64,000 bases of DNA from Isoetes taiwanensis (taxonomy: Eukaryota > Streptophyta > Lycopodiopsida > Isoetales > Isoetaceae), in the NCBI GenBank assembly GCA_021234155.1, contig JAJEKV010000062.1:1074261-1138260 (forward strand), read 5' to 3'. Shown in pieces: positions 1 through 64,000 of the stretch. The notes under the pieces were generated by a model. The model worked only from the letters and a program-made list of their open reading frames with translations. It was not told the DNA's origin and ran no database searches. The position numbers were made by a program, and so were the translations under genes. Every line of letters begins with the position of its first letter. Position 1 is the first letter of the stretch.

Positions 1-563
1 ATAGATTTTTTTTAAACATCCACAGAGACCAATAGGTCATGGGACCCATACAATGGGCTAGTACAATCATTACTACTAGGATTAAAAAACTCCTGCCTCG
101 AAAGGTTTTCAAGGGAAAAACCTTTGCAGTAATGATGATACTAGACAATCGGAGATAATGACTACTGAGGGCTCAGTAATTGAAGACGTGCATCTAGAAC
201 CTCAAGTATGTATAATGCCAAGTCATGCACAGATGGTGCTCTGAGAAGTTGTGGAAGCGTGGAATGGAATGCTTAGGTCAAAAAATGATTCCGGACTATC
301 TCAAAAGCAGGGCAACTCAGAAGAGTATGGCTTTCATCTTCAATAACCTGTAACTGGCAACAGGCACATACTCTCGCTTCTCGCGGCAATTGTGGCCGCT
401 CCCATCTACCTGTCTCAATCCGTAGCCTGTGGGACCCTGTGCGAATTGATGCAATAGCTACAAGCTTGTTCCTGGACAATGAAGCAAGCAAATAAGCTTG
501 GGGCCCTGGTGCCAAGGTGGGATTTATGTGTGCATGATAATCACCAGTTTTCACTTGGGCCAA
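1..563 (-). mobile_element. LINE 3' end fragment
   Basis: Read on the minus strand this is the last ~290 bases of a LINE ORF2 followed by its 3' UTR. The coding part (273-563) ends in a cysteine/histidine cluster (V-C-A-C-C-Q ... E-D-E-S-H-T-L-L-S-C-P), the C-terminal zinc knuckle of the same LINE family that is nearly full length at about 4.1-9.1 kb. Bases ~30-180 hold the family's 3' signature: 'gaccaataggtcatgggaccc', the imperfect hairpin around 84-135, and the end near base 1. It is 5'-truncated, as is usual for target-primed insertions. No intact start exists. Confidence 0.75.
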
Positions 564-3500
564 GGTAACTGCGTCCCATATCTTTTAAGAAAAACGACCA
601 TTGAGATATTGTTGCAAAAGCTCAGGATCAGAACTGGCAAGCATCAGGCAGTGCTCTGGTTACACAGCCCAACGAGCAAACCATGTAGTGCAATGCTCTT
701 TCCAACATCGTTTCAAACGCTGAGGAGATTCAGGCATGGCAAGTGCAAGAACAGGATACCTATCATCATTCATGTAGTGCACCTTGCAGATATAGTGAAG
801 ATGGCGCTTCATGGCAGAATGTTGAAGAGGCCAAAAACATGTCTCTTGTAAGAGAAGAACAAAAATGTCAATGAGCCAAGTAGCTATCAGAGGAGCAAGA
901 CGTCTACCAATGAGCTATAAATCACAAATCAGTGTTAAGACTAAGAATCAAAGAGATGCATGTTGGCCTACTCTTTTGGCCTGCAACATAATTGCATGCT
1001 TAAAGGCTCCAACCCTAATTTTAGATCCATTCATGAACTAAAGGGGATAATCGAGAATCCTCTTTTAGAATGGAGTAATAAGGATGATCAAAAAGGCAAA
1101 GGCAATGGAATCTCAGCCAAATAGAATACATAATAATCCAAAAACTGGTGCAAGTGTAACATTGATAGAAAGGGCATAATGCATGGAAATAATACAATTC
1201 CGAGAACTCTCAATTCTAAATCAAGGGAAAGAGGCAATTGCCAAATTGACCCAGAAGAGGTATTGAATGCAATGGTTCTATGACAACATAGAATCATTAT
1301 TCTTGGGGAAGACGGGCTCTTTTGGTCTTATTTTTGCCATATTGCCTCTTTTACAGTCTACTATTCTTGGTGTTCTAGACTCTCTTCATCGGCCTTCTCT
1401 TGAACGTTTCTTCATTTTGCTTTTGTCTTTCTACTTTCTTAGTTTACTTAGTTCTATTGATTTCTCTTGAACGTTTCTTCTTTTTGCTTTTGTCTTTCTA
1501 CTTTCTTAGTTTGCTTAGTTCTATTGATTGATTTGTGTAGGTAGCATAGTTCGTAGAATTGGTGGTAGTTTTTAGATGGTTTTTATGGTAGTATCTTGCT
1601 CCTCCTCCTTTGTTTATGGCATGGTACAGTGGTACACTTGTCTAAGGATTGTCTGCTTGTATAAGGATTCTGGAATTTCTGTGTCGAAGTGGTTTTGGTG
1701 GATTCTGGAATTTCTGTGTCGAAGTGGTTTTGGTATTCCGTCATATAATTCTTTGCTCTTCTTTAGTTATTCCTTTGCTCTTCTTTAGTTATTCCAATTT
1801 TTTGCACGTACTGTAGGGCTCTTGGCGTCTATGTTTTTCCTTTCTTATTTCTCCTTCAACAAGAACTAGCTTTTTTCTGCTTGTTCGGAGGTTTCTTTCT
1901 GGTCCACCCAGAAGCCAAAGATATTTCCAGGTCTATCCGTTTCTTATTTCTTATTTTCTATAAAGATCGTTATGCTTTGATGGTGATCTTCTATGGAGTC
2001 CTTGTCTTGCGATCTCAAAATTTGAGATTACGGTTTTTTCTCGTTCCATCTTCAAACCTTTTCTGTTCGGACTTTTGGCTTTTTGATATGTGATAATTCC
2101 TGACCGTGATTTCTTAATCCAAATCTTGCTCTGAACTGTTTGGCCTTCCGGCTTTTTGTTATGTGATAATTCTTGGCCTTGATTTCTTAATCCAAATCTT
2201 GCTCTAAAATTTGTTTTTCTATCCAAATCTGGTTCTCTGTGGCATAACTTGTCCTTGCTGACACACTCCATGGCTGGGTGACCTTCTGGCTTTTCTTTGT
2301 TTTTCCAACTATTTTAAGCCCAACTGTTTGTTGCCATCACTTAATTGTGGTTTATTTATGGCTCCTTTTTCATTGCAACCAGCTATTGCCAGTTTCACAA
2401 ACATTCAACACTGCTGCAGAACTTGCCAATAAGTCTTTTCAATATTCGATGCTATCAGACTACCGAAAATAAAAAATCCAAGCAGGCTTTTCACTTTTTG
2501 ATGCTATGGCAGATTTCAAAGCCTTCATGCCATATGCTGCTGCTGTAGAATTCAAAGCCTTCTGCTTTGTCTACCGCCACTGCAAAATTTGGGCAGTCAG
2601 TCCAATATAAGATCTTCTATCCGCTGTTAGCACCTGCCAACTCCCCAATGTTACAACATTTAGAAGCTTTGCTTCTTTTTTGTGATCACTTTTCGATACA
2701 ACCCCCTTTCTAATATATTGTCTTCAAACATTTAGATCAGAATTGATGCCTTTTAAAATCATAGAGACTGATGATTGTGTCCCTTTTCAACAAAGTACTC
2801 TATCTAAGGTGAAATTTTTCACCATAGTTTTTTCTACAATTTATTAGACATCAAGTGTTGTGTGTTGTTTCTTCGGATCTTTTTCTAGATTTGCCTTTGG
2901 TCCATGGTTTTTTAGATTCTGCTTCTTATTGAAGCTTGTGATTTATATATCCTTTTAGAACAAATCTATTAAAACAATAATTTCATTTCATGCCTTTGGT
3001 CCATGGCTTCTTAGATTTTGCTTCTTATTGAAGCTTAAGATTTTTATATCCTTTTAGAACAAATCTATCAAGACAATAATTTTATTTCATGACCCTTCCA
3101 TGCAACAACATCCGTTTCATGTTTTTTGCTCTACGTCGACCTATATAGACTTTTTTTGTTATAGAAAGTGCACCCAAATTTCTTATAGGTATATTCTTCT
3201 CTGTTAGCCAAACAATGCGTATTTGTTGCCATCGCCTTATTATATTAAGATAATTTTTCTCTATTCCTTGCCATCAACTAGCTTTCTAACCTCTTCATTT
3301 GGTTCGAAGAGAGTTCTAGCCTCTTCATCTGATCTGATGTCTAATTGTGGGCACTCCCCTTTGCTTGATCAAGGTACTGGGTCGGCTCCATCTTGAATGG
3401 AGGGGACTACATGTATTGGGTTCATGCTTAGGGCTTAGGGTTTTTGCGGCACAATTTTGATCGGTCATATCTCTCACATCCGGTGTCATATTTTCATGTG

Positions 3501-4100
3501 CTTGGGCTTGTTGGAAAGCTGGTTCAGAGATCTTTCCAATGGTGTATGGTACCTACATGCTTGGCTTTGTTTATGTGTTCAAATTGGCACTTTTCCGGGC
3601 TGTGTGCTAGGGTTTCTGTGGCAACCTGTAGACACTTCGACGGACTGTATCTCTCACATCCGGTGTCAGATTTTTCATGTGCTTGGGCTTATTGGAAAGC
3701 TGGTTCAGAGAGCTTTCCAACGGTGTATGATACCTGCATGCTTGTCTTTGTTTTAGTGCTCAAATCTGCACTTTTCCGGGCTGTGTGCTAGGGTTTTGGT
3801 GGCAGCCGGTACACACTAGATATCCAGGAGTCTATTAGCCACTTTCCTTTTTGCCCCCTTTCAGCCCCTTTGCTCCCAACCCTAATTTGGGCAGTCAGAG
3901 CATACAAATTAATGTTGAACTAGGCTCCAACATCTACCTGACATTGCCATAGCCCAACCAACTGCCTCTTGGCCTTGCCTAGCAAGGCCACATGCACCGC
4001 CTACCTACCGCCTAGCCCCGCTGCACCGATAAGCCCCCCTGCCATAACCTACCTAAACCCCTGTTTGACCTGCCATGGCCCAAGTCATACCTCAAGCCAT
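564..4100. other. AT-rich DNA with nested short tandem duplications, no gene seen
   Basis: No convincing coding sequence. The stretch is built of local direct duplications of different sizes: a ~67-bp unit at about 1399-1530, a ~35-bp unit at about 1665-1735, a ~22-bp unit near 1750-1795, a ~75-bp unit near 2085-2215, a ~103-bp unit at about 2891-3092 and a 181-bp unit at about 3437-3800. The last contains the phrase 'ttggaaagctggttcagag', which recurs in diverged form near 21.79 kb. Plus-strand pyrimidine bias is strong from 1.3 to 2.6 kb. Confidence 0.6.
3437..3800 (+). repeat. Two-copy 181-bp tandem repeat
   Basis: The block with 'tctctcacatccggtgtca' at about 3470 and 3651 and 'gggctgtgtgctaggg' at about 3597 and 3778 is repeated with a 181-base offset. 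Both copies contain 'ttggaaagctggttcagag'. Similar but diverged wording appears at 21.7-22.05 kb. Both ORFs over it run through the repeat and are probably non-genic. Confidence 0.8.
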
Positions 4101-5699
4101 GGCCACAGACACAGTCCCGTGTGTGGACCCACACTTGGTTGGTGAGCTACCTCAGACCATAGCAACCCATCCTGGGAAGGCCCAAACACACCAACCACCG
4201 GTTGACCCCACGCAGTCGAGCCCTCCGGGAAGACCATGAAGCGGGCCACCAAGGAAGAGGCCTCGCAGGGGAGAGACGCCTTCCATGAAGAGGGAGGCCC
4301 GGCAAAGGCCCGGTCGACCCGACAGGCGGGCCACACAGCAATCCGCCCGGTCCAAAACCTTGGAGCCGCATCAGGCGAGGGTTGAGGCCAACAAAGTGCA
4401 CCTTTGCGTGCCTCCCCGCGAGGGTGGAGAACATAACATCTCTGGATGTTGCGCGGGCAGCTTGGTGCCGTAAAAACGACGGTAATCATGTAATGGAGGA
4501 TCGCTGCACGACAAAGTGCATGAAAGCATCCGGCTTGCTATAATTTGAAAGACAGCAATACCGGCAGAGCTTGCGATATGAGGGGGCGCGGTAGACACCG
4601 TGTTGGTAGCTATGGAAGCCGGGACGCAGACGAACCGGGTAGAGCAGGAGACACTGTAACCCCGCTCCTGATCCAGCCGAGGTTGAGGAGGCTAAGGCCA
4701 CGCGACGATGAGCACAGCCGCCTCCCCGCCGAGGTTGAGGAGGCCGCCATCTGTGAGACAAGGAGTCCAGCCGCTTTGGAAGCTAGCCAGCGTAACCGAA
4801 GGCCGGAGTAAGGATTTAACACGAGATCGGGAGCTGCAGGAGGGGCTTCGGCCGTTGCCCAGCAAGGCAAGGCCCTCCATGCCGAGGCATGAGCAACTCG
4901 CCATTGCACGCGGGAGATGGCAAGACATGACAACGCCCCGCAAGAGCCGAGCCCGGACTCTGCAGAATAGAAACCCGACAAAAAGAACACACCAACCCCG
5001 CCCACCAACCTCTGGGCGTCAACACAGAACACTGGCTGCCCGGACACATGGGATCACGGGCACCACCACCCGGCGCCCCCTGACCTATGCCTCACCCACC
5101 TCAACCAACACACAGTGCGGCCCCAATCGAACTCCGTGAACGAGGCATGCAAGAGCCGCAATGTGGTAGTCGGAGGGCCGGACGAGGAGTCGAGAGAACA
5201 TCTCACTTCCGGCTCGGACCACCGGATCTTGGACCGGATGATGTTCCCAAAGCACAGTGACCATTGTAAAGGCGAGTCGTCATGGAATTCAAATGCCCTG
5301 ATCGCCCCGGTGGTCATCTTCCGCGATTGAGGCGTGCGGGCGGGTGGCCATCTAGCGTCGAGGCCGGAAGTTGAAGGGGGCGGCTCATGCGTTGATCGAG
5401 ACTTGACCCCAAAGACAAGAGAGACCAAGGCGTGAGTTGGCCAAAGTCGAGGGCTACGCCTTGGACATGGAGGGGCAGCGGGGCTGGTCCGGGAAGGATG
5501 CGGAATTCGTGCAGACAAACAGGGATGCGAGGCACTCGCCCCTCGAGTCCCTCCGAGGGGGGCCCCGCGCAGTGCATCCACATCTTCCGCTCCCCCAGGA
5601 CCACCACTACCACCGGACCTGAAGTGGCGATGCCCGCCACTAAATAGGGATCGTGCCTCGGGCGGTATCCCGGAATTGCCGTGGCTTCCCATGGCGTAA

Positions 5700-6380
5700 G
5701 GGGACGATCTCAATTCCATCGCCATGGACATGGACCTTATCTTCCTCATGGAAACATGGGAACATGCTGGTCACAGGCTACCTGATTTGCCAGGATACCA
5801 GCGCTACTCCGTCTTCAATGAGTGCACCGGGAAACGAGGACACGGAGGAATTGCGTGTTACTACCAGACAGCCTTGGCCCAATCGGTCTCCCTGTGCAAG
5901 GCAGACAGGCACAACAGATACCTGTGGGTACGAGTGCAGAACAGCGATGGCAGCCCTCTCTTTGTGGCGGCTTGCTACTTCCCACATACCGAGAGCAACT
6001 TTTACCACACGCACTTGGATGTGGACAGACAGGAGCCCTATGTCGATCTATATGATGACATACAACATTACAGACAATTGGGCAAGGTCATGTTGCTTGG
6101 AGATTTCAATGCGCGCACAGGGGCAGAGCAGATGGACCCCGCAGAGATGGTTTGGCCAAGGGCGTCAGATGACAGCCAGGTGACACGGTATGGCCGGCAG
6201 CTGCTGTTGCTGGGCAGTATCTTTGACCTGGTCATTTGCAATGGGCTAGCACAGTGGCCGTCCTCCAGCCGCTTCACTTGTAGACAGGAGAACCAGGCAC
6301 GGTGGTGGTGGATTACGTGCTAGCAGACGAGCAATGCCTACACTTGATCACTCGCCCGGTGGTCGGAACGAGGAAGTAGA
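5700..6380 (+). pseudogene. LINE ORF2 endonuclease domain
   Basis: Reading from the ATG at 5724 gives an apurinic-like endonuclease of the exonuclease-endonuclease-phosphatase fold, which nicks target DNA for reverse transcription. Visible motifs are M-E-T-W (catalytic Glu region), G-G-I-A-C-Y-Y, L-G-D-F-N-A-R-T-G (~6099-6120, the Asp/Asn motif) and S-R-F-T-C ahead of a tryptophan-rich segment. A frameshift near 6300 moves the V-D-Y-V-L-A-D motif (catalytic Asp) into another frame, so the domain is interrupted at its end. The upstream part of ORF2 (5.65-5.72 kb) is also frame-broken. Confidence 0.8.
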
Positions 6381-6989
6381 CTCACCATCACCGTTTCTTC
6401 TTGCGGATAGATTAGCGGTGCCAACCAAAGCACCCATTGCCCCAACACCCCATGTACCACGGTTGCGTCTGGACTATGATCATGCGGCGGTCTATGCGAG
6501 GATGCTTGAGCATGAGCTGCCGGGAGTGCTGCAGCTCCCCACACTTCAACAGCAGACGGCCCAGCAACCAGGCTCCTTCCGAGGGGGGGGGATGATGCAT
6601 TGGGAGAGGCCGCCTCGGCGATCCACGAGCTACAACCACCTTCCCCGAATCACCGGGTTCGATGACGAATGTCGGGAGCTGAAACGATGGCTCCGCCAAG
6701 TGCTGGACCCCACGATTCGCCCGCAGGCCGTCCGTCAATACCGCTCCTTCCTCAAGACCAAGAAAGCCAGGTACCTTGCGGAGCACCAGCAACAGATGTT
6801 TGGTCTACTAGACCGCCACCCTAGGGCCTTCTGGAGAAAGGTCTTGAGTAAGCCCCCTGTTCCACGGGAAATATTACCCCTAACAATGGGTGAGATACTT
6901 GGTGCAGCAATTTGTATGACCCAATGGGAAGCCGCAGCGCGATAGCATACCTCCATGAGGCAGGGCCTAGCACCGGGTTATTACCGGGG

Positions 6990-7780
6990 ATGTCATAATG
7001 GGCACCGCAACGCCTAATAACGGGAAGGCGCCAGATTTGGATGGTATGCGCAGAGCTTCTCAAGTGGGCGGGCCCCCAATGGTGTCGGTTCTCCAAAGCA
7101 CTCTTCAACGGGGGCATTGCAAGAAGCCTTCCCCCACTTTGGACTACCAAGAGTTGTGCCCATATACAAAGCGGGGGACCCCCACGGCCCACCCAACTAT
7201 CGTACCATTATGGTCGGGTCTGTCTTTGTCAAGTTGCTTGCCAGGATTCTTGAGCAGCGACCGACACTTTGGGCATAGGATGGAGAAGTCACGGGCTCTC
7301 ACAGGCGGGCTTCCACCCCCGACATTCTACTATTGACCATATCTTCACTCTGCGAACACTCATAGAGGATAGCCTGAATCAACGCCAGAACATGTACTGT
7401 TGCTTTGTGGATTTCGCAAAGGCTTTTGACACGCATTGCCTCTGGGATAAGTTGTGGGACAGATTGAGGCAATTTGGGACCCCCGTCGACTTGTAGAATG
7501 CTATATCTGCACTATCTCGAGGCTTGCTCCTGGCCGTCTCTCACCGCCGGGGACCCCGTTGTTAGTAGCATTGGGATGCACCGGGGCTGCCCTCTATCTC
7601 CGACGCCTCTTGGCTTGTACATTGACCAGCCTAGAAGAATGGCTAGCCGAGCACCTGGGAGGGGGCGGCGCCGTTGATGCACCACATAATCCGCAACTCA
7701 TATATCTTTGATGATGTTGACCTGCTTTCATATACCCCGAAGGACATGCAATGCCACCGGATGCTATGGACACTTTCGCC
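6990..7780 (+). pseudogene. LINE ORF2 reverse transcriptase domain
   Basis: Fragments in successive frames make up the RT palm and fingers: G-K-A-P-D-L-D-G-M at ~7022; the equivalent of 'V-V-P-I-Y-K-A-G-D' near 7155; F-H-P-R-H-S-T-I-D-H-I-F near 7310-7345; motif A as F-V-D-F-A-K-A-F-D-T at ~7403-7432; H-R-G-C-P-L-S-P-T near 7577-7605. The catalytic box near 7708 reads I-F-D-D-V-D-L-L, where F-A-D-D is expected, so one residue appears to be missing. At least four frameshifts separate the fragments. This domain copies element RNA at the nicked target. Confidence 0.8.
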
Positions 7781-8639
7781 AATTCACCGGCATGAGAGTT
7801 AACTTGGCCAAGACGAGGGTGCTGCTGGTCCCATCATCCTCGGCACCCACGCCTTCCCTCATTCACTTACCAGGCGTGTAGTGGAGGTGGCTCGATCTTA
7901 TAAGTATTTGGGCATCGAAGTTTTCTACTACCACACACTTGGATGCATCCATCGTTTCTGGGTCACTGCAGTTTGGAAGGCCACCAGATGCAATGCAAAA
8001 CAACATCCTGGGCGTAGCCAGATGCATGGGGTCACCAGCACACTTGTTCGGGGCCTTGGTTGAACCGGTCCTCCTCTATGGGGCGGCGAGTGTGGGGCCA
8101 AAGATATCCCTCACCACTTGGAACGATTTAGAGCAGTACGAAGGCCTTCTTGGCCCTGCACCGGGAGTGAAATCCACGGTCCCATATCGATCTTGCTCCA
8201 GAGACAGGCTTCCTTCCATTCTGAGAGGGCTGCTACTGAACGTCACATTATTTACTTCCGAAGGTGGTGGCTATGGATGAAGCCCGGCTGCCCAACCTTG
8301 CTTTGGCGCATGGCGATGGGCCCGCAAATGACTCAAAGCCCGCTGAAAGACAAGCAAGCCCAAGGTTCTCGCGATGGAATGTGCGGGCACACAGATGTGG
8401 ACTAGTGCATACACCAAGGAACGCTACGCCTTGAAGCAAGATTTGGATGCTTGCTTCATGGCCAAGCTTTGGGATGCAGAGGCCCCGGTCACATGTCAAG
8501 GTGGCAAATTATCGACAAAGCAGTTAATCCCATGCTCACGAGGGGCCCACACCACTACCTCACACACCCATCTACCCATGAAAAGCGCAGGTGATTGCTT
8601 CCATTCGCACAGTGCACACCACCTCCGCGATTGAGACAG

Positions 8640-8770
8640 GGGAGATGGATTCGAGCCGCATGAGGACAGAGTTTGTCGGTCTTGTCAACGTGGCGCCATT
8701 GAGGATGAAAGTCACGCCCTCCGTGCCCTGTCCCACGACGACGAGCATATCCGGCCTCGGTATGCTTTCG
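8640..8770 (+). pseudogene. LINE ORF2 C-terminal zinc knuckle
   Basis: A C-R-S-C-Q ... I-E-D-E-S-H-A-L cluster matches the C-A-C-C-Q ... I-E-D-E-S-H-T-L cluster of the minus-strand copy at 273-563, so this is the same family's terminal nucleic-acid-binding motif. In this copy the final cysteine has moved to another frame. Confidence 0.7.
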
Positions 8771-8919
8771 GTTAGTTGTGCCCCATTAGGCCCTGCATGA
8801 GCTACTGAGCACGGCCTCTGTAGGCTTGTTGGGATCGTACCTCCGGGAGGTAATGGATACGCGGACTCAGTTATGCCCCCCTGTCCGACATTAACCTCAG
8901 CTGTACTTGTGATTATGTA

Positions 8920-9095
8920 TATAACTCGCGGCAAGATGTCAAGATCCTTATTGTATCCCAGAAAAACCTTCTTGGTGGGGGTTTTTATCCTTATAGTAAT
9001 ACCGCTTTGCTTTGCTCTCTCTTTGTACTTGGGTCCCATAGGCCAGTTGGTCTCCGTGGATGATAAAATCATATTCTATTCTATTCTATTCATCT
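8920..9095 (+). repeat. LINE 3' UTR hairpin and (TATTC)n tail
   Basis: Contains a degraded version of the family hairpin (ATTACTACTAGG ... CCTAGTAGTAAT arms around a C/G-rich core), then 'gggtcccataggccagttgg' and a tail of three to four TATTC units. The hairpin is better preserved at 21.53-21.62 kb. It is probably the RNA structure recognised by the element's RT, by analogy with LINE 3' recognition in other families (inference). Confidence 0.75.
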
Positions 9096-9720
9096 GATGC
9101 TAATAGCATTTAGACTTAGGAGTCTCTGCATGTTTCCTTTTCCATTTTTGCACACCATGATTGGCATTTTATATGGTTAACCTGGTTAATAAAGGCAAGA
9201 TGTCTCTATTCTGTTTGCATTTATATCACTGTTTTTTTGTTGACGAAGACATGGTAGCTTTCTTCTCTACATAAACATGTATTTAATCGTGTATTTTAAG
9301 TTGATTTGATGACTTACCATTGCTATATATTTTTCAAGTCAATTTAACCACTACCCATTTGTACTTCATTAACCATTCCCCTTTAGCTTTTTTTTTTTTT
9401 TTTGGAAGGTACGAGATGATTTTTTCATTAATTAAGGAAAATCATACAATATAATTCGATTGCCTAGAGACATAGGCAAATCAGAATATAATAAACTTAT
9501 GTATATAAGCAAGCTTAGCAAAGTGTTTTCAAATTCATATGGAAAACTAGGTCTTCCAAAATAGTGAAGGTCTTCAGTCAAGATCAGAGTAAGTCAACGT
9601 CTTCAGTCAGGATCAGAATACAACAACCTCAAATATAGCCTTCGAAGAAACAAAAGGAATCGTCTGGAAAACTTTATATTGGCAATAGGAAGCTTGCACT
9701 CCCAGAAGATCAGAATAAGA
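9096..9720. other. AT-rich spacer with a T16 run
   Basis: No gene seen. A run of about 16 T at 9391-9407 followed by 'ggaaggtacgagatgatttt' could be the poly(A) end of an unidentified minus-strand retroposon, but I do not recognise the body. A partial direct repeat 'gtcttcagtcaagatcagagta' / 'gtcttcagtcaggatcagaata' lies at about 9570-9620. Confidence 0.4.
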
Positions 9721-9875
9721 ATAAGAATAATTTTTTATCGTCCACTGAGGCCAATCGGCCTATGGGCATAAGGAGCGCATCAAACTTATTACCGTCGGGT
9801 TAACCCGAAGGGTTTTCGAGGGAAAAACCGTGGTAGTAATAAGAATGCTGTCAAACTGTACAAGTATATATCAAT
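9718..9875 (-). mobile_element. Truncated LINE 3' end
   Basis: Minus-strand copy of the LINE 3' UTR: a degraded TATTC tail ('agaataagaataagaata'), 'tatcgtccactgaggccaat', and the hairpin arms 'ttattaccgtcggg' and 'gtggtagtaataag' around 'cccgaagggttttcgaggg'. Only the last ~150 bases are present. Confidence 0.8.
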
Positions 9876-9939
9876 GTATATATACATGTCATGTGTGTGC
9901 CCGAGGACATAGCTGATCTCGCATGTCAAGTGTGTGTGC

Positions 9940-10209
9940 TCATTTCGAGAAAGATACCTTCAGGTGTCCTACAAAACCAAAAGATTTTATTGCATTTAGA
10001 AAGAAGCAATTGCTGTCAATTTGGGATGTGGAAATGGTAGGTATTTTAGGATCATCAGAATCAGAGGCAGATGAGAAAAGAAGGTTGGTGAATTTATCAG
10101 CAGTATCAATAGTATAGGAGTCAGCCATCCACATGTTGTCTCTTATCAATCTGTAGAAGTCCTGTTGGATCATTAGCAAAAGGAAAGTACCATAAGCATC
10201 AGCAATCAT
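9940..10209 (-). CDS. Unrecognised ORF, possible exon
   Basis: An 89-codon open frame starting with ATG just downstream (minus strand) of 'tttctttacagtctacagcc', which could serve as a 3' splice site. The product has a hydrophobic start (T-F-L-L-L-M-I), a polar middle rich in serine and aspartate (S-S-A-S-D-S-D-D-P) and a hydrophobic, lysine-containing end. I do not recognise the family. It could be a terminal exon or a chance ORF. It lies close to a LINE 3' fragment but is not part of it. Confidence 0.3.
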   Translation of the reverse strand: MIADAYGTFLLLMIQQDFYRLIRDNMWMADSYTIDTADKFTNLLFSSASDSDDPKIPTISTSQIDSNCFFLNAIKSFGFVGHLKVSFSK

Positions 10210-12385
10210 CCTATGAGGCTGTAGACTGTAAAGAAAGCTAAACCTAATTATATGTGTCTTGGACCTACGAAAATTGTGTTTTTATTTGTCCACAAGGACA
10301 AACTAAACTAGGTGTGACACAACACATTTCTAACAAAGTCAGACTATATTTACATTTTACGTGGCGATTGTAGTGTGGTCCAATTTTACTTGGGTCTCAC
10401 AGCTTTTATAACCAACTCAGTATTAGTATTTTGCCACATAACAATTTTCCTTTCGATGACAAACTACTTACAAATAAGGTGATACGCATTCAAAAAATTG
10501 AATTCTAAAGACATATAGACTCGGGCCAAATTTTCATTTTACTTGGAAAAAAAATGTAACTACAAGTAATGTGATGTTATGCATAGTCCATAGAGTTTAC
10601 AAGGGAGCATAAGTGTGCAAGAGATTTAAGAGGCATTTATAGTGGCCTTTAATATTTGGTTATTAATGTTTGTAGACATGGGTGGAATCTGGTATTTGCC
10701 ATCCAATGCCCCTCACCCAAATATTGTAACGAATTCCTTGAAAAGAAGACATTAGATAGAATCTGATCCTTCAAATTTGCTATCAAATGGCCTTCATCGA
10801 AAATAGTATGAGAAATTCCTTAAGAAAACTAAATACAACGTATGAGGTTGATATTTCAAGATGATTTATTAACAATTTGTATTGTAGTGCTTTTAGATTC
10901 TGTTGGGCCCAGCCTTGGGCCAGTACTTGAAGCATCTCTCAATCCCACTACCCGGTGAGACGCAGAGCCATTGTGGTATGATATGTGCCACTTTTAGCAT
11001 GTGGCAATGTGGAAACCTAACAATTGCTATGAACAAGCATCATCCTGTTCTACTCAAAGCTCTCAGATAGATACTGATGCAACACTATCTAACATGAAGG
11101 AGCTAGATGTCTTATAGACATTGTTATACCTTTGAAAAGTTTCCGCTATAATAAAAAATTATATAGTTGGATTATTCCCGCAAGCTTTTCTTTTGCGACC
11201 AAAAACTTACAGGCTCCCAATATACTGGGCACCATTACTAGTATTAGAATAGTGTCTCACCAAAAAAAATTCATTATGAACATAATGATAATTTGACCAT
11301 TGTTAAAACCTTTAATGTTATGCAGCAGTTACATTTTCAGCACTTGAAATGCTGCAATTATAAGAACAATTTCGTTAGGTTAGTCCTATCTTCCTTTTTA
11401 AGACCTCCCAAGTTTATTTCTTTGCAAAGCTAGATTGATAATAAAGAGTCATAGGGCATGTACAATTCTACAAGAATGAAGTGAAGTTATTAAATTGGTA
11501 AAGGTGCAATATGAAGGATGGATAGCTTAATGAAATTGAGCTTAATTTAAACCCTCCAAGCAGGAAAATGATCGAAGTCAATGCTTAACAATCCTTTCGA
11601 TGCAAATCTTCCGCTCTTGTGGACTGCCATGCTGCAGGAATGTAAAAGAGCTTTAGTCTAAATCTGCTAATATGCCCATGCAAGAGAATCGTATAGTTTC
11701 AAGTTAACCACAAGCTCCTATAAAGGAAAGCCTACATCAAAAATGTTGATACAGAAGATACAATCGACAGCTCCACTACTACAAATAATCTCCATTGGCT
11801 TCCAATATTAGTGGACTATACAAAGATGATTTTGAATAAGAAGAGATGTAGTAGAAAACCAGGATCCTTATTGCGGGAACGTCTTCTCTGATTGCTCTCT
11901 TTCATCTGTAGAGTGCTGCCAATGCATGAAGAGATATCTTGGTTTTCTTCAACTCCTCCCTTCTGGAGTCTCTTGTAAAAATTGCATATCTATTGCTTAT
12001 TAACCTTTGAAGCATGTAGATGATTGTTTCTCAGGCTGCAATCTTGTATCAAGATCAAAACCCTGCACACATTTCAATTAGATTCAAATTATAAACATAA
12101 GAAAGAATCTGCAAGACTTTAATGAAGGGTTAGGTTACTGTTGGTGCTTTACTAAGGCATATATGCTTAGAAATGCACCAGCATGCCAGATTTGAGTATC
12201 ATTACATTTTGCATAAACAATCAAGAGACTCATCTCCTCGGGCAATCATGTGGCTATTCTTGAAATTGGCGCATTTGCATGTGCTACAGTGCTATAAATA
12301 TATAATGTTTAGATTCTGGTCAAAGTTTGCGTATAGTCCAGTGCATGACAATGATATAGAATAAGCAATAGTTGTTATTAAAGGG

Positions 12386-12586
12386 TCAAAATCTGGCATT
12401 TTTCTTCTGTAAAATTAACGCATCAGATTCATCTAAAGTGATGCCAAAGATTTGAACTGCAACCGCTGGAAAGAAAATGGTAAAAATCATTGCTAGAAGT
12501 AGAAATCCGCCAAGTTTTACAGACAATGCATCTTGCCAGGGAAGCCAAGAACATCTTGTTTGAGATCTCCCAAAAACCCTTAACAT
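12386..12586 (-). CDS. Short ORF with one predicted membrane segment
   Basis: An ATG-initiated 66-codon frame. Residues ~26-50 (L-G-G-F-L-L-L-A-M-I-F-T-I-F-F-P-A-V-A-V) form one clear hydrophobic helix, followed by an acidic stretch (L-D-E-S-D-A) and a basic end. No family is recognised. It could be an isolated exon of an unannotated membrane protein or a chance frame. Confidence 0.3.
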   Translation of the reverse strand: MLRVFGRSQTRCSWLPWQDALSVKLGGFLLLAMIFTIFFPAVAVQIFGITLDESDALILQKKNARF

Positions 12587-13350
12587 GAAATGGCAAATAT
12601 GCAGCTCATCATAGGACCTAATATATTAATAGAAATCCTCTAGCTATCCATCTGAAAAAGCAAGATATTTGTACATGCAAGAATGTTTAAGCAAAAGATA
12701 GGATGCTTACCTAGGATGCTCACCGGCCCAAAAGTATGTCTAGCTCAATCTTCTAAACTATTATTTTAACTATTCGTTTTCAGAAGCAATATATGAAACA
12801 ATAGAAGAATTTCTGCTGATAGAGTGTCATATAAGAGTGCATGAAAAACAAATATCACTATAGCAACTGAGTTGAGGAGTGTCAAAAGAGTTTTGTTCTA
12901 TCTGCACGGACCACTTGTCGTTGTCAGCATGTATGTCTTAGCATAATGCTTCTTAGCATAATGCTTAAGCAACAAATTAGAACGTTGAATACTATGACAG
13001 CAGCTATAATTCAACATCTCAAACACTGCAATTATAAGGACATTGATTGCATGAAAGCTGGTTGTAAATACAACAAAAATGACAACCTAGGTGTTGAAGC
13101 CCATTTCAAATTGAAACCTGTACATGAAAATGTAGTTGAATCCATATGCGAAAACCAATGTTGATCCACAATCTCGCGTAGTTTGTACGCTTATAAAATG
13201 CGCATGAATGCCACTGCACGACATATTTGATTGCTATGGAGTACCTCATTTTGTAAACATGTGGTTCTCACATCTAAAATGTTCGAGACTGTGCGACTGA
13301 CTATATGAAAGACTCTTAGCGTCTAAAGCTATCATGTACCTGCCATAAAC

Positions 13351-13526
13351 CTCCAAAAACATAAGCGACATCATCAAGCACCATGGTAGATAGTTATAAC
13401 TATCTACCATGGTGCATTTCCCGATCCCTTGCCAAATCCTTCTCCCGAAGGGCGCTCAGTGCTGCCTGGTTAACCTCCAAAAACATAAGCGACATCATCA
13501 AGCACCATGGTAGATAGTTATAACTA
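13351..13526. repeat. 56-bp direct repeat separated by ~64 bp
   Basis: The block from 'cctccaaaaacataagcgac' to 'gttataactatct' occurs at 13351-13406 and 13471-13526. The intervening DNA holds the inverted half of the palindrome and 'cttctcccgaagggcgctca', which reads as a possible short exon (L-S-A-L-R-E-K-D-L-A-R-D) on the minus strand. Confidence 0.85.
13378..13415. repeat. Perfect 38-bp palindrome
   Basis: The sequence reads the same on both strands from 'gcaccatggtagatag' through the centre 'gttataac' to 'ctatctaccatggtgc'. One half plus its left flank is repeated directly 120 bases further on (13471-13526), so the palindrome seems to have been created when the region was copied and inverted. 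Confidence 0.95.
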
Positions 13527-15611
13527 TCTTGAATTAATGGAATAAGGAGATTTATGTCTAGTCTGGACATCTGTATCACACAGATTGGTCGCTGAAGGTG
13601 CTTTTGGATCAAACTTGCTATACTTATAGGCCAATAGTACATCATAAAAGATCAATCATATTGAGCTTACCTTTTTAATCGCTACAGCTTGGAGGAGGAG
13701 CTAAAAGAGCCTATAGAGCGAGCGTCCGAGTTTCCCAGAATCAATACGTAGTTTCTCGTAATACACCAAGTTTGTTGGCATCTTAAATTCCCCTGGCAAT
13801 TAAAAATTATGTGTAATCAACAATCAAGTTAACTATGCAACATGTACCCAGTGCCTAAACTAATGCTCACGCAAGTTTCATCATTTAAAGCAGATAGATT
13901 ATGCACCTCATTCTTGGGTACTTGAGCATCTGACACATTTACTTGAGCATTTTTGCCAACTCTTTCATTTTCAAAATCATTGTTGGCACTACAAATTACA
14001 ATATGGAATGCCCTAAAAATGCTACATGGAATAACAAATCTGGGCAATGCATCTATGACAAACCAGCCTACTATGAATCCAACTCGACCAAAACCCTCTT
14101 ATTTAGAAGCTTCAAAACTAAAGATTTATATGCTTCTTATAATTCAAAAAGAGATTCTAGCCTACACATGGGCTCTGGAAATTTACGGGCTACAGAATGT
14201 GAGCTAAAACTATGCGCTATTTGAAAGCGTTGCAGAATCTGAAACTAAATCCATCATAGAACACAAATTAAAACATATAAAAAGATGTTAAAGGATACTG
14301 ACCAATTTGTAGTAGAATTTCATTCCATATAGGGTACTGAGAAGGGTAGAAACATGCATCCATCTGTCTTTCTGCTGCCACTCAATTGTAGAACTGCAAA
14401 TAAGTAAAATATTGTTCATTTAGCAATGCAGATCTAAATACGCTAAAAGCATGATAGCATGATGAGACAATCTATTGTGTACAGACCTATTTCGAAGCCC
14501 TTGCAATGCAATTTCAAATTGCCGCGATTTGCTAGCAAATTTTAATCAAAGATACAACCTCAGCCAATACCTCTAACACTCATTTTTTTGCAGAGACAAA
14601 ATTTGCATGCAAGTAAAAGAATACCAGTTCTTATTCCAAGGATTAAAGAATTTCCTAAACAGCAGCACCACCCACAGTATAATTATTCTTAGATAGAAAA
14701 AACCAATAAAGTAAATTCTAAAAAGCATATTTAGACTAACCTGGAAGTGACTGTATATTGCGCGGCCTTTAGATTTGCTTGTGTGATTTTATTATCTATT
14801 GAACCTCTTAAGTAAATGCATTCAAATAGCAAAAGTATGAATGCATCAAGATCATCCTGGAACATCATTCATGGCAGGAAGCAACTTTGACTGCAAAGAG
14901 ACAATGCCGTCTAGTGCCTTCTGCTCAGTCAATGATGTCTAGTGCCTTTTGCTCTAGCAAATCCCGCATTAGAAGTACACTTTTAAGTATCATAAACATG
15001 TATATATTCAAGTGAGCTTACTTGTAATCTATGTTGTGCATATGGACCGAACGTTGAGCCATGGTGTCTGCCCTAGTCTATTCCACTAAATGAAGCCATT
15101 GAAAATGCATAGTGAGGATGATGCTTTCTTCCTCACATGCATCAAGAGACCATGATTTATTGCACAACCCATCATCAGCACAATCATATGCAGTCCATAA
15201 CAACAAGTATGAAAGTTAATTGTGACTCATACCATAAGAGAAAAAAAATGTTAAACTCATACCCAACAGCAAAATCTTACAACAATGATTGGATCATGAA
15301 TCTAGAGGCCACTTACCTGCCCAATCTAGCTTTGTTCTAGCCAATCTCCTACCCCAGTTAATTAAAAACAATTCCGATAAGAGCTCCTGTGATAATATAG
15401 AGCTTAGGCAATACATGATCTGTTAGGGCTAAATGCAGAGTCTGCTAGAACACCACAGGAAAACACAGAGTATGAGCAATCATGGTATGGCAGAGGCAGA
15501 CATATGTGCTCCATACATTTTTCCTCAAGTATTTGGAGCCCCGAGCTTGTTTTAACCTGGAAAAAACGAAGTAAAATGAAGACAAATAATTCAAGAGAAA
15601 AACCTTACAAC

Positions 15612-15690
15612 AACGATAGGATCCTAGGGCAATCAGGTTGCATCCCTACAACCATATAGGCGTCATCCATGCTAATGTAGTGGTGCTGCA
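15612..15690 (-). CDS. Possible internal exon, family unknown
   Basis: Minus strand: a good 3' splice site ('tttttgttgcag') precedes about 26 codons reading H-H-Y-I-S-M-D-D-A-Y-M-V-V-G-M-Q-P-D, and 'TT|gtaagg' follows as a donor. Length and signals fit a plant internal exon. No family is recognised, and neighbouring exons were not found with confidence. Confidence 0.35.
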
Positions 15691-16268
15691 ACAAAAATAT
15701 TTCAAAGTGGTGCACTGAATTGCACACAGAAGAAGCAAGCATCATATACAAAGCTTTAAAAGATTGAACATGCATGCGCAGAAGACGTCTCTGTTTGGAG
15801 ATCAGATGCATCTCAAAAATGATTCAACCGGAATTCCACAAAAATAGGAAAATACGCAAGAGACAACCTACTCCTATTTCTAATCTATCCGGCAAATCCA
15901 CGATATTCTCCATGCCATTCATCACGACATACGCATGCCGGATTGGAAGGACCGAAATCAGAAAGGGGCAAAAATTGAAACCCCAAACTAAGCTAAGAAA
16001 ATTTTTCCGATTTTTGGCAAATCGGAATTGTTTTCCGGCCGCTAAAACCCTCGAAATCTTAGGAAATCAAGTTAAGAGAAAATTCTAAAAAAAATTCGGA
16101 ACCCCGGAGAAACTGAATTTAAACAATAGGATACCACAATCTTCTTAAAAACGCAAGGACTGACATTATTTTAGTATTGATTTGGCAAACCTGTGGATCA
16201 CTAGAGTCGCTTGGGTTATCAATGGCCCCTTCACTCTCGGTTGCCTTATCAATTAGATCCTTGTTAAC

Positions 16269-17484
16269 CTATGAATCTATTTTATTGTTGCTTGCATCAC
16301 CCGCAAGGGAGGCAAGGATATTCCCTATGTTCGCCTTCATCACATTACTTTGAGCAGCCAGTTTAGCAACCACTTGGTCATTACTTTCCTTATCAGGCCG
16401 TGGATTACTAGTTCCCTCACCAGAACCATCGTCCATCTTTGAATTGGACAAGTCTACGAGGCTTTTGATTGCTGAAGATTTCAAGTTGCCATAAGAGCCT
16501 TTAGGAGAATTGGCAAGTACATGCATGAGGAATGGTTCAAGAAAGTCTTTGGTCTGCTCATCACTCACAAAGCAGTGACATCTTCTAACACCCATAAGAG
16601 CCTCTGGGCAATATAACCTCCAACATGAAGCTCCAAGCACGTTGTATCAATTGGAGCAAATGCCTCGACGAGGTAAGCAGCCATAGATGGGGGAAATCCA
16701 TTTTATTTAAGGGGCCCTTCTCCTTAGTTAGTAGCTCGTACTTGATTTCACCACTTAGGAGAGGGTCCTGATCCTCATCCTCTTCTGAATCATCATGTTC
16801 CTGATCCTGATCCTAATTCGTATGATAGAATATAGTTGTTAAGTCTGGATCATCTAGAAGAAAACATTCTCATGCACTGCTATTGTCACCCTTGGCCTTA
16901 GCATTATCATATTTCTCGTCTGACAGCATGGATATCATAATGAAGATCACATGTGCCATCTTCCGTGCTGTTCGCAGCTCATTATCCTTAACATCATATA
17001 TTAGGCATCCCTCCCTAATAACTTTGAGGCACTCCAGATCATGAGCAGCGGATAGTGCATGCAGATGTGAGTCACCCGAAGGACAAACAATGACAATAGT
17101 AAAGGACCTCTCAGTTGTCAATCCTATACAGCTGGTAAAGAAGATGATGTTGTCCTTCTGGTTCATGCCAATATCTCCTCTCCCACCCCTGCTGTCCAAC
17201 ACAAAGAGTGATATGTTTCTAAGGTAAGTAGTTGATTCTAGCAAGAGACCTTTGTACCCAATGGAGACTGAATATTGGACAATGTCTTCTTCTCCAGTAA
17301 TCTTCTTCACAAGGGCCACTTTTCTTCTCAACTCGGCCAGTACCTTAGAGGGTAGAGTCTCTTTATGTTTTGCATTTTTAGCCTTCCAATTCTTTAGGAA
17401 GTCCTTTGACCAGAATACAAACTTCTTGATGTCATCACTACTGACCTTGTATTTGTCCAGCAATCCAATTTCAGATAATGCCAC
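16269..17484 (-). pseudogene. DNA-methylase-like C-terminal half
   Basis: In 16870-17484, L-F-V-L-D-S-R-G-G-R-G-D-I-G lies where the catalytic motif IV (D/N/S-P-P-W/Y) would be; it reads D-S-R-G, so the catalytic prolines are lost or the alignment is wrong. It is followed by S-F-T-I-V-I-V-C-P-S-G-D and A-H-V-I-F-I-M-I, the usual beta strands after motif IV. After frameshifts near 16.7 kb, a segment reading C-L-E-L-H-V-G-G-Y-I-A then G-V-R-R-C-H-C-F-V-S-D (16.65-16.55 kb) resembles motif I of the C-terminal type ('D-x-F-x-G-x-G-T-x-x-x-A ... G-R-R-x-x-x-x-E'). An acidic linker lies at 16.83-16.76 kb. Certainly not active as it stands. Confidence 0.45.
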
Positions 17485-18054
17485 ATCCCCAATAGCCTTT
17501 GTTACTCAGCTCCTACATCTGACTTCATTATACGTACATCCTTCACATGGCTACAGCACTCAACGAAGGACATTCTATCCTTAGTGAAAGTACTCTTCTT
17601 GTATAAGACTTCCTTCTTCAGGCACTGGTCTAAAATCCAAATGGTCTCAGTGTCGTCTAGCCCCTGAGTCTTTCTCATCTATGTCACATTCAAGTCAAAG
17701 ATGCTTACATCAACAGAAGGCACCCTACCCATAGTATCTGACAGCTTCTTTTGTGCATAAGCGTCCCAGAATTCATTCCACTTGAGCCATACTGCCTCCT
17801 TACAAAAGACAATCTTATACGAGTCTGTTGGACCTGACCTACTAGATGTGCTATCAGAAGGATCTGCAATGTCATCACCACCTTTTTTCTTTGATTTTCT
17901 TGGAGTCTTCTTCTTCTCCTGTATAATTGTCTGTGACAGAGTCCATTCCAGCAGCTTGAACGCCTCAGACTTTGACCCGCCCTGTCTGGTGGGTAATGGG
18001 CAGCCATATTCCACCCACTGTTGACGGGCGTGGCGCAGTTGCTCCACGTATGGA

Positions 18055-18337
18055 CTATAATAGTACAGACATTGAATAAGTAAACACGCCGGGCGCGATT
18101 TGAATAGAACTGAATTGATCAGAAACACGCCTGGCGTGAAATGAATTAAGCTACTAATGCAATTCACGCCAGGTGTGCTTTTAAAACAAAGCAATTCATG
18201 TCAGGCGTGGTTTTAAAGCAATTGAATTCATGCCAGGCGTGCTTTTAAATCAATTGAATTTACGCCGGGGGTGAATTCAATTGATTTAAAAGCACGCCTG
18301 ACTATTAAAATGATAACATCCTAATGTAGTTAACTAC
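18055..18337 (-). repeat. Intron 2 packed with CACGCC palindromes
   Basis: This 283-bp intron is largely made of variants of a 13-bp palindrome: at 18085 (CACGCCGGGCGCG), 18126-18138 (CACGCCTGGCGTG, perfect), 18165-18177, 18197-18209, 18229-18241 and 18261-18273, with a half site at 18293. The last three units form a 27-bp perfect inverted repeat (18234-18260 and 18274-18300) whose 13-base loop is itself a variant of the motif. Spacers are A/T-rich and share 'caattgaatt'. Confidence 0.9.
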
Positions 18338-18825
18338 CTTTTGTATAGAAATGTCTTCCCCATTTCATTTAAAGTTGCACTAATCTCAGCCATATCTGCA
18401 GGTGAAGTATTGGCATCCAAGAGTCGACACCTCCTATACACATAGTAATTGTAGAACATGGTTTGACCTGTTTGTTCTGCCTGCCTGATGAGGGCCCTTT
18501 CTGCCTCAACAAAATGCTGCCCGTCGATGATGACGAATTTAATGTTATCATTTGATAATAACTCCTCGGCGTTCGTCCACACAGCAGGCTTGTTCGAAAT
18601 CATATCCCAAGGTAACACATCTGCTGGCATAGGCATTTGACCTGGATTACTAATCATGCTCTGAACAATCCTCATGGCATGTGCTGGATCATATCTTCTG
18701 CTAACATAAATGGAGCTTGGTGAACGGATGAGGGACTTCACATGGATCTGAAAAGTTGCCTTAAGCCCACATGGATAATGGTCAGAGTACTTATTCAGCT
18801 TGTTCATGGCCTCTAGATGCGCCAC
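18334..18825 (-). CDS. ParB-like segment of the methylase-like gene
   Basis: Part of exon 2. The key block is I-K-F-V-I-I-D-G-Q-H-F-V-E-A-E-R-A-L (~18547-18495), which matches the ParB/sulfiredoxin-fold hallmark 'hhhh-D-G-x-H-R-hxAh'. Here Phe replaces the usual Arg after His. Upstream, S-R-R-Y-D-P-A-H-A-M-R-I-V-Q-S-M resembles the ParB 'D-x-x-h-x-x-h-x-x-S-h' stretch. In bacteria this fold binds CTP or acts as a nuclease/anti-terminator and is often placed N-terminal to DNA methylases. The frame is open between the TAG at 18841 and the donor site at 18338. I infer a fold, not an activity. Confidence 0.55.
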   Translation of the reverse strand: MAHLEAMNKLNKYSDHYPCGLKATFQIHVKSLIRSPSSIYVSRRYDPAHAMRIVQSMISNPGQMPMPADVLPWDMISNKPAVWTNAEELLSNDNIKFVIIDGQHFVEAERALIRQAEQTGQTMFYNYYVYRRCRLLDANTSPADMAEISATLNEMGKTFLYKR

Positions 18826-19478
18826 CCTGTCCTTTTCATTCTAAAAAACAGAAGCCTCCAAGCCTTCGACAACTGCAGGTTGAACATCCTTCCGTAGATT
18901 TAGGACCCTCCTAGAAGCTTTCAAGTCAGCTAATTCTCTAGCTTGCTGCAAATAGTGACTTGGTGTCGGTTTATTGAACATGCCTCTACGCACAGCTGTA
19001 ATCCCGTGGCAAATAGATATTGGCGTAACTGCTACATTGGTGGGCCAGCCATACTTAAAACATGTCTCACCGTTCACATCTGTCTTCATGAACGTATCTT
19101 TGTATGCAATAGCTCTACAATGAGTAAGTCTGAGCAGATCTTTCTTCTGCTTATGTGTCATCTCCAAGAGCAATTTGCAGTTGGTGTTGTCTTCTTCCTC
19201 ACAAGAGATTAGGATCCCTTGTTTGGTCATCTTGTCTGCTTCCTTTTTCCTCGAGAAGAGCGTTAAGTCGAGCTTGCCATTTGTCTTGGCGAGGTCAACG
19301 TACCACTCGGCACCCTCGTCCATTTCCTCTTCATGGCACGCAGGGTCAGTGGTTGCTATAAGAATAAGCCCTTCATCATCTAAGGTGAGATCATATGGTA
19401 TTGCATCTGGGTCGTCTACCCTTGGTTTCTTACCAGGAATAGACCTTAAATTATTAGGGGTTTTCTTCCTCTTGGGCA

Positions 19479-20008
19479 CTGCAAAAGAAGATGAACATTA
19501 TTTAGAATACTTTTCAGACTCTAGCTCTCTCTCAAAAAAAAAAAAAAAAAATACTTTTCAGAACAGGAGATCACACGTGGCGTGAATTTAAAGCTAAATT
19601 AGTATAATTCACGCTTGGCGTGTTGGTAGCTCCTATTGTGAACCATGCTTGACGTGAACTTGAAGCTAAATTCGTAGGCATCCACATTTTAAGCTATGTA
19701 CCCTTTATGCATCTATATTTCACACTATGCACCCTCATTGAAGACTGCTATCTGTAATTGTCAAACCTCTAGTTCACGCTGAGCGTGAACCTCGCTATTT
19801 ATAACTACTAAGAATTATATTCTAAATGGGTGTGTACCCCTCTGTTAAAACTACTAAGAACTATATTCAAAAAAACTGAGCAAAATTATATTCTAAAAAA
19901 CAGAGAATCAGAGCATTAACTGAAGCTTGCAAGGAAATAACTCAAACTCATGCAAAGCATAATACTCTCTACACAGTGTATTCTGTGGCGAAAAAGCATA
20001 TTAAATAC
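19479..20008 (-). repeat. Intron 1 with four CACGCC-type palindromes
   Basis: Variants occur at 19574-19584 (CACGTGGCGTG), 19610-19622 (CACGCTTGGCGTG), 19644-19656 (CATGCTTGACGTG) and 19775-19787 (CACGCTGAGCGTG, perfect). A 17-base A run lies near 19533-19550. The intron carries GT at its 5' end (20008-20007) and AG at 19480-19479. Confidence 0.85.
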
Positions 20009-20111
20009 CTTGAATAGAGGTCTGATCAACATCCTCTGAAACTTGAGAAGAGCCGGGTTTTGAGTTTCCTCTGCCCCGTCCGCCTCGACCACCTCTCGTT
20101 TTAGAAGACAT

Positions 20112-20955
20112 CTCCGGATCGCCTAGTAACAGTGTCGGAAGGTCGTCTGGATAAGCGCTCGAGCTGCTCGAAGATAACGAGCTGCCAAAAAATAGCTTTT
20201 TCTACCTGTACGAGAAATTTGAATTTCAAGAAAACTCAATGTGCAGTTTCATAATATTCTTGACACAAAAAAATAATAATGACGAAGATTCACTTTCAAA
20301 AAAAAAAAAAGAACCCGTCCGCCGACTTCTTTCATTGAGTTTTTAAAAACCAATCTACCGTGTTCTTTCATTGATTACTTTTATACCACCTAAATGTAGT
20401 TAACCTAATCTTTCTTCTAATTCGAATTTTTCCCGACCGCCTGCATTTCCATAGCGCCTGTGATTTCGAGAACTCGAATCGGCTTCTCAAGAATGGCTAC
20501 AGAATTCTGGTACGCATCCTATAGCTTGTACAATAATTTCCAATAATAGGCGTCTGAATAGGCAATTGTCTGCAGTGTCGAAGATGAATGTTTCATGTTA
20601 ACTACAAATTAGAAAAGGAAAGTAGGATTATGCAAGATCGACTCCATCGATCCGACTGCAAACTGTCATGGAATTCTGCTCGGGGATAAGTATGTCCGAG
20701 TTACAGTGATTAACTGATGCGCTATGGATGAAGCTTTACCTCGCAGACACCCTGCTGGGGATACAGTTGGTGAAAGTGTTGGAACTTTTGTTGCATGGCC
20801 AAGAAACCGCTTAAAAAAAGTATGTAACATGTATTATATTGTAGAAATATAGAAGTAGACAAAATTTGTTGTATTGATTGGCAAAATTTTACAATTATAA
20901 TCTGGATAAACCAGACATACAAAAACCCAGACTGCTTCAAGCTTCCATTTCCATT
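20112..20955. other. Upstream region of the ParB/methylase-like gene
   Basis: About 840 bases with no gene. This should hold the promoter of the minus-strand gene starting at 20111, but I see no convincing TATA box. A 12-base A run is present near 20299. Confidence 0.4.
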
Positions 20956-21312
20956 CTAGGGCGTAGTGAATTCTTCAGGTAAAACCTCAGGCTCCAGCTC
21001 CACCTCCCCTGCCTGCTCCACCACCACCTCCTGCTCCTGGTCCTGCTCCATTGGTTGAGGCATTGCGTTGTATGTCACCTGCGGTAGTGGTTCGTGTTGA
21101 GGCATGCGGGCATAGAGGCTGGCTACTAAGAAACGAAGCTCGTGATTTTGAATCTCAAGCTGGCGGTTGTGAGACTCGCTCTCGATCAATGCATGAACAG
21201 CATTATCGAAGTGGTCAGATAATACAGCCAGTCTCCGTATGATGTCACGGGCCTCAGAGCCCAGATGTAAAATGGCCCTGCGCTCTGCATTCATCAACAT
21301 CACTTGATCCAA
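20956..21312 (-). CDS. Coiled-coil/acidic ORF, possible last exon
   Basis: An open frame of about 118 codons. Residues ~1-75 are helical with a heptad look (D-I-I-R-R-L-A-V-L-S-D-H-F ... L-E-I-Q-N-H-E-L-R-F-L), then a proline/glutamine/glutamate-rich acidic tail ending E-E-F-T-T-P. The frame stays open upstream for a few codons (A-P-V-Q-Y-L-D-Q), preceded by 'cccctctaag', a possible 3' splice site. I do not recognise the family. It lies upstream of, and in the same direction as, the ParB/methylase-like gene, and a perfect CACGCCTGGCGTG site follows at 21641, so it may belong to the same element. Confidence 0.4.
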   Translation of the reverse strand: MDQVMLMNAERRAILHLGSEARDIIRRLAVLSDHFDNAVHALIESESHNRQLEIQNHELRFLVASLYARMPQHEPLPQVTYNAMPQPMEQDQEQEVVVEQAGEVELEPEVLPEEFTTP

Positions 21313-21445
21313 GTATTGGACTGGAGCTTAGAGGGGCTTCAACCGGACTGAAGCCGACCTGTGTGTTTGCTGCCTTAAATGGACGTAACCCACTATTGCA
21401 TCTTGTTCACCAACTGGGTGATTTATGTAACTTGGCATCTAACAA

Positions 21446-21640
21446 TAGGAAGTTAGAGAATAGAATAGAATAGAATATGATTTTATCGTCCACGGAGACC
21501 AACTGGCCTATGGGACCCAAGTAAAGAGAGAGCAGCAGGCGTATTACTACCAGGATTAAAAAACCCCCGCCCCGAAGGGTTTTCGGGGGAAAAACCCTAG
21601 TAGCAATAAGGATGCTGACATACTGCACAGTATCAGTATT
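21446..21640 (-). mobile_element. 5'-truncated LINE 3' end with the best-preserved hairpin
   Basis: Minus-strand copy: 'agaatagaatagaatagaat' is the (TATTC)n tail, then 'gatttta tcgtccacggag', 'gaccaactggcctatgggac' and the hairpin at about 21539-21606 with arms 'attactaccagg' and 'cctagtagcaat' flanking 'cccccgccccgaagggttttcgggg'-type sequence. It ends abruptly next to a CACGCCTGGCGTG palindrome (21641-21653). Confidence 0.85.
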
Positions 21641-21653
21641 CACGCCTGGCGTG
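21641..21653. repeat. Perfect CACGCCTGGCGTG palindrome
   Basis: Isolated copy of the 13-bp palindrome that fills the introns of the ParB/methylase-like gene 1.5 kb away. It sits exactly where the LINE 3' fragment begins, so the LINE may have inserted next to it. Confidence 0.85.
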
Positions 21654-21719
21654 TTATATTTATTACATATCTCTTACCTACTATATTTTTAACTTCGACA
21701 TACAGGAGGGCGCTTATGG

Positions 21720-22060
21720 AGGGCGCTTAGGGTTTCAGCCCTGCTCTTTTGCTCATAACTCGGGATTCCGGTGTCAGATTCAGGTGTTCTTGGGCTCATT
21801 GGAAAGCTTATCGAACGAGCTTTCCGTCGGTGTATGATTTGTATGGTGTTTCCTCTGTTTTAGTCGATGGAATCCACCTGACAGTCCCGGCCCTCTTTTG
21901 GCGGTGCTAGGGTTTGGCTGCAATTTCTTTTGGCCATAACTTCTGGATCTGGTGGCAGTTTTGGGTGTGTTTGGGCTTGTTGGAAAGCTCTTTGAGTACT
22001 CTATCCAATGGTGTTTAAGCTTTTCAGAGATTGGCCTGTTAGAAAAGACGGTTCAGCTCT
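21720..22060 (+). repeat. Diverged two-unit repeat related to 3.4-3.8 kb
   Basis: Contains two units with 'ataactcgggattccggtgtcag ... ggaaagcttatcgaacg' and 'ataacttctggatctggtggcag ... ggaaagctctttgagtac' (positions ~21760 and ~21940). The same sentence structure (description of an 'ataact', a 'ggtgtcag', then 'ttggaaagct') is seen at 3.44-3.80 kb. Probably remnants of one repeat family. No coding sense. Confidence 0.6.
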
Positions 22061-23380
22061 GAAACTTCGGCCTCTGAAACTTTGCACACGAACGAACGAA
22101 CGGCTTTCAGATAAGTTTTCTGTTTCATTTTGAATCAAGGCAATGACCAATTCTGTTAGCTTGGGGTAGCATATATTTTGATTTCAAGACATTGCATTTA
22201 GTAAAGACATTTTCTGGCATGTTAGTCACTCTAATTTGCTCTCTACTTTTCTCTGGCTTTGAGATTTCTTTAGCTCTTAAGTTTATAAGAGAGATCAAAT
22301 ATTTCTAGTTTATATTCAGACACAAATTAGGGAATACAAAATCTTTAGGGGCTGCATAGGCAAGGCAAATGCATTTGAGTAAAAGGTGGACGGAATAAGT
22401 TACGGGACAGAGAGGCTCAGCCTCCGCCGTACACCAGGATAGCGAGGGCTGGACCCACCAACTGGTAATCGGACCACTATAAACTCCCGCCATAGAATAA
22501 CAACCAGCATGAAAAGACAGCATGAAAAGACACAATGCATATGTATATAAGTGTGGTATTTGTAGTCAAAAAGGAGATCGATATGCTAATGGACCGAGGG
22601 GTCTAACCCCCATAGGCCAGGATAGCGAGGGCACGACCCTCCAACCGGTTCCCCGGATCACCAAAATGATCAAGGAGAACCTAAAGACTTTAATAAATAA
22701 TAGCTTACAAGTGCTCTTACATCAAAGTGCTTGAGGATGTGTTGCAGATTATGTGAAGACATCTATAGAATAATCAAAAACCATGTTTGGGACTCTACAA
22801 GAAGTTTTGTCAACTGCAGAATGTCCAACAAAGTGGAACATGGAATAGCATAATCAATTATGTTTGCAGCCTTCAAAAACTCAAGATGAGGACTTTCATC
22901 TAATCGGTTTTTTCATTTGAATTGAATAGCTAGTAACACACAAAACAAGGGAAGGGTGATACCACTATCCACATAACTGATGATTGATCTTTTATTTCTT
23001 TTATCATCATTAGGTATAAATATAGATTGGCTGTTGTAAGCTATGAAATTGGACGGTTTCTTTGCACAATGCATCAGTTCTATCAACATAGTATATGCAT
23101 GCTATGTATGAAATTAGGAAGTTTCTTTAGACGCTTTACACTAATATAAATCTGACTATTAGGCGCGACTACATAAGTTGGGGATTGTGTTAACATAGTG
23201 TAGTTAGAATATTTCAAGATGGTTTATAAACATGGACCTCCTCAACACGTGATGTTATGTTGACAAGAAATTACTACATATTCATAGCTCCGGATTGGAG
23301 CTCTAATCAATTACTAATCGAGTTTAGTTTAGAGTTTTTGCAGCCTAACAATAATGGCGTGGGAAAAATCCAAAATCCGT
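22061..23380. other. Unassigned AT-rich DNA
   Basis: No gene recognised. Two loosely similar segments containing 'ccaggatagcgagggc' lie near 22434 and 22618 (about 185 bases apart) and may be parts of a repeat. The rest shows no clear structure. Confidence 0.4.
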
Positions 23381-23980
23381 AATGACTAAAACGGATATGA
23401 TAATAATGTTTGTATCATCGCTGAGCCCATTACTATTAAGGTTTTTCCTCGAAAACCCTTCGGTGGCGGGGTTTTTAATCCCGATAGTAATCGGCGCCAC
23501 TAATGTAGTCCGTGCCGTCGCGACTCAAATCACCGACACCACTATTGGGCACCAAGACTATGCGTAACAATTGTAAAAAGGAAAGGGACTAAGTGTCCGG
23601 GTCGGTGAGGGCCTCCGACCCGACCACCGTGATAGAGCGGGTACAACCCACCTACCGGGTGTTCTATTTCCACATTCGAAGTTCTCGTGCGCCAAAAACT
23701 TAGGGTTCATAATCCCACCCACTACTAAAGGTGGGACAAATGGAATCCGCAATGTGTACAGAATCAAAGTTGTTGATAGCGAAGATCACCGCATCTTTGG
23801 GCCGGGCAAAAAGCGGGATGCTGGTAATAATAGAAAAAAGTCAGCCTTCAGAAAAGGCTACATCATAACAGCGTGATGTGCTAGTAGCACCCTTTTAGGG
23901 AGCTCGCCCATGCTACACAAGTCCAGGGGCCTTATGGCACAAGGGACATAAATGTATTCTATTCTATTCTATTCTATATC
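23380..23980 (+). mobile_element. LINE-related element end with (TATTC)n tail
   Basis: Starts with the LINE hairpin sequence on the plus strand ('ccattactattaagg' ... 'aacccttcggtggcggggtt' ... 'cccgatagtaatcgg', ~23428-23493), but the tail of about five TATTC units is ~460 bases later (23952-23977). The intervening 'ccgacccgaccaccgtgata', 'ggtgggac' and 'gtgatgtgctagtagcaccc' are not in the other copies. It is either a sub-family with a longer 3' UTR or a non-autonomous relative using the same tail. Confidence 0.6.
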
Positions 23981-24145
23981 TACACGTATTAGATGTGTGT
24001 TTTGTCATCCCATGGGCATGTTCATAGAGATTCATCCCAGCCGTCCAATCACGAAATGAAAGGCCAGGATAATGCCACCTCATTGAGGTGCATGGATGGC
24101 CATGATGGGCATGCATGGACATGCATAGGGGCATGCACCATATCC

Positions 24146-25961
24146 CAGAACCGTTGGATTGAAAGGGGAGAATAAATCCTAGCCCTTGATTTTTGTGAAG
24201 AAGGTGCAAGGAAGGTGCTAAAAAAATGAATTTGGTGCAGCAGATCTGAACCGTTAGATTAAAAGGTGAGCATAAATCCTAGCCATTAACTTTTTAATAT
24301 TAAATTGGTTTTTTTCTTTTAAAGGATGTGAGGTGGCACCCACATTAATAAAAAAAGTAATGAGGTGGCAAAGTATTTATGAATGGACTTTCTAGGAAGC
24401 TTCCTTCTGTTTAATCGCCTTCGAAGACATGTAGCTTGCAGTAGAGGGGGTCGGATGAAGGTGGGGCCCACGCTGTTGGATTCCTCTCGTCGAGATCTTT
24501 CCAATGAGTGGGCTTTGGCACTATTTTGTCGCAGTTGGAGCAAACATGATCGAATACTAAGAATCTTCTTGGAATCTTCGAGTTTCAAGGAATCTATAGT
24601 ATGTTGAGGGAATCTAGGGGAATCTTCATGGAATCTTGGAGAATCTAGAGGAACCTTGGAGTATTCTTTTGGAATCTAGACGAATCTTTAGAGAATCTTA
24701 GGGAGTCTCAAACAAATCTTTGGAAATCTAGGACAATCTAGAGGAATCTTCATGAAATCTTTAAGAATCTATGGGAATGTAGATGGAATCTTGGAGAATC
24801 TTGGGGAATCTTAATAAAATCTAGGGGAATCTCCGTAGGATCTTAGAATCTAGGGAAATCTTTGTAGAACTTTAAGGAATCTAAGAGAATCTTTGCGAAT
24901 CTAGGGGAATCTTCTTGAAATTTTTGAGAATCTAAGGGAATCTCGATGGAATCTTAGAGAATCTGAGAGAATCTTCATAGAATCTTGGGTAATCTAGGGG
25001 AATCTTTATAGAATCTTGGGGAACATAGAGGAATCATGGAATAATTTTTGGGACAGAACCGTTGGATTGAAAGGGGAGAATAAATCCTAGCCCTTGATTT
25101 TTGTGAAGAAGGTGCAAGGAAGGTGCTAAAAAAATGAATTTGGTGCAGCAGATCTGAACCGTTAGATTAAAAGGTGAGCATAAATCCTAGCCATTAACTT
25201 TTTAATATTAAATTGGTTTTTTTCTTTTAAAGGATGTGAGGTGGCACCCACATTAATAAAAAAAGTAATGAGGTGGCAAAGTATTTATGAATGGACTTTC
25301 TAGGAAGCTTCCTTCTGTTTAATCGCCTTTGAAGACATGTAGCTTGCAGTAGAGGGGGTCGGATGAAGGTGGGGCCCACGCTGTTGGATTCCTCTCGTCG
25401 AGATCTTTCCAATGAGTGGGCTTTGGCACTATTTTGTCGCAGTTGGAGCAAACATGATCGAATACTAAGAATCTTCTTGGAATCTTCGAGTTTCAAGGAA
25501 TCTATAGTATGTTGAGGGAATCTAGGGGAATCTTCATGGAATCTTGGAGAATCTAGAGGAACCTTGGAGTATTCTTTTGGAATCTAGGCGAATTTTTAGA
25601 GAATCTTAGGGAGTCTCAAACAAATCTTTGGAAATCTAGGACAATCTAGAGGAATCTTCATGAAATCTTTAAGAATCTATGGGAATGTAGATGGAATCTT
25701 GGAGAATCTTGGGGAATCTTAATAAAATCTAGGGGAATCTCCGTAGGATCTTAGAATCTAGGGAAATCTTTGCAGAACTTTAAGGAATCTAAGAGAATCT
25801 TTGTAAATCTAGGGGAATCTTCTTGAAATTTTTGAGAATCTAAGGGAATCTCGATGGAATCTTAGAGAATCTGAGAGAATCTTCATAGAATCTTGGGTAA
25901 TCTAGGGGAATCTTTATAGAATCTTGGGGAACCTAGAGGAATCATGGAGTAATTTTTGGGA
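24146..25961 (+). repeat. 908-bp tandem duplication carrying GAATCT satellite
   Basis: 24146-25053 and 25054-25961 are nearly identical and abut directly. Each copy has a unique-looking head ('accgttggattgaaagggga', 'ttaatcgcctt', 'gtagcttgcagtagaggggg', 'ttttgtcgcagttggagcaa') and then a ~500-bp run of degenerate GAATCT-containing units of about 15-30 bases. Only a handful of differences are visible between the copies, so the duplication is recent. The open frames over it are not genes. Confidence 0.9.
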
Positions 25962-26570
25962 ACCTAGGGAAATCTTCATAGGATCTTGGAGAATCTAGGG
26001 GAACCTTTATAGAATCTTAGAAAACCTAGGAGAATCTACATGGAATCTTGGAAAATCTAGAGGAATCTTGGGATAATCTTTGAAAATGTAGGGGAATCTC
26101 AAGATAATCTTAGGAAATTTAGGGGAATCTAAGGAAATGTTTATAAAATCTTTGAGAATCGAGAGGAATCTTGATAGAATCTTGATAGAATCTTGGAGAA
26201 TCTAGGGAAATCTTCATAAAATCTATGGAAATTAAGGAGAATCTACATAGAATATTGCAGAATCTAAAGGAACCTTTAGAAATGTAGGGGAATCTTCCTA
26301 GAATCTTAAGAATCTAAAGGAATCTCTGAGAATCTAAAGGAATCTTGATAGAATCTTAAGAATCTAAGAAAATCTTCATAGAATCTAAGGGAATATAGAA
26401 GAACTTTACATAGAATCTTGCAGAATCTAGAGGAATCTTAGGATAATCTTTAGAAATTTAGGAGAATTTTATAAGAATCTTGGAGAATCCTTAAGAATCC
26501 TTATCGAATCTTAGGGAGTCTATGGAAATCTTCATATAATCTTATAGAATCTTAGGGAATTCAAGACAGC
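25962..26570 (+). repeat. Degenerate GAATCT satellite
   Basis: Continuation of the satellite: repeated variants of 'gaatctaggggaatcttcat' and 'agaatcttggagaatctag' with substitutions and small indels. It decays into ordinary AT-rich sequence near 26570. No coding potential. Confidence 0.85.
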
Positions 26571-26683
26571 CTTAATGATATCTCACAATCCAAGTAAAAT
26601 TTTATACTACGTCATCTTTTGCAGGCCCTAAACTTAACAATTTCTTGTATATATCTTATAAATATAGAAACTCATGGGGGTAG

Positions 26684-29600
26684 TTACAAAATGGCACATT
26701 ATATATAAATTTTCGATCTTGGCCCTTGGATAAAAAGTTAGTGAGGTGGCAAATCCTTATCCCTTGAATTTTGAAGGGGGCATGCATGGGCATTCATGGG
26801 GGCATGCACCACATCCCCGGACCGTTAGATCGAAAGGGGAGGATAAATCCTGGCCCTTGATTTTTGTGAGGAAGGTGCGAGGAAGGTAGCCAAAAAATGA
26901 ATTTGGTATAGCAGATCTTAACCGTTAGATCAAAAGGTGAGTATAAATCCTAGCCATTAACTTTTTAATATTAAATTATTATTATTTTTTTTAAGGAGGT
27001 GAGGTGGCACTAATGAGGTGGCAAAACATTTATCAAATAGACTTTCTAGGAAGCTTCCTTTTGTTTAATCGCCTTGAAAGACACGTAGCTTGCAGTAGAG
27101 GGGTCCGACGAAGGTGGGACCCACGCCATTGGACTCCTCTCATCGAAAGCTTTCTAATGAGTGGTGCTTTGCAACTATTTTGTCGCAGCTGCAACCAACG
27201 TGATCGAACACTAAGAATCTTTTTGGAATCTTTGAGATTCAAGGAATCTATAGTAAGTCGAGGGAATCTAGGGGAATAGGATCGCAGGGAATCTAGAGGA
27301 ATATCATGAGAATCTTAGAGAATCTATGGGAATCCCAAGAGAGCATCTTTGAGAATGTAAGGGAATCTAAAGGAATCTTGATAAAATCTTTAAGAACCTA
27401 AAGGAATCTTGATGGAATCTTGGGGAAATCTTCATAGAATCTATGGGAACTATAGGAATCTGAAGAGAATCTATCGGAATCTCAAGCGCTTCTTTGGGAA
27501 TCCAGGGGAATCTTGATAAAATCTTTAAGAATCTAGAGGAATCTTACCAAATTGTATTGTTAAAGTGCAGGAACCTAGATTAATATTTGGGAAATTTACC
27601 AAAATAACCTTAATTATTGACTTAATTCCCAAAAAGCCCTTTATATTTTTGAAATTCTCAAAATGCCCTTAATTTTTAAGTATTTTCCCAAATAGCCCTT
27701 TGTATTTTAAAAATCATCAAAAACCACGTTTTCACAATAGATGGTCATTATTTACACAAGGAAATGTTTCTTACATATCACAGCAATTTGAAAAATAAAT
27801 TTTAGAACACCACATTAAGACAAAATATGCAATGGAAATATCAAATAGGATTTCTGCGACCGTGTTCATTATGGCCACCATTACCACAACATGTGCACTT
27901 AGAAGCATCCTTTTGTTTAATCGCCTTCAAAGGCACGTAGCTTGCAGTAGAGGGGTCGGACGAAGGTGGGACCCACGCCATTGGACTCCTCTCGTCGAGG
28001 AGCTTTCCAATGAGTGGTGCTTTGCAACTATTTTGTCGCAGCTGCAACCAACGTGATTGAACAATAAGAATCTTTTTGGAATCTTTGAGATTCAAGGAAT
28101 CTATAGTAAGTTGAGGGAATCTAGGAGAATCTTTATAGGATCGTAGGGAATCTAGAGGAATATCATGAGAATCTTAGAGAATCTATGGGAATCCCAAGAG
28201 AGCATCTTTGAGAATGTAAGGGAATGTAAGGGAATCTTGATAAAATCTTTAAGAACCTAGAGGAATCTTGATGGAATCTTGGGGAAATCTTCATAGAATC
28301 TATGGCAACTAGAGGAATCTGAAGAGAATCTATAGGAATCTCAAGCGCTTCTTTGGGAATCTAGGGGAATCTTGATAAAATCTTTAAGAACCTAGAGGAA
28401 TCTTGCCAAATTGTATTGTCAAAGTGCAAAGTGCAGGAACCTAGATTAATATTTGGGAAATTTACCAAAATAACATTAATTATTGATTTAATTCCCCAAA
28501 AGCCCTTCATATTTTTGAAATTCTCAAAATGCCCTTGATTTTTAAGTATTTTTCCAAATAGCCCTTTGTATTTTAAAAATCATCAAAAACCACGTTTTCA
28601 CAATAGATGGTCATTATTTACATTAGGAAATGTTTCTTACATATCACAACAATTTGGAAAATAAATTTTAAAACTCCACATTAAGACAAAATATGCAATG
28701 GAAATATCAAATAGGATTTCTGCGACCATGTTCATTATGACCACCATTACCACAACATGTGCACTTTGTATAACAAAATGGCACATTATATATAAATTTT
28801 CGATCTTCGCCCTTGGATAAAAAGTTAGTGAGGTGGCAAATCCTTATCCCTTGAATTTTGATGGGGGCATGCATGGGCATTCATGGGGGCATGCACCACA
28901 TCCCCGGACCGTTAGATCGAAAGGGGAGGATAAATCCTGGCCCTTGATTTTTGTGAGGAAGGTGCGAGGAAGGTAGCCAAAAAATGAATTTGGTGTAGCA
29001 GATCTTAACCGTTAGATCAAAAGGTGAGCATAAATCCTAGCCATTAATAAAAAGGCACTCTCATTAATAAAAAGGTAATGAGGTTGGCAAAACATTTATC
29101 AAATAGACTTTCTAGGAAGCTTCCTTTTGTTTAATCGCCTTCAAAGGCACGTAGCTTGCAGTAGGGGGGTCGGACGAAGGTGGGACCCACGCCATTGGAC
29201 TCCTCTCGTCGAGAGCTTTCCAATGAGTGGTGCTTTGCTACGATTTTGTCACAGCTGCAACCAACGTGATCGAACACTAAGAATCTTCTAGGAATCTTCG
29301 AGATTCAAGGAATCTATAGTAAGTTGAGGGAATCTAGGAGAATCTTTATAGGATCGCAGGGAATCTAGAGGAATATCATGAGAATCTTAAAGAATCTATA
29401 GGAATCCCAAGAGAGCATCTTTGAGAATGTAAGGGAATCTTGATAAAATCTTTAAGAACCTAGAGGAATCTTGATGGAATCTTGGGGAAATCTTCATAGA
29501 ATCTATGGGAACTATCGAATCTGAAGAGAACCTATAGGAATCTCAAGCGCTTCTTTGGGAATCTAGGGGAATCTTGATAAAATCTTTAAGAACCTAGAGG

Positions 29601-29943
29601 AATCTTACCAAATTGTATTGTCAAAGTGCAGGAACCTAGATTAATATTTGGGAAATTTACCAAAATAACCTTAATTATTGGCTTAATTCCCAAAAAGCCC
29701 TTCATATTTTTGAAATTCTCAAAATGTCCTTAATTTTTAAGTATTTTCCCAAATAGCCCTTTGTATTTTAAAAACCATCAAAAACCACGTTTTCACAATA
29801 GATGGTCATTATTTACACAAGGAAATGTTTCTTACATATCACAACAATTTGGAAAATAAATTTTAGAACACCACATTAAGACAAAATATGCAATGGAAAT
29901 ATCAAATAGGATTTTTGGGACCGTGTTCATTATGGCCACCATT
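26684..29943 (+). repeat. Array of larger satellite-bearing units (three copies)
   Basis: Units repeat the order: 'accgttagatc' head, 'ttaatcgcctt' and 'gtagcttgcagtag' segment, GAATCT satellite (27205-27545, 28068-28405, 29276-29605), then a ~350-bp block from 'accaaattgtattg' (about 27547, 28406 and 29606) through 'aaccacgttttcacaatag' to 'gaccgtgttcattatg'. The long head with 'atggcacattatatataaat' is at ~26690 and ~28775. Unit length varies (about 0.86 and 1.2 kb), so this is an irregular segmental array, more diverged than the 908-bp pair. Confidence 0.85.
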
Positions 29944-29949
29944 TGGCCT

Positions 29950-30170
29950 TAATACCGGCCCCAGGTATATTCGCCACGTCATCTTTTAATACCGGCCCCG
30001 GTATACAATAGTTTGACCGCGTCTTCCGTTTTCGCTCACGTAATCATTAATTTATACCGGCCCCGGTATATAATCTTTTATACCGACCCCGTCATATGCC
30101 ACGTTTTATACCGGCACCGTGTTCAGCTTAATACTGGCCCCCGTATTCAAAAATTACGGGGCCGATATTA
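29950..30170. repeat. Array of TATACCGGCCCCGGTATA palindromes
   Basis: At least five variants of an 18-bp palindrome: 29952-29970 (aataccggccccaggtatat), 29988-30005, 30053-30070 (TATACCGGCCCCGGTATA, best), 30079-30096, 30107-30121, plus 30130-30148 and an inverted half near 30154-30170. Arms TATACCGG/CCGGTATA surround a CC centre. The array lies 140-360 bases upstream of a TATA box and an intact small gene, so it may be a cluster of protein-binding sites in its promoter (inference). Confidence 0.8.
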
Positions 30171-30310
30171 AAAGGGCCAAAAGCGAGCCACTTCGGGGGC
30201 CTTTACACGCACCGCGCAAACTTGGATACCGCCAACGATTCTTCCAACAAAACTTGGCACCAATAGCTTCTTTGAGCTCAAGGTCGATCTGCTCCGTTTG
30301 CTCCTCCATT

Positions 30311-30318
30311 TATAAATG
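30311..30318 (+). promoter_or_regulatory. TATA box of the small amphipathic-protein gene
   Basis: 'TATAAATG' inside the palindrome ccatttataaatgg, about 190 bases upstream of the ATG at 30505. The usual ~30-base spacing would place transcription start near 30345, inside the hairpin at 30335-30405. Confidence 0.5.
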
Positions 30319-30334
30319 GCCCTCAAGACATACG

Positions 30335-30405
30335 TTTTATCCCATGCTGACATGTAAAGCTCGGGCCTACGTGACCTGAGCTTTACACGTCAGCAGGGGA
30401 TAAAA
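30335..30405 (+). repeat. 31-bp-arm hairpin in the presumed 5' leader
   Basis: 30335-30365 and 30375-30405 are inverted copies of each other (31 bases, three mismatches) separated by a 9-base loop (cctacgtga). Outer ends are TTTTATCCC and GGGATAAAA. If transcription starts at the nearby TATA box, much of this would be folded in the mRNA leader. Confidence 0.9.
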
Positions 30406-30504
30406 GCGGTGACTCACAATTTTCGCTCCTCTTTATGCTCTTCTTCTGCGAGAGCTATACTTCCGGAGATGTATCTTCCGACGATGAGAGGTGATGTCTG
30501 AACA

Positions 30505-31203
30505 ATGGCTTCCGGCACCAGGTTAGCTCTTGATTTTAGGTTAGTTAATTAGATTATTTTGGTTTCTGGCAATAGGTTAGTTCTTGATTTTAGGTTAGTT
30601 GATTAGGTTATTTTGGTTTCTGTTTGACGATTGCATATCTAAGGAAAGCCGAGCAAAAATCAGAGTATGATGCTTTCTGGTAGGCAGAGGGTGTCAAGAA
30701 GCTCGTCCTAGCCTTTTCTGATGTCATAGAACTTGCCTTCCGATGCTAGATTGTAGTTGCAAGTCCTTGCATCTTTCTGAAGTGGCAGAATGGAAAGGAA
30801 CATAACTCAGATGGTGCTTCAAATTGTGTACAGAGCTATTCCTTGTGTTGGCATGTATCTGGCCGCCCCTCATGTGGGTGAAAAAGGATTATTCCAGATT
30901 GGACAAGATATCAAAGAGGGGTTACAAAAAGCAGGAGCCAATATCAAAAGTGGTTTGGAAGAAGGATTAATTCAAGGTATTGAAAGGGCAGGAACCAACT
31001 TAAAAACTGGTCTAGAGGAGGGTTTGATTAAAGGGAGTAGCGCATTCGAATTATTTACTTTAAAAAACACATTGAAAAAAATAAGGTAAATTCTTTTTTC
31101 TTTTATCAGATCTTTGGTGTTTGATATAATTTTGTTGATTTTTTGTTTTTTTGTTTTTTTTTTTTATTCCAGGAAGTTTTTCAGAAAAAAGAGTAAGGGC
31201 TGA
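30505..31203 (+). CDS. Intact three-exon gene for a small amphipathic protein
   Basis: Exons 30505-30521, 30789-31085 and 31173-31203, with introns CAG|gttagc...gtggcag and ATAAG|gtaaat...tattccag. Both introns are phase 2 and the frame is kept, giving 113 residues and a TGA at 31201. The product starts M-A-S-G-T-R-M-E-R-N, has a short hydrophobic stretch (M-V-L-Q-I-V-Y-R-A-I), then two similar ~19-residue amphipathic repeats (K-A-G-A-N-I-K-S-G-L-E-E-G-L-I-Q-G / R-A-G-T-N-L-K-T-G-L-E-E-G-L-I-K-G), and a very basic tail (K-K-I-R-K-F-F-R-K-K-S-K-G). No family is recognised. The helical repeats and basic tail suggest membrane or nucleic-acid association (inference). It is one of very few undamaged spliced frames here. 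The palindrome array and hairpin lie just upstream. Confidence 0.6.
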
Positions 31204-31913
31204 TTCTGTATTTACATGGAGCTCGCAGAAATTGCAGTAAGGGTACATACCAGGAGTAATTTCTAGATAAATGAGCTTATGAATTTCTGCTCAATCATTG
31301 AATCAAACCTATGATCAGGCTAGACTGCATGTGGATCTTAAAAGACCTTTGTGTTTGCAAATCAAATGGCAAATAAATAAATAAATACTGTTTTCCTTTT
31401 TTATTGCTTCTTTTGTCTTATGTATGCTTAATCTAGAGCCAAAAACCTATAGAATGGAAGAAAAGAACAAACTGCGGTATTGCAAATCTGAACGAATTGT
31501 TATTGTTAGAAACATTTAAGAGCAAAATGTACCACAAACGTAGGACTATGATAGCACCACAAACGTAGGAAGAAGTTTGAAAAATTGTCATCACATAACC
31601 TTCACTGGCAGGCCAACTTCGAAAAGGAATCAGCACCTCACAATAACATCAACAACACTACAAAGTCCATCAGATGGTCTTGACTTTTCCAACGTTTGGA
31701 TTCAGTCCATTACCTTCTTTTTGGATATATGACACATGACAGACATATGACATATATAATAGACAGACATATGGCATATATAATAGATATATGACATATA
31801 TAACATATATATGACATGACATATATATGTCATATGACTCGATATTTATATGATATGTCATACATGCAATAGATATATGACATATGATATAGGTCATATA
31901 CAATAGATATGTG
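31204..31913. other. AT-rich spacer ending in an ATATG microsatellite
   Basis: No gene seen. 31728-31913 is a low-complexity tract of 'gacatatga', 'catatataatag' and 'atatgtcatat' units. The same kind of tract resumes at 35060, so the GC-rich element between seems inserted in one microsatellite. Confidence 0.6.
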
Positions 31914-31960
31914 ACACGGTGCTTCGATCGACTCCCGAAATTGACTCGAGCCGCCAGTTG

Positions 31961-32403
31961 GGTTCGCCTCGGCGAACTTCACAGTCCTCGCCAAGCGAAC
32001 CCGTCGCGTCGCCTAAGCGAACCCGCAATTAGCGTGGCGGTGGATGGGGGCCGTCAAGCACAAGTGGCACCTCTACGGGTCGCCCGGGCGAACCACGAAC
32101 CCGATCGATATGGCCGGGCTCTCGCCCAGAATGGCGGGGCATGCAAGGAAAGCGGGGCATTTTATTGCCTTCTTACCGGGTTCGCCCAGGCGAACCCTCT
32201 GGCACGTCAGGTCAGAATGGAAGGGCATGCCCTGTGGCACGTCAGGTCATAATGGGAGGCAGGCATTTATTGTCGTCCTGCCAGGTTCGCCCAGGCGAAC
32301 CCATTGGCGAACATTGGCAGGGCTGGCGGATTCTGGCGGATCCGGTTCTGCCGGTCGCGCGGGCCGTTACACCGCGTGACCGGAGGGTTCGCCCGGCGAA
32401 TCC
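31961..32403. repeat. GGTTCGCCNNGGCGAACC palindrome cluster
   Basis: Copies at 31961-31979, 32008-32024 (variant), 32077-32094 (GGGTCGCCCGGGCGAACC), 32178-32197 (GGGTTCGCCCAGGCGAACCC), 32284-32302 and 32385-32403 (one arm shortened). Related, more diverged forms are at 34829-34848 and half sites near 34913, 34955 and 34979. Probably sub-terminal binding sites of the element's own protein (inference). Confidence 0.85.
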
Positions 32404-32499
32404 TCCACTCCGCATTAACTTCGGCGGCCTTAATGAAGAAGCGGTCGGCGAGTACGCCTTCCTTCACCGCCTTCCTACTCCATTTTTCCTTGAGCGACC

Positions 32500-33278
32500 A
32501 TGTCTTACTTAGAGGCAGTCCCGCCAGTCGGCATGGATGAGTGTCTCCTGCCGTTTGGCCTGGAGAGCGGTGTTCTCCATCCTGGATGCATCGGTAGCAT
32601 CGTAGAATGGTACGCCAACTCGCACTGTCTTTACCCGTTAAGTCTGTTGAGTGTGCTTGTTTACCATATTTGTTTTGTTGTAGGGAATACCACGGCACTT
32701 GGTGCCTCGTAAGAAGGGTGACCCAGGTTGAAAGCGGTCGGGCCCCTACCGTTGCCCAGAGGTGGATTTGCACTGCACTTGGGTGTACTCACTTCGTCGA
32801 CAAGATATGCCGTGACCCTGGATTTCTGGGTTTGACACGTGATGGAGCTTGGGGCCACCATCAGAGCCACCACGCAGATCTTTGGTGGCCCATCGACGAC
32901 ATTCCAGACCCGCCACCTGACCGCAGAAAATTGAATTGCGCATGCAGTGGTGTCCGAAGCGTGAGAGGGCGGCTTTCGGCGTCGAAGATCCCCGCCAAAG
33001 CCGCACGAATGCCGGAGGCCGCCGCATTACGTGAGATGCGTGGAAACAAGGCACTACAAGAATGCGCTGCAGCGCGTCCTAACCCCCGAGGCGCCCCGAG
33101 GCTTTTCCGAAGGACCGGGACGCTATGTTGCATGAGGCCGCGACACAAAGATAAAGCGGGGCGTGAGAGGATGCAAACCTTTCATGAAGGTAGCATCGTA
33201 GTCGAGCTAGTGCCACAGTGGGGTTCTACGAAGATCGACCGCGATATGCTCTTCTCAATGATCGGGCCATTGCATTGA
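32500..33278 (+). CDS. Transposon gene exons 1-2 with a zinc-finger-like cluster
   Basis: Exon 1 32500-32609 (ATG in 'gaccATGtct', ending GTAGAATG|gtacgc) and exon 2 from 32684 (after 'tttgttgtag') join in phase 2 and stay open to TGA at 33276. Residues near the exon 2 start carry W-I-C-T-A-L-G-C-T-H-F-V-D-K-I-C-R-D, then G-A-W-G-H-H-Q-S-H-H. The C-x5-C ... H-x-H layout recalls the WRKY/GCM1-type zinc fold used as DNA-binding domain by many Mutator-like transposases (family knowledge; the assignment is tentative). A basic stretch follows. Downstream DNA to 34.2 kb has short frames in all phases and I could not find the catalytic domain. The palindromes 100-540 bases upstream may be its targets. 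Confidence 0.5.
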
Positions 33279-34199
33279 CAGGTTGGCGGGCCATTTGCCC
33301 ACGAGGCGTGAGCCGCTAGCCGAGCTCCTCGGGATACAAGAGTCTCACCTAGGGTATGGTGTGGGTCCATCTTCGCCACTAGTTTCGGGTCGGGGTCCAC
33401 ACTCCATCCGATCCCTCCTTCGCCGAGGAGAGTGCATTGCAGCCGACAGGGGATGAATTTGCAGCGCATGGTAGGAACACCGAAGTTCCAAATCGGGAGG
33501 GAGGTCGATTCGTGCTCCATTCATGGGACAGTCCGCCTCAAACGGCCGATCTCTATATGGCCACCCCTCCTTCCATAGGCCGCTTATAGGTGACAGTGGT
33601 CCCATTAGGGGCCGCCAGTCTTTGACGACATAGTGAGGATCGCAATGGTCGGCACAGGCATGGCACATACCTTGACCTCACCGCTTTACCCCCGATCGTA
33701 ATGTCGAGGGAGCCGAGGCATGGATGACGCATCGAAACCACGCGGTTTCTTCATGTACCACCATGGAGAGTTTGACAGGCACACCATCTAGAGCTACCTG
33801 GTGTGTGTACCCATTCGAGGATGGTCCCAGCCCCACAGAAGGTCAGCAGAGTTCCCCGAGCACTTGCAGATCCCGGCCAGGTTGCAGCTTCCGTCCCTCT
33901 TCTGGGAGGAGGTTAGGGTCTTCACCCACTTTTACGACCGGCCAGGATCACCGGCCACCTTGCTCGGGTCACAGCGGCAAGGCGGCGGATAGTGTAGCTA
34001 CTTGGATATGCGCGGAGGCGGCTTGCAGGGCCAAAGCATGCGACGTGCAGCTCATACCTGACCTCATCGAGGCTTGCACACCCGATGGACAGTGGGAGGA
34101 GGGACACATTCGAGTGCTGATGAGGTACATCTTGGGTTTACTTTGTATGCATCGTCGTTCCGCGACTAACCACCGGGCGCCTACAATGCGTCAGGCGCC

Positions 34200-34722
34200 T
34201 TGCGGCACATGTTGGGAGAAGCAGAGCGTCGTGAGTTGCTGATGATGGACCCCCGTGTCTATCACGACTACGTTCAGTCGGAGTCATACAACGTGCCTCC
34301 TGAGAAGTGCATGTCCCGCCTTCTTCCTGCTGAGCATCCTGACTGGGGTACACTCCGTCTGGTCCTATGGCCCATCGTCACAAAGTAAGCACGCACGTCA
34401 TTGCTTTAGTTTCAATTCTAAAGGTCATTTCTGCCTTGAACGTGCACATAGAAGAGCTGAAAATATTACATCTTTGGCGTGCAGTGGTCATTGGATGCTT
34501 GTTGCCCTCATACGAGACGCGGACCTGCGTACCAGCCTGGGCCTTAGAGATGACGATCATGCGAGTGGTGGTGCCGACAACACTACCACCCACCGTCTCG
34601 GTCTTTATCAACCTCCGGCGCTTAAGCTCGTGGAGTGTTTCTTGTGCCCTTGTGGTCTCCCACTTCATGCGCCCTTGTGCTCCATTGTGGCGATCTCACC
34701 TGCACTCTCTTGCCCTGGGTAG
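34200..34722 (+). CDS. Ulp1/C48-protease-like exons of the transposon
   Basis: One exon ends at 34384 (ACAAA|gtaagc) and the next starts at 34485 after 'ttggcgtgcag'; joining in phase 2 makes W-P-I-V-T-N-G-H-W-M-L-V-A-L. A hydrophobic 'hPh ... x-x-H-W-x-L-h-h-h' block is the histidine motif of Ulp1-like cysteine proteases, which remove SUMO/ubiquitin-like tags and are carried by several plant DNA transposons. The catalytic Asp and Cys are not evident; the frame ends at TAG 34720 with a cysteine-rich tail (C-F-L-C-P-C-G-L). The upstream frame is open to a TAA at 34167. Assignment rests on one motif. Confidence 0.4.
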
Positions 34723-35052
34723 CGACGACTACGGGTCTTCGGCGGCCCAGGCGTGCCGTGGCTTACATCCGGTGGGGTGCCGCGGCGTATATGCGGCCAA
34801 TGAGTTTGCGTGCCATTAATGCCGCCTGGGGTTCGCTGAAGCGAAACCGTGCTTGCCACGCACGCCGTGCCCACCCGCACGCCACTTTCGCCAGGGCCAG
34901 CAGGGGTTATTGTGTTCGCTGGGCCCCTTACCCCGCCCCTTTCCGCGTCATTTTTGTGTTCGCTGGGAGAATGCATAGGAGTTCGCTGGTAATTTCTGGG
35001 TTAAACTGGGAGAACTTCGGTTGGCTGACGAGTCAATTTTGGGAGCCAATAA

Positions 35053-35275
35053 AGTGGGCGTATATGACATATGATATATGTCATATATGCAATAGATATG
35101 TGACATATGATATATGTTATGACGTATCATATATAGGAGATATATGACATATGATGTATATATTATGATATATCTCATATATTAAAGATATATGAAATTT
35201 GTAACATATATATGACATATCTTATACATATCATATCATTATAAATACTACTATCTATCTATCTTATATATATTC
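35053..35275. repeat. ATATG/GACATATG microsatellite
   Basis: Low-complexity tract of 'tatgacatatgatatatgtc' type units that continues the tract ending at 31913, ending in 'tatctatctatctt'. It forms the right flank of the GC-rich transposon. Confidence 0.85.
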
Positions 35276-35289
35276 TTATAGGGCGCTGT

Positions 35290-36060
35290 CTGGAAGGACG
35301 ATCGTTTGAGGTTAAGGCATTGTGGGCCGTTGATTTGGCCACGTGGCGAGATGTGCGGCTGGAGTTGCTTGGGAGGATGAAAACATCGGTTGCGTGTGTG
35401 CCTCTGTGCCTTCTTGCCTATCCCGTTCGGGGGTCTAGCTAATCCGGCATCCCTGCGGGCAGGCGAACGCCTGCACTATTCCATCTGGATTGTGGAGGAA
35501 TTGTGTAGCTCGGTTGATGTTTTGCTTAAGAATTTTGTGAAGCCCAGTTGCGAAGTTGTTCTGAGTTAGTTGCAGATGGATATGGCTATCAACAATTTTG
35601 CTGCAAATTTGACTTCGTTCTTTTTGCTCTGAAGCTGGCGTGAGAATCGAGAGGGATTTAGCTACGGGTTTTGTGTCTGGGTTCTGCTTGCACCTCCTGG
35701 AGTTTACACCATCTTTGATGAATAGGTCTATAACCATCTCTCGACGAATCAATTGCTCAAAATTTTCCTAGGGTTTTGCTCAGGGGCACGTTTTTTACAA
35801 ATCCGATGCCATTTATCTATCGTCAGTGGGACTTGCTTCTGCAGTAAATTACTCTATTCCTACTGAATATGGCAGTTTTATGACGATTAGAATGGCTGAT
35901 ATCTTCGGCAAATGCAAATGTGAGTGAAGGTTAGTTGGGTTTTGCATTCTAGGTTGTTTGGTTTATGTTGACAAAGGCATCCCAATCTATATTCCATCGG
36001 TTTGTAGTCCACTAAGTTCTCTTGGTGTAGTTATTGTGATACTCCAGCATGATCTTGTTT
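35290..36060. other. Unassigned region with one minus-strand open frame
   Basis: A 105-codon minus-strand frame (35435-35752) contains I-D-L-F-I-K-D-G-V-N and N-F-A-T-G-L-H-K-I-L-K-Q-N-I-N-R-A-T. It looks protein-like but I do not recognise it. The plus strand has no long frame. Nothing else is evident. Confidence 0.35.
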
Positions 36061-36065
36061 TTAGG

Positions 36066-37686
36066 TATGGATCTAAATGCTGGTACTGATGGCAGCAAGG
36101 GCAAGCCTATGGTTTAGAAATGAATTCGAGAAGCATTGATGATGCACGGCCATTTACAGATATGTTGTGGTGTACATGAATTTATTCGGATAGAATTATC
36201 GGAATATGGCCACAATGAAGTGAGGAAGAATTGGCTAGATCCGGATGTATGATATCTAGAAAGGCTGTTAATGCGAAATGCAGCAGTCGTGGGCATGCAT
36301 ATGGTACTGCATTGGTTATACAAGAAAGTCATGGAGCTATGATCAATGAGACTAGATAAGAACGTTGCAACAAGAATCGAGCTAATCAGGTTTGGAAGAA
36401 TTGATTCCAAATAAAAGCAACAATAATGTAAAATAGATGCATGAATTCAGTTTAAAATGCATGAAATATACGATTCAATAGGATATTTTACATGAAATCG
36501 GTCATATTCAATAAATGCTGTGGGGATGCATCTATTTGCTACAGGTTTCCTGCTTCTAATATGCCAGAGGCCTATGGGTGCACTGTTAATGCGAAATGCA
36601 GCAGTCTTGGGCATACATATGATACTGCATTGGATATACAAGAAAGTCATGGAGTTATGATCAGTGAGATTATACAAGAACACTGCAACAAGAATCGAGC
36701 CATTGGTCAGATCCTTGGTGGGGCAAGCTCTGGTGTGAAATTAGTTGAGCAATCTGATACATGCATGGAGCAAGCTGGAGGCAGCACCAGAATGGAAGCC
36801 ATGGAGAAATATTTCTATCTCCAACGAACTCTTAAGGTTTGAGGCATTTTTTTCAATTTTGAGTTTGGACAGTAATAGATATGACTATGGAAGATGGTTT
36901 ATGAGTTCTTTGTAAATTTGCTTGAAAATTATTTGCTAGTATTATATATAAATGGACTTAGTATGGACTGATTCATGCATTGGGCTAGTAAATTTTCCTG
37001 AATAATCTTGAAGATCAGATTTCTTTAGGCCTTTGTCTGAATATGAATGGCCATGGAACTGCATCTGCATCAGTTAGAATCAGTAAGTGTCACTGGTAAG
37101 TATTCGAGACTGCATGTGGCAAAATGTTTACCACATCTGGAGTGAAGATCATGATAAAAGCTTTAATCAGTGAGGCAAACATATAATAATGGATAAGCGA
37201 TTTTTTAAGCGGTTCTTGATGATATTAAGTAGCATGTGTGACCATGCAAGCACTGTTTTACAAGCATGCAGACTGTTTTGGCATATGGATGCTTGAGACA
37301 ATACTTTGCTTTTGTGAATAGTACAGATATGTGCAGACGCGCTATTGTAAATCTATCCTGCATTCATGATATTGCATATAGCTAAGAATATGTTTTTCTT
37401 AACTCTAAGGCTTAAAGTATGGTTTCTTAGACGGGTGCAGCAATTTGCATAATGATTAAGGCGTATGCAGAATATATGGCCGCTGCATGGTAGATTTCTG
37501 CATGGTAGAAATCAACAAGCCTCGGGATGGTGGGAAAAAGATGTTGGTCCTTTGAGTAATAATTGCTAGGCTCCATTGGGTAATATTTGCTTTGTTTCTG
37601 ATTATTAACAGCGACATAAGGATGTTCTTGAGTGCACGGCATTTTTTGCAAAAAAAGTGGAGCCAGTAGATGTACATGAGAAATAA
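36066..37686 (+). CDS. Possible small spliced gene, family unknown
   Basis: Candidate exons: 36066-36110 (after 'cttgtttttag g t', reading M-D-L-N-A-G-T-D-G-S-K-G-K-P-M and ending at gtttag), ~36546-36839 (after 'atttgctacag', ending CTTAAG|gtttga), and 37613-37685 (after 'gattattaacag', reading R-H-K-D-V-L-E-C-T-A-F-F-A-K-K then a TAA). The last two join in phase 0 and give a continuous frame to the stop. The first two do not join in phase by my reading, so the 5' part is uncertain. The middle exon has C-N-K-N-R-A-I-G-Q-I-L-G-G-A-S-S-G-V. No known domain is recognised. Confidence 0.35.
36268..36700 (+). repeat. ~118-bp direct repeat, 315 bases apart
   Basis: The block from 'tgttaatgcgaaatgcagca' to 'caacaagaatcgagc' is at about 36268-36385 and 36583-36700 with about 10% differences. 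The second copy is within the possible middle exon of the unknown gene; the first is not open in the same frame, so a segment of the exon seems duplicated into the intron. Confidence 0.8.
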
Positions 37687-37689
37687 ACA

Positions 37690-38745
37690 AAATGCATATT
37701 AAACAGTTTATGTCCTTTTTGCATTTGGTTAGATCTGAGCATTTGGAGATATTTAAGCCCATTCATAATTGCTTGGGCATGTAGTTATGCATTTACAATT
37801 GAATAGCTATAAAAATTGGAGAAGTCTTCTTAGTGACTAGGTCTAGATGCTATAAGGAGTATTAGATTACCGTGGCTTTAATTCATTTATGTTGGAGAAA
37901 CATAAAGGCTGCTGCATGGTAGCTGGTCTATCGATGGCAGCGTCAGAATTATTGGCTGATATTTATTGCTCTTAAGCATTCCATACTGATTCTAAAGGGC
38001 TCTTAAATGTGAAGCTTACGAGACACAAATGAGGGCAGTTTGGAAAAAAGGCTGCTGCATGAAAATTTGGTTTCTGACCTTTCTTCCAGTGAAAATTTAT
38101 GACTAAAATAGACATCTCTTGCATGCCTTTTATTAGGAAAGAGGCCTCCAGACCTCGTTGTGTATGCTTAAGTCTTTGTTTTTTAGCATGCATGCTAATC
38201 TAATGGCTGCATGTGAGTTAAGTGTGTTGGCCAGAGTAAGGCAACATGCTTTGATGGATGAATAAACCTAGCTATTATGTTTATGATTACATGCAAGGTG
38301 AAGGGCGAAAAGCTCAAGAAATCTAAAGCTTACCTGTTAGTGACTTAGGCTCTTACCCTTCTTAGGCTAACTGTCCTCTGGTTTCACTACAGGTAACGGG
38401 ATTTCTTGCTCCTCTGTGTGTTTTCCATTTATTCAAGTTGGAAAAGCTACAAGACAAGATGACATCAAAGATACAATTTTAACAAGTTTGTTGAGCTCTA
38501 CGGTGCTGATTTGAAATATCAGGAACAATTCTGAACTTTATTTTTATGATTATGTTGTTCTAGAATCAATTATGAACTCTTTTGAAGGTAAAAATGACGT
38601 ATTGTACAAGAAAATGAATTAAATTGACAAAAGAAAACTGTTGTCTATTATAGAACGTGGTAGATTCTTTTGCTTTGATAAATATTAACCATTTTTAAGG
38701 CTTAAGTCAAATTTGCACCTGTTTTGGCTTAAGGCTGCAAAACCA
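37690..38745. other. AT-rich DNA, nothing recognised
   Basis: No open frame of interest and no clear repeat. Phrases 'aaaaaggctgctgcatg' and 'gctgcatggtag' recur a few times between 37.48 and 38.06 kb but without clear structure. Confidence 0.4.
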
Positions 38746-38746
38746 T

Positions 38747-39083
38747 TACACACCTTAAAACCCTTAAACCCCTTTTTGTTTGGGTGTATATTCACACGGG
38801 GGGTGACTCCGGGCAACGAGAGCTGTTAAACAGGCATATTCACCCATTATTCCTTAATCTACACCGTCCACAAAATTCCTCGTTTATGGGGTATGGATGT
38901 ATAGAAATTATGATACTGTATAACAAGATTTGAAAAATACTATAAGATTTCAGGTAACATACTATATGGTGTTGATTTTGTAATGCATAAAACATAATTA
39001 TAGGGGCTCTCGTTTGTTCAAGTCACCCCCATGTGAATATACACCCAAACAAAAAAAAGGGTTTAAGGGTTTTAAGGTGTGTA
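38747..39083. mobile_element. MITE with ~75-bp terminal inverted repeats
   Basis: A 337-bp element with no coding capacity. The left end TACACACCTTAAAACCC continues through 'cctttttgtttgggtgtata' and 'ttcacacggggggtgact'; the right end is the same on the opposite strand with a few changes (extra T in the T run, 'ttcacatgggggtgact'). Similarity continues to 'acgagagc' on both sides, so arms are about 75 bases. The DNA just outside also contains inverted 'aaccat'/'atggtt', so the true ends and target duplication are uncertain. The superfamily cannot be assigned from the ends alone. Confidence 0.85.
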
Positions 39084-39284
39084 ATGTAATGGTTTGTATT
39101 ATAACTTTAAAATTTTTTGCCCTTCTGGGCAAAAAAAACAAACATTATATCATACTTGGAAGAAGAGCACTTAAACCATGTGCTTTGCGATGGGTGATAT
39201 GTTGTCGTATATTTAAAAAATGCCATCTTGGATACATATGTTATGGGGAATAATCAAACATCTCCACAAGTAAATAGAGTTAAG

Positions 39285-40310
39285 ATTTGCCTTGCATAGG
39301 GTGTTATAGAATTGCAAGGCAACTTAAATGGATGGGCATAAACTCAAATGAACATAAATACTTGAGCACTTCAACTTCGAATAAGCACAACTTTTACAAG
39401 AACTCGGGGGGTATTCTATGTTCCAATAAGGCCCCATTGCAAAAAATCACTTGTATTTCTTGCTTCATAGCCTTGGGCCCATATGTATCTCAACGATTGT
39501 AACGATCTAACTGTGGGTCGCAATTCCACCTCGCAATAGGACAATCCCCGAGTTCAAGCTTCCTAAGCCCCAACCCCTCATTATTCTCTCCAACACGACC
39601 CAAAAGAAGCCACCTAATCTTTCCACCATATCTGCCAATGTGGGCTAAACTTCATTTGTAAGTCCACCATGGCGTATATAAATAGCCAAACGAACCATAT
39701 TTGAACATCCCTCTAGCAAATTCTTCACGCCATCATCAAATGAAGGTGTGGTTCTCATGTCACCGAATGCGATAATGCTTGGCCGGTGATATTTGATGCA
39801 TAAATTGCAACGGATCAAAACATCCGCAGCTTTGAGCCGCATAAAGTAGCCCCCAATGTGATACAAAACCATGCCGGTGCTCTAAATTTTCAACTGAAGG
39901 CTCCTAAGCTTTTACAATGGTTGCCAAGCACTTCAAGTCCTCGCATCTCCAATGATGTTTCGCACCTATATAGAAACATGAAATGAGAAACGTAATTAAC
40001 TGAGGTATCTCATGCGTTGAAATAATCGCTATATGAAGCATATCATTAGACCCCGTAATTAGATGAAATCCAAATCTTCTTGAAGCAAATGTTGATTTTT
40101 CACGAGATTCTACCACATAATATGAGAAATAAAGAGTACAGATGCGATGATGCCCAAGACCGAAAAGCCGCCCGAAGCACAAATACCACAAATTTCAAGG
40201 TACAAATTTTGGAAAGACGATAATGTAGCACAAATCCGGGGAAGGTCTAAGGAATGGTGAAGCTTCTTGGAAGGCACTAAATAAGTGCTCTCTCTTTGTT
40301 GCTCGTTATC
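39285..40310 (-). pseudogene. COI1-like F-box/LRR protein, C-terminal pseudogene
   Basis: Minus strand. COI1 is the F-box subunit of the SCF complex that perceives jasmonate-type signals and targets JAZ repressors. Pieces in order: a leucine-rich stretch (L-P-R-I-C-A-T-L-S-S-F-Q-N-L-Y-L, ~40.24 kb), C-E-D-L-K-C-L-A-T-I-V (~39.93 kb), and the best block, F-D-D-G-V-K-N-L-L-E-G-C-S-N-M-V-R-L with I-R-H-G-G-L-T-N-E (39.75-39.65 kb), which matches the COI1 'L-D-N-G-V-R-S-L-L-I-G-C ... L-R-Q-G-G-L-T-D' region. Near 39.42 kb the end reads G-P-Y-W-N-I-E, as in COI1's P-Y-W-N-I-E. Several frameshifts and stops, and no F-box or N-terminal half seen, so this is a truncated dead copy. Confidence 0.7.
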
Positions 40311-40319
40311 GCCAAATAG

Positions 40320-41366
40320 GCTAAAATCCAACTTTTAAGGGTTTCTCGCCAACCGTGCTTTTGAGCTAGAAACCTATAGACGCCCTTTCGTTGTGCTACC
40401 ATTCTTTGCGTGAGCTTTCCTTTTCTCAGAGTTGCCGAAATGCACTTCTTAAAATTGCAATCATGGCCACGAGGTCTCCCCGACATAACCTGAATCTAAG
40501 AGCTCGAGGGTTCTTCCAAAGATTTGTGCTTCCCGTGATTTTCTCGATCTTTTCCTCTCCCATGCGAAAAAATCTTGCACAACCGAGTAGAGAAATGCAC
40601 CGATGCTCTCTGAAGCCGTTTTTCCTAGTTCTTCCATCCGCCATTTGCCCGACCCATTTTCATATCCATATCCATAGTTCTATCTCGCTTCATTGCATCT
40701 CCGCAAGAGGGAGAAACTTATTAAATCTTTCTTCATGAACAATGGAAGCAAAGGAGCAGATTCCAAGATGCGGCCAGGAAGGGAGCAAAGTGGCAAAATC
40801 CAATCCGGCAGAAATACAATGTCATTATTTCGATCTTGATTCCATTCCATACCCTAACAAATGCCGTTTTACCTTCGCCCCACCATACCCTAACCACGGC
40901 CGTATACGCCAATAGTGAAGTGGAGAAGGAAAAAATAAACTAGCAAAGTCGAATGCTAGATCTTCAAACCCAATGTTAAATCTTATTCTTGAAGCCGAAT
41001 GTCAATCTTGAAGCATGTTCGAACCTCCCAAAGATTTGTATTGCTTTCGATTCTTGCCTTCTTTCGCCTAACCCTAAAATAACCCTAAAACATGATGGCG
41101 GGGATGCTTGCATGCAAAACTCAAAATGGCAACTGAAATAAAAAGAGGGCTTTTGTTGTGAGCCCTTGGATGTTGGACCATTGAAAAAAAAAAGCTAAAT
41201 AAACAACTAAAAAATGGTGCACTCTAGATGTACGCATTAGTACATCTATTCGAATACGCCATGAAATCTTAGGAAAACCTTTGTGAAAAGTGTACAAAAA
41301 CACAAAGCAAACCCCCTGTTATTATGCTACATATTGGCTGGAAGTGGTCTTTGCAAAAGTCCATGG
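40320..41366. other. Flank between COI1-like pseudogene and the LTR element
   Basis: A minus-strand 72-codon frame at 40426-40644 starts with a good ATG (M-A-D-G-R-T-R-K-N) and could splice (TTCAG|gttatg to attttag|CC near 40322) in phase with the leucine-rich piece of the pseudogene, so it may be a 5' exon of some fused transcript; this is weak. From 40.65 to 41.36 kb nothing is recognised. Confidence 0.35.
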
Positions 41367-41371
41367 AAGGT

Positions 41372-43030
41372 TGTGACGTTCCAGACGATTATACCTGTCC
41401 CCGTGATCGCGATATCAGATCGCTGCCACGCCGCATTACGCCACTCGACCGACGCGGTACGCTTAACGCAGTAGCCGTGGGTAGCCCTAGGGGGCAACGT
41501 GCCAGAAATATGTGTAACTATTAATGTGCACATTTTCCAATGTACACATTAATGTGGGCACACATTTCCATGTGGTCACTTGATGCCAAGTGGGCCACAC
41601 CCATAGGTGCAATTAATGTGCACATTTTCCAATGCACATTAATGTGGGCACACATTTCCATGTGGGCACATTTTGCCACCTAGCCATTAAAGGCAAGTGG
41701 GCCCATTACCAATTATCCCACATGCCTAAAGGGGATAATTGGAAACCCTAGCCAACCCCTTGTCTATTAAGGGAGGGAAACCCTAACTTGCCCAATTTTC
41801 GTTTCTAGGGTTTTAGAACTCTGTTCTGGCTGCCTCAACAGCCAAAACCGCCTCCCAGACTCTGCCTGAGAGGTTTGCACCATTGGTTTCCCCTTGATTC
41901 GAAGCGCCAAACAGATGGTCGAAGCTCAGTCGAGGAGCCACTCAAGGATCAGGTATTTGGCCAATTAGATAGTCTAAACCCTATTTCAGTCATAGAATCA
42001 GTAGGTTTAGCCTATTAAATTGCCCATAGCAGCCTTCTAGATCTCTAGATACCAACCTCTAACTAAAGAACCTAACTTTATGATGTAGATTAGATATAGT
42101 TCTTTAGTTCCTCTGTGATGTATGTGGATGATGTATCTCTATGAACTCCTTGTATTGGGAAGGGGGGTAGAGACCTAAAGCTTGGTAGTAGATGCTCCTA
42201 GAGTAGCCTCTCTAGCACACTATAGATTCGGCCTGTGTACAAGAGCCACACCAGGTTGTGGGTGAAGGGGCCAGACTGGCTAAGAAGGAGGTTCATGTCC
42301 CGACTCCTGAAAGATCCCTCTGGTGTGTAAGGCCTACCAGGGATCATTGTGACTAGGTCTAATGGCTCACCACTGAGTGCGGGTGAGGCATGGACTCAAC
42401 ACCCGTGAAGTGGTGTACACTTTCCAAAGGGTTCACCGAATACGGGCAAAGGGCCCTCTAGTCACCTTGAGCTCCAAGATGTAGACTTCTGGAGGGAGTG
42501 ATCCCTTCCTGCCCCATCGGAACTGGGAGGATGAAGCCCAGGAATAGCCCTTCTGGCTATGCATCCGGCGGGCTACAGTCAGGTCCCGACGCTTTTCAGC
42601 CTACTCTGCAAAGTGTGCACAGGAGGGGCGGATGGAGTGGACAACCCTATGCCATGTTCATATGCCAGCCCAATCCATTGCCATGAATTCTCGCCAAGAA
42701 TGAACTCGAGACCCCCGCCGGGCCATCCCCTTGAGTCCGAGCCTTGGGTAGAACTCCCCATATGTATTGTGCTCACCTTGTTTATGCAGATGTGATGGAC
42801 CACCCCTCGAGGTGGATATGTGCTTATGTTATATACTGACATGTATGTTTACGCTTCCGCAGCTAGGTAGGCCCTGAGGGAGACGGGGTAAAATGACCCC
42901 TTCACTCTTCCCACTGGAACCAGTCACGGTCGCAGTGTTATGTGGAGGGCCCTGTATCGGCATGGAGCTGGTATGGGGGAGGAACTCCTGTTTGTATTGA
43001 GAGCACCTTATACGAGTAGGGGACGTCACA
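41372..43030 (+). repeat. 5' LTR of the chromovirus
   Basis: Starts TGTGACGT and ends ACGTCACA, an 8-base inverted end with the canonical TG...CA. It matches the 3' LTR over its length except that it lacks about 880 bases present there: its 'cttaacgcag|tagccgtggg' (~41470) joins the points at 53070 and 53947 of the 3' LTR. The internal open frames are not genes. Confidence 0.9.
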
Positions 43031-43032
43031 GA

Positions 43033-43044
43033 GGTATCAGAGCC
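43033..43044 (+). promoter_or_regulatory. Primer-binding site, initiator-Met tRNA
   Basis: GGTATCAGAGCC two bases after the LTR end; this is complementary to the 3' end of plant initiator-methionine tRNA, the usual primer of plant Ty3/gypsy and Ty1/copia elements. Confidence 0.85.
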
Positions 43045-43234
43045 ATGTTCTTGGAGACCAAGAGCAAAGCACTGGCCATGTTCCCAGTAGTACTAACTTG
43101 ATAGGATCCTTAAACCTCGAAAAATGGGAAATTTTTTTCTCATTTTTGTAGTTTATGCTAAGCTAGTAACAGTTAAAAGGGATAAAAACGTAAGAAGACT
43201 AAAATTGGTGAGCCAACATCCAAAAAGGAGGGTG

Positions 43235-43502
43235 GTCTCACACGTCGCGCCAGGACAGGAAATGAGATTTTCATTTTCGGGCTGGGCGCAACGTGTGAGA
43301 CATTCAGCTTAAACACACCAAAAAGTTGTAAATTGCAGTAAAATAACTTGATAATTCTAAATTAGAGCTAAGAATCAGTAGAATTAGCATGTTACATGTT
43401 CAAAAAGTACAAAATTTGGTAGTGGGCCCCACCATGTCTCACACGTCGCGCCAGGACAGGAAATGACTTTTTCAAAATCGGGCTGGGCGCAACGTGTGAG
43501 AC
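43235..43502. repeat. First pair of TCTCACACGT hairpins
   Basis: Two hairpins, 43235-43301 and 43436-43502. Each starts GTCTCACACGTCGCGCC and ends GGGCGCAACGTGTGAGAC, with arms of about 30 bases and a short A/T-rich loop (aaatgagattttcattt and aaatgactttttcaaaa). The loop sequences change in a compensating or tolerated way while arm bases stay. They lie 80-350 bases upstream of the TATA box at 43578. Confidence 0.9.
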
Positions 43503-43577
43503 CTTGCTTAATTAGGTGTTTTAGATGTTTTAAGCACCCCAAAAAGGTAGTTTAAAAGTTGACCTAAAATTGACACC

Positions 43578-43586
43578 TATAAATAG
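43578..43586 (+). promoter_or_regulatory. TATA box upstream of the H3-like ORF
   Basis: TATAAATAG within cctataaatagacc, 107 bases before the first ATG (43685). Downstream leader contains 'cgccaaggcgatcttctggc', which is echoed ('cgcttaggcgatcttccagc') downstream of the second TATA box at 45511, showing that the two promoter/leader modules are related. Confidence 0.65.
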
Positions 43587-43684
43587 ACCTAGACCCCTCC
43601 CATTTCCGCGTTCTTCCCTTAGAAGCTTGCTCGTGTTCGCCAAGGCGATCTTCTGGCGCCTAGCTCCGATCGACGAACCAGCAA

Positions 43685-44922
43685 ATGATGGCCCGCACAA
43701 AACAAACTGCTCGGAAGCCTCGTGGGAGCGAATCCTCCAGCGCCAGCGGTTCTGGCCTTTTTCAGAGAGTCCTTCAGGAACGCCTTTTCCGGGAAGGCGA
43801 ATCTTCTTCGAGCGAAGATGCAGGATCGGATCGGAGCGACCACACTGAGATCATAGACGACGACCGACCAGACATCATGCATCAAATCCTCGAGGAGATC
43901 GCAGAGGAGGAGGGAAGGAGCAGGGAGCAAAGGGAGCAGACAGGGCAGCCAATAGCCGAGGAGCAACACCAGACTGAGACCCACATGCAGGAGGAGCAAG
44001 GGAGAGAAGAGCAGCAGCCGCCGAAGCTCACCCCGGATGAGGAAGCCGATCTTGCACGCTTCATCAGCAAGTATGAAGCCAAAGAGCCACGGAGCAGAGG
44101 ACTAAGAGTCGAAGACGACCCACCACAACCAAATGGGCCAAAGAAGAGAAAGGCCAAAGCCATCAAGGCAAAGCGGCAGAAACTTGTGAAGGTCGTGAAG
44201 CGAAGCAGGGGCCCCGCCATCAACGAACCATCAGCGAAGAGACCCCGCCTTCCACCGACGACATTCTGGACGACGACATACATCCCCAACCCGAGGGGGC
44301 GAAGCTCTTCAAAACCCCACCTGCGGAGAAGGAGGTACCCGGCAGTGGCACCCGAGGAAGATCAGGCCGGGCAGACACCGGCCCCCCACCTTTTCCAACG
44401 GGATAGGGTTAAAGCCCCGCCACCACAACGGAGGCGACGGATAGACCCGGCCAAGGTCTATCGAAGAAGATCAAGGAGCACAACGCTGCACATGGTGAAG
44501 TGGGAGGCATACAATGCCTACTATCGAGCACAGTGGTAAGAACAATCGGCGACATCCGACAAGAAGTCGACCTTGAAACCTCCGCCACCCAGCCCAAGCC
44601 TCCCCGAAAGCACCGTGGGAAGAAGCGAGCAAGAAGAAGAAGTTGAGGACGAGCTCTCAAGGAGATCCGCCACTTCCAGAAGAGTTACGGACTCTTGATC
44701 CCCCGGGCGCCGTTCCAGCGCTTAGTCCGTGAAGTCATGCAGGAATACAACACGGACATGCGAGTAACCGACAAAATGTTGCTGTGCCTATAGGAGGCAG
44801 CAGAGGCAAAGATAGTGCAGCATTTTGAAGATTCAACGGCCTGCACAGTGCACGCGAAGAGGGTTACCCTCATGAGGCAGGATATGTATCTTGCCAGGCA
44901 CATCAAGGGAGAACGCCCTTGA
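43685..44922 (+). pseudogene. Histone H3-like protein with very long tail, inside the chromovirus
   Basis: The first frame (43685-44537) encodes 284 residues beginning M-M-A-R-T-K-Q-T-A-R-K-P-R-G. After the second Met this is identical to histone H3 residues 1-9, including K4 and K9. The second ATG has the better context (A at -3, G at +4). A long charged, disordered region follows, with acidic and Lys/Arg-rich blocks. Near its end, A-K-V-Y-R-R-R ... L-H-M-V-K-W-E-A-Y resembles a chromodomain strand. In the next frame, 44653-44919 is a histone H3 fold: [34 protein letters not shown], about 48 of 89 positions identical to H3 by hand count. Loop 1 has H3 length; I-P-R-A-P-F and L-M-R-Q-D look CENH3-like. 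Breaks: a frameshift around 44537, TGA at 44644, TAG at 44791. Confidence 0.85.
44653..44922 (+). pseudogene. Histone H3 fold domain
   Basis: Helix alpha-N to alpha-3 of H3 in one frame, interrupted only by TAG at 44791-44793, which occupies the position of the conserved glutamine in the H3 'A-L-Q-E-A' motif (here C-L-*-E-A-A-E-A). It ends K-G-E-R-P and TGA, the canonical H3 C-terminal position. The histone-histone contact residues His and Asp of the four-helix bundle (H-A-K-R ... M-R-Q-D) are kept. No introns. Confidence 0.9.
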
Positions 44923-45065
44923 AACCTTTTTGTAAATAATGAACATTTTTTAATATAAAGAATTTTTGTGTAGATAAAGCGTCAAATCTTGTTTAAATAA
45001 GTTAAGATATTGATTTCTAGCTTTTGTTTCAGTTAAATTGGAGCTTTGAGCAAAATAGAGACGAT

Positions 45066-45330
45066 GTCTCACACGTCGCGCCAGGACAGAAAATGAGAAT
45101 CTCATTTTCGGGCTGGGCGCAACGTGTGAGACCATGCCCAAAAGTGCCCAAAACAGCTCCAAATCGACCAAATAAGGGGTCAATTCTGCCTAACTCGACG
45201 AGTTTAGTGGAATTACAGCCTTAGATCACCCAAATTGAGTAGGTCTAGCCCAATTAGGACCCATGTCTCACACGCCGCCAGCCAGACGTAAAATGAGATT
45301 CTCAAAATCGGTCGGCGCAAACGGTGAGAC
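45066..45330. repeat. Second pair of TCTCACACGT hairpins
   Basis: Hairpins at 45066-45132 (close match to the first pair) and 45265-45330 (more diverged: GTCTCACACGCCGCC ... GGCGCAAACGGTGAGAC). Spacing between the two (199 bases) equals that of the first pair (201 bases), so the pair was duplicated as a unit. It lies 180-445 bases upstream of the TATA box at 45511. Confidence 0.9.
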
Positions 45331-45510
45331 CTCGCACCATTTTCTTCACCAAATGATCTCCAGCTTTGCAATAGGTTCATTAGTTGTTCTTAGCATGCTT
45401 TAAACCAAAAATTAGCCTCCAAACACTCAATTGCACCTCCTAATAGGTCGGTCGAATCGCCAACTCCAAGGAATTCTAGGTCATCCAAAAATTAGGGTTT
45501 TCCACTTTTC

Positions 45511-45519
45511 TATAAATAG
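45511..45519 (+). promoter_or_regulatory. Second internal TATA box
   Basis: TATAAATAG, the same nine bases as at 43578, 124 bases before the ATG at 45635, and followed by a related leader ('ttaggcgatcttccagcccc'). Confidence 0.65.
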
Positions 45520-45634
45520 ATCCATCATTTTTCATTTGGCACCCCGCAAGTTTGCTCTCCACTCGCTTAGGCGATCTTCCAGCCCCCCGAGGCGCTTCTA
45601 CATCCGGCCTGTTACTCCCTTCTTCGCTAGATCA

Positions 45635-46405
45635 ATGACCACCGCCGACTTCAAGCGATGGTACAAATACAAGACCCATGTCGCCGAGGCGGATGTCAAC
45701 GACATCTTCCAAGTTTTGGGAAAGAAATTGATATCCAAGCCACGCTAAATGCAACCCCAAAGATACGTGCAAGTGCTAGCAGAGTTTCAAGCTAGGGTAG
45801 GACCCTCCCTTGTTCATGTTCCCCTTGCATAGGATATTTTGTTCCCCGCCCATCCTTTCAAGCGCCTTTGGAGGATGTCCCCAACATCGCCAAGTACCTA
45901 ACCAACAAAGCGCAAAGGCTGCCAGATTACATGGTCCTTACAGCCAACAGGACCAAGCACTTCTCCTACACCGCGGCCTTAGCCATTTTTTTATCCCACC
46001 GTGCCGAAAACCCAATGGGGGCAACCTCTATCCCTCCGATGGAGGTGGACCCCATAGCAGTGCAGGAAGAAGAGCAGATGCGTTTGCAATATCAGCAAGA
46101 GCAGGAAGGAGAAGACGAAGAAGAAGAGGAGTCCGACGAGCACTCGCAGGAGGAACGGCAACAAGCGTAATCAGAGATGGCTTAACTTTGAGCAGAGCCG
46201 CGTAACATCGATTGCTTCCTCACTGCTAGGCATCACAAGCCTAGCCCCAATCATCATCAACCGAGAGGAGTAGTTACCCTCAACATCCGTAACCTTCCCC
46301 GAAAGTGCAGAGGGGAGCTCGATTGGACGAACTACTCCACCAGCTACGGGCAGCCGACTTGGACGACTTCATCGTCCGGGGAGCCCCTGACTTTCCGCCC
46401 AAGTG
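45635..46405 (+). pseudogene. Second accessory ORF of the chromovirus, family unknown
   Basis: Starts M-T-T-A-D-F-K-R-W-Y-K-Y-K-T-H-V-A-E-A-D. TAA at 45746 and TAG at 45830 interrupt an otherwise plausible frame (both could derive from Gln codons by C-to-T), a frameshift follows near 45866, and 45868-46170 continues with L-E-D-V-P-N-I-A-K-Y-L, L-P-D-Y-M-V-L-T-A-N-R and an acidic Q/E-rich tail (E-E-E-E-S-D-E-H). Near 46310-46405 another frame gives L-D-E-L-L-H-Q-L-R-A-A-D-L-D-D-F and a stop. I looked for H4, H2A and H2B motifs and found none. It might be a second captured host gene or an extended gag-like product. Its promoter module duplicates that of the H3-like ORF. Confidence 0.5.
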
Positions 46406-47460
46406 AGGGAAGCCGACACTTACACAGAGAGTCGACTTCGCATATCCGTGCCTACAAAGAAAGATCGTGCAAATGATGGACGAGCGAGAGCCGCCAACAG
46501 AGGAGGAGTTCCTCGCCTCCGTGAACGATGGGGATCCGTGGGGAAGACCACAAGCATTTTAATGCCGAGGCCTTCGACACCACCTCCATCAAGAGGAGCA
46601 GAATCGACCTCAGCGAAGTCGACTCCACAATTGAAGACCACCGACCTCACCGAAATAGAAGTCGATCTTTAATACGGAGGCAATGTGGCTCGAGGCCAAA
46701 CAAGCGAGAGGTTTCAAACGACGACAATGACAGTCCCCGAGGTACTACCGCCGCCGCCGCTAGATGGGGAGAATAGCGGTAATCAACCGCAAGTTCAGCC
46801 CCCCGTGAGGTGAAGAAGGAGTATTCATGCCGATTGCACTCTCGTGCTTCTAAGCAGGCATGCTCGCGATAGCGCCAAATGTCGACTACGCCGTCCCGGG
46901 TCAAGAGGGCAATGGCACTTGACCTCTTTCGACTTCGCCATACCCCATCGACGCCAGCGAGATTACGGTCACCGCAGCCCTTACATCCAACCGGGGTGGA
47001 AGAGCCGGTGAGAGCCTTTGCGTATGCTCGCCGCCAGTAAGCATCAGAACTTGGGTCATTCTAGGAACGACCCAAGTTAAGAAGTTCCTTGAGGACAACC
47101 CGTCGTCACCGGGCATTTCAAGATTAGTTAGACTCTTGATCCCTGAGACTTTTTGTACTAAAAATATTATATAATATATGAATATAATCTCTGCATAGCA
47201 CTTTAAATGTTTTGTTGATATATTTTTGCCCCACAACTATACCAACAAACATAAACAATGCAAGAGAACAAGGAAAACTAACCATATAGCCATGAACTAC
47301 TTGTGTATGCGCTAGAGGCCTAGGCTCGGGGAACGACAATGCCAAGACCTTAGGGAAGAAATGCACCCCCCTGCACTCCACCCCCGGCAAGGAACCTATT
47401 TGAAGATATGGAACCCATGACCCCAGAGGAAGAGATATCCCGATGAGGACGGACCTTGAG
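46406..47460 (+). other. Decayed coding-like stretch before gag
   Basis: Short frames in changing phases, e.g. M-M-D-E-R-E-P-P-T-E-E-E-F-L-A-S-V (~46475), S-I-K-R-S-R-I-D-L-S-E-V-D (~46590) and P-P-P-P-L-D-G-E-N-S-G-N. A tract 'aaaatattatataatatatg' lies near 47158-47180. Acidic/proline-rich composition suggests former protein-coding DNA, but I can assign nothing. Confidence 0.35.
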
Positions 47461-47462
47461 CG

Positions 47463-47472
47463 TATATAAAGG
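47463..47472 (+). promoter_or_regulatory. Third internal TATA box, before gag
   Basis: TATATAAAGG, 45 bases before the ATG at 47508 that opens the gag-like frame. It suggests gag could have its own start site in addition to the LTR promoter (inference). Confidence 0.5.
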
Positions 47473-47507
47473 CTCATAGCCGCATGCTGTGAGCTGGTTC
47501 GGGGGCA

Positions 47508-48590
47508 ATGCTCAACCGCCACAAGCATCAGCTCGAAAAACAGAAGGGACAAGAAGAGGAGCAAGAGAAGAAGATCCCCAGCTCGACCTCCTCCGACTCA
47601 AGCTCGAGTCGACCGACCGAGGAAGAAGAAGAGCAGCCCAGACCTAACAGACGCAAGGCAAAGGAACACCAAGAGGAAGGCGAGGGAACACCCCGATGGA
47701 TCGACAAAGAGACACCAGTGGCCTCCGACTACCGTAAGAAGGTAGATTCCGTGATTGGGCAATGTATGGAAGGCCCAGAATCGAATAGTTCTCTGGGAGA
47801 ACAGTCGATTGGAAGCAGAGGCATGGTCGGACTAAATGAGTGAGTACCTGCAATGCTTATGGCATGAAGGATAAAGACAAAGGAAGAGTGGCAAATGTAG
47901 CCAACTTGAAAGGAGCCGCACGGATTTGGTGGAAGGGTTATGCAAAGGCACATGGCTTGAGCAGGATGCTTGTAAGTTCGTGAAGTTTGCTAAAGCCTTC
48001 AAACGCCATTACGCCCCAAGGGAACATAAGTCTAGTATGATGCAAAGAGCTTCTACGTGTGCTGCAAAGAAGGCAACAAATCAGTCTGTAAGTATACAGA
48101 GGAATTCATGAGACTGAGGTCAGATGAAAAAGTAAATTGGGTGAGAAGCATGCAAGAGAAAGCTATATTGAGGGGTCAATGAGGAGATCCGCAAGTTTGT
48201 GAGGGCAATAAACCCTAAGACAAGATCGTAAGGCAGTCCAAGGCTATAAGCTTGCAAGGGACTGACCTCGTAATAGCGGGCGAGGGCAAAAAGATTTCCG
48301 TGACAAAGGCAAGGCGACAGAAGCTATAGCCCTAGAGCAGCCAAATTCCCAGTCCAAATTTAGAGCCCCATATGGTGGCAAACTGGGAAACAAACAAAGA
48401 GAAGAAGCAGTGTGTCCTTCAAGGACAAGCAGAGGGGTCAAACTACTCCAAAGCAAAGGCGATCCTTTTGCAGCGATGCCCAAGGAAAAGAGACAGAGTG
48501 CATAGAAAAGCAAAATTTTGTTTCAAAAAAGCTTCCAACATAGGACAAATGAAACCCGCCTCTACGCCATGAATGCAAATACTTAGCGGA
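47508..48590 (+). pseudogene. Gag of the chromovirus
   Basis: The first 111 codons are low-complexity and charged (S-S-T-S-S-D-S-S-S-S, E-E-E-E-E-Q). The capsid-like Retrotrans_gag region follows in shifted frames: N-L-K-G-A-A-R-I-W-W-K-G-Y-A-K-A-H-G (~47906-47957), F-A-K-A-F-K-R-H-Y-A-P-R-E-H-K (~47985-48027), then K-S-V-C-K-Y-T-E-E-F-M-R-L-R (~48080-48122). A possible degraded zinc knuckle (C-F-K-K-A-S-N-I-G-Q-M-K) lies near 48520. Gag packages the RNA. At least three frameshifts. Confidence 0.75.
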
Positions 48591-48591
48591 G

Positions 48592-49254
48592 TTGGGAGAT
48601 TGGGACACTCTGTCTGACGACGACGGCGAGGAAGCCCACGACTACATTCAGGGTGAGTGTCATATCTTTGCCGCAATAGATACAGAGCAAGCAGAGAGCC
48701 AATATAAAGTAATTTCCACAATAGGGAAGGCCAAGGCCAAGTCCTTCATAGTCTTGATAGACTCAGGAAGTAGCCATAACTTTGCATCCCCCAGAATGGT
48801 CCAAATGTTGAAGTTGAAACCACTAAAGTCAAAGCCAAGGCCTGTTGTCTTAGCAAGTGGTGCAGTAAGGCAGATGGCAGGCAAAAGAATTAACTTCGAC
48901 ATCGACTTGCCAGGGATTAAGATCCAGATGGGAGCAGAAGTAATGGGCATTGGCAAGTACGACCTGATCATAGGAATGGAGTACCTTGGACCAGCAGGGG
49001 CCATTATCGATTGTGGAAAGCGGAAGGTGACCTTCCCAACACCCGACGGCAAGATCATTGAGATCACAGGTAAAGAAGTTGTTCCCATCATGCGTTGTAT
49101 GTCTTCTAAGCGAATCGCTCAAGTGCATCAAGAGCGAACAGTGGCATACATCTTCAAGCTTGAGATTGACGAGCCCGGGCGAGGAAAGCAAAGAAGACAG
49201 AGTGCTCGCCAAGTTGCCGAAGCAAATAGCTCAGCTGATCACGGAGTTCCATGA
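48592..49254 (+). CDS. Aspartic protease region of pol
   Basis: A 220-codon open frame, the longest undamaged part of pol. Catalytic motif L-I-D-S-G-S-S-H-N-F at ~48756-48785, flap-like G-A-V-R-Q-M, and the second conserved block D-L-I-I-G-M-E-Y-L (~48963-48989). This is the retropepsin-type protease that matures Gag-Pol, in its usual place ahead of RT. The frame ends by a shift near 49254. Confidence 0.85.
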   Translation: MGDWDTLSDDDGEEAHDYIQGECHIFAAIDTEQAESQYKVISTIGKAKAKSFIVLIDSGSSHNFASPRMVQMLKLKPLKSKPRPVVLASGAVRQMAGKRINFDIDLPGIKIQMGAEVMGIGKYDLIIGMEYLGPAGAIIDCGKRKVTFPTPDGKIIEITGKEVVPIMRCMSSKRIAQVHQERTVAYIFKLEIDEPGRGKQRRQSARQVAEANSSADHGVP

Positions 49255-49990
49255 TCTCTTTCCGTGATGAGATCAAACAGCTCACCAGATAGGGGAGTCG
49301 AAAGTGTGAGATAGCACTCGAACCGAGCAAAGCCGACAAGTAAGGCTCCATACGTAATGACGACGCAGAGTTGACGGAGCCGAAGAAGCAATTGTAGTGG
49401 AGTTGCTCGACCTAGGCTTCATTAGACCTAGTGTCTCGCCATTTGGAGCCCATTCTCTTTGTAAAGAAGAAGGATGGCGCTTTAAGAATGTGCATAGACT
49501 ATAGGCGCTTGAACAAGCACACCATTAAGAACAAGTACGCCCCCCCCCGTGATCGTATTTAATTTGATGGATCAACTCCAAGGTGCAAAGGTCTTCCAAA
49601 ATCGACTTAAGGTCGCTTATCATCGATCGATAAAGGAAGAAGATATCCATAAGTCCGCCTTCTAACGCGGTATGGGCATTATGAGTTCACGGTAATGCCT
49701 TTCGCTTATCGAATGCCCCGCCGACGCTCATGAGGCTCATGAACGACATCTTCGTGGGAGTTTTGAGACACCTTTGTGATTGTATTCTTTGATGACATTT
49801 TGGTGTATAGCGATCCCTTGAAGAGCACGCATAACACTTAAGGAGAGTGCTAGAGAAGTTGAAGAGGCACCAGTAAATGCCAAGTTGTCGGGCGTCACTT
49901 CGCAAAATGGGAAGGTGGAATACCGTGGTCATGTGATCTCGCAGTAAGGAATCTCGACGGATCCCCGCCAAGATTGAAGCCGCCATTCAA
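49255..49990 (+). pseudogene. Reverse transcriptase of the chromovirus
   Basis: Fragments in several frames: [21 protein letters not shown], split here as F-V-K-K-K-D-G (~49458) and C-I-D-Y-R-R-L-N-K (~49491-49517); K-I-D-L-R-like block near 49600; and the catalytic V-F-F-D-D-I-L-V-Y-S (~49783-49812), intact. A run of nine C at 49544-49552 sits where sequence quality looks poor. At least six frameshifts. Confidence 0.8.
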
Positions 49991-50189
49991 AGGGCCGGGC
50001 CGAAGAATATGCATGAAGTCGGTTTTTCTACCAGCAGTGGTACTACAGAAGTTCGTGGAAGAATCTTTGCTAAGATAGCGCCCCGCTAACGACTTGACGA
50101 GGGTGGAGAAAGTGAAAGATTGGGCGTAGCATTGGCACAAGAAAGCCCGCTGTGGTTTGAATTGTTGAAGGAAGCTTTAACAACCGCCC

Positions 50190-50590
50190 CGCCTTAACCC
50201 CGCTGACCCTCGAGAAAGATAAGCTTGTAGCAACAGACGCGAGTAAGATAGCTACAAAAAGCAGCCCTCATGCAAGAAGAGCGCGTGGTAGCGATGATTC
50301 TAGGAAGATGAACGACGCAACGCCGCTTACCCCACCCACGCATCGTGAATTGCTTGCGGTTGTCGTGGCATTAAGAATTTGGAGGCACTACCTTTTGGGA
50401 AGGAAGTTCCAGCTTGGATACGCACTCATCGAGCCTCCAAGATGTATTCACGCGAACCACACCTCAACCCGAGGCGTAGAAGGTGGATGGAGTTCCTTGA
50501 AGAGTATGACTTTGATATAGTCTACAAGCCGTGGAAGCTCAATGTGGTAGCGATGCGCTTTCAAGGCATCCCCGACAACTAGAGTGCATT
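50190..50590 (+). pseudogene. RNase H of the chromovirus
   Basis: V-A-T-D-A-S (~50229, first catalytic Asp), then T-H-R-E-L-L-A-V-V-V-A-L-R-I-W-R-H-Y (~50338-50391, catalytic Glu helix), then in another frame S-K-M-Y-S-R-E-P-H-L-N and W-M-E-F-L-E-E-Y-D-F-D-I-V-Y-K-P (~50487-50534). This is the usual RNase H plus tether of plant gypsy elements, degrading RNA in the RNA-DNA hybrid. Frameshifts separate the pieces. Confidence 0.8.
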
Positions 50591-50779
50591 GCAATGCAAT
50601 TTCAACGCCTCCAAATGAACTTTGGTAAGAAGATTGAAGAGTCCTTGCCAACGGACGGGGATTTCAAGGAAGTGATGGGCAAGCCTCTCTAGAGAGGCTA
50701 GAACAGATAAGGAGCGGGAAACCTTTAAACATTATAAGAAGGAAGGCAACCTGTTATACCATAAGAACAAGTTGTGCGC

Positions 50780-51490
50780 ACCAATCATCGTGTAAGGAAA
50801 TTGATCCTCCACGACACGCGACAACAAAATTCAATAGCCGGCCATGCGATTCATGAAAACATATTTCAAAGTGCGCAGCAGCCTATTATTGGCCAGAATG
50901 AAGAAGCAAGTAGCTCGCTACATCGAGAATGCCGCTTATGTCGCCAGACGAAGGCGAAGCAACTTCAATTCCAGTGAGCATTAGAGCCATTGGCGGTGCC
51001 AAACGCTAAGTGGGAGGTGATTAGCATGGATTTCATCACAGACTCCCAAGGACCGCAAGAGGGAAAGATGCTGATGGTAGTAGCCTCGATAAGTTGTCGA
51101 AAATGGCACATTTTGTGCCTTGCAGACCACGATACAGCCTATGGATACAAATGGGCTCTTCACCAAAGAGATTTTCGTGCTTCATGGCATGCCAAGGGAG
51201 ATTATCTCCCATGTGGATCCGGTTCATGAGTGCCTTCCGCAAGACCTCTTTACGACGATTCTCGACCAAGTTATCCATGAGCACGCATATCATCCCCGCA
51301 TCGATGGCCAAACGGAGCTTTACCAACAGATTTTAGAGGACATGCTACTTAAACTATGTCCGAATAAGCAAGGTATGTGGGAAGAATTTATTCACTTGGT
51401 GGAATTTGCCTACAATAGCACCAAGCGTGAATCATCCCAAATGTCGCCGCTTATGATTAATTACGCTATCGCTGTAACTCCGCATTAATT
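50780..51490 (+). pseudogene. Integrase of the chromovirus
   Basis: The HHCC zinc domain is recognisable (L-I/L-H-D-T-R ... A-G-H ... C-R-L-C-R-Q-T-K-A-K, ~50805-50960). Core: W-E-V-I-S-M-D-F-I-T (first Asp, ~51011), S-K-M-A-H-F-V-P-C (~51095), S-H-V-D-P-V (second Asp, in place of S-D-R-D, ~51210), H-P-R-I-D-G-Q-T-E (Glu, ~51291-51317), then E-F-A-Y-N-S-T. All three DDE positions can be located but lie in three frames. Confidence 0.8.
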
Positions 51491-51799
51491 TGGCACAACC
51501 CCGCGGTCAAAAGTGGAAGTTTCAAGCAGCCAGATGTTGGCCGATATGCGCAGCCTTGTGGAAGAAGTTCGAGGGTATTTGCTAGCAGCAAGAAGTCGAT
51601 AAAAAGCATCGCCGACAAGCATCGAACAAATGAGAGTTCAAAGTTGGAGATGATGTATGGCTCAAGATCAAGGTGAAGCAGCTAAGCTCGACCTGAATTG
51701 CAAGAAGCTTGCTCCAAGGTGGGCTGGACCTTCGTAATAGTCAAGAGAGTAGGTAATCAATCCTACAAGCTAGACTTGCCAAAGACACCTAAAGATTCA

Positions 51800-52035
51800 T
51801 AAGGTCTTCCACGTGAGTTTGTTGAAGAAGCACACTCCAAATCCGCACGGTCTTGGACTCTCAACGTTGTTGGAAATGACGGAGGAGCAAATTGAAATAG
51901 TTCCGCAATTGATTCTTGATAAAGCTTTCAAGAAAACGAGGAGATCGAATTCCTCCAAGATTTGGTCAAGTGGGGACACTTACCGCTGGAAGACGCGACA
52001 TGGGTACTTAAGAAAGATTTAGTGAAGCAAAGTAC
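51800..52035 (+). pseudogene. Integrase C-terminal chromodomain
   Basis: After V-F-H-V-S-L-L-K-K (~51806-51832) two frames complement each other: one gives I-V-P-Q-L-I-L-D-K (~51898), the other E-I-E-F-L-Q-D-L-V-K-W, L-P-L-E-D-A-T-W-V (~51943-52002). The V-K-W ... A-T-W pattern is the chromodomain core of chromoviruses, which steers integration to marked chromatin. Confidence 0.75.
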
Positions 52036-52960
52036 CACGCTTTATGGAGCAATGGGACGGCAAGGTCATCTCCCAAGAAATCGGCTCAGCATGTCGATTT
52101 GTGTAGATTAATTCTATGTTTAGTTAAGATTAATCTACGATGCAACCTACGCTTGGTATGGGTCGCATGCGTTGTTATCGGCGATGAGACCACTACGGTG
52201 ATCTCTAGGGCGTGGTATAATGTCAATGTAGGCATGACCGCTGCTTTCCTTTGGGCGAAAGTGGAAGGTAGATTAGAAAGTCTACTGTCCGACGGTAGAG
52301 ACGACCTCGAGAAAAGGAGGTCATGAAGGAATGCACCGATAGGAAAAGCACCTCTAGCCCCATATATGCTTTGATAGGAGGAATCGGCCTTCACGCCCAT
52401 ATACCGAAGGACCTATCCTCCACGCCGGGCAACTAGGGTGTAGGCATGAGCGCATATAGGCATATAGGTGTCGCCTCCACGGCCATAATGGAAGATTCAC
52501 CCTCTTCCTACGGAGATTAGCCATGCATCCATGTAGATAGGTGGGTGGTCACCATATAACCAAAAAATTTTATTAATAATTATAATGGTACTAACGTAGT
52601 ATCGACCGCAAGCAGCCAATAGAGCCTCGAGGGCAAGGAGGTCGAAGAAGTTTAAGACTTGCAACACAAATTTTGTTGGAATGTGTTGCAAGGAATGAAG
52701 AAGTACCTCTGGACGTTAATTTTAATTTTGATAAACTTAATTGTCATGTTAACTGAATTATTGAGTAATCTCTTTTAATGATGTTATGAATTGATAAGTT
52801 ATTTCATAATGTGATGGCGTGATAATGTCCTAAAAATATTACCTTAAGGTAATCTTAATAAATGTGTAAGTATTATAGTAGTTATAGTATGCATCAGGTT
52901 GATTGCAGGTTAGGACGATCCCAAGGTGGGGAGACCCACGATGTTGCGGACAGCATCATT
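52036..52960 (+). other. Non-coding 3' internal region
   Basis: Between the chromodomain and the PPT, no frame of interest. 'gattaattctatgtttagtt' / 'aagattaatctacg' near 52105-52140 is a weak inverted repeat. The PPT-like phrase 'aaggtggggaga' occurs twice (52922-52934 and 52962-52974). Confidence 0.5.
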
Positions 52961-52961
52961 T

Positions 52962-52975
52962 CAAGGTGGGGAGAA
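52962..52975 (+). promoter_or_regulatory. Polypurine tract
   Basis: 'caaggtggggagaa' directly before the TGTGACG start of the 3' LTR; this purine-rich run primes plus-strand DNA synthesis. Confidence 0.8.
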
Positions 52976-55517
52976 TGTGACGTTTCCAGACGATACGGTC
53001 CCGTGATCGATATCGCATCGCCTGTCACGCCGCATTAACGCCCCACCGACCGACGGTACGCCAAACGCAGGGCATAAAATTGATACTGGGTAGCAGAAAT
53101 CACCGTCCGGACGTCGCTTAAAGTGCTTAAACGCAGCGATTTTTCAGCACATAATAAGCATTTAACGTGCGGCAAGCACCCGATGAAATATTTTTTGGTT
53201 GATTCACAATAATTCTTCACGAAAGTGACTCAAATTTGATCTCCTAATACGTTTTTGCATCTCCAATCTAATGGAAGAGACGGCATTAGATTTTATGAAG
53301 CCATTTGTGAGATATAAGCTTTTCCCTTATAGATACCAGAAATCATTTTTTAGCTTTTTTCACTATCAATCCTCTATGGAATGATCTGAAACTTGACCTC
53401 CAAAGACGTTTTTGCATCACGAATCCAATGGAACAGACGGCATCAAATTCTGTATTGTAGTTTGTAAGATATTAGGCTTTTACTTGGAAAATATCAGAAA
53501 TCGTTTTTGGCCTCTTGCGGTGAAAATACTCAATGGATTTACCTGAAACTTGGTGTCCTAGAACGTTTTGTACTAAAAATCCATAGGAACCGACGGCAAT
53601 CCATTTCGGCAAGTAGTTTATGAGATATTGGCTTCTACTCTATGGCAACCTTGATCGAATTTTTCATGATTGTGCTCAAAATATGCAATGTAGAAGCCGC
53701 AATTTCATAAGGATCCTTAGTTTTGGATGCCGATTCCAATGAGCCATAGCTTGTCAGATTTGGTGAAGTAGATCAAATGCCACAAATGGAGTGCCCCTCG
53801 CCGTTACTGAAGCATCTGCTCATATCAAGAAATTTTAGCCGCTGATTGATTTTGATGGTCCTAATGGTCCGTGTCTTCTCATAGTGTCCATTTATTTACG
53901 CAGCTTAATATGTGCTTCGCCAAAAGTGTACCCCACTAGCAATTTTGTACCCGTAGCCGTGGGTAGCCCTAGGGGTAACGTGCCGTAAATATGTGCAACT
54001 ACTAATGTGCATTTTTCCAATGTACACATTAATGTGGGCACACATTTCCATGTGGTCACTTGATGCCAAGTGGGCCACACCCATAGGTGCAATTAATGTG
54101 CACATTTTCCAATGTACACATTAATGTGGGCACACATTTCCATGTGGGCACATTTTGCCACCTAGCCATTAAAGGCAAGTGGGCCCATTACCAATTATCC
54201 CACATGCCTAAAGGGGATAATTGGAAACCCTAGCCAACCCCTTGTCTATTAAGGGAGGGAAACCCTAACTTGCCCAATTTTCGCTTCTAGGGTTTTAGAA
54301 CTGCTCGCTCGCCGCCTCAACAGCCAAAACCGCCTCCCACTCGAGAGGTTTGCACCATTGGTTTCCCTTGATTCGAAAGCGCCAAAGAGGGATGGTCGAG
54401 CTCAGTCGAGGAGCCACTCAAGGATCAGTATTTGGTTAATTAGATAGTCTAAACCCCTGCTTCACCATAGAATCAAGAGGTTTAGCCTATTAAATTGCCC
54501 ATAGCAGCCTTTCTAGATCTCTAGATACCAACCTCTAACTAAAGAACCTAACTTTATGATGTAGATTAGATATAGTTCTTTAGTTCTTCCTCACATGTAT
54601 GTGGATGGTGTATCTCTATGAACTCCTTGTATTGGGAAGGGGGTAGAGACCTAAAGCTTGGTAGTAGATGCTCCTAGAGTAGCCTCTAGCACACTATAGA
54701 TTCGCCTCAGGTACAAGAGCCACACCAGTGTTGTGGGTGAAGGGGCCACCGGGCTAAGAAGGAGGTTCATGTCCCGACTCCTCAAAGATCCCTCCGGGTG
54801 TGTAAGGCCTACCAGGATCATTGTGACTAGGTCTAATGGCTCACCACCGAAAGCGGGTGAGGCATGGACCCGACACCGCGGAAGTGGTGTACACTTTCCG
54901 CTGGGTTCACTCAATACCGGCAAAGGGCCTCTAGTCACCTTGAGTCGGCATGTAGACTTCGAGGGGAGTGATCCCTTCCCGCCCCATCGAATCGGGAGGA
55001 TGAAGCCCAGAATAGCCCTTCCGGGCTATGCATCCCACTGGCTACAGTCAAAGTCCCGACGCTTTTCAAATTACCTACTCGCAAAGTGTGCACAGAGGGG
55101 CGGATGGAGGGACAACCCTATGCCATGTTCATATGCCACCAATCCATTGCCATGAATTCTGCCCAGAATGAACTCGAGACCCCAGCCGTCCATCCATCCC
55201 CTTGAGTCCGGAGCCTTGGGTAGAACTCCCCATATGTATTGTGCTCACCTTGTTTATGCAGATGTGATGGACCACCCCTCGAGGTGGATATGTGCTTATG
55301 TTATATACTGACATGTATGTTTACGCTTCCGCAGCTAGGTAGGCCCTGAGCGAGACGGGGTAAAATGACCCCTTCACTCTTCCCACTGGAACCAAATACG
55401 GTTGCAGCAAAGTTGTTATGTGGAGGGCCCCAGATCGCATGGAGCTGGTATGGGGAGGAACTTCCTCGCTTGTATACCTGGTGAGAGCAATCGTGATACC
55501 AGTAGGGGACGCCATTA
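52976..55517 (+). repeat. 3' LTR of the chromovirus
   Basis: Starts TGTGACGTTTCCAGACGATA like the 5' LTR and ends 'ggggacgccatta' where the 5' copy has 'ggggacgtcaca'. It contains ~880 bases (53070-53947) missing from the 5' LTR, with three diverged internal units of 'tgaaacttg...cgtttttgcat...gagacggcat' type near 53.23-53.63 kb. Differences from the 5' LTR are strongly biased to small indels at CTG/CAG, suggesting consensus errors or an unusual decay process. Confidence 0.9.
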
Positions 55518-55754
55518 AAGGTAAAAGTCCGCTGACCGTGACCGTAAAGGTTTTTTTTTTTAATGAGAAATATGCTAAAAGCTTGGAACAATATCTATCC
55601 TGCCTTTGCTTTCTCAAAAGTGGATCTAGTACATTTTGAGATGTCTATCTTTTGATCCCTATCTATAGTGATCATCCAAACTATGTTCTTGCTCTTAAGC
55701 ACCCCCAAATTTACAAAAAGTGGAAATCAAGTGGCTTAAATTTTATTAAAGACC

Positions 55755-55790
55755 TCTAGAATAATAGAATAGAATATGATTTTATAATGG
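55755..55790 (-). mobile_element. Tiny LINE tail remnant
   Basis: 'aataatagaatagaatatga' followed by 'ttttata' matches only the TATTC tail and last ~15 bases of the LINE family on the minus strand. It is either an extremely truncated insertion or a coincidence. Confidence 0.4.
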
Positions 55791-55849
55791 TAGATGGATA
55801 TCTTGGTCTAATTTGAAGATGAAAATCAAGGGTACTGTGTCAGATAGAA

Positions 55850-56390
55850 AGATCTCATATTAAACAAACTGTTGGGAATATTGCGCCATCTACTACTCCT
55901 AACTTTGAATTTGATTAGTTGCTTAATGATAAACATTACTACAAGGTTAGTACCATCTATTTCCTCAACCAAAATGCCAATCTAGCTATGTCAGCTTCCC
56001 AATGGAATCTTAGTTTGCTGGCTTCTAAAACTCTAATTGGCAATATCTGGAATTCTTATGCTTCCAAGAAGATCTCTTTCTTCATTTGGCTTATTGCCGA
56101 TAAAAGTGTTCTCTGTCTGCTGAGCTATTCCAAGAGAGATCAAAGATGATCTCCTCTTTGCCCTCTAAATTGCAATGACATTGAAAGCATGGAGCATATC
56201 TTCTTCTGTTCCAAGCTTAAGCCCTTTTGGAGATGGTTTGATAATTACTTTGGTACCCATGATAGAAGCTCCATAATTCATTTCCTACAAGCTAACAATT
56301 CCTTCAAAAACACTATTGTTTTCCTTGCTTTATGGAATGTCTAGAAATCCAGAAATAGGTGCTTATATGGCCATAAGAGATTCTAACCAT
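55850..56390 (+). pseudogene. C-terminal fragment of another LINE (zf-RVT domain)
   Basis: Frame from ~55919: I-W-N-S-Y-A-S-K-K-I-S-F-F-I-W-L (~56046-56093), TGA at 56147, then C-P-L-N-C-N-D-I-E-S-M-E-H-I-F-F-C-S-K (~56160-56216), then L-A-L-W-N-V, TAG and K-S-R-N-R-C-L. The 'W-x-P-K-h-x-F-F-h-W ... C-x2-C ... E-x-x-x-H-h-F-x-x-C' pattern is the zf-RVT domain after the RT of many plant LINEs. It is a different family from the LINE at 4-9 kb (different zinc spacing). Confidence 0.75.
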
Positions 56391-56589
56391 CATTCAATTA
56401 AATTGAGATTATGTCTTAATTTTGGGACAAATTTCATATTGTATATTTTTTATAGCATATTCAAATTCACACAAACCACCTCAAAAGTATGAAAATGTAA
56501 TCTCATATTATTTACAAAATAGTCAATATTTCACAATATAGCACCATATTATAAAAACGTGATGTAGAAAATTTACATAGTTATTCACT

Positions 56590-59350
56590 TTTCTTCAAGC
56601 ACCTCCAATGATATCATAGCCTTCTTCCTGACATCCTGAGGTATTGTAATTCTCGCATTTCTAGCTGGAACAGTTTTTGGAGTCCATGAGTATAATACAC
56701 TTTCATAGTCTAGCCAAAGATCAGGATCACTAAGTACCTTTCTTTATCCGATATATTGGTCAACTGATGCACTGGACACCACCATTCTACCCGCACATGG
56801 TTGCAGTTAATATTACCTTCTTCTTTGCAAATATCAGAGATGGTGAACCCCAACCACGCTGGATAGGTATCTAAATCTGCTGGATTTACTACCACAAATT
56901 GGTGGCATTCTAAGTCAGTGGAAGGTTCATAAGCATCCATGCCTAGAAACGTTGGCCTATTGTTCTTAGGACCAACATAGTGTTTGTCAAAAGGAGGAGG
57001 GCTTACGAATGCTACTAATAGTCACCTAGTTTTAAGCAACCACCCTTCTTTCAATTCATCTGAGGATGTGTCTATCTCCCCCAACAGGTTAATCACCTTC
57101 TTCCAATAAGCCACCAAGGCATGGTTGGTATCATCGGGGTTGGTTTGCCAATGCTTTATATAGTCCTGGATTCCTTCCTTAGTCAATCCCAATTGCTTCA
57201 CTTCTTTAGTAGGTTTTAGAGCTTTTGGTTGACCTGAGGTATCATAGGTTTGCCATTCTCATCTCTACGCCTATATTTCCTCCCTCCTCTCCACTCCTCC
57301 TCTGAAGGTCTCATCTTCTATTGGAAGATTGGAATCCCATTTCTCACCCAAAAAGTGAATTGCAGAGGCCTAGAATGACCTTCAAGATCCAATGCATAAT
57401 CATCCACAAAGCTCTTCCAATTGGGCACTTCTTCTATGAGAGAAGCTATAGGGTTTGGAGTAGTGCATTCATGCATAATTTCCATTAGCCTATGAAAGTT
57501 GATCACTGTCTGCTGCTTCAGTATACAACTATATTTGCCAAATAACGCATCCACATCCTCATGGGTATGCCCAGGCATCAGAAACCCTAAATTAACTCTT
57601 TCAAATATCCCCACAGCTGTTAAGTAGGATAGGAAAGAAAACATCCACCGTTTCTTATTTTGGCCCCATAAATTATCAAGTTGCAAGAGGAACCTTCTTG
57701 GTAGATCTTGAGCTCTAGCACGTGAAGTTGAAGCTCCAACATGTTCACTAGACCCATGCTTCCTAAACCTTGCCTTGCTAAACTTTTCAATATTGTTAGG
57801 GTTTCCATCTAACAATGCACTATGTAGTGCCTGGATAGTTGTAGGGTCCTGGAGGTGATATTGTATCCATTTTCATAGTTTCTCAAACACTTCATGATAC
57901 TCCCAATATGAAAATCTGGACCATCACTCCATAACTCCAAACTAAGATGGCCATAGTAGGTTTGAGTCTGCCCATGCAAGATTGCCCCAGTCATTGAGAT
58001 CTGTAAAGGGTATGATATTCCACATGACTTTGGTATGTACTTGAATTGTGGAAGACAAGTCTTTTGCTGGTCCATCTTGTCATGTATAATACATAAATAG
58101 TTTAGGTTCCAATGCAGATAAAGTCCTCCACATCCAATAACATGATCTACATGATAGTTGATCACCATATGGTCCTTCATATGCTCCCCTTATCCTAGCC
58201 CTTTGACTCGGGTTGCAAAGTTGTTCAAGTTGCTATGGTGACATGATTGAAATGCTTCTTCCATAGCCTACTAAAGCTAGGTTGGGATATTGGAAGAATT
58301 TCCACCCTCGGGTTGGAAATTCACTTCCAAAAATACTCTTTTGAGTACAATGTGATGGTAACCTTTTCTCAACAACTGTTCTTCCCTTTTCATCCCTTCT
58401 GCTTTTGTGTGGCATACACTCTGCATTGAAATCAATATATTTTCCAAATATCTCCCTGGCAGCCAAGATCCTAGCAGTTGGTCTTAACAAACCATTATTT
58501 TCATGCAAAGCAATCCTCGCTCCCTTCTCACTGTTTTTTTTGCCAATTATGCCATGAAGACGTTGGAATTGCATGGATATCCGCCATGCTTTTTTACATA
58601 TCCATTTGCGAGCAAAGGGGTATCTTTTTCTCGCTTGGATTTCTTTCATCCCGGCGCGTGTTCAAGATTGTGTACATGTAGGTCCTCCTCTCATCAATAG
58701 TATACTCTTAAAAAGTTGCTCTTGCTTCCACCAATTGTTCTATTGTAAAGAATTGCATACAACCACTCCAACAATAATTCGAGCTCCTAACCTTCGCCAT
58801 TGTCTCATGTTTAGTGTCACTAATCAACTTGGTTCTTTTGCTAGGATAATGTCTAGCAATTGATACTTCTCCCCTTTTGCTTAGGTTTAGAGTTCCCACT
58901 GCTAATGGATCAATATCAAGACAATCATTATCCCCAACAACCTCAGACTCTGGAAAAAGATAATCCTCCACAAATTGAGCACTATTTATAGGCCATGCCA
59001 TGATGCAAGGAACCTCCAATTGCTTGACACAACCAAAACATTCCTTGTCACCCAAACCTTTACCTTTCCAGTTGTCTTCCAACATAGAAATTGCAATACT
59101 AAGATTGTCTTCCCCTAGCCTTTCATCATTAACAGTTTGACCAGGATCTACTAGTACAATGACTCCTTGGCCTACTATTTCCTTGTTGCACTTGTGCATG
59201 ATTCTCACCTTCTTGTTCCTCCATTGCACCCTACTATGGAGGACTGATTGTTTTTCTTCAACATTCTTGGTAGGAGGTGCTTTTTCATTGAAATTGCTCT
59301 TTTCAATATTTTGCACACCATCTTCAGTTGGAGAGGCACCAATGACCTAG
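56590..59350 (-). pseudogene. Transposon-like gene, resembles DUF7869 proteins
   Basis: Minus strand, read from 59350 down. A polar N-terminus with R-V-Q-W-R-N-K-K; then C-x3-C-M-Q-F-F-T-I-E-Q-L (~58.75 kb); R-L-H-G-I-I-G-K-K (~58.55); H-D-K-M-D-Q-Q-K-T-C-L-P (~58.08); L-T-G/M-T-G-A-I-L-H-G (~57.99); L-L-Q-L-D-N-L-W-G-Q-N-K-K-R-W-M-F (~57.68); F-L-M-P-G-H-T-H-E-D-V-D-A-L-F-G-K (~57.58-57.53); and a tail with V-R-V-E-W-W (~56.80). The L-D-N ... G-H-T-H-E-D-V-D signature belongs to a eukaryotic family of unknown function found in repeats, which I recall as Pfam DUF7869; it may be a transposase. Stops and frameshifts between 58.2 and 57.2 kb show decay. It is divergent to the small acidic gene at 59818. 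Confidence 0.6.
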
Positions 59351-59817
59351 GCAAATTGCACTCCTTTTAATCAATGAATAGGAAATAATTATATACCATA
59401 AGAAAAGTACGTACATTTATGATATATATAGAGGTAAATCAAATTTTTTAAAAAGTAAGAAAGTCCTTGGAAATAGGTTTAATATAATAATAACAATGGA
59501 TATAAACCAAATTGTTTAAAACAAGAATTTTCGTGGCAATAACAAGGAAATGACATTTAAAATATATCCAAATTTTAATTATCGAAAATTTAGCCTTTAG
59601 AATACGAAAAGACATATCTGATTTTCCAAAAAGGTAGACGTGAGAATTTATTCTCCATAATATACCCTAGATGCTATAGCTGTCGGGAAGATCGTACGCT
59701 TGGTGTGTTATTTGAGGCAATCATTTATTCATGCTAACATATTTCTAATTTAGCCTATATAAATACACTTCATGCTCTCAACACTTCTATTCCTTCCAAA
59801 AAAAAATTCTGCCTGCC
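59351..59817. promoter_or_regulatory. Shared upstream region of two divergent genes, with TATA box
   Basis: AT-rich 467 bases between the minus-strand DUF7869-like gene and the plus-strand acidic gene. A good TATA box (ctatataaataca, 59755-59767) lies about 55 bases before the plus-strand ATG at 59818. A leftward TATA box is not clear. Confidence 0.5.
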
Positions 59818-60224
59818 ATGAAGCGTTCGGTCTCTGCAGCGGAGCTTCATGAAGAACTCGAGGTCTTTTCAAAAAGACCTCAGGTTGAATCCCCCCCAAT
59901 TGATTTCTTTTTTCAGCAATCCTCTGATTCCGATTCAGAGGATGAAGAGGAGGAAGAAGTGGAAGAATCGGATCAGAATTCATAGGAATTCTCGACCGCC
60001 CCTGCTTGTGGTTGGCTCGATCCTCAAAACGTATAATGAACTGTCTGAAAAAGAGTCGGAGGAAGAAGAAGAAGAAGATTCAGAACAAGGTCGCGACTTC
60101 GATGATTTTCTCGAATGGCTGGCAGCGGACTCAGGTTTACATGTCTGTTTTTTTTTTCCTTTTCGTACTTTGTAGTATAATTCTAACACTCTTCTTTCTT
60201 GCAGACATGGAAGAAGAGAAGTGA
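59818..60224 (+). pseudogene. Small acidic protein gene, one frame break, one intron
   Basis: Starts M-K-R-S-V-S-A-A-E-L-H-E-E-L-E-V-F-S-K-R, continues to an acidic run (S-D-S-D-S-E-D-E-E-E-E-E) and TAG at 59983. A shifted frame then gives Y-N-E-L-S-E-K-E-S-E-E-E, D-F-D-D-F-L-E-W-L-A-A-D-S, a donor (GACTCAG|gtttac, 60134/60135), an acceptor (ctttcttgcag) and a last exon 60205-60224 reading D-M-E-E-E-K-stop in phase. TATA box 55 bases upstream of the ATG. No family is recognised; acidic S/D/E-rich composition with a basic start. It may be the partner gene of the divergent transposon-like gene. Confidence 0.5.
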
Positions 60225-60495
60225 TGCAGTTCCCGGGTCCCCTTTTTTTTTGTTAAAGAAATCATGGTCATGCCTTCGGGCTTTTTTCTGTAAAAAATAG
60301 TGTGAAAAGCCTTCGGACATCCTGACATAAGCCTCCCGCTTGGACCAGAATGAATCCAATTTTTGAATGAATTCAAATTGTTGTCTCTCCAAAATTTTGT
60401 CTCTAAAATTCGCCTCTCCAATTGTCTCTCAAAAGTCCAAGGAACATTATAAACCAATCGGTTGAAATTGCATTAATGGGGATTTTCAAGGTAGA

Positions 60496-60588
60496 TTGAG
60501 TAGAGTGAAATTTATATAATAGATAGATAAGTAAACAGCTAACTGTTTACTTATCTACCTGTATAGGTTTTTTTTTCACTCTGCTCAA
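60496..60588. repeat. ~43-bp-arm inverted repeat
   Basis: 'attgagtagagtgaaa' ... 'agataagtaaacag' / ctaa / 'ctgtttacttatct' ... 'ttcactctgctcaat'. The inner 15 bases of each arm (tagataagtaaacag) are perfect; the outer part has ~20% mismatch and an A/T tract of different length. It lies between the acidic gene and the CACGCC palindromes and could be joined element ends or a hairpin. Confidence 0.8.
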
Positions 60589-60590
60589 TG

Positions 60591-60770
60591 CACGCCAAGC
60601 GTGTATATTTTTTTCCTATATCAGTTTACACGCCGAGCGTGTAAAAAATTTTATCCTCAGAATGTACACCAAGCGTATATTTAGTTTCTGAGTTATATAT
60701 ATATACAAGTTTTTGTAATATGATGGACTGCATGATGCCAACCCTTTAAAACACACCCAGCGTCAAAGAT
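60591..60770. repeat. CACGCC-type palindromes, second location
   Basis: CACGCCAAGCGTG (60591-60603), CACGCCGAGCGTG (60629-60641), and weaker forms CACCAAGCGTA (~60667) and CACCCAGCGT (~60754). Same motif family as at 18.1-19.8 and 21.64 kb, about 40 kb away. Confidence 0.8.
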
Positions 60771-60774
60771 TCCC

Positions 60775-62385
60775 CTAGATTTCTGAAGATTAGCCCAAGG
60801 TCCCTTTAAATTCTGCAATATTCTATGTAGATTCTCCTAGGTTCTCGCAGATTCTACAAAGATTCCCCTAGATTCTCTAAGATTCTATCAAGATTCCTCT
60901 AGATTCTCAAAGATTTTTCTAGATTTTCTAAGATTCTCTTGAGATTCCCCTAGGTTTTCAAAGATTATCCCAAGATTCCTCTAAATTTTTCAAGATTCCA
61001 TATAGATTCTCTTAGATTTTCCAAAAGTCTATAAAGATCCCCTAGAATCCCTAAGATTTTCTTGAGATTTGTCTAGATTCTCTAAGATTCTATGAAGATT
61101 CCCCTAGATTCCTCTAGGTTCTTATAGATTTTATCAAGATTCCATTAGATTCCCTTACATTCTCAACGATTCTCTCTTGAACCATGTAGATTCCCTTAGG
61201 TTTCCCAATATTCTATAGAGATTCCCTTAAAGTACCTAAGATTCTCTTGAGATTCCTCTGAATTCTCTAAGAGCATATGAAAATTCCCCTAGATTTTCCA
61301 AAATTGCACCAAGATTCCCGTAGATACCCTAGATTCTTAAGATTCTATGGAGATTTCCCTAGATTTTATTAAGATTCCCTTATATTCTCCTAGATTCTAT
61401 CTAAATTCTCATATATTCTTAAAGATTTTTTGACAATTTCCTTAGATTCTCCCAGATTTCCATAAATTCTCTTAAGATTCCCTAAGATTCACCTAGATTC
61501 CCAAAGATTATCTCATGATTCCTCTAGGTTCTCAAAGATTCTATGAAGATTCTCCTAGATTCTATGAAGATTCTTTAAGATTCCATCAAGATTCCCTTAG
61601 ATTCTCAAAAAAATTAAGAAGATTCCTCTAGATTCCCAAAGATTCTCTTAGATTCTTCTAGATTCCCAAAGATACTCCTAGATTCCTAATGTTCTACAAA
61701 GATTCCCCTAGACTCTTAAGATTCTACAGAGATTCCCCTAGATTTTATTAAGATTCTCCAAAATTCCATCTAGATTCCCATAGATTCTTAAAGATTTTAT
61801 GAAGACTCCTTCAAATTCAGATTCCTCAAGATTCTCCAAAATTTCATCTAGATTCCCATAGATTCTTAAAGATTTTATGAAGACTCCTTCAGATTCTCCT
61901 AGATTCCCAAAGACTCATTTTAGATTCCCTAAGATTCTCTAAAGATTCCCCTAGGTGCCAAAAGAATACCCTAAGATTCCTCTAGATTCTCCAAGATTCT
62001 ATCAAGATTCTCCTAGATTCTTCTAGATTCTTCTAGATTCTCTAAGATTCCATTAAGATTCCTCTAGCTTCTTAAAGATTTTATCAAGATTCCCCTAGAT
62101 TCCCAAGGAAACACTTGAGATTCCTATAGATTATCTTGAGATTCCTCTATTTCCCATAGATTCTATGAAGATTCCTTAGAATTCTCAAGATTCCATCAAG
62201 ATTCCTCTAGGTTCTTAAAGATTTTATCAAGATCCCCTTAGGTTCCTTTTTACATTCTCGTGAGATGCTCTCTTTGGGATTCCCATAGATTCTCTAAGAT
62301 TCTTATGATATTCCTCCTGATTCCCTAAGGTCCTATAAAGATTCACCTAGATTCCCTCAACTTACTATAGATTCCTTTGATCATA
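60775..62385 (-). repeat. Inverted GAATCT satellite
   Basis: 1.6 kb of degenerate 'agattcccctagattctc' and 'aagattctatgaagattcc' units, the reverse complement of the satellite at 24.5-29.6 kb. The end near 62340-62385 ('ccctcaacttactatagatt') is the inverse of the satellite's start ('aatctatagtaagttgaggg'), so it is a complete unit in the opposite direction. Confidence 0.9.
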
Positions 62386-64000
62386 ATATAATATCCTATT
62401 GTTTAAATTTGGTTTTTCCGACAAGTGGAAAACTTTTTAGATTTTTTTTTCCGTGTTGATATCCTAAGGTTTTGGCGACAAGTGGAAAACTTTTTAGATT
62501 TTTTTCCAAGTTGATATCCTAAGGTTTTGGAGTTTTCAACCCACGGAAAAAACTTCCTAGATTCCAAAATTGATTTGTGCATTTTCCTATGATTTGAAAA
62601 ATCGCTGGAAATTGTGATTGTTGAGTTGAAGCCAGCCTATATGCTCGCTACATGCGGGTCAAAAGCGGGTCAAAAGCTGGTTTGATTGTAAAAGTTCGCT
62701 CTGACGCTCTCCCTATTCCCAAGAAGCGATCTTCTTCTAGGTGTGCCTCGCTTCTCCTTTCAACAAGCAAGGGCAAGGATGCATGAAGTTTAAAATTGGT
62801 TTCTGTTTGCCCTAAATCGGCCACTACAGGCATGATTGATGCTATTAGGCCATTAGTGCATATAGTTACCACGAAATTCAATTATGGGGGCTCTTTGAGG
62901 TTATCCATCCCCTATTTTTGCAAAAAGATGGGCATGGCATGAGAGCCACGCTTCTAAGCAAACCCGCCACCGATGCCAATTCGATATGGTATTGGAGCTG
63001 CAAAATCTAGATGTTCTTTGGTTGCATGCAGAGTCTCGATTCTTTCTGTCATGGCTGGGTTGCATGCTTTCTAATCCTTTTTTACATTTTATCCAAAAAG
63101 ATTTTGATGCCGGAGTCAAATGATTGGTATGACGAGAGGTTTTCTATCTCCAGCGTTTGTTTAGGAATTAAATTCGTTTTTAATTGCCCTTTATGATTAA
63201 ATTGGATCGCTTGTGCTCAAAGATTTGTCGTGATCAAATCAGCATGTACATTTTGGCTCCAAGATTCCAAATGCTTCTACTTCCTTCTATTTGTAAGTTT
63301 CTACCACCATGAATCATGTTTTCTTCATCAAATTTGTTGTATAGCGTATGAGTAAGTATAGGTTCAATATCCAGTCATCTAGATTCTATCAACAATCTAA
63401 AGTGGAAGGTTTTCCTACAATCTAAAGTCTTTGTTCGTGTGTGAAGTCTATCATTTATTCTTTTGCGAATCTAAGTGCTAGAAAATACTGTTGCACTTCA
63501 AAACGTACATCTATATTTGGTTTCTTAAATAGTTCAAAAATGCCGTGAGTCGGGTCCCTTTGATGCCAACGAAAGGTGGTTCTCCGTGAAACGATGGATC
63601 ATGTTTGGCTGGAGGTGAGTTTGATGAAAGCGTTTAGGATTATGATTTCTTTGTGGAGGGTTAAATTGATTGTGGTGTATGGTGGCTTGGTTCATTCTAT
63701 TATCTGTGTAGTTACATCTTAAAGTCTTATGGCTTTGTGCATTGCATGCTGGAGCACAGTTTACTCAGAAGCCTCAGGGAACTATTTTCTTCAGCTATTT
63801 TTTGCATTCATCATCATCACTTATAGATCAGGCTTGAATAGCTATGTTCTGGCCGAAGCAAAAACGTATCTACTTTGCAAGCCTCGGCCCAAATTTCCGT
63901 GATTAAGGTTTTATTTTGTTGCTGATGGAGGAGGCCGCTTGCATGCACTGGATCGATTCAAGGTAAAGCCTCTCTACTACATGCAATAATAATGTATTCT
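62386..64000. other. Unassigned end of window
   Basis: A ~60-bp unit 'gacaagtggaaaacttttta' ... 'ttgatatcctaaggttttgg' is tandemly duplicated at about 62420-62536. The rest to 64000 shows no recognisable gene or repeat. Confidence 0.5.

Follow-up and report, generated by a model that had tools for sequence, protein, structure and literature searches.

A chromovirus with a histone H3 core ahead of gag

The window, i.e., the whole stretch of 64,000 nucleotides of the Isoetes taiwanensis genome analyzed here, carries a Ty3/gypsy LTR retrotransposon, a chromovirus, with LTRs, primer-binding site (PBS), polypurine tract, and 5-bp target duplication. All its features lie on the forward strand. The 5′ LTR (41372..43030) begins TGTGACG and finishes CGTCACA, with identical ends in a second copy of the same family (L044/L047), and is followed by a PBS region (43032..43047) with TATCAGAGC at 43035 and TGGTATCAGAGC in copies L043, L044, and L072, which we take to be a tRNA-Met site. 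At the other end, the polypurine tract AGGTGGGGAGAA (52964..52975) immediately precedes the 3′ LTR (52976 to about 55517), which likewise starts TGTGACG. About 0.9 kb of other sequence splits this LTR after its first ~100 bases. When most of the LTR was compared, 1415 of 1530 ungapped columns were identical between the two repeats, and AAGGT stands on the outer side of both (41367..41371 and 55518..55522).

Between the LTRs, we identified remnants of gag, protease, reverse transcriptase (RT), RNase H, integrase, and chromodomain, in that order. The gag remnant (47809..48981) was found by tblastn with a gag-protease frame from a second family (family B, see below), and its end overlaps the protease. 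Matches to protease and RT (48694..49873; RVP_2, E=1.7e-10) are split over frames, as are those to the integrase (50927..51916), while RNase H (49822..50371) was placed by sequence match and the chromodomain (51906..52064) by a PF00385 match at E=0.0029, below the curated cut-off. Copy L044 of the same family gave RVP_2, RVT_1, RT_RNaseH_2, and rve in that order in a Pfam search, and a chromodomain could be recognized by eye at the integrase C-terminus in both families (L047 for the window's family, L045 for family B).

The gene of interest, ORF1, is located between PBS and gag, in sense with gag-pol. Its open part (43685..44539) encodes MMARTKQTARKP..., i.e., an H3 tail (MARTKQTARKP) followed by an insert, and the histone H3 core comes after it in another frame (44653..44922), terminating in HIKGERP with the last core codon ending at 44919 and a stop at 44920-44922. 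A preliminary description of this DNA had proposed the H3 tail, the frame-shifted core running to the H3 C-terminus, the placement between PBS and gag, the two LTRs, and a candidate target duplication, and all of these were confirmed. A 48-residue stop-free piece of the core matched PF00125 at E=1.7e-10. Since the core frame is interrupted twice, by a stop just upstream (44644-44646) and a stop within (44791-44793), the window ORF1 is a broken gene, a point that the preliminary description did not mention.

Related ORF1 genes across the genome

Genome-wide searches covered one I. taiwanensis assembly (1,658,258,908 bases, 1110 contigs). A query made of the window tail and insert, without the core, returned 163 matches from 137 scored candidates, which define family A. 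The preliminary description had named one finding that would reduce the ORF to a host pseudogene inserted once, namely its absence from every other copy of the element; instead, a fully specified 30-mer from the family A core matched 554 genomic places (302+252) with ≤3 mismatches, and its reversed control matched none. A one-off pseudogene insertion is thus ruled out by copy number together with selection (see below), and a contaminant contig is ruled out by probe matches on many contigs, including C907 (53 Mb) and C1018 (44 Mb).

We fetched the best 30 family A matches as loci (L009-L038), the window's own copy included. An open frame of >380 codons ending in the core was present in 18 of the 30, and 12, among them the window's own, were broken by this test. 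The open copies encode one protein: MARTKQTARKP, an insert of ~300 residues in which acidic runs and long basic runs can be seen by eye, and an H3 core ending GERP (Pfam Histone, E=3.6e-27). This is not the canonical H3 layout, where the tail is joined directly to the core in a protein of ~135 residues. In all 17 of the open copies chosen by the string TKQT, the tail retains K4, R8, and K9 and has S10 replaced by P; this choice selected for K4 but not for K9 or P10. The eighteenth open copy, L038, has no H3 tail in frame. Ahead of the family A core, the stretch KPHRYRPGTV is absent, and H3 positions 63 and 64 are occupied by P and R. One further observation concerns L047:1360-4138, where the L044 copy closes on its 3′ side with two successive LTR stretches, 92.7% and 86% identical to its 5′ LTR, in a nested or tandem arrangement.

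Four similar stem-loops flank ORF1 in the window, two per side and ~200 nt apart. Upstream are two of 67 nt (43235..43301, z -8.8 vs shuffles; 43436..43502, z -5.8), and downstream another of 67 nt (45066..45132, z -7.8) and a decayed one (45265..45331, z -2.9). They recur in other family A copies: with 3 of 30 loci left out because their orientation was not determinable, the four places in the other 27 yielded 22, 26, 20, and 22 stem-loops. Across 48 distinct 67-nt stem-loops, whose ends are set by the search pattern, pairing reached 0.944, compared to at most 0.936 in shuffles, but covariation was sparse. The stem-loops may perhaps have a role in RNA processing or packaging.

A canonical H3 query gave 150 scored matches out of 9093 candidates. 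Beyond canonical host H3, many of these matches, with identities of 70-85%, fall within open frames 400-500 codons long. Four such copies (L039-L042) read MA[NIP]TK..., then a front domain of ~200 residues, a basic region, and the H3 core, an arrangement that we call family B (Pfam Histone, E=2.5e-41). When one of these four served as query, 12,411 first-look candidates yielded 102 scored matches, every one at E<1e-198; 68 were stop-free over the matched stretch and 34 contained a stop. No recognizable H3 tail was found in family B. Copy L043 has TATCAGAGC at 2348, ORF1 at 2930-4318, and ORF2, a second pre-gag gene, next to it (4476-5921); gag and pol were looked for in the ~4 kb past ORF2 and not seen. 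Downstream of L039, L045 supplies gag with a zinc knuckle recognized by eye, protease, integrase, chromodomain, and a 3′ LTR match. RT was seen in no B copy read, L045 passing from protease to integrase, so that any autonomy of family B is putative. Two other features lie downstream of B copies, i.e., a different gypsy-like element on the minus strand of L046 (2888-6318), with pieces of gag, protease, and RT recognized by eye, and a TA repeat of ~137 bases (L043:8989-9125).

Type C is represented by one broken locus (L072), which contains, in order, PBS, ORF1 with a diverged front domain and an H3 core, ORF2, and gag. Its start, METPKQVYTRKPRYS, is by eye vaguely like the A tail. Four further short H3-like matches were resolved into three B fragments and one that led to type C. 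In B and C, front domains of other kinds stand where A has its tail and insert.

In the copies read of A, B, and C, ORF1 precedes ORF2 and gag, and in L043, L044, and L072 it comes directly after the PBS, the same-place pattern that the preliminary description had asked to see in other family members. ORF2, between ORF1 and gag, is common to all three; its remnants were located in the window by sequence comparison (46235..46954), and neither these nor the L043 gene (4476-5921) had a Pfam match above the curated cut-off. Families A and B share 76% identity over 129 residues of integrase, 53% over 153 residues of the protease region, and 25% over 228 residues of ORF2 (E=4e-9), and by these protein comparisons they are related elements.

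Outside this genome, the A ORF1 was compared with 5.8 billion proteins in search of relatives along its full length, giving 2775 matches among 7941 scored. The best 120 of the 2775 align over 29-54% of the query, and six of these relatives, when examined, each had at least two canonical H3 copies. For B residues 1-290, no relative at E≤0.001 was found among 2431 candidates, and neither the A nor the B ORF1 had a match in PHROGs. The solved structures that best match the ORF1 core are those of H3. Two AlphaFold models were poor (mean pLDDT 42 and 53), and the assignment of the H3 fold therefore rests on sequence.

Selection on the core and its histone origin

We then estimated dN/dS from open copies only, and only from the best-scoring ones. 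For the A core, the NG86 value was 0.050 over 17 open copies (0.049 over 18, with L038 added) and the ML value 0.064; over the same 17 copies, the tail stood at 0.105 (NG86) and the insert at 0.13-0.20 (NG86) and 0.190 (ML). The B core gave 0.037 by NG86 over 23 open copies (0.039 over 24, with L053 added) and 0.043 by ML, compared to 0.053 for the front domain and 0.11-0.23 (ML 0.144) for the remainder of the protein in those 23 copies. The test for purifying selection suggested in the preliminary description hence came out strongly positive on the core in both families.

A comparison between families points the same way. Between the B majority string and the single C locus, the front domain is identical at 61 of 194 positions (31%) and the core at 87 of 98 (89%). 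Of 98 core positions, B departs from host H3 at 12 and C at 13, and the two have in common the derived residues S86T, V89I, G102A, E105G, T107A, and I124L. At the DNA level, the B core is only 74% identical to host H3, so the conservation of the protein is not due to recency.

These data bear directly on the view that ORF1 is a functionless passenger, a host H3 retrocopy amplified along with the element. Decay is certainly visible, in the broken window copy, in 12 of 30 A loci, and in 34 of 102 B matches with a stop; yet a core dN/dS of 0.04-0.06 in two families, and a core still 89% identical between B and C while the front domain fell to 31%, make this extremely improbable. We conclude that ORF1 is almost certainly a conserved gene of the element. 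Given many copies, the same place in the element, and a preserved core with low dN/dS, an H3 gene was taken up by a lineage of chromoviruses and has been retained by selection.

Which histone gene was captured is a separate matter, and here the preliminary description, which had spoken of an H3/CENH3 gene, stands in part: capture is supported by the many copies, the position after the PBS, and the purifying selection, whereas the source gene may be H3 or CENH3. All CENH3 comparisons used one provisional A. thaliana CENH3 sequence. By sequence, B and the single C locus resemble H3, and B agrees with this CENH3 at 2 of 11 doubly changed sites. Family A is mixed: its core is identical to host H3 at 53 of 92 positions and to the same CENH3 at 50 of 93. 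Where A and CENH3 both depart from H3, they agree at 12 of 26 sites, compared to a mean of 1.5 and a maximum of 8 in 20,000 permutations that ignore how few residues these sites tolerate.

Family A might accordingly have taken up CENH3 independently of B and C, which would make two histone captures in the lineage and might direct A to centromeres. Beside the 12 of 26 agreeing sites, A and CENH3 group together in a core tree (UFBoot 95), but this tree has two long branches and a single provisional CENH3, so that attraction is possible, and the narrow residue tolerance overlooked by the permutations weakens the site count. Moreover, the loop-1 insertion and the RW motif of CENH3 are not present in the A core when it is aligned to that one sequence. 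A PDB search with A returned H3 chains, and the best 60 included no centromeric H3, which counts weakly against a CENH3 source: a control search with the CENH3 sequence itself also returned mostly H3, with two H3/CENP-A chimaeras above, and the result for A says little. On balance, we consider a second, centromeric capture unlikely.

Possible action on host chromatin and known parallels

Core positions that do not vary across host H3, six A copies, and four B copies include R69, R72, R83, C110, H113, K115, R116, T118, and D123 (H3 numbering). We take them to serve DNA contact and the H3-H3′ bundle, which favors retention by the core of both H4 pairing and DNA binding. The reading that we lean towards, by a modest degree of belief, is that an ancestor of this chromovirus lineage in I. 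taiwanensis captured a host histone H3 gene, that this gene became ORF1, first after the PBS and in sense with gag-pol, and was kept by selection, and that its product docks on or enters chromatin through H4 pairing. The ORF1 protein would go into the nucleus (basic runs in the A insert resemble nuclear localization signals by eye), its core would pair with host H4, and it would then either dock the element nucleoprotein on chromatin or join nucleosomes, aiding integration or expression. Weighing against this reading are the two poor structure models, the stretch missing ahead of the A core with its P and R at positions 63 and 64, the use of open copies for dN/dS, the B copies in which no RT was seen, and the single broken locus behind type C. 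For the single step of acting on chromatin through H4 pairing, we put the chances at about even from the sequence evidence. In family A, the tail, with K4, R8, K9, and P at S10, could in addition engage readers of the H3 tail, including the element's own integrase chromodomain; with B lacking a recognizable H3 tail, such a function cannot be general.

A stronger version of this proposal is that the lineage supplies its own H3 variant, which the preliminary description had suggested could mark or bind target chromatin. ORF1 and host H4 would form nucleosomes at the element or its targets, insert and tail would act as a private mark read by the chromodomain-bearing integrase, and the A core would have evolved, or been taken, towards CENH3. 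We regard this version as possible but doubtful.

Two other roles were weighed against docking on or entry into chromatin. ORF1 could be a packaging protein, with the histone fold and basic insert compacting RNA or cDNA in the particle or chromatinizing unintegrated DNA, host nucleosomes being left untouched. A place ahead of both ORF2 and gag in the copies read of all three groups would suit this role, as would the long basic and acidic runs seen by eye in the insert, but a zinc knuckle can already be recognized by eye in the B gag (L045), and the conserved H3-H3′ and DNA contact residues exceed the apparent needs of packaging, so that we hold this role to be improbable. Alternatively, ORF1 could be an anti-silencing decoy, its H3-like tail and core titrating H3 chaperones, K9 methyltransferases, or readers. 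The retention of K9 with P for S10 in all 17 open A copies picked by TKQT (the further open copy L038 having no such tail in frame) is what such a decoy might look like, yet the tail is not kept in B and has only a vague likeness in C, and the B core is nonetheless the better conserved; we think a decoy quite unlikely.

Chromoviruses are thought to target chromatin by reading it through their chromodomain. Plant chromoviruses with an integrase chromodomain or CR motif, and an assumed targeting preference, are described in PMC6317226 and PMC3059260, and the I. taiwanensis element resembles them as a Ty3/gypsy element with an integrase chromodomain. The available passages of both sources treat these elements as reading chromatin and mention no element-encoded histone, whereas the element described here also encodes a histone core. 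Extra ORFs are common in plant Ty3/gypsy elements, according to PMC6317226, and ORF1 is like its eORF-5′F class in being an additional forward ORF that precedes the polyprotein. That source calls eORF proteins highly heterogeneous, with 21.4% showing any CDD similarity, while here a recognizable core is conserved across families. In our searches of open-licence papers, we found no histone-carrying retrotransposon; the additional files of PMC6317226 may hold a histone match. The word “histone” is absent from the main text of two Isoetes papers (PMC8566536, PMC10541799).

The closest precedent found is H3L, carried by a hAT DNA transposon of Pyrenophora tritici-repentis, whose reference isolate has 26 H3L genes (PMC3538342). 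In both cases, an H3-like gene rides in a mobile element and multiplies with it. The H3L element is a fungal DNA transposon with TIRs and very similar, recently expanded copies, while ours is a plant LTR retrotransposon present in hundreds of copies, with measured purifying selection and with a long insert that separates tail from core. The window element has LTRs and pol, where the H3L transposon has a hAT transposase between TIRs. Retention of a chromatin gene by gypsy elements also has parallels: PMC5890265 reports KnitGypsy-Dnmt3 of Klebsormidium nitens, together with DNMT retrotransposons of Symbiodinium, with Ka/Ks < 0.2. Like KnitGypsy-Dnmt3, the quillwort element is a gypsy element that acquired a host chromatin gene and keeps it under purifying selection; in the former, a DNA methyltransferase lies inside the pol ORF, and in the latter the histone core occupies a separate pre-gag ORF. 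The H3L transposon thus sets an example of an H3 gene traveling with a mobile element, and the DNMT elements one of chromatin genes acquired by gypsy elements and retained under selection.

Taken together, these sequence patterns suggest a large family of quillwort elements with a home-made histone for dealing with host chromatin. By encoding and conserving an H3 core, an element would approach chromatin from the side opposite to chromodomain reading, and a core that stays conserved while the usual tail is moved or replaced would amount to a natural experiment in histone evolution.
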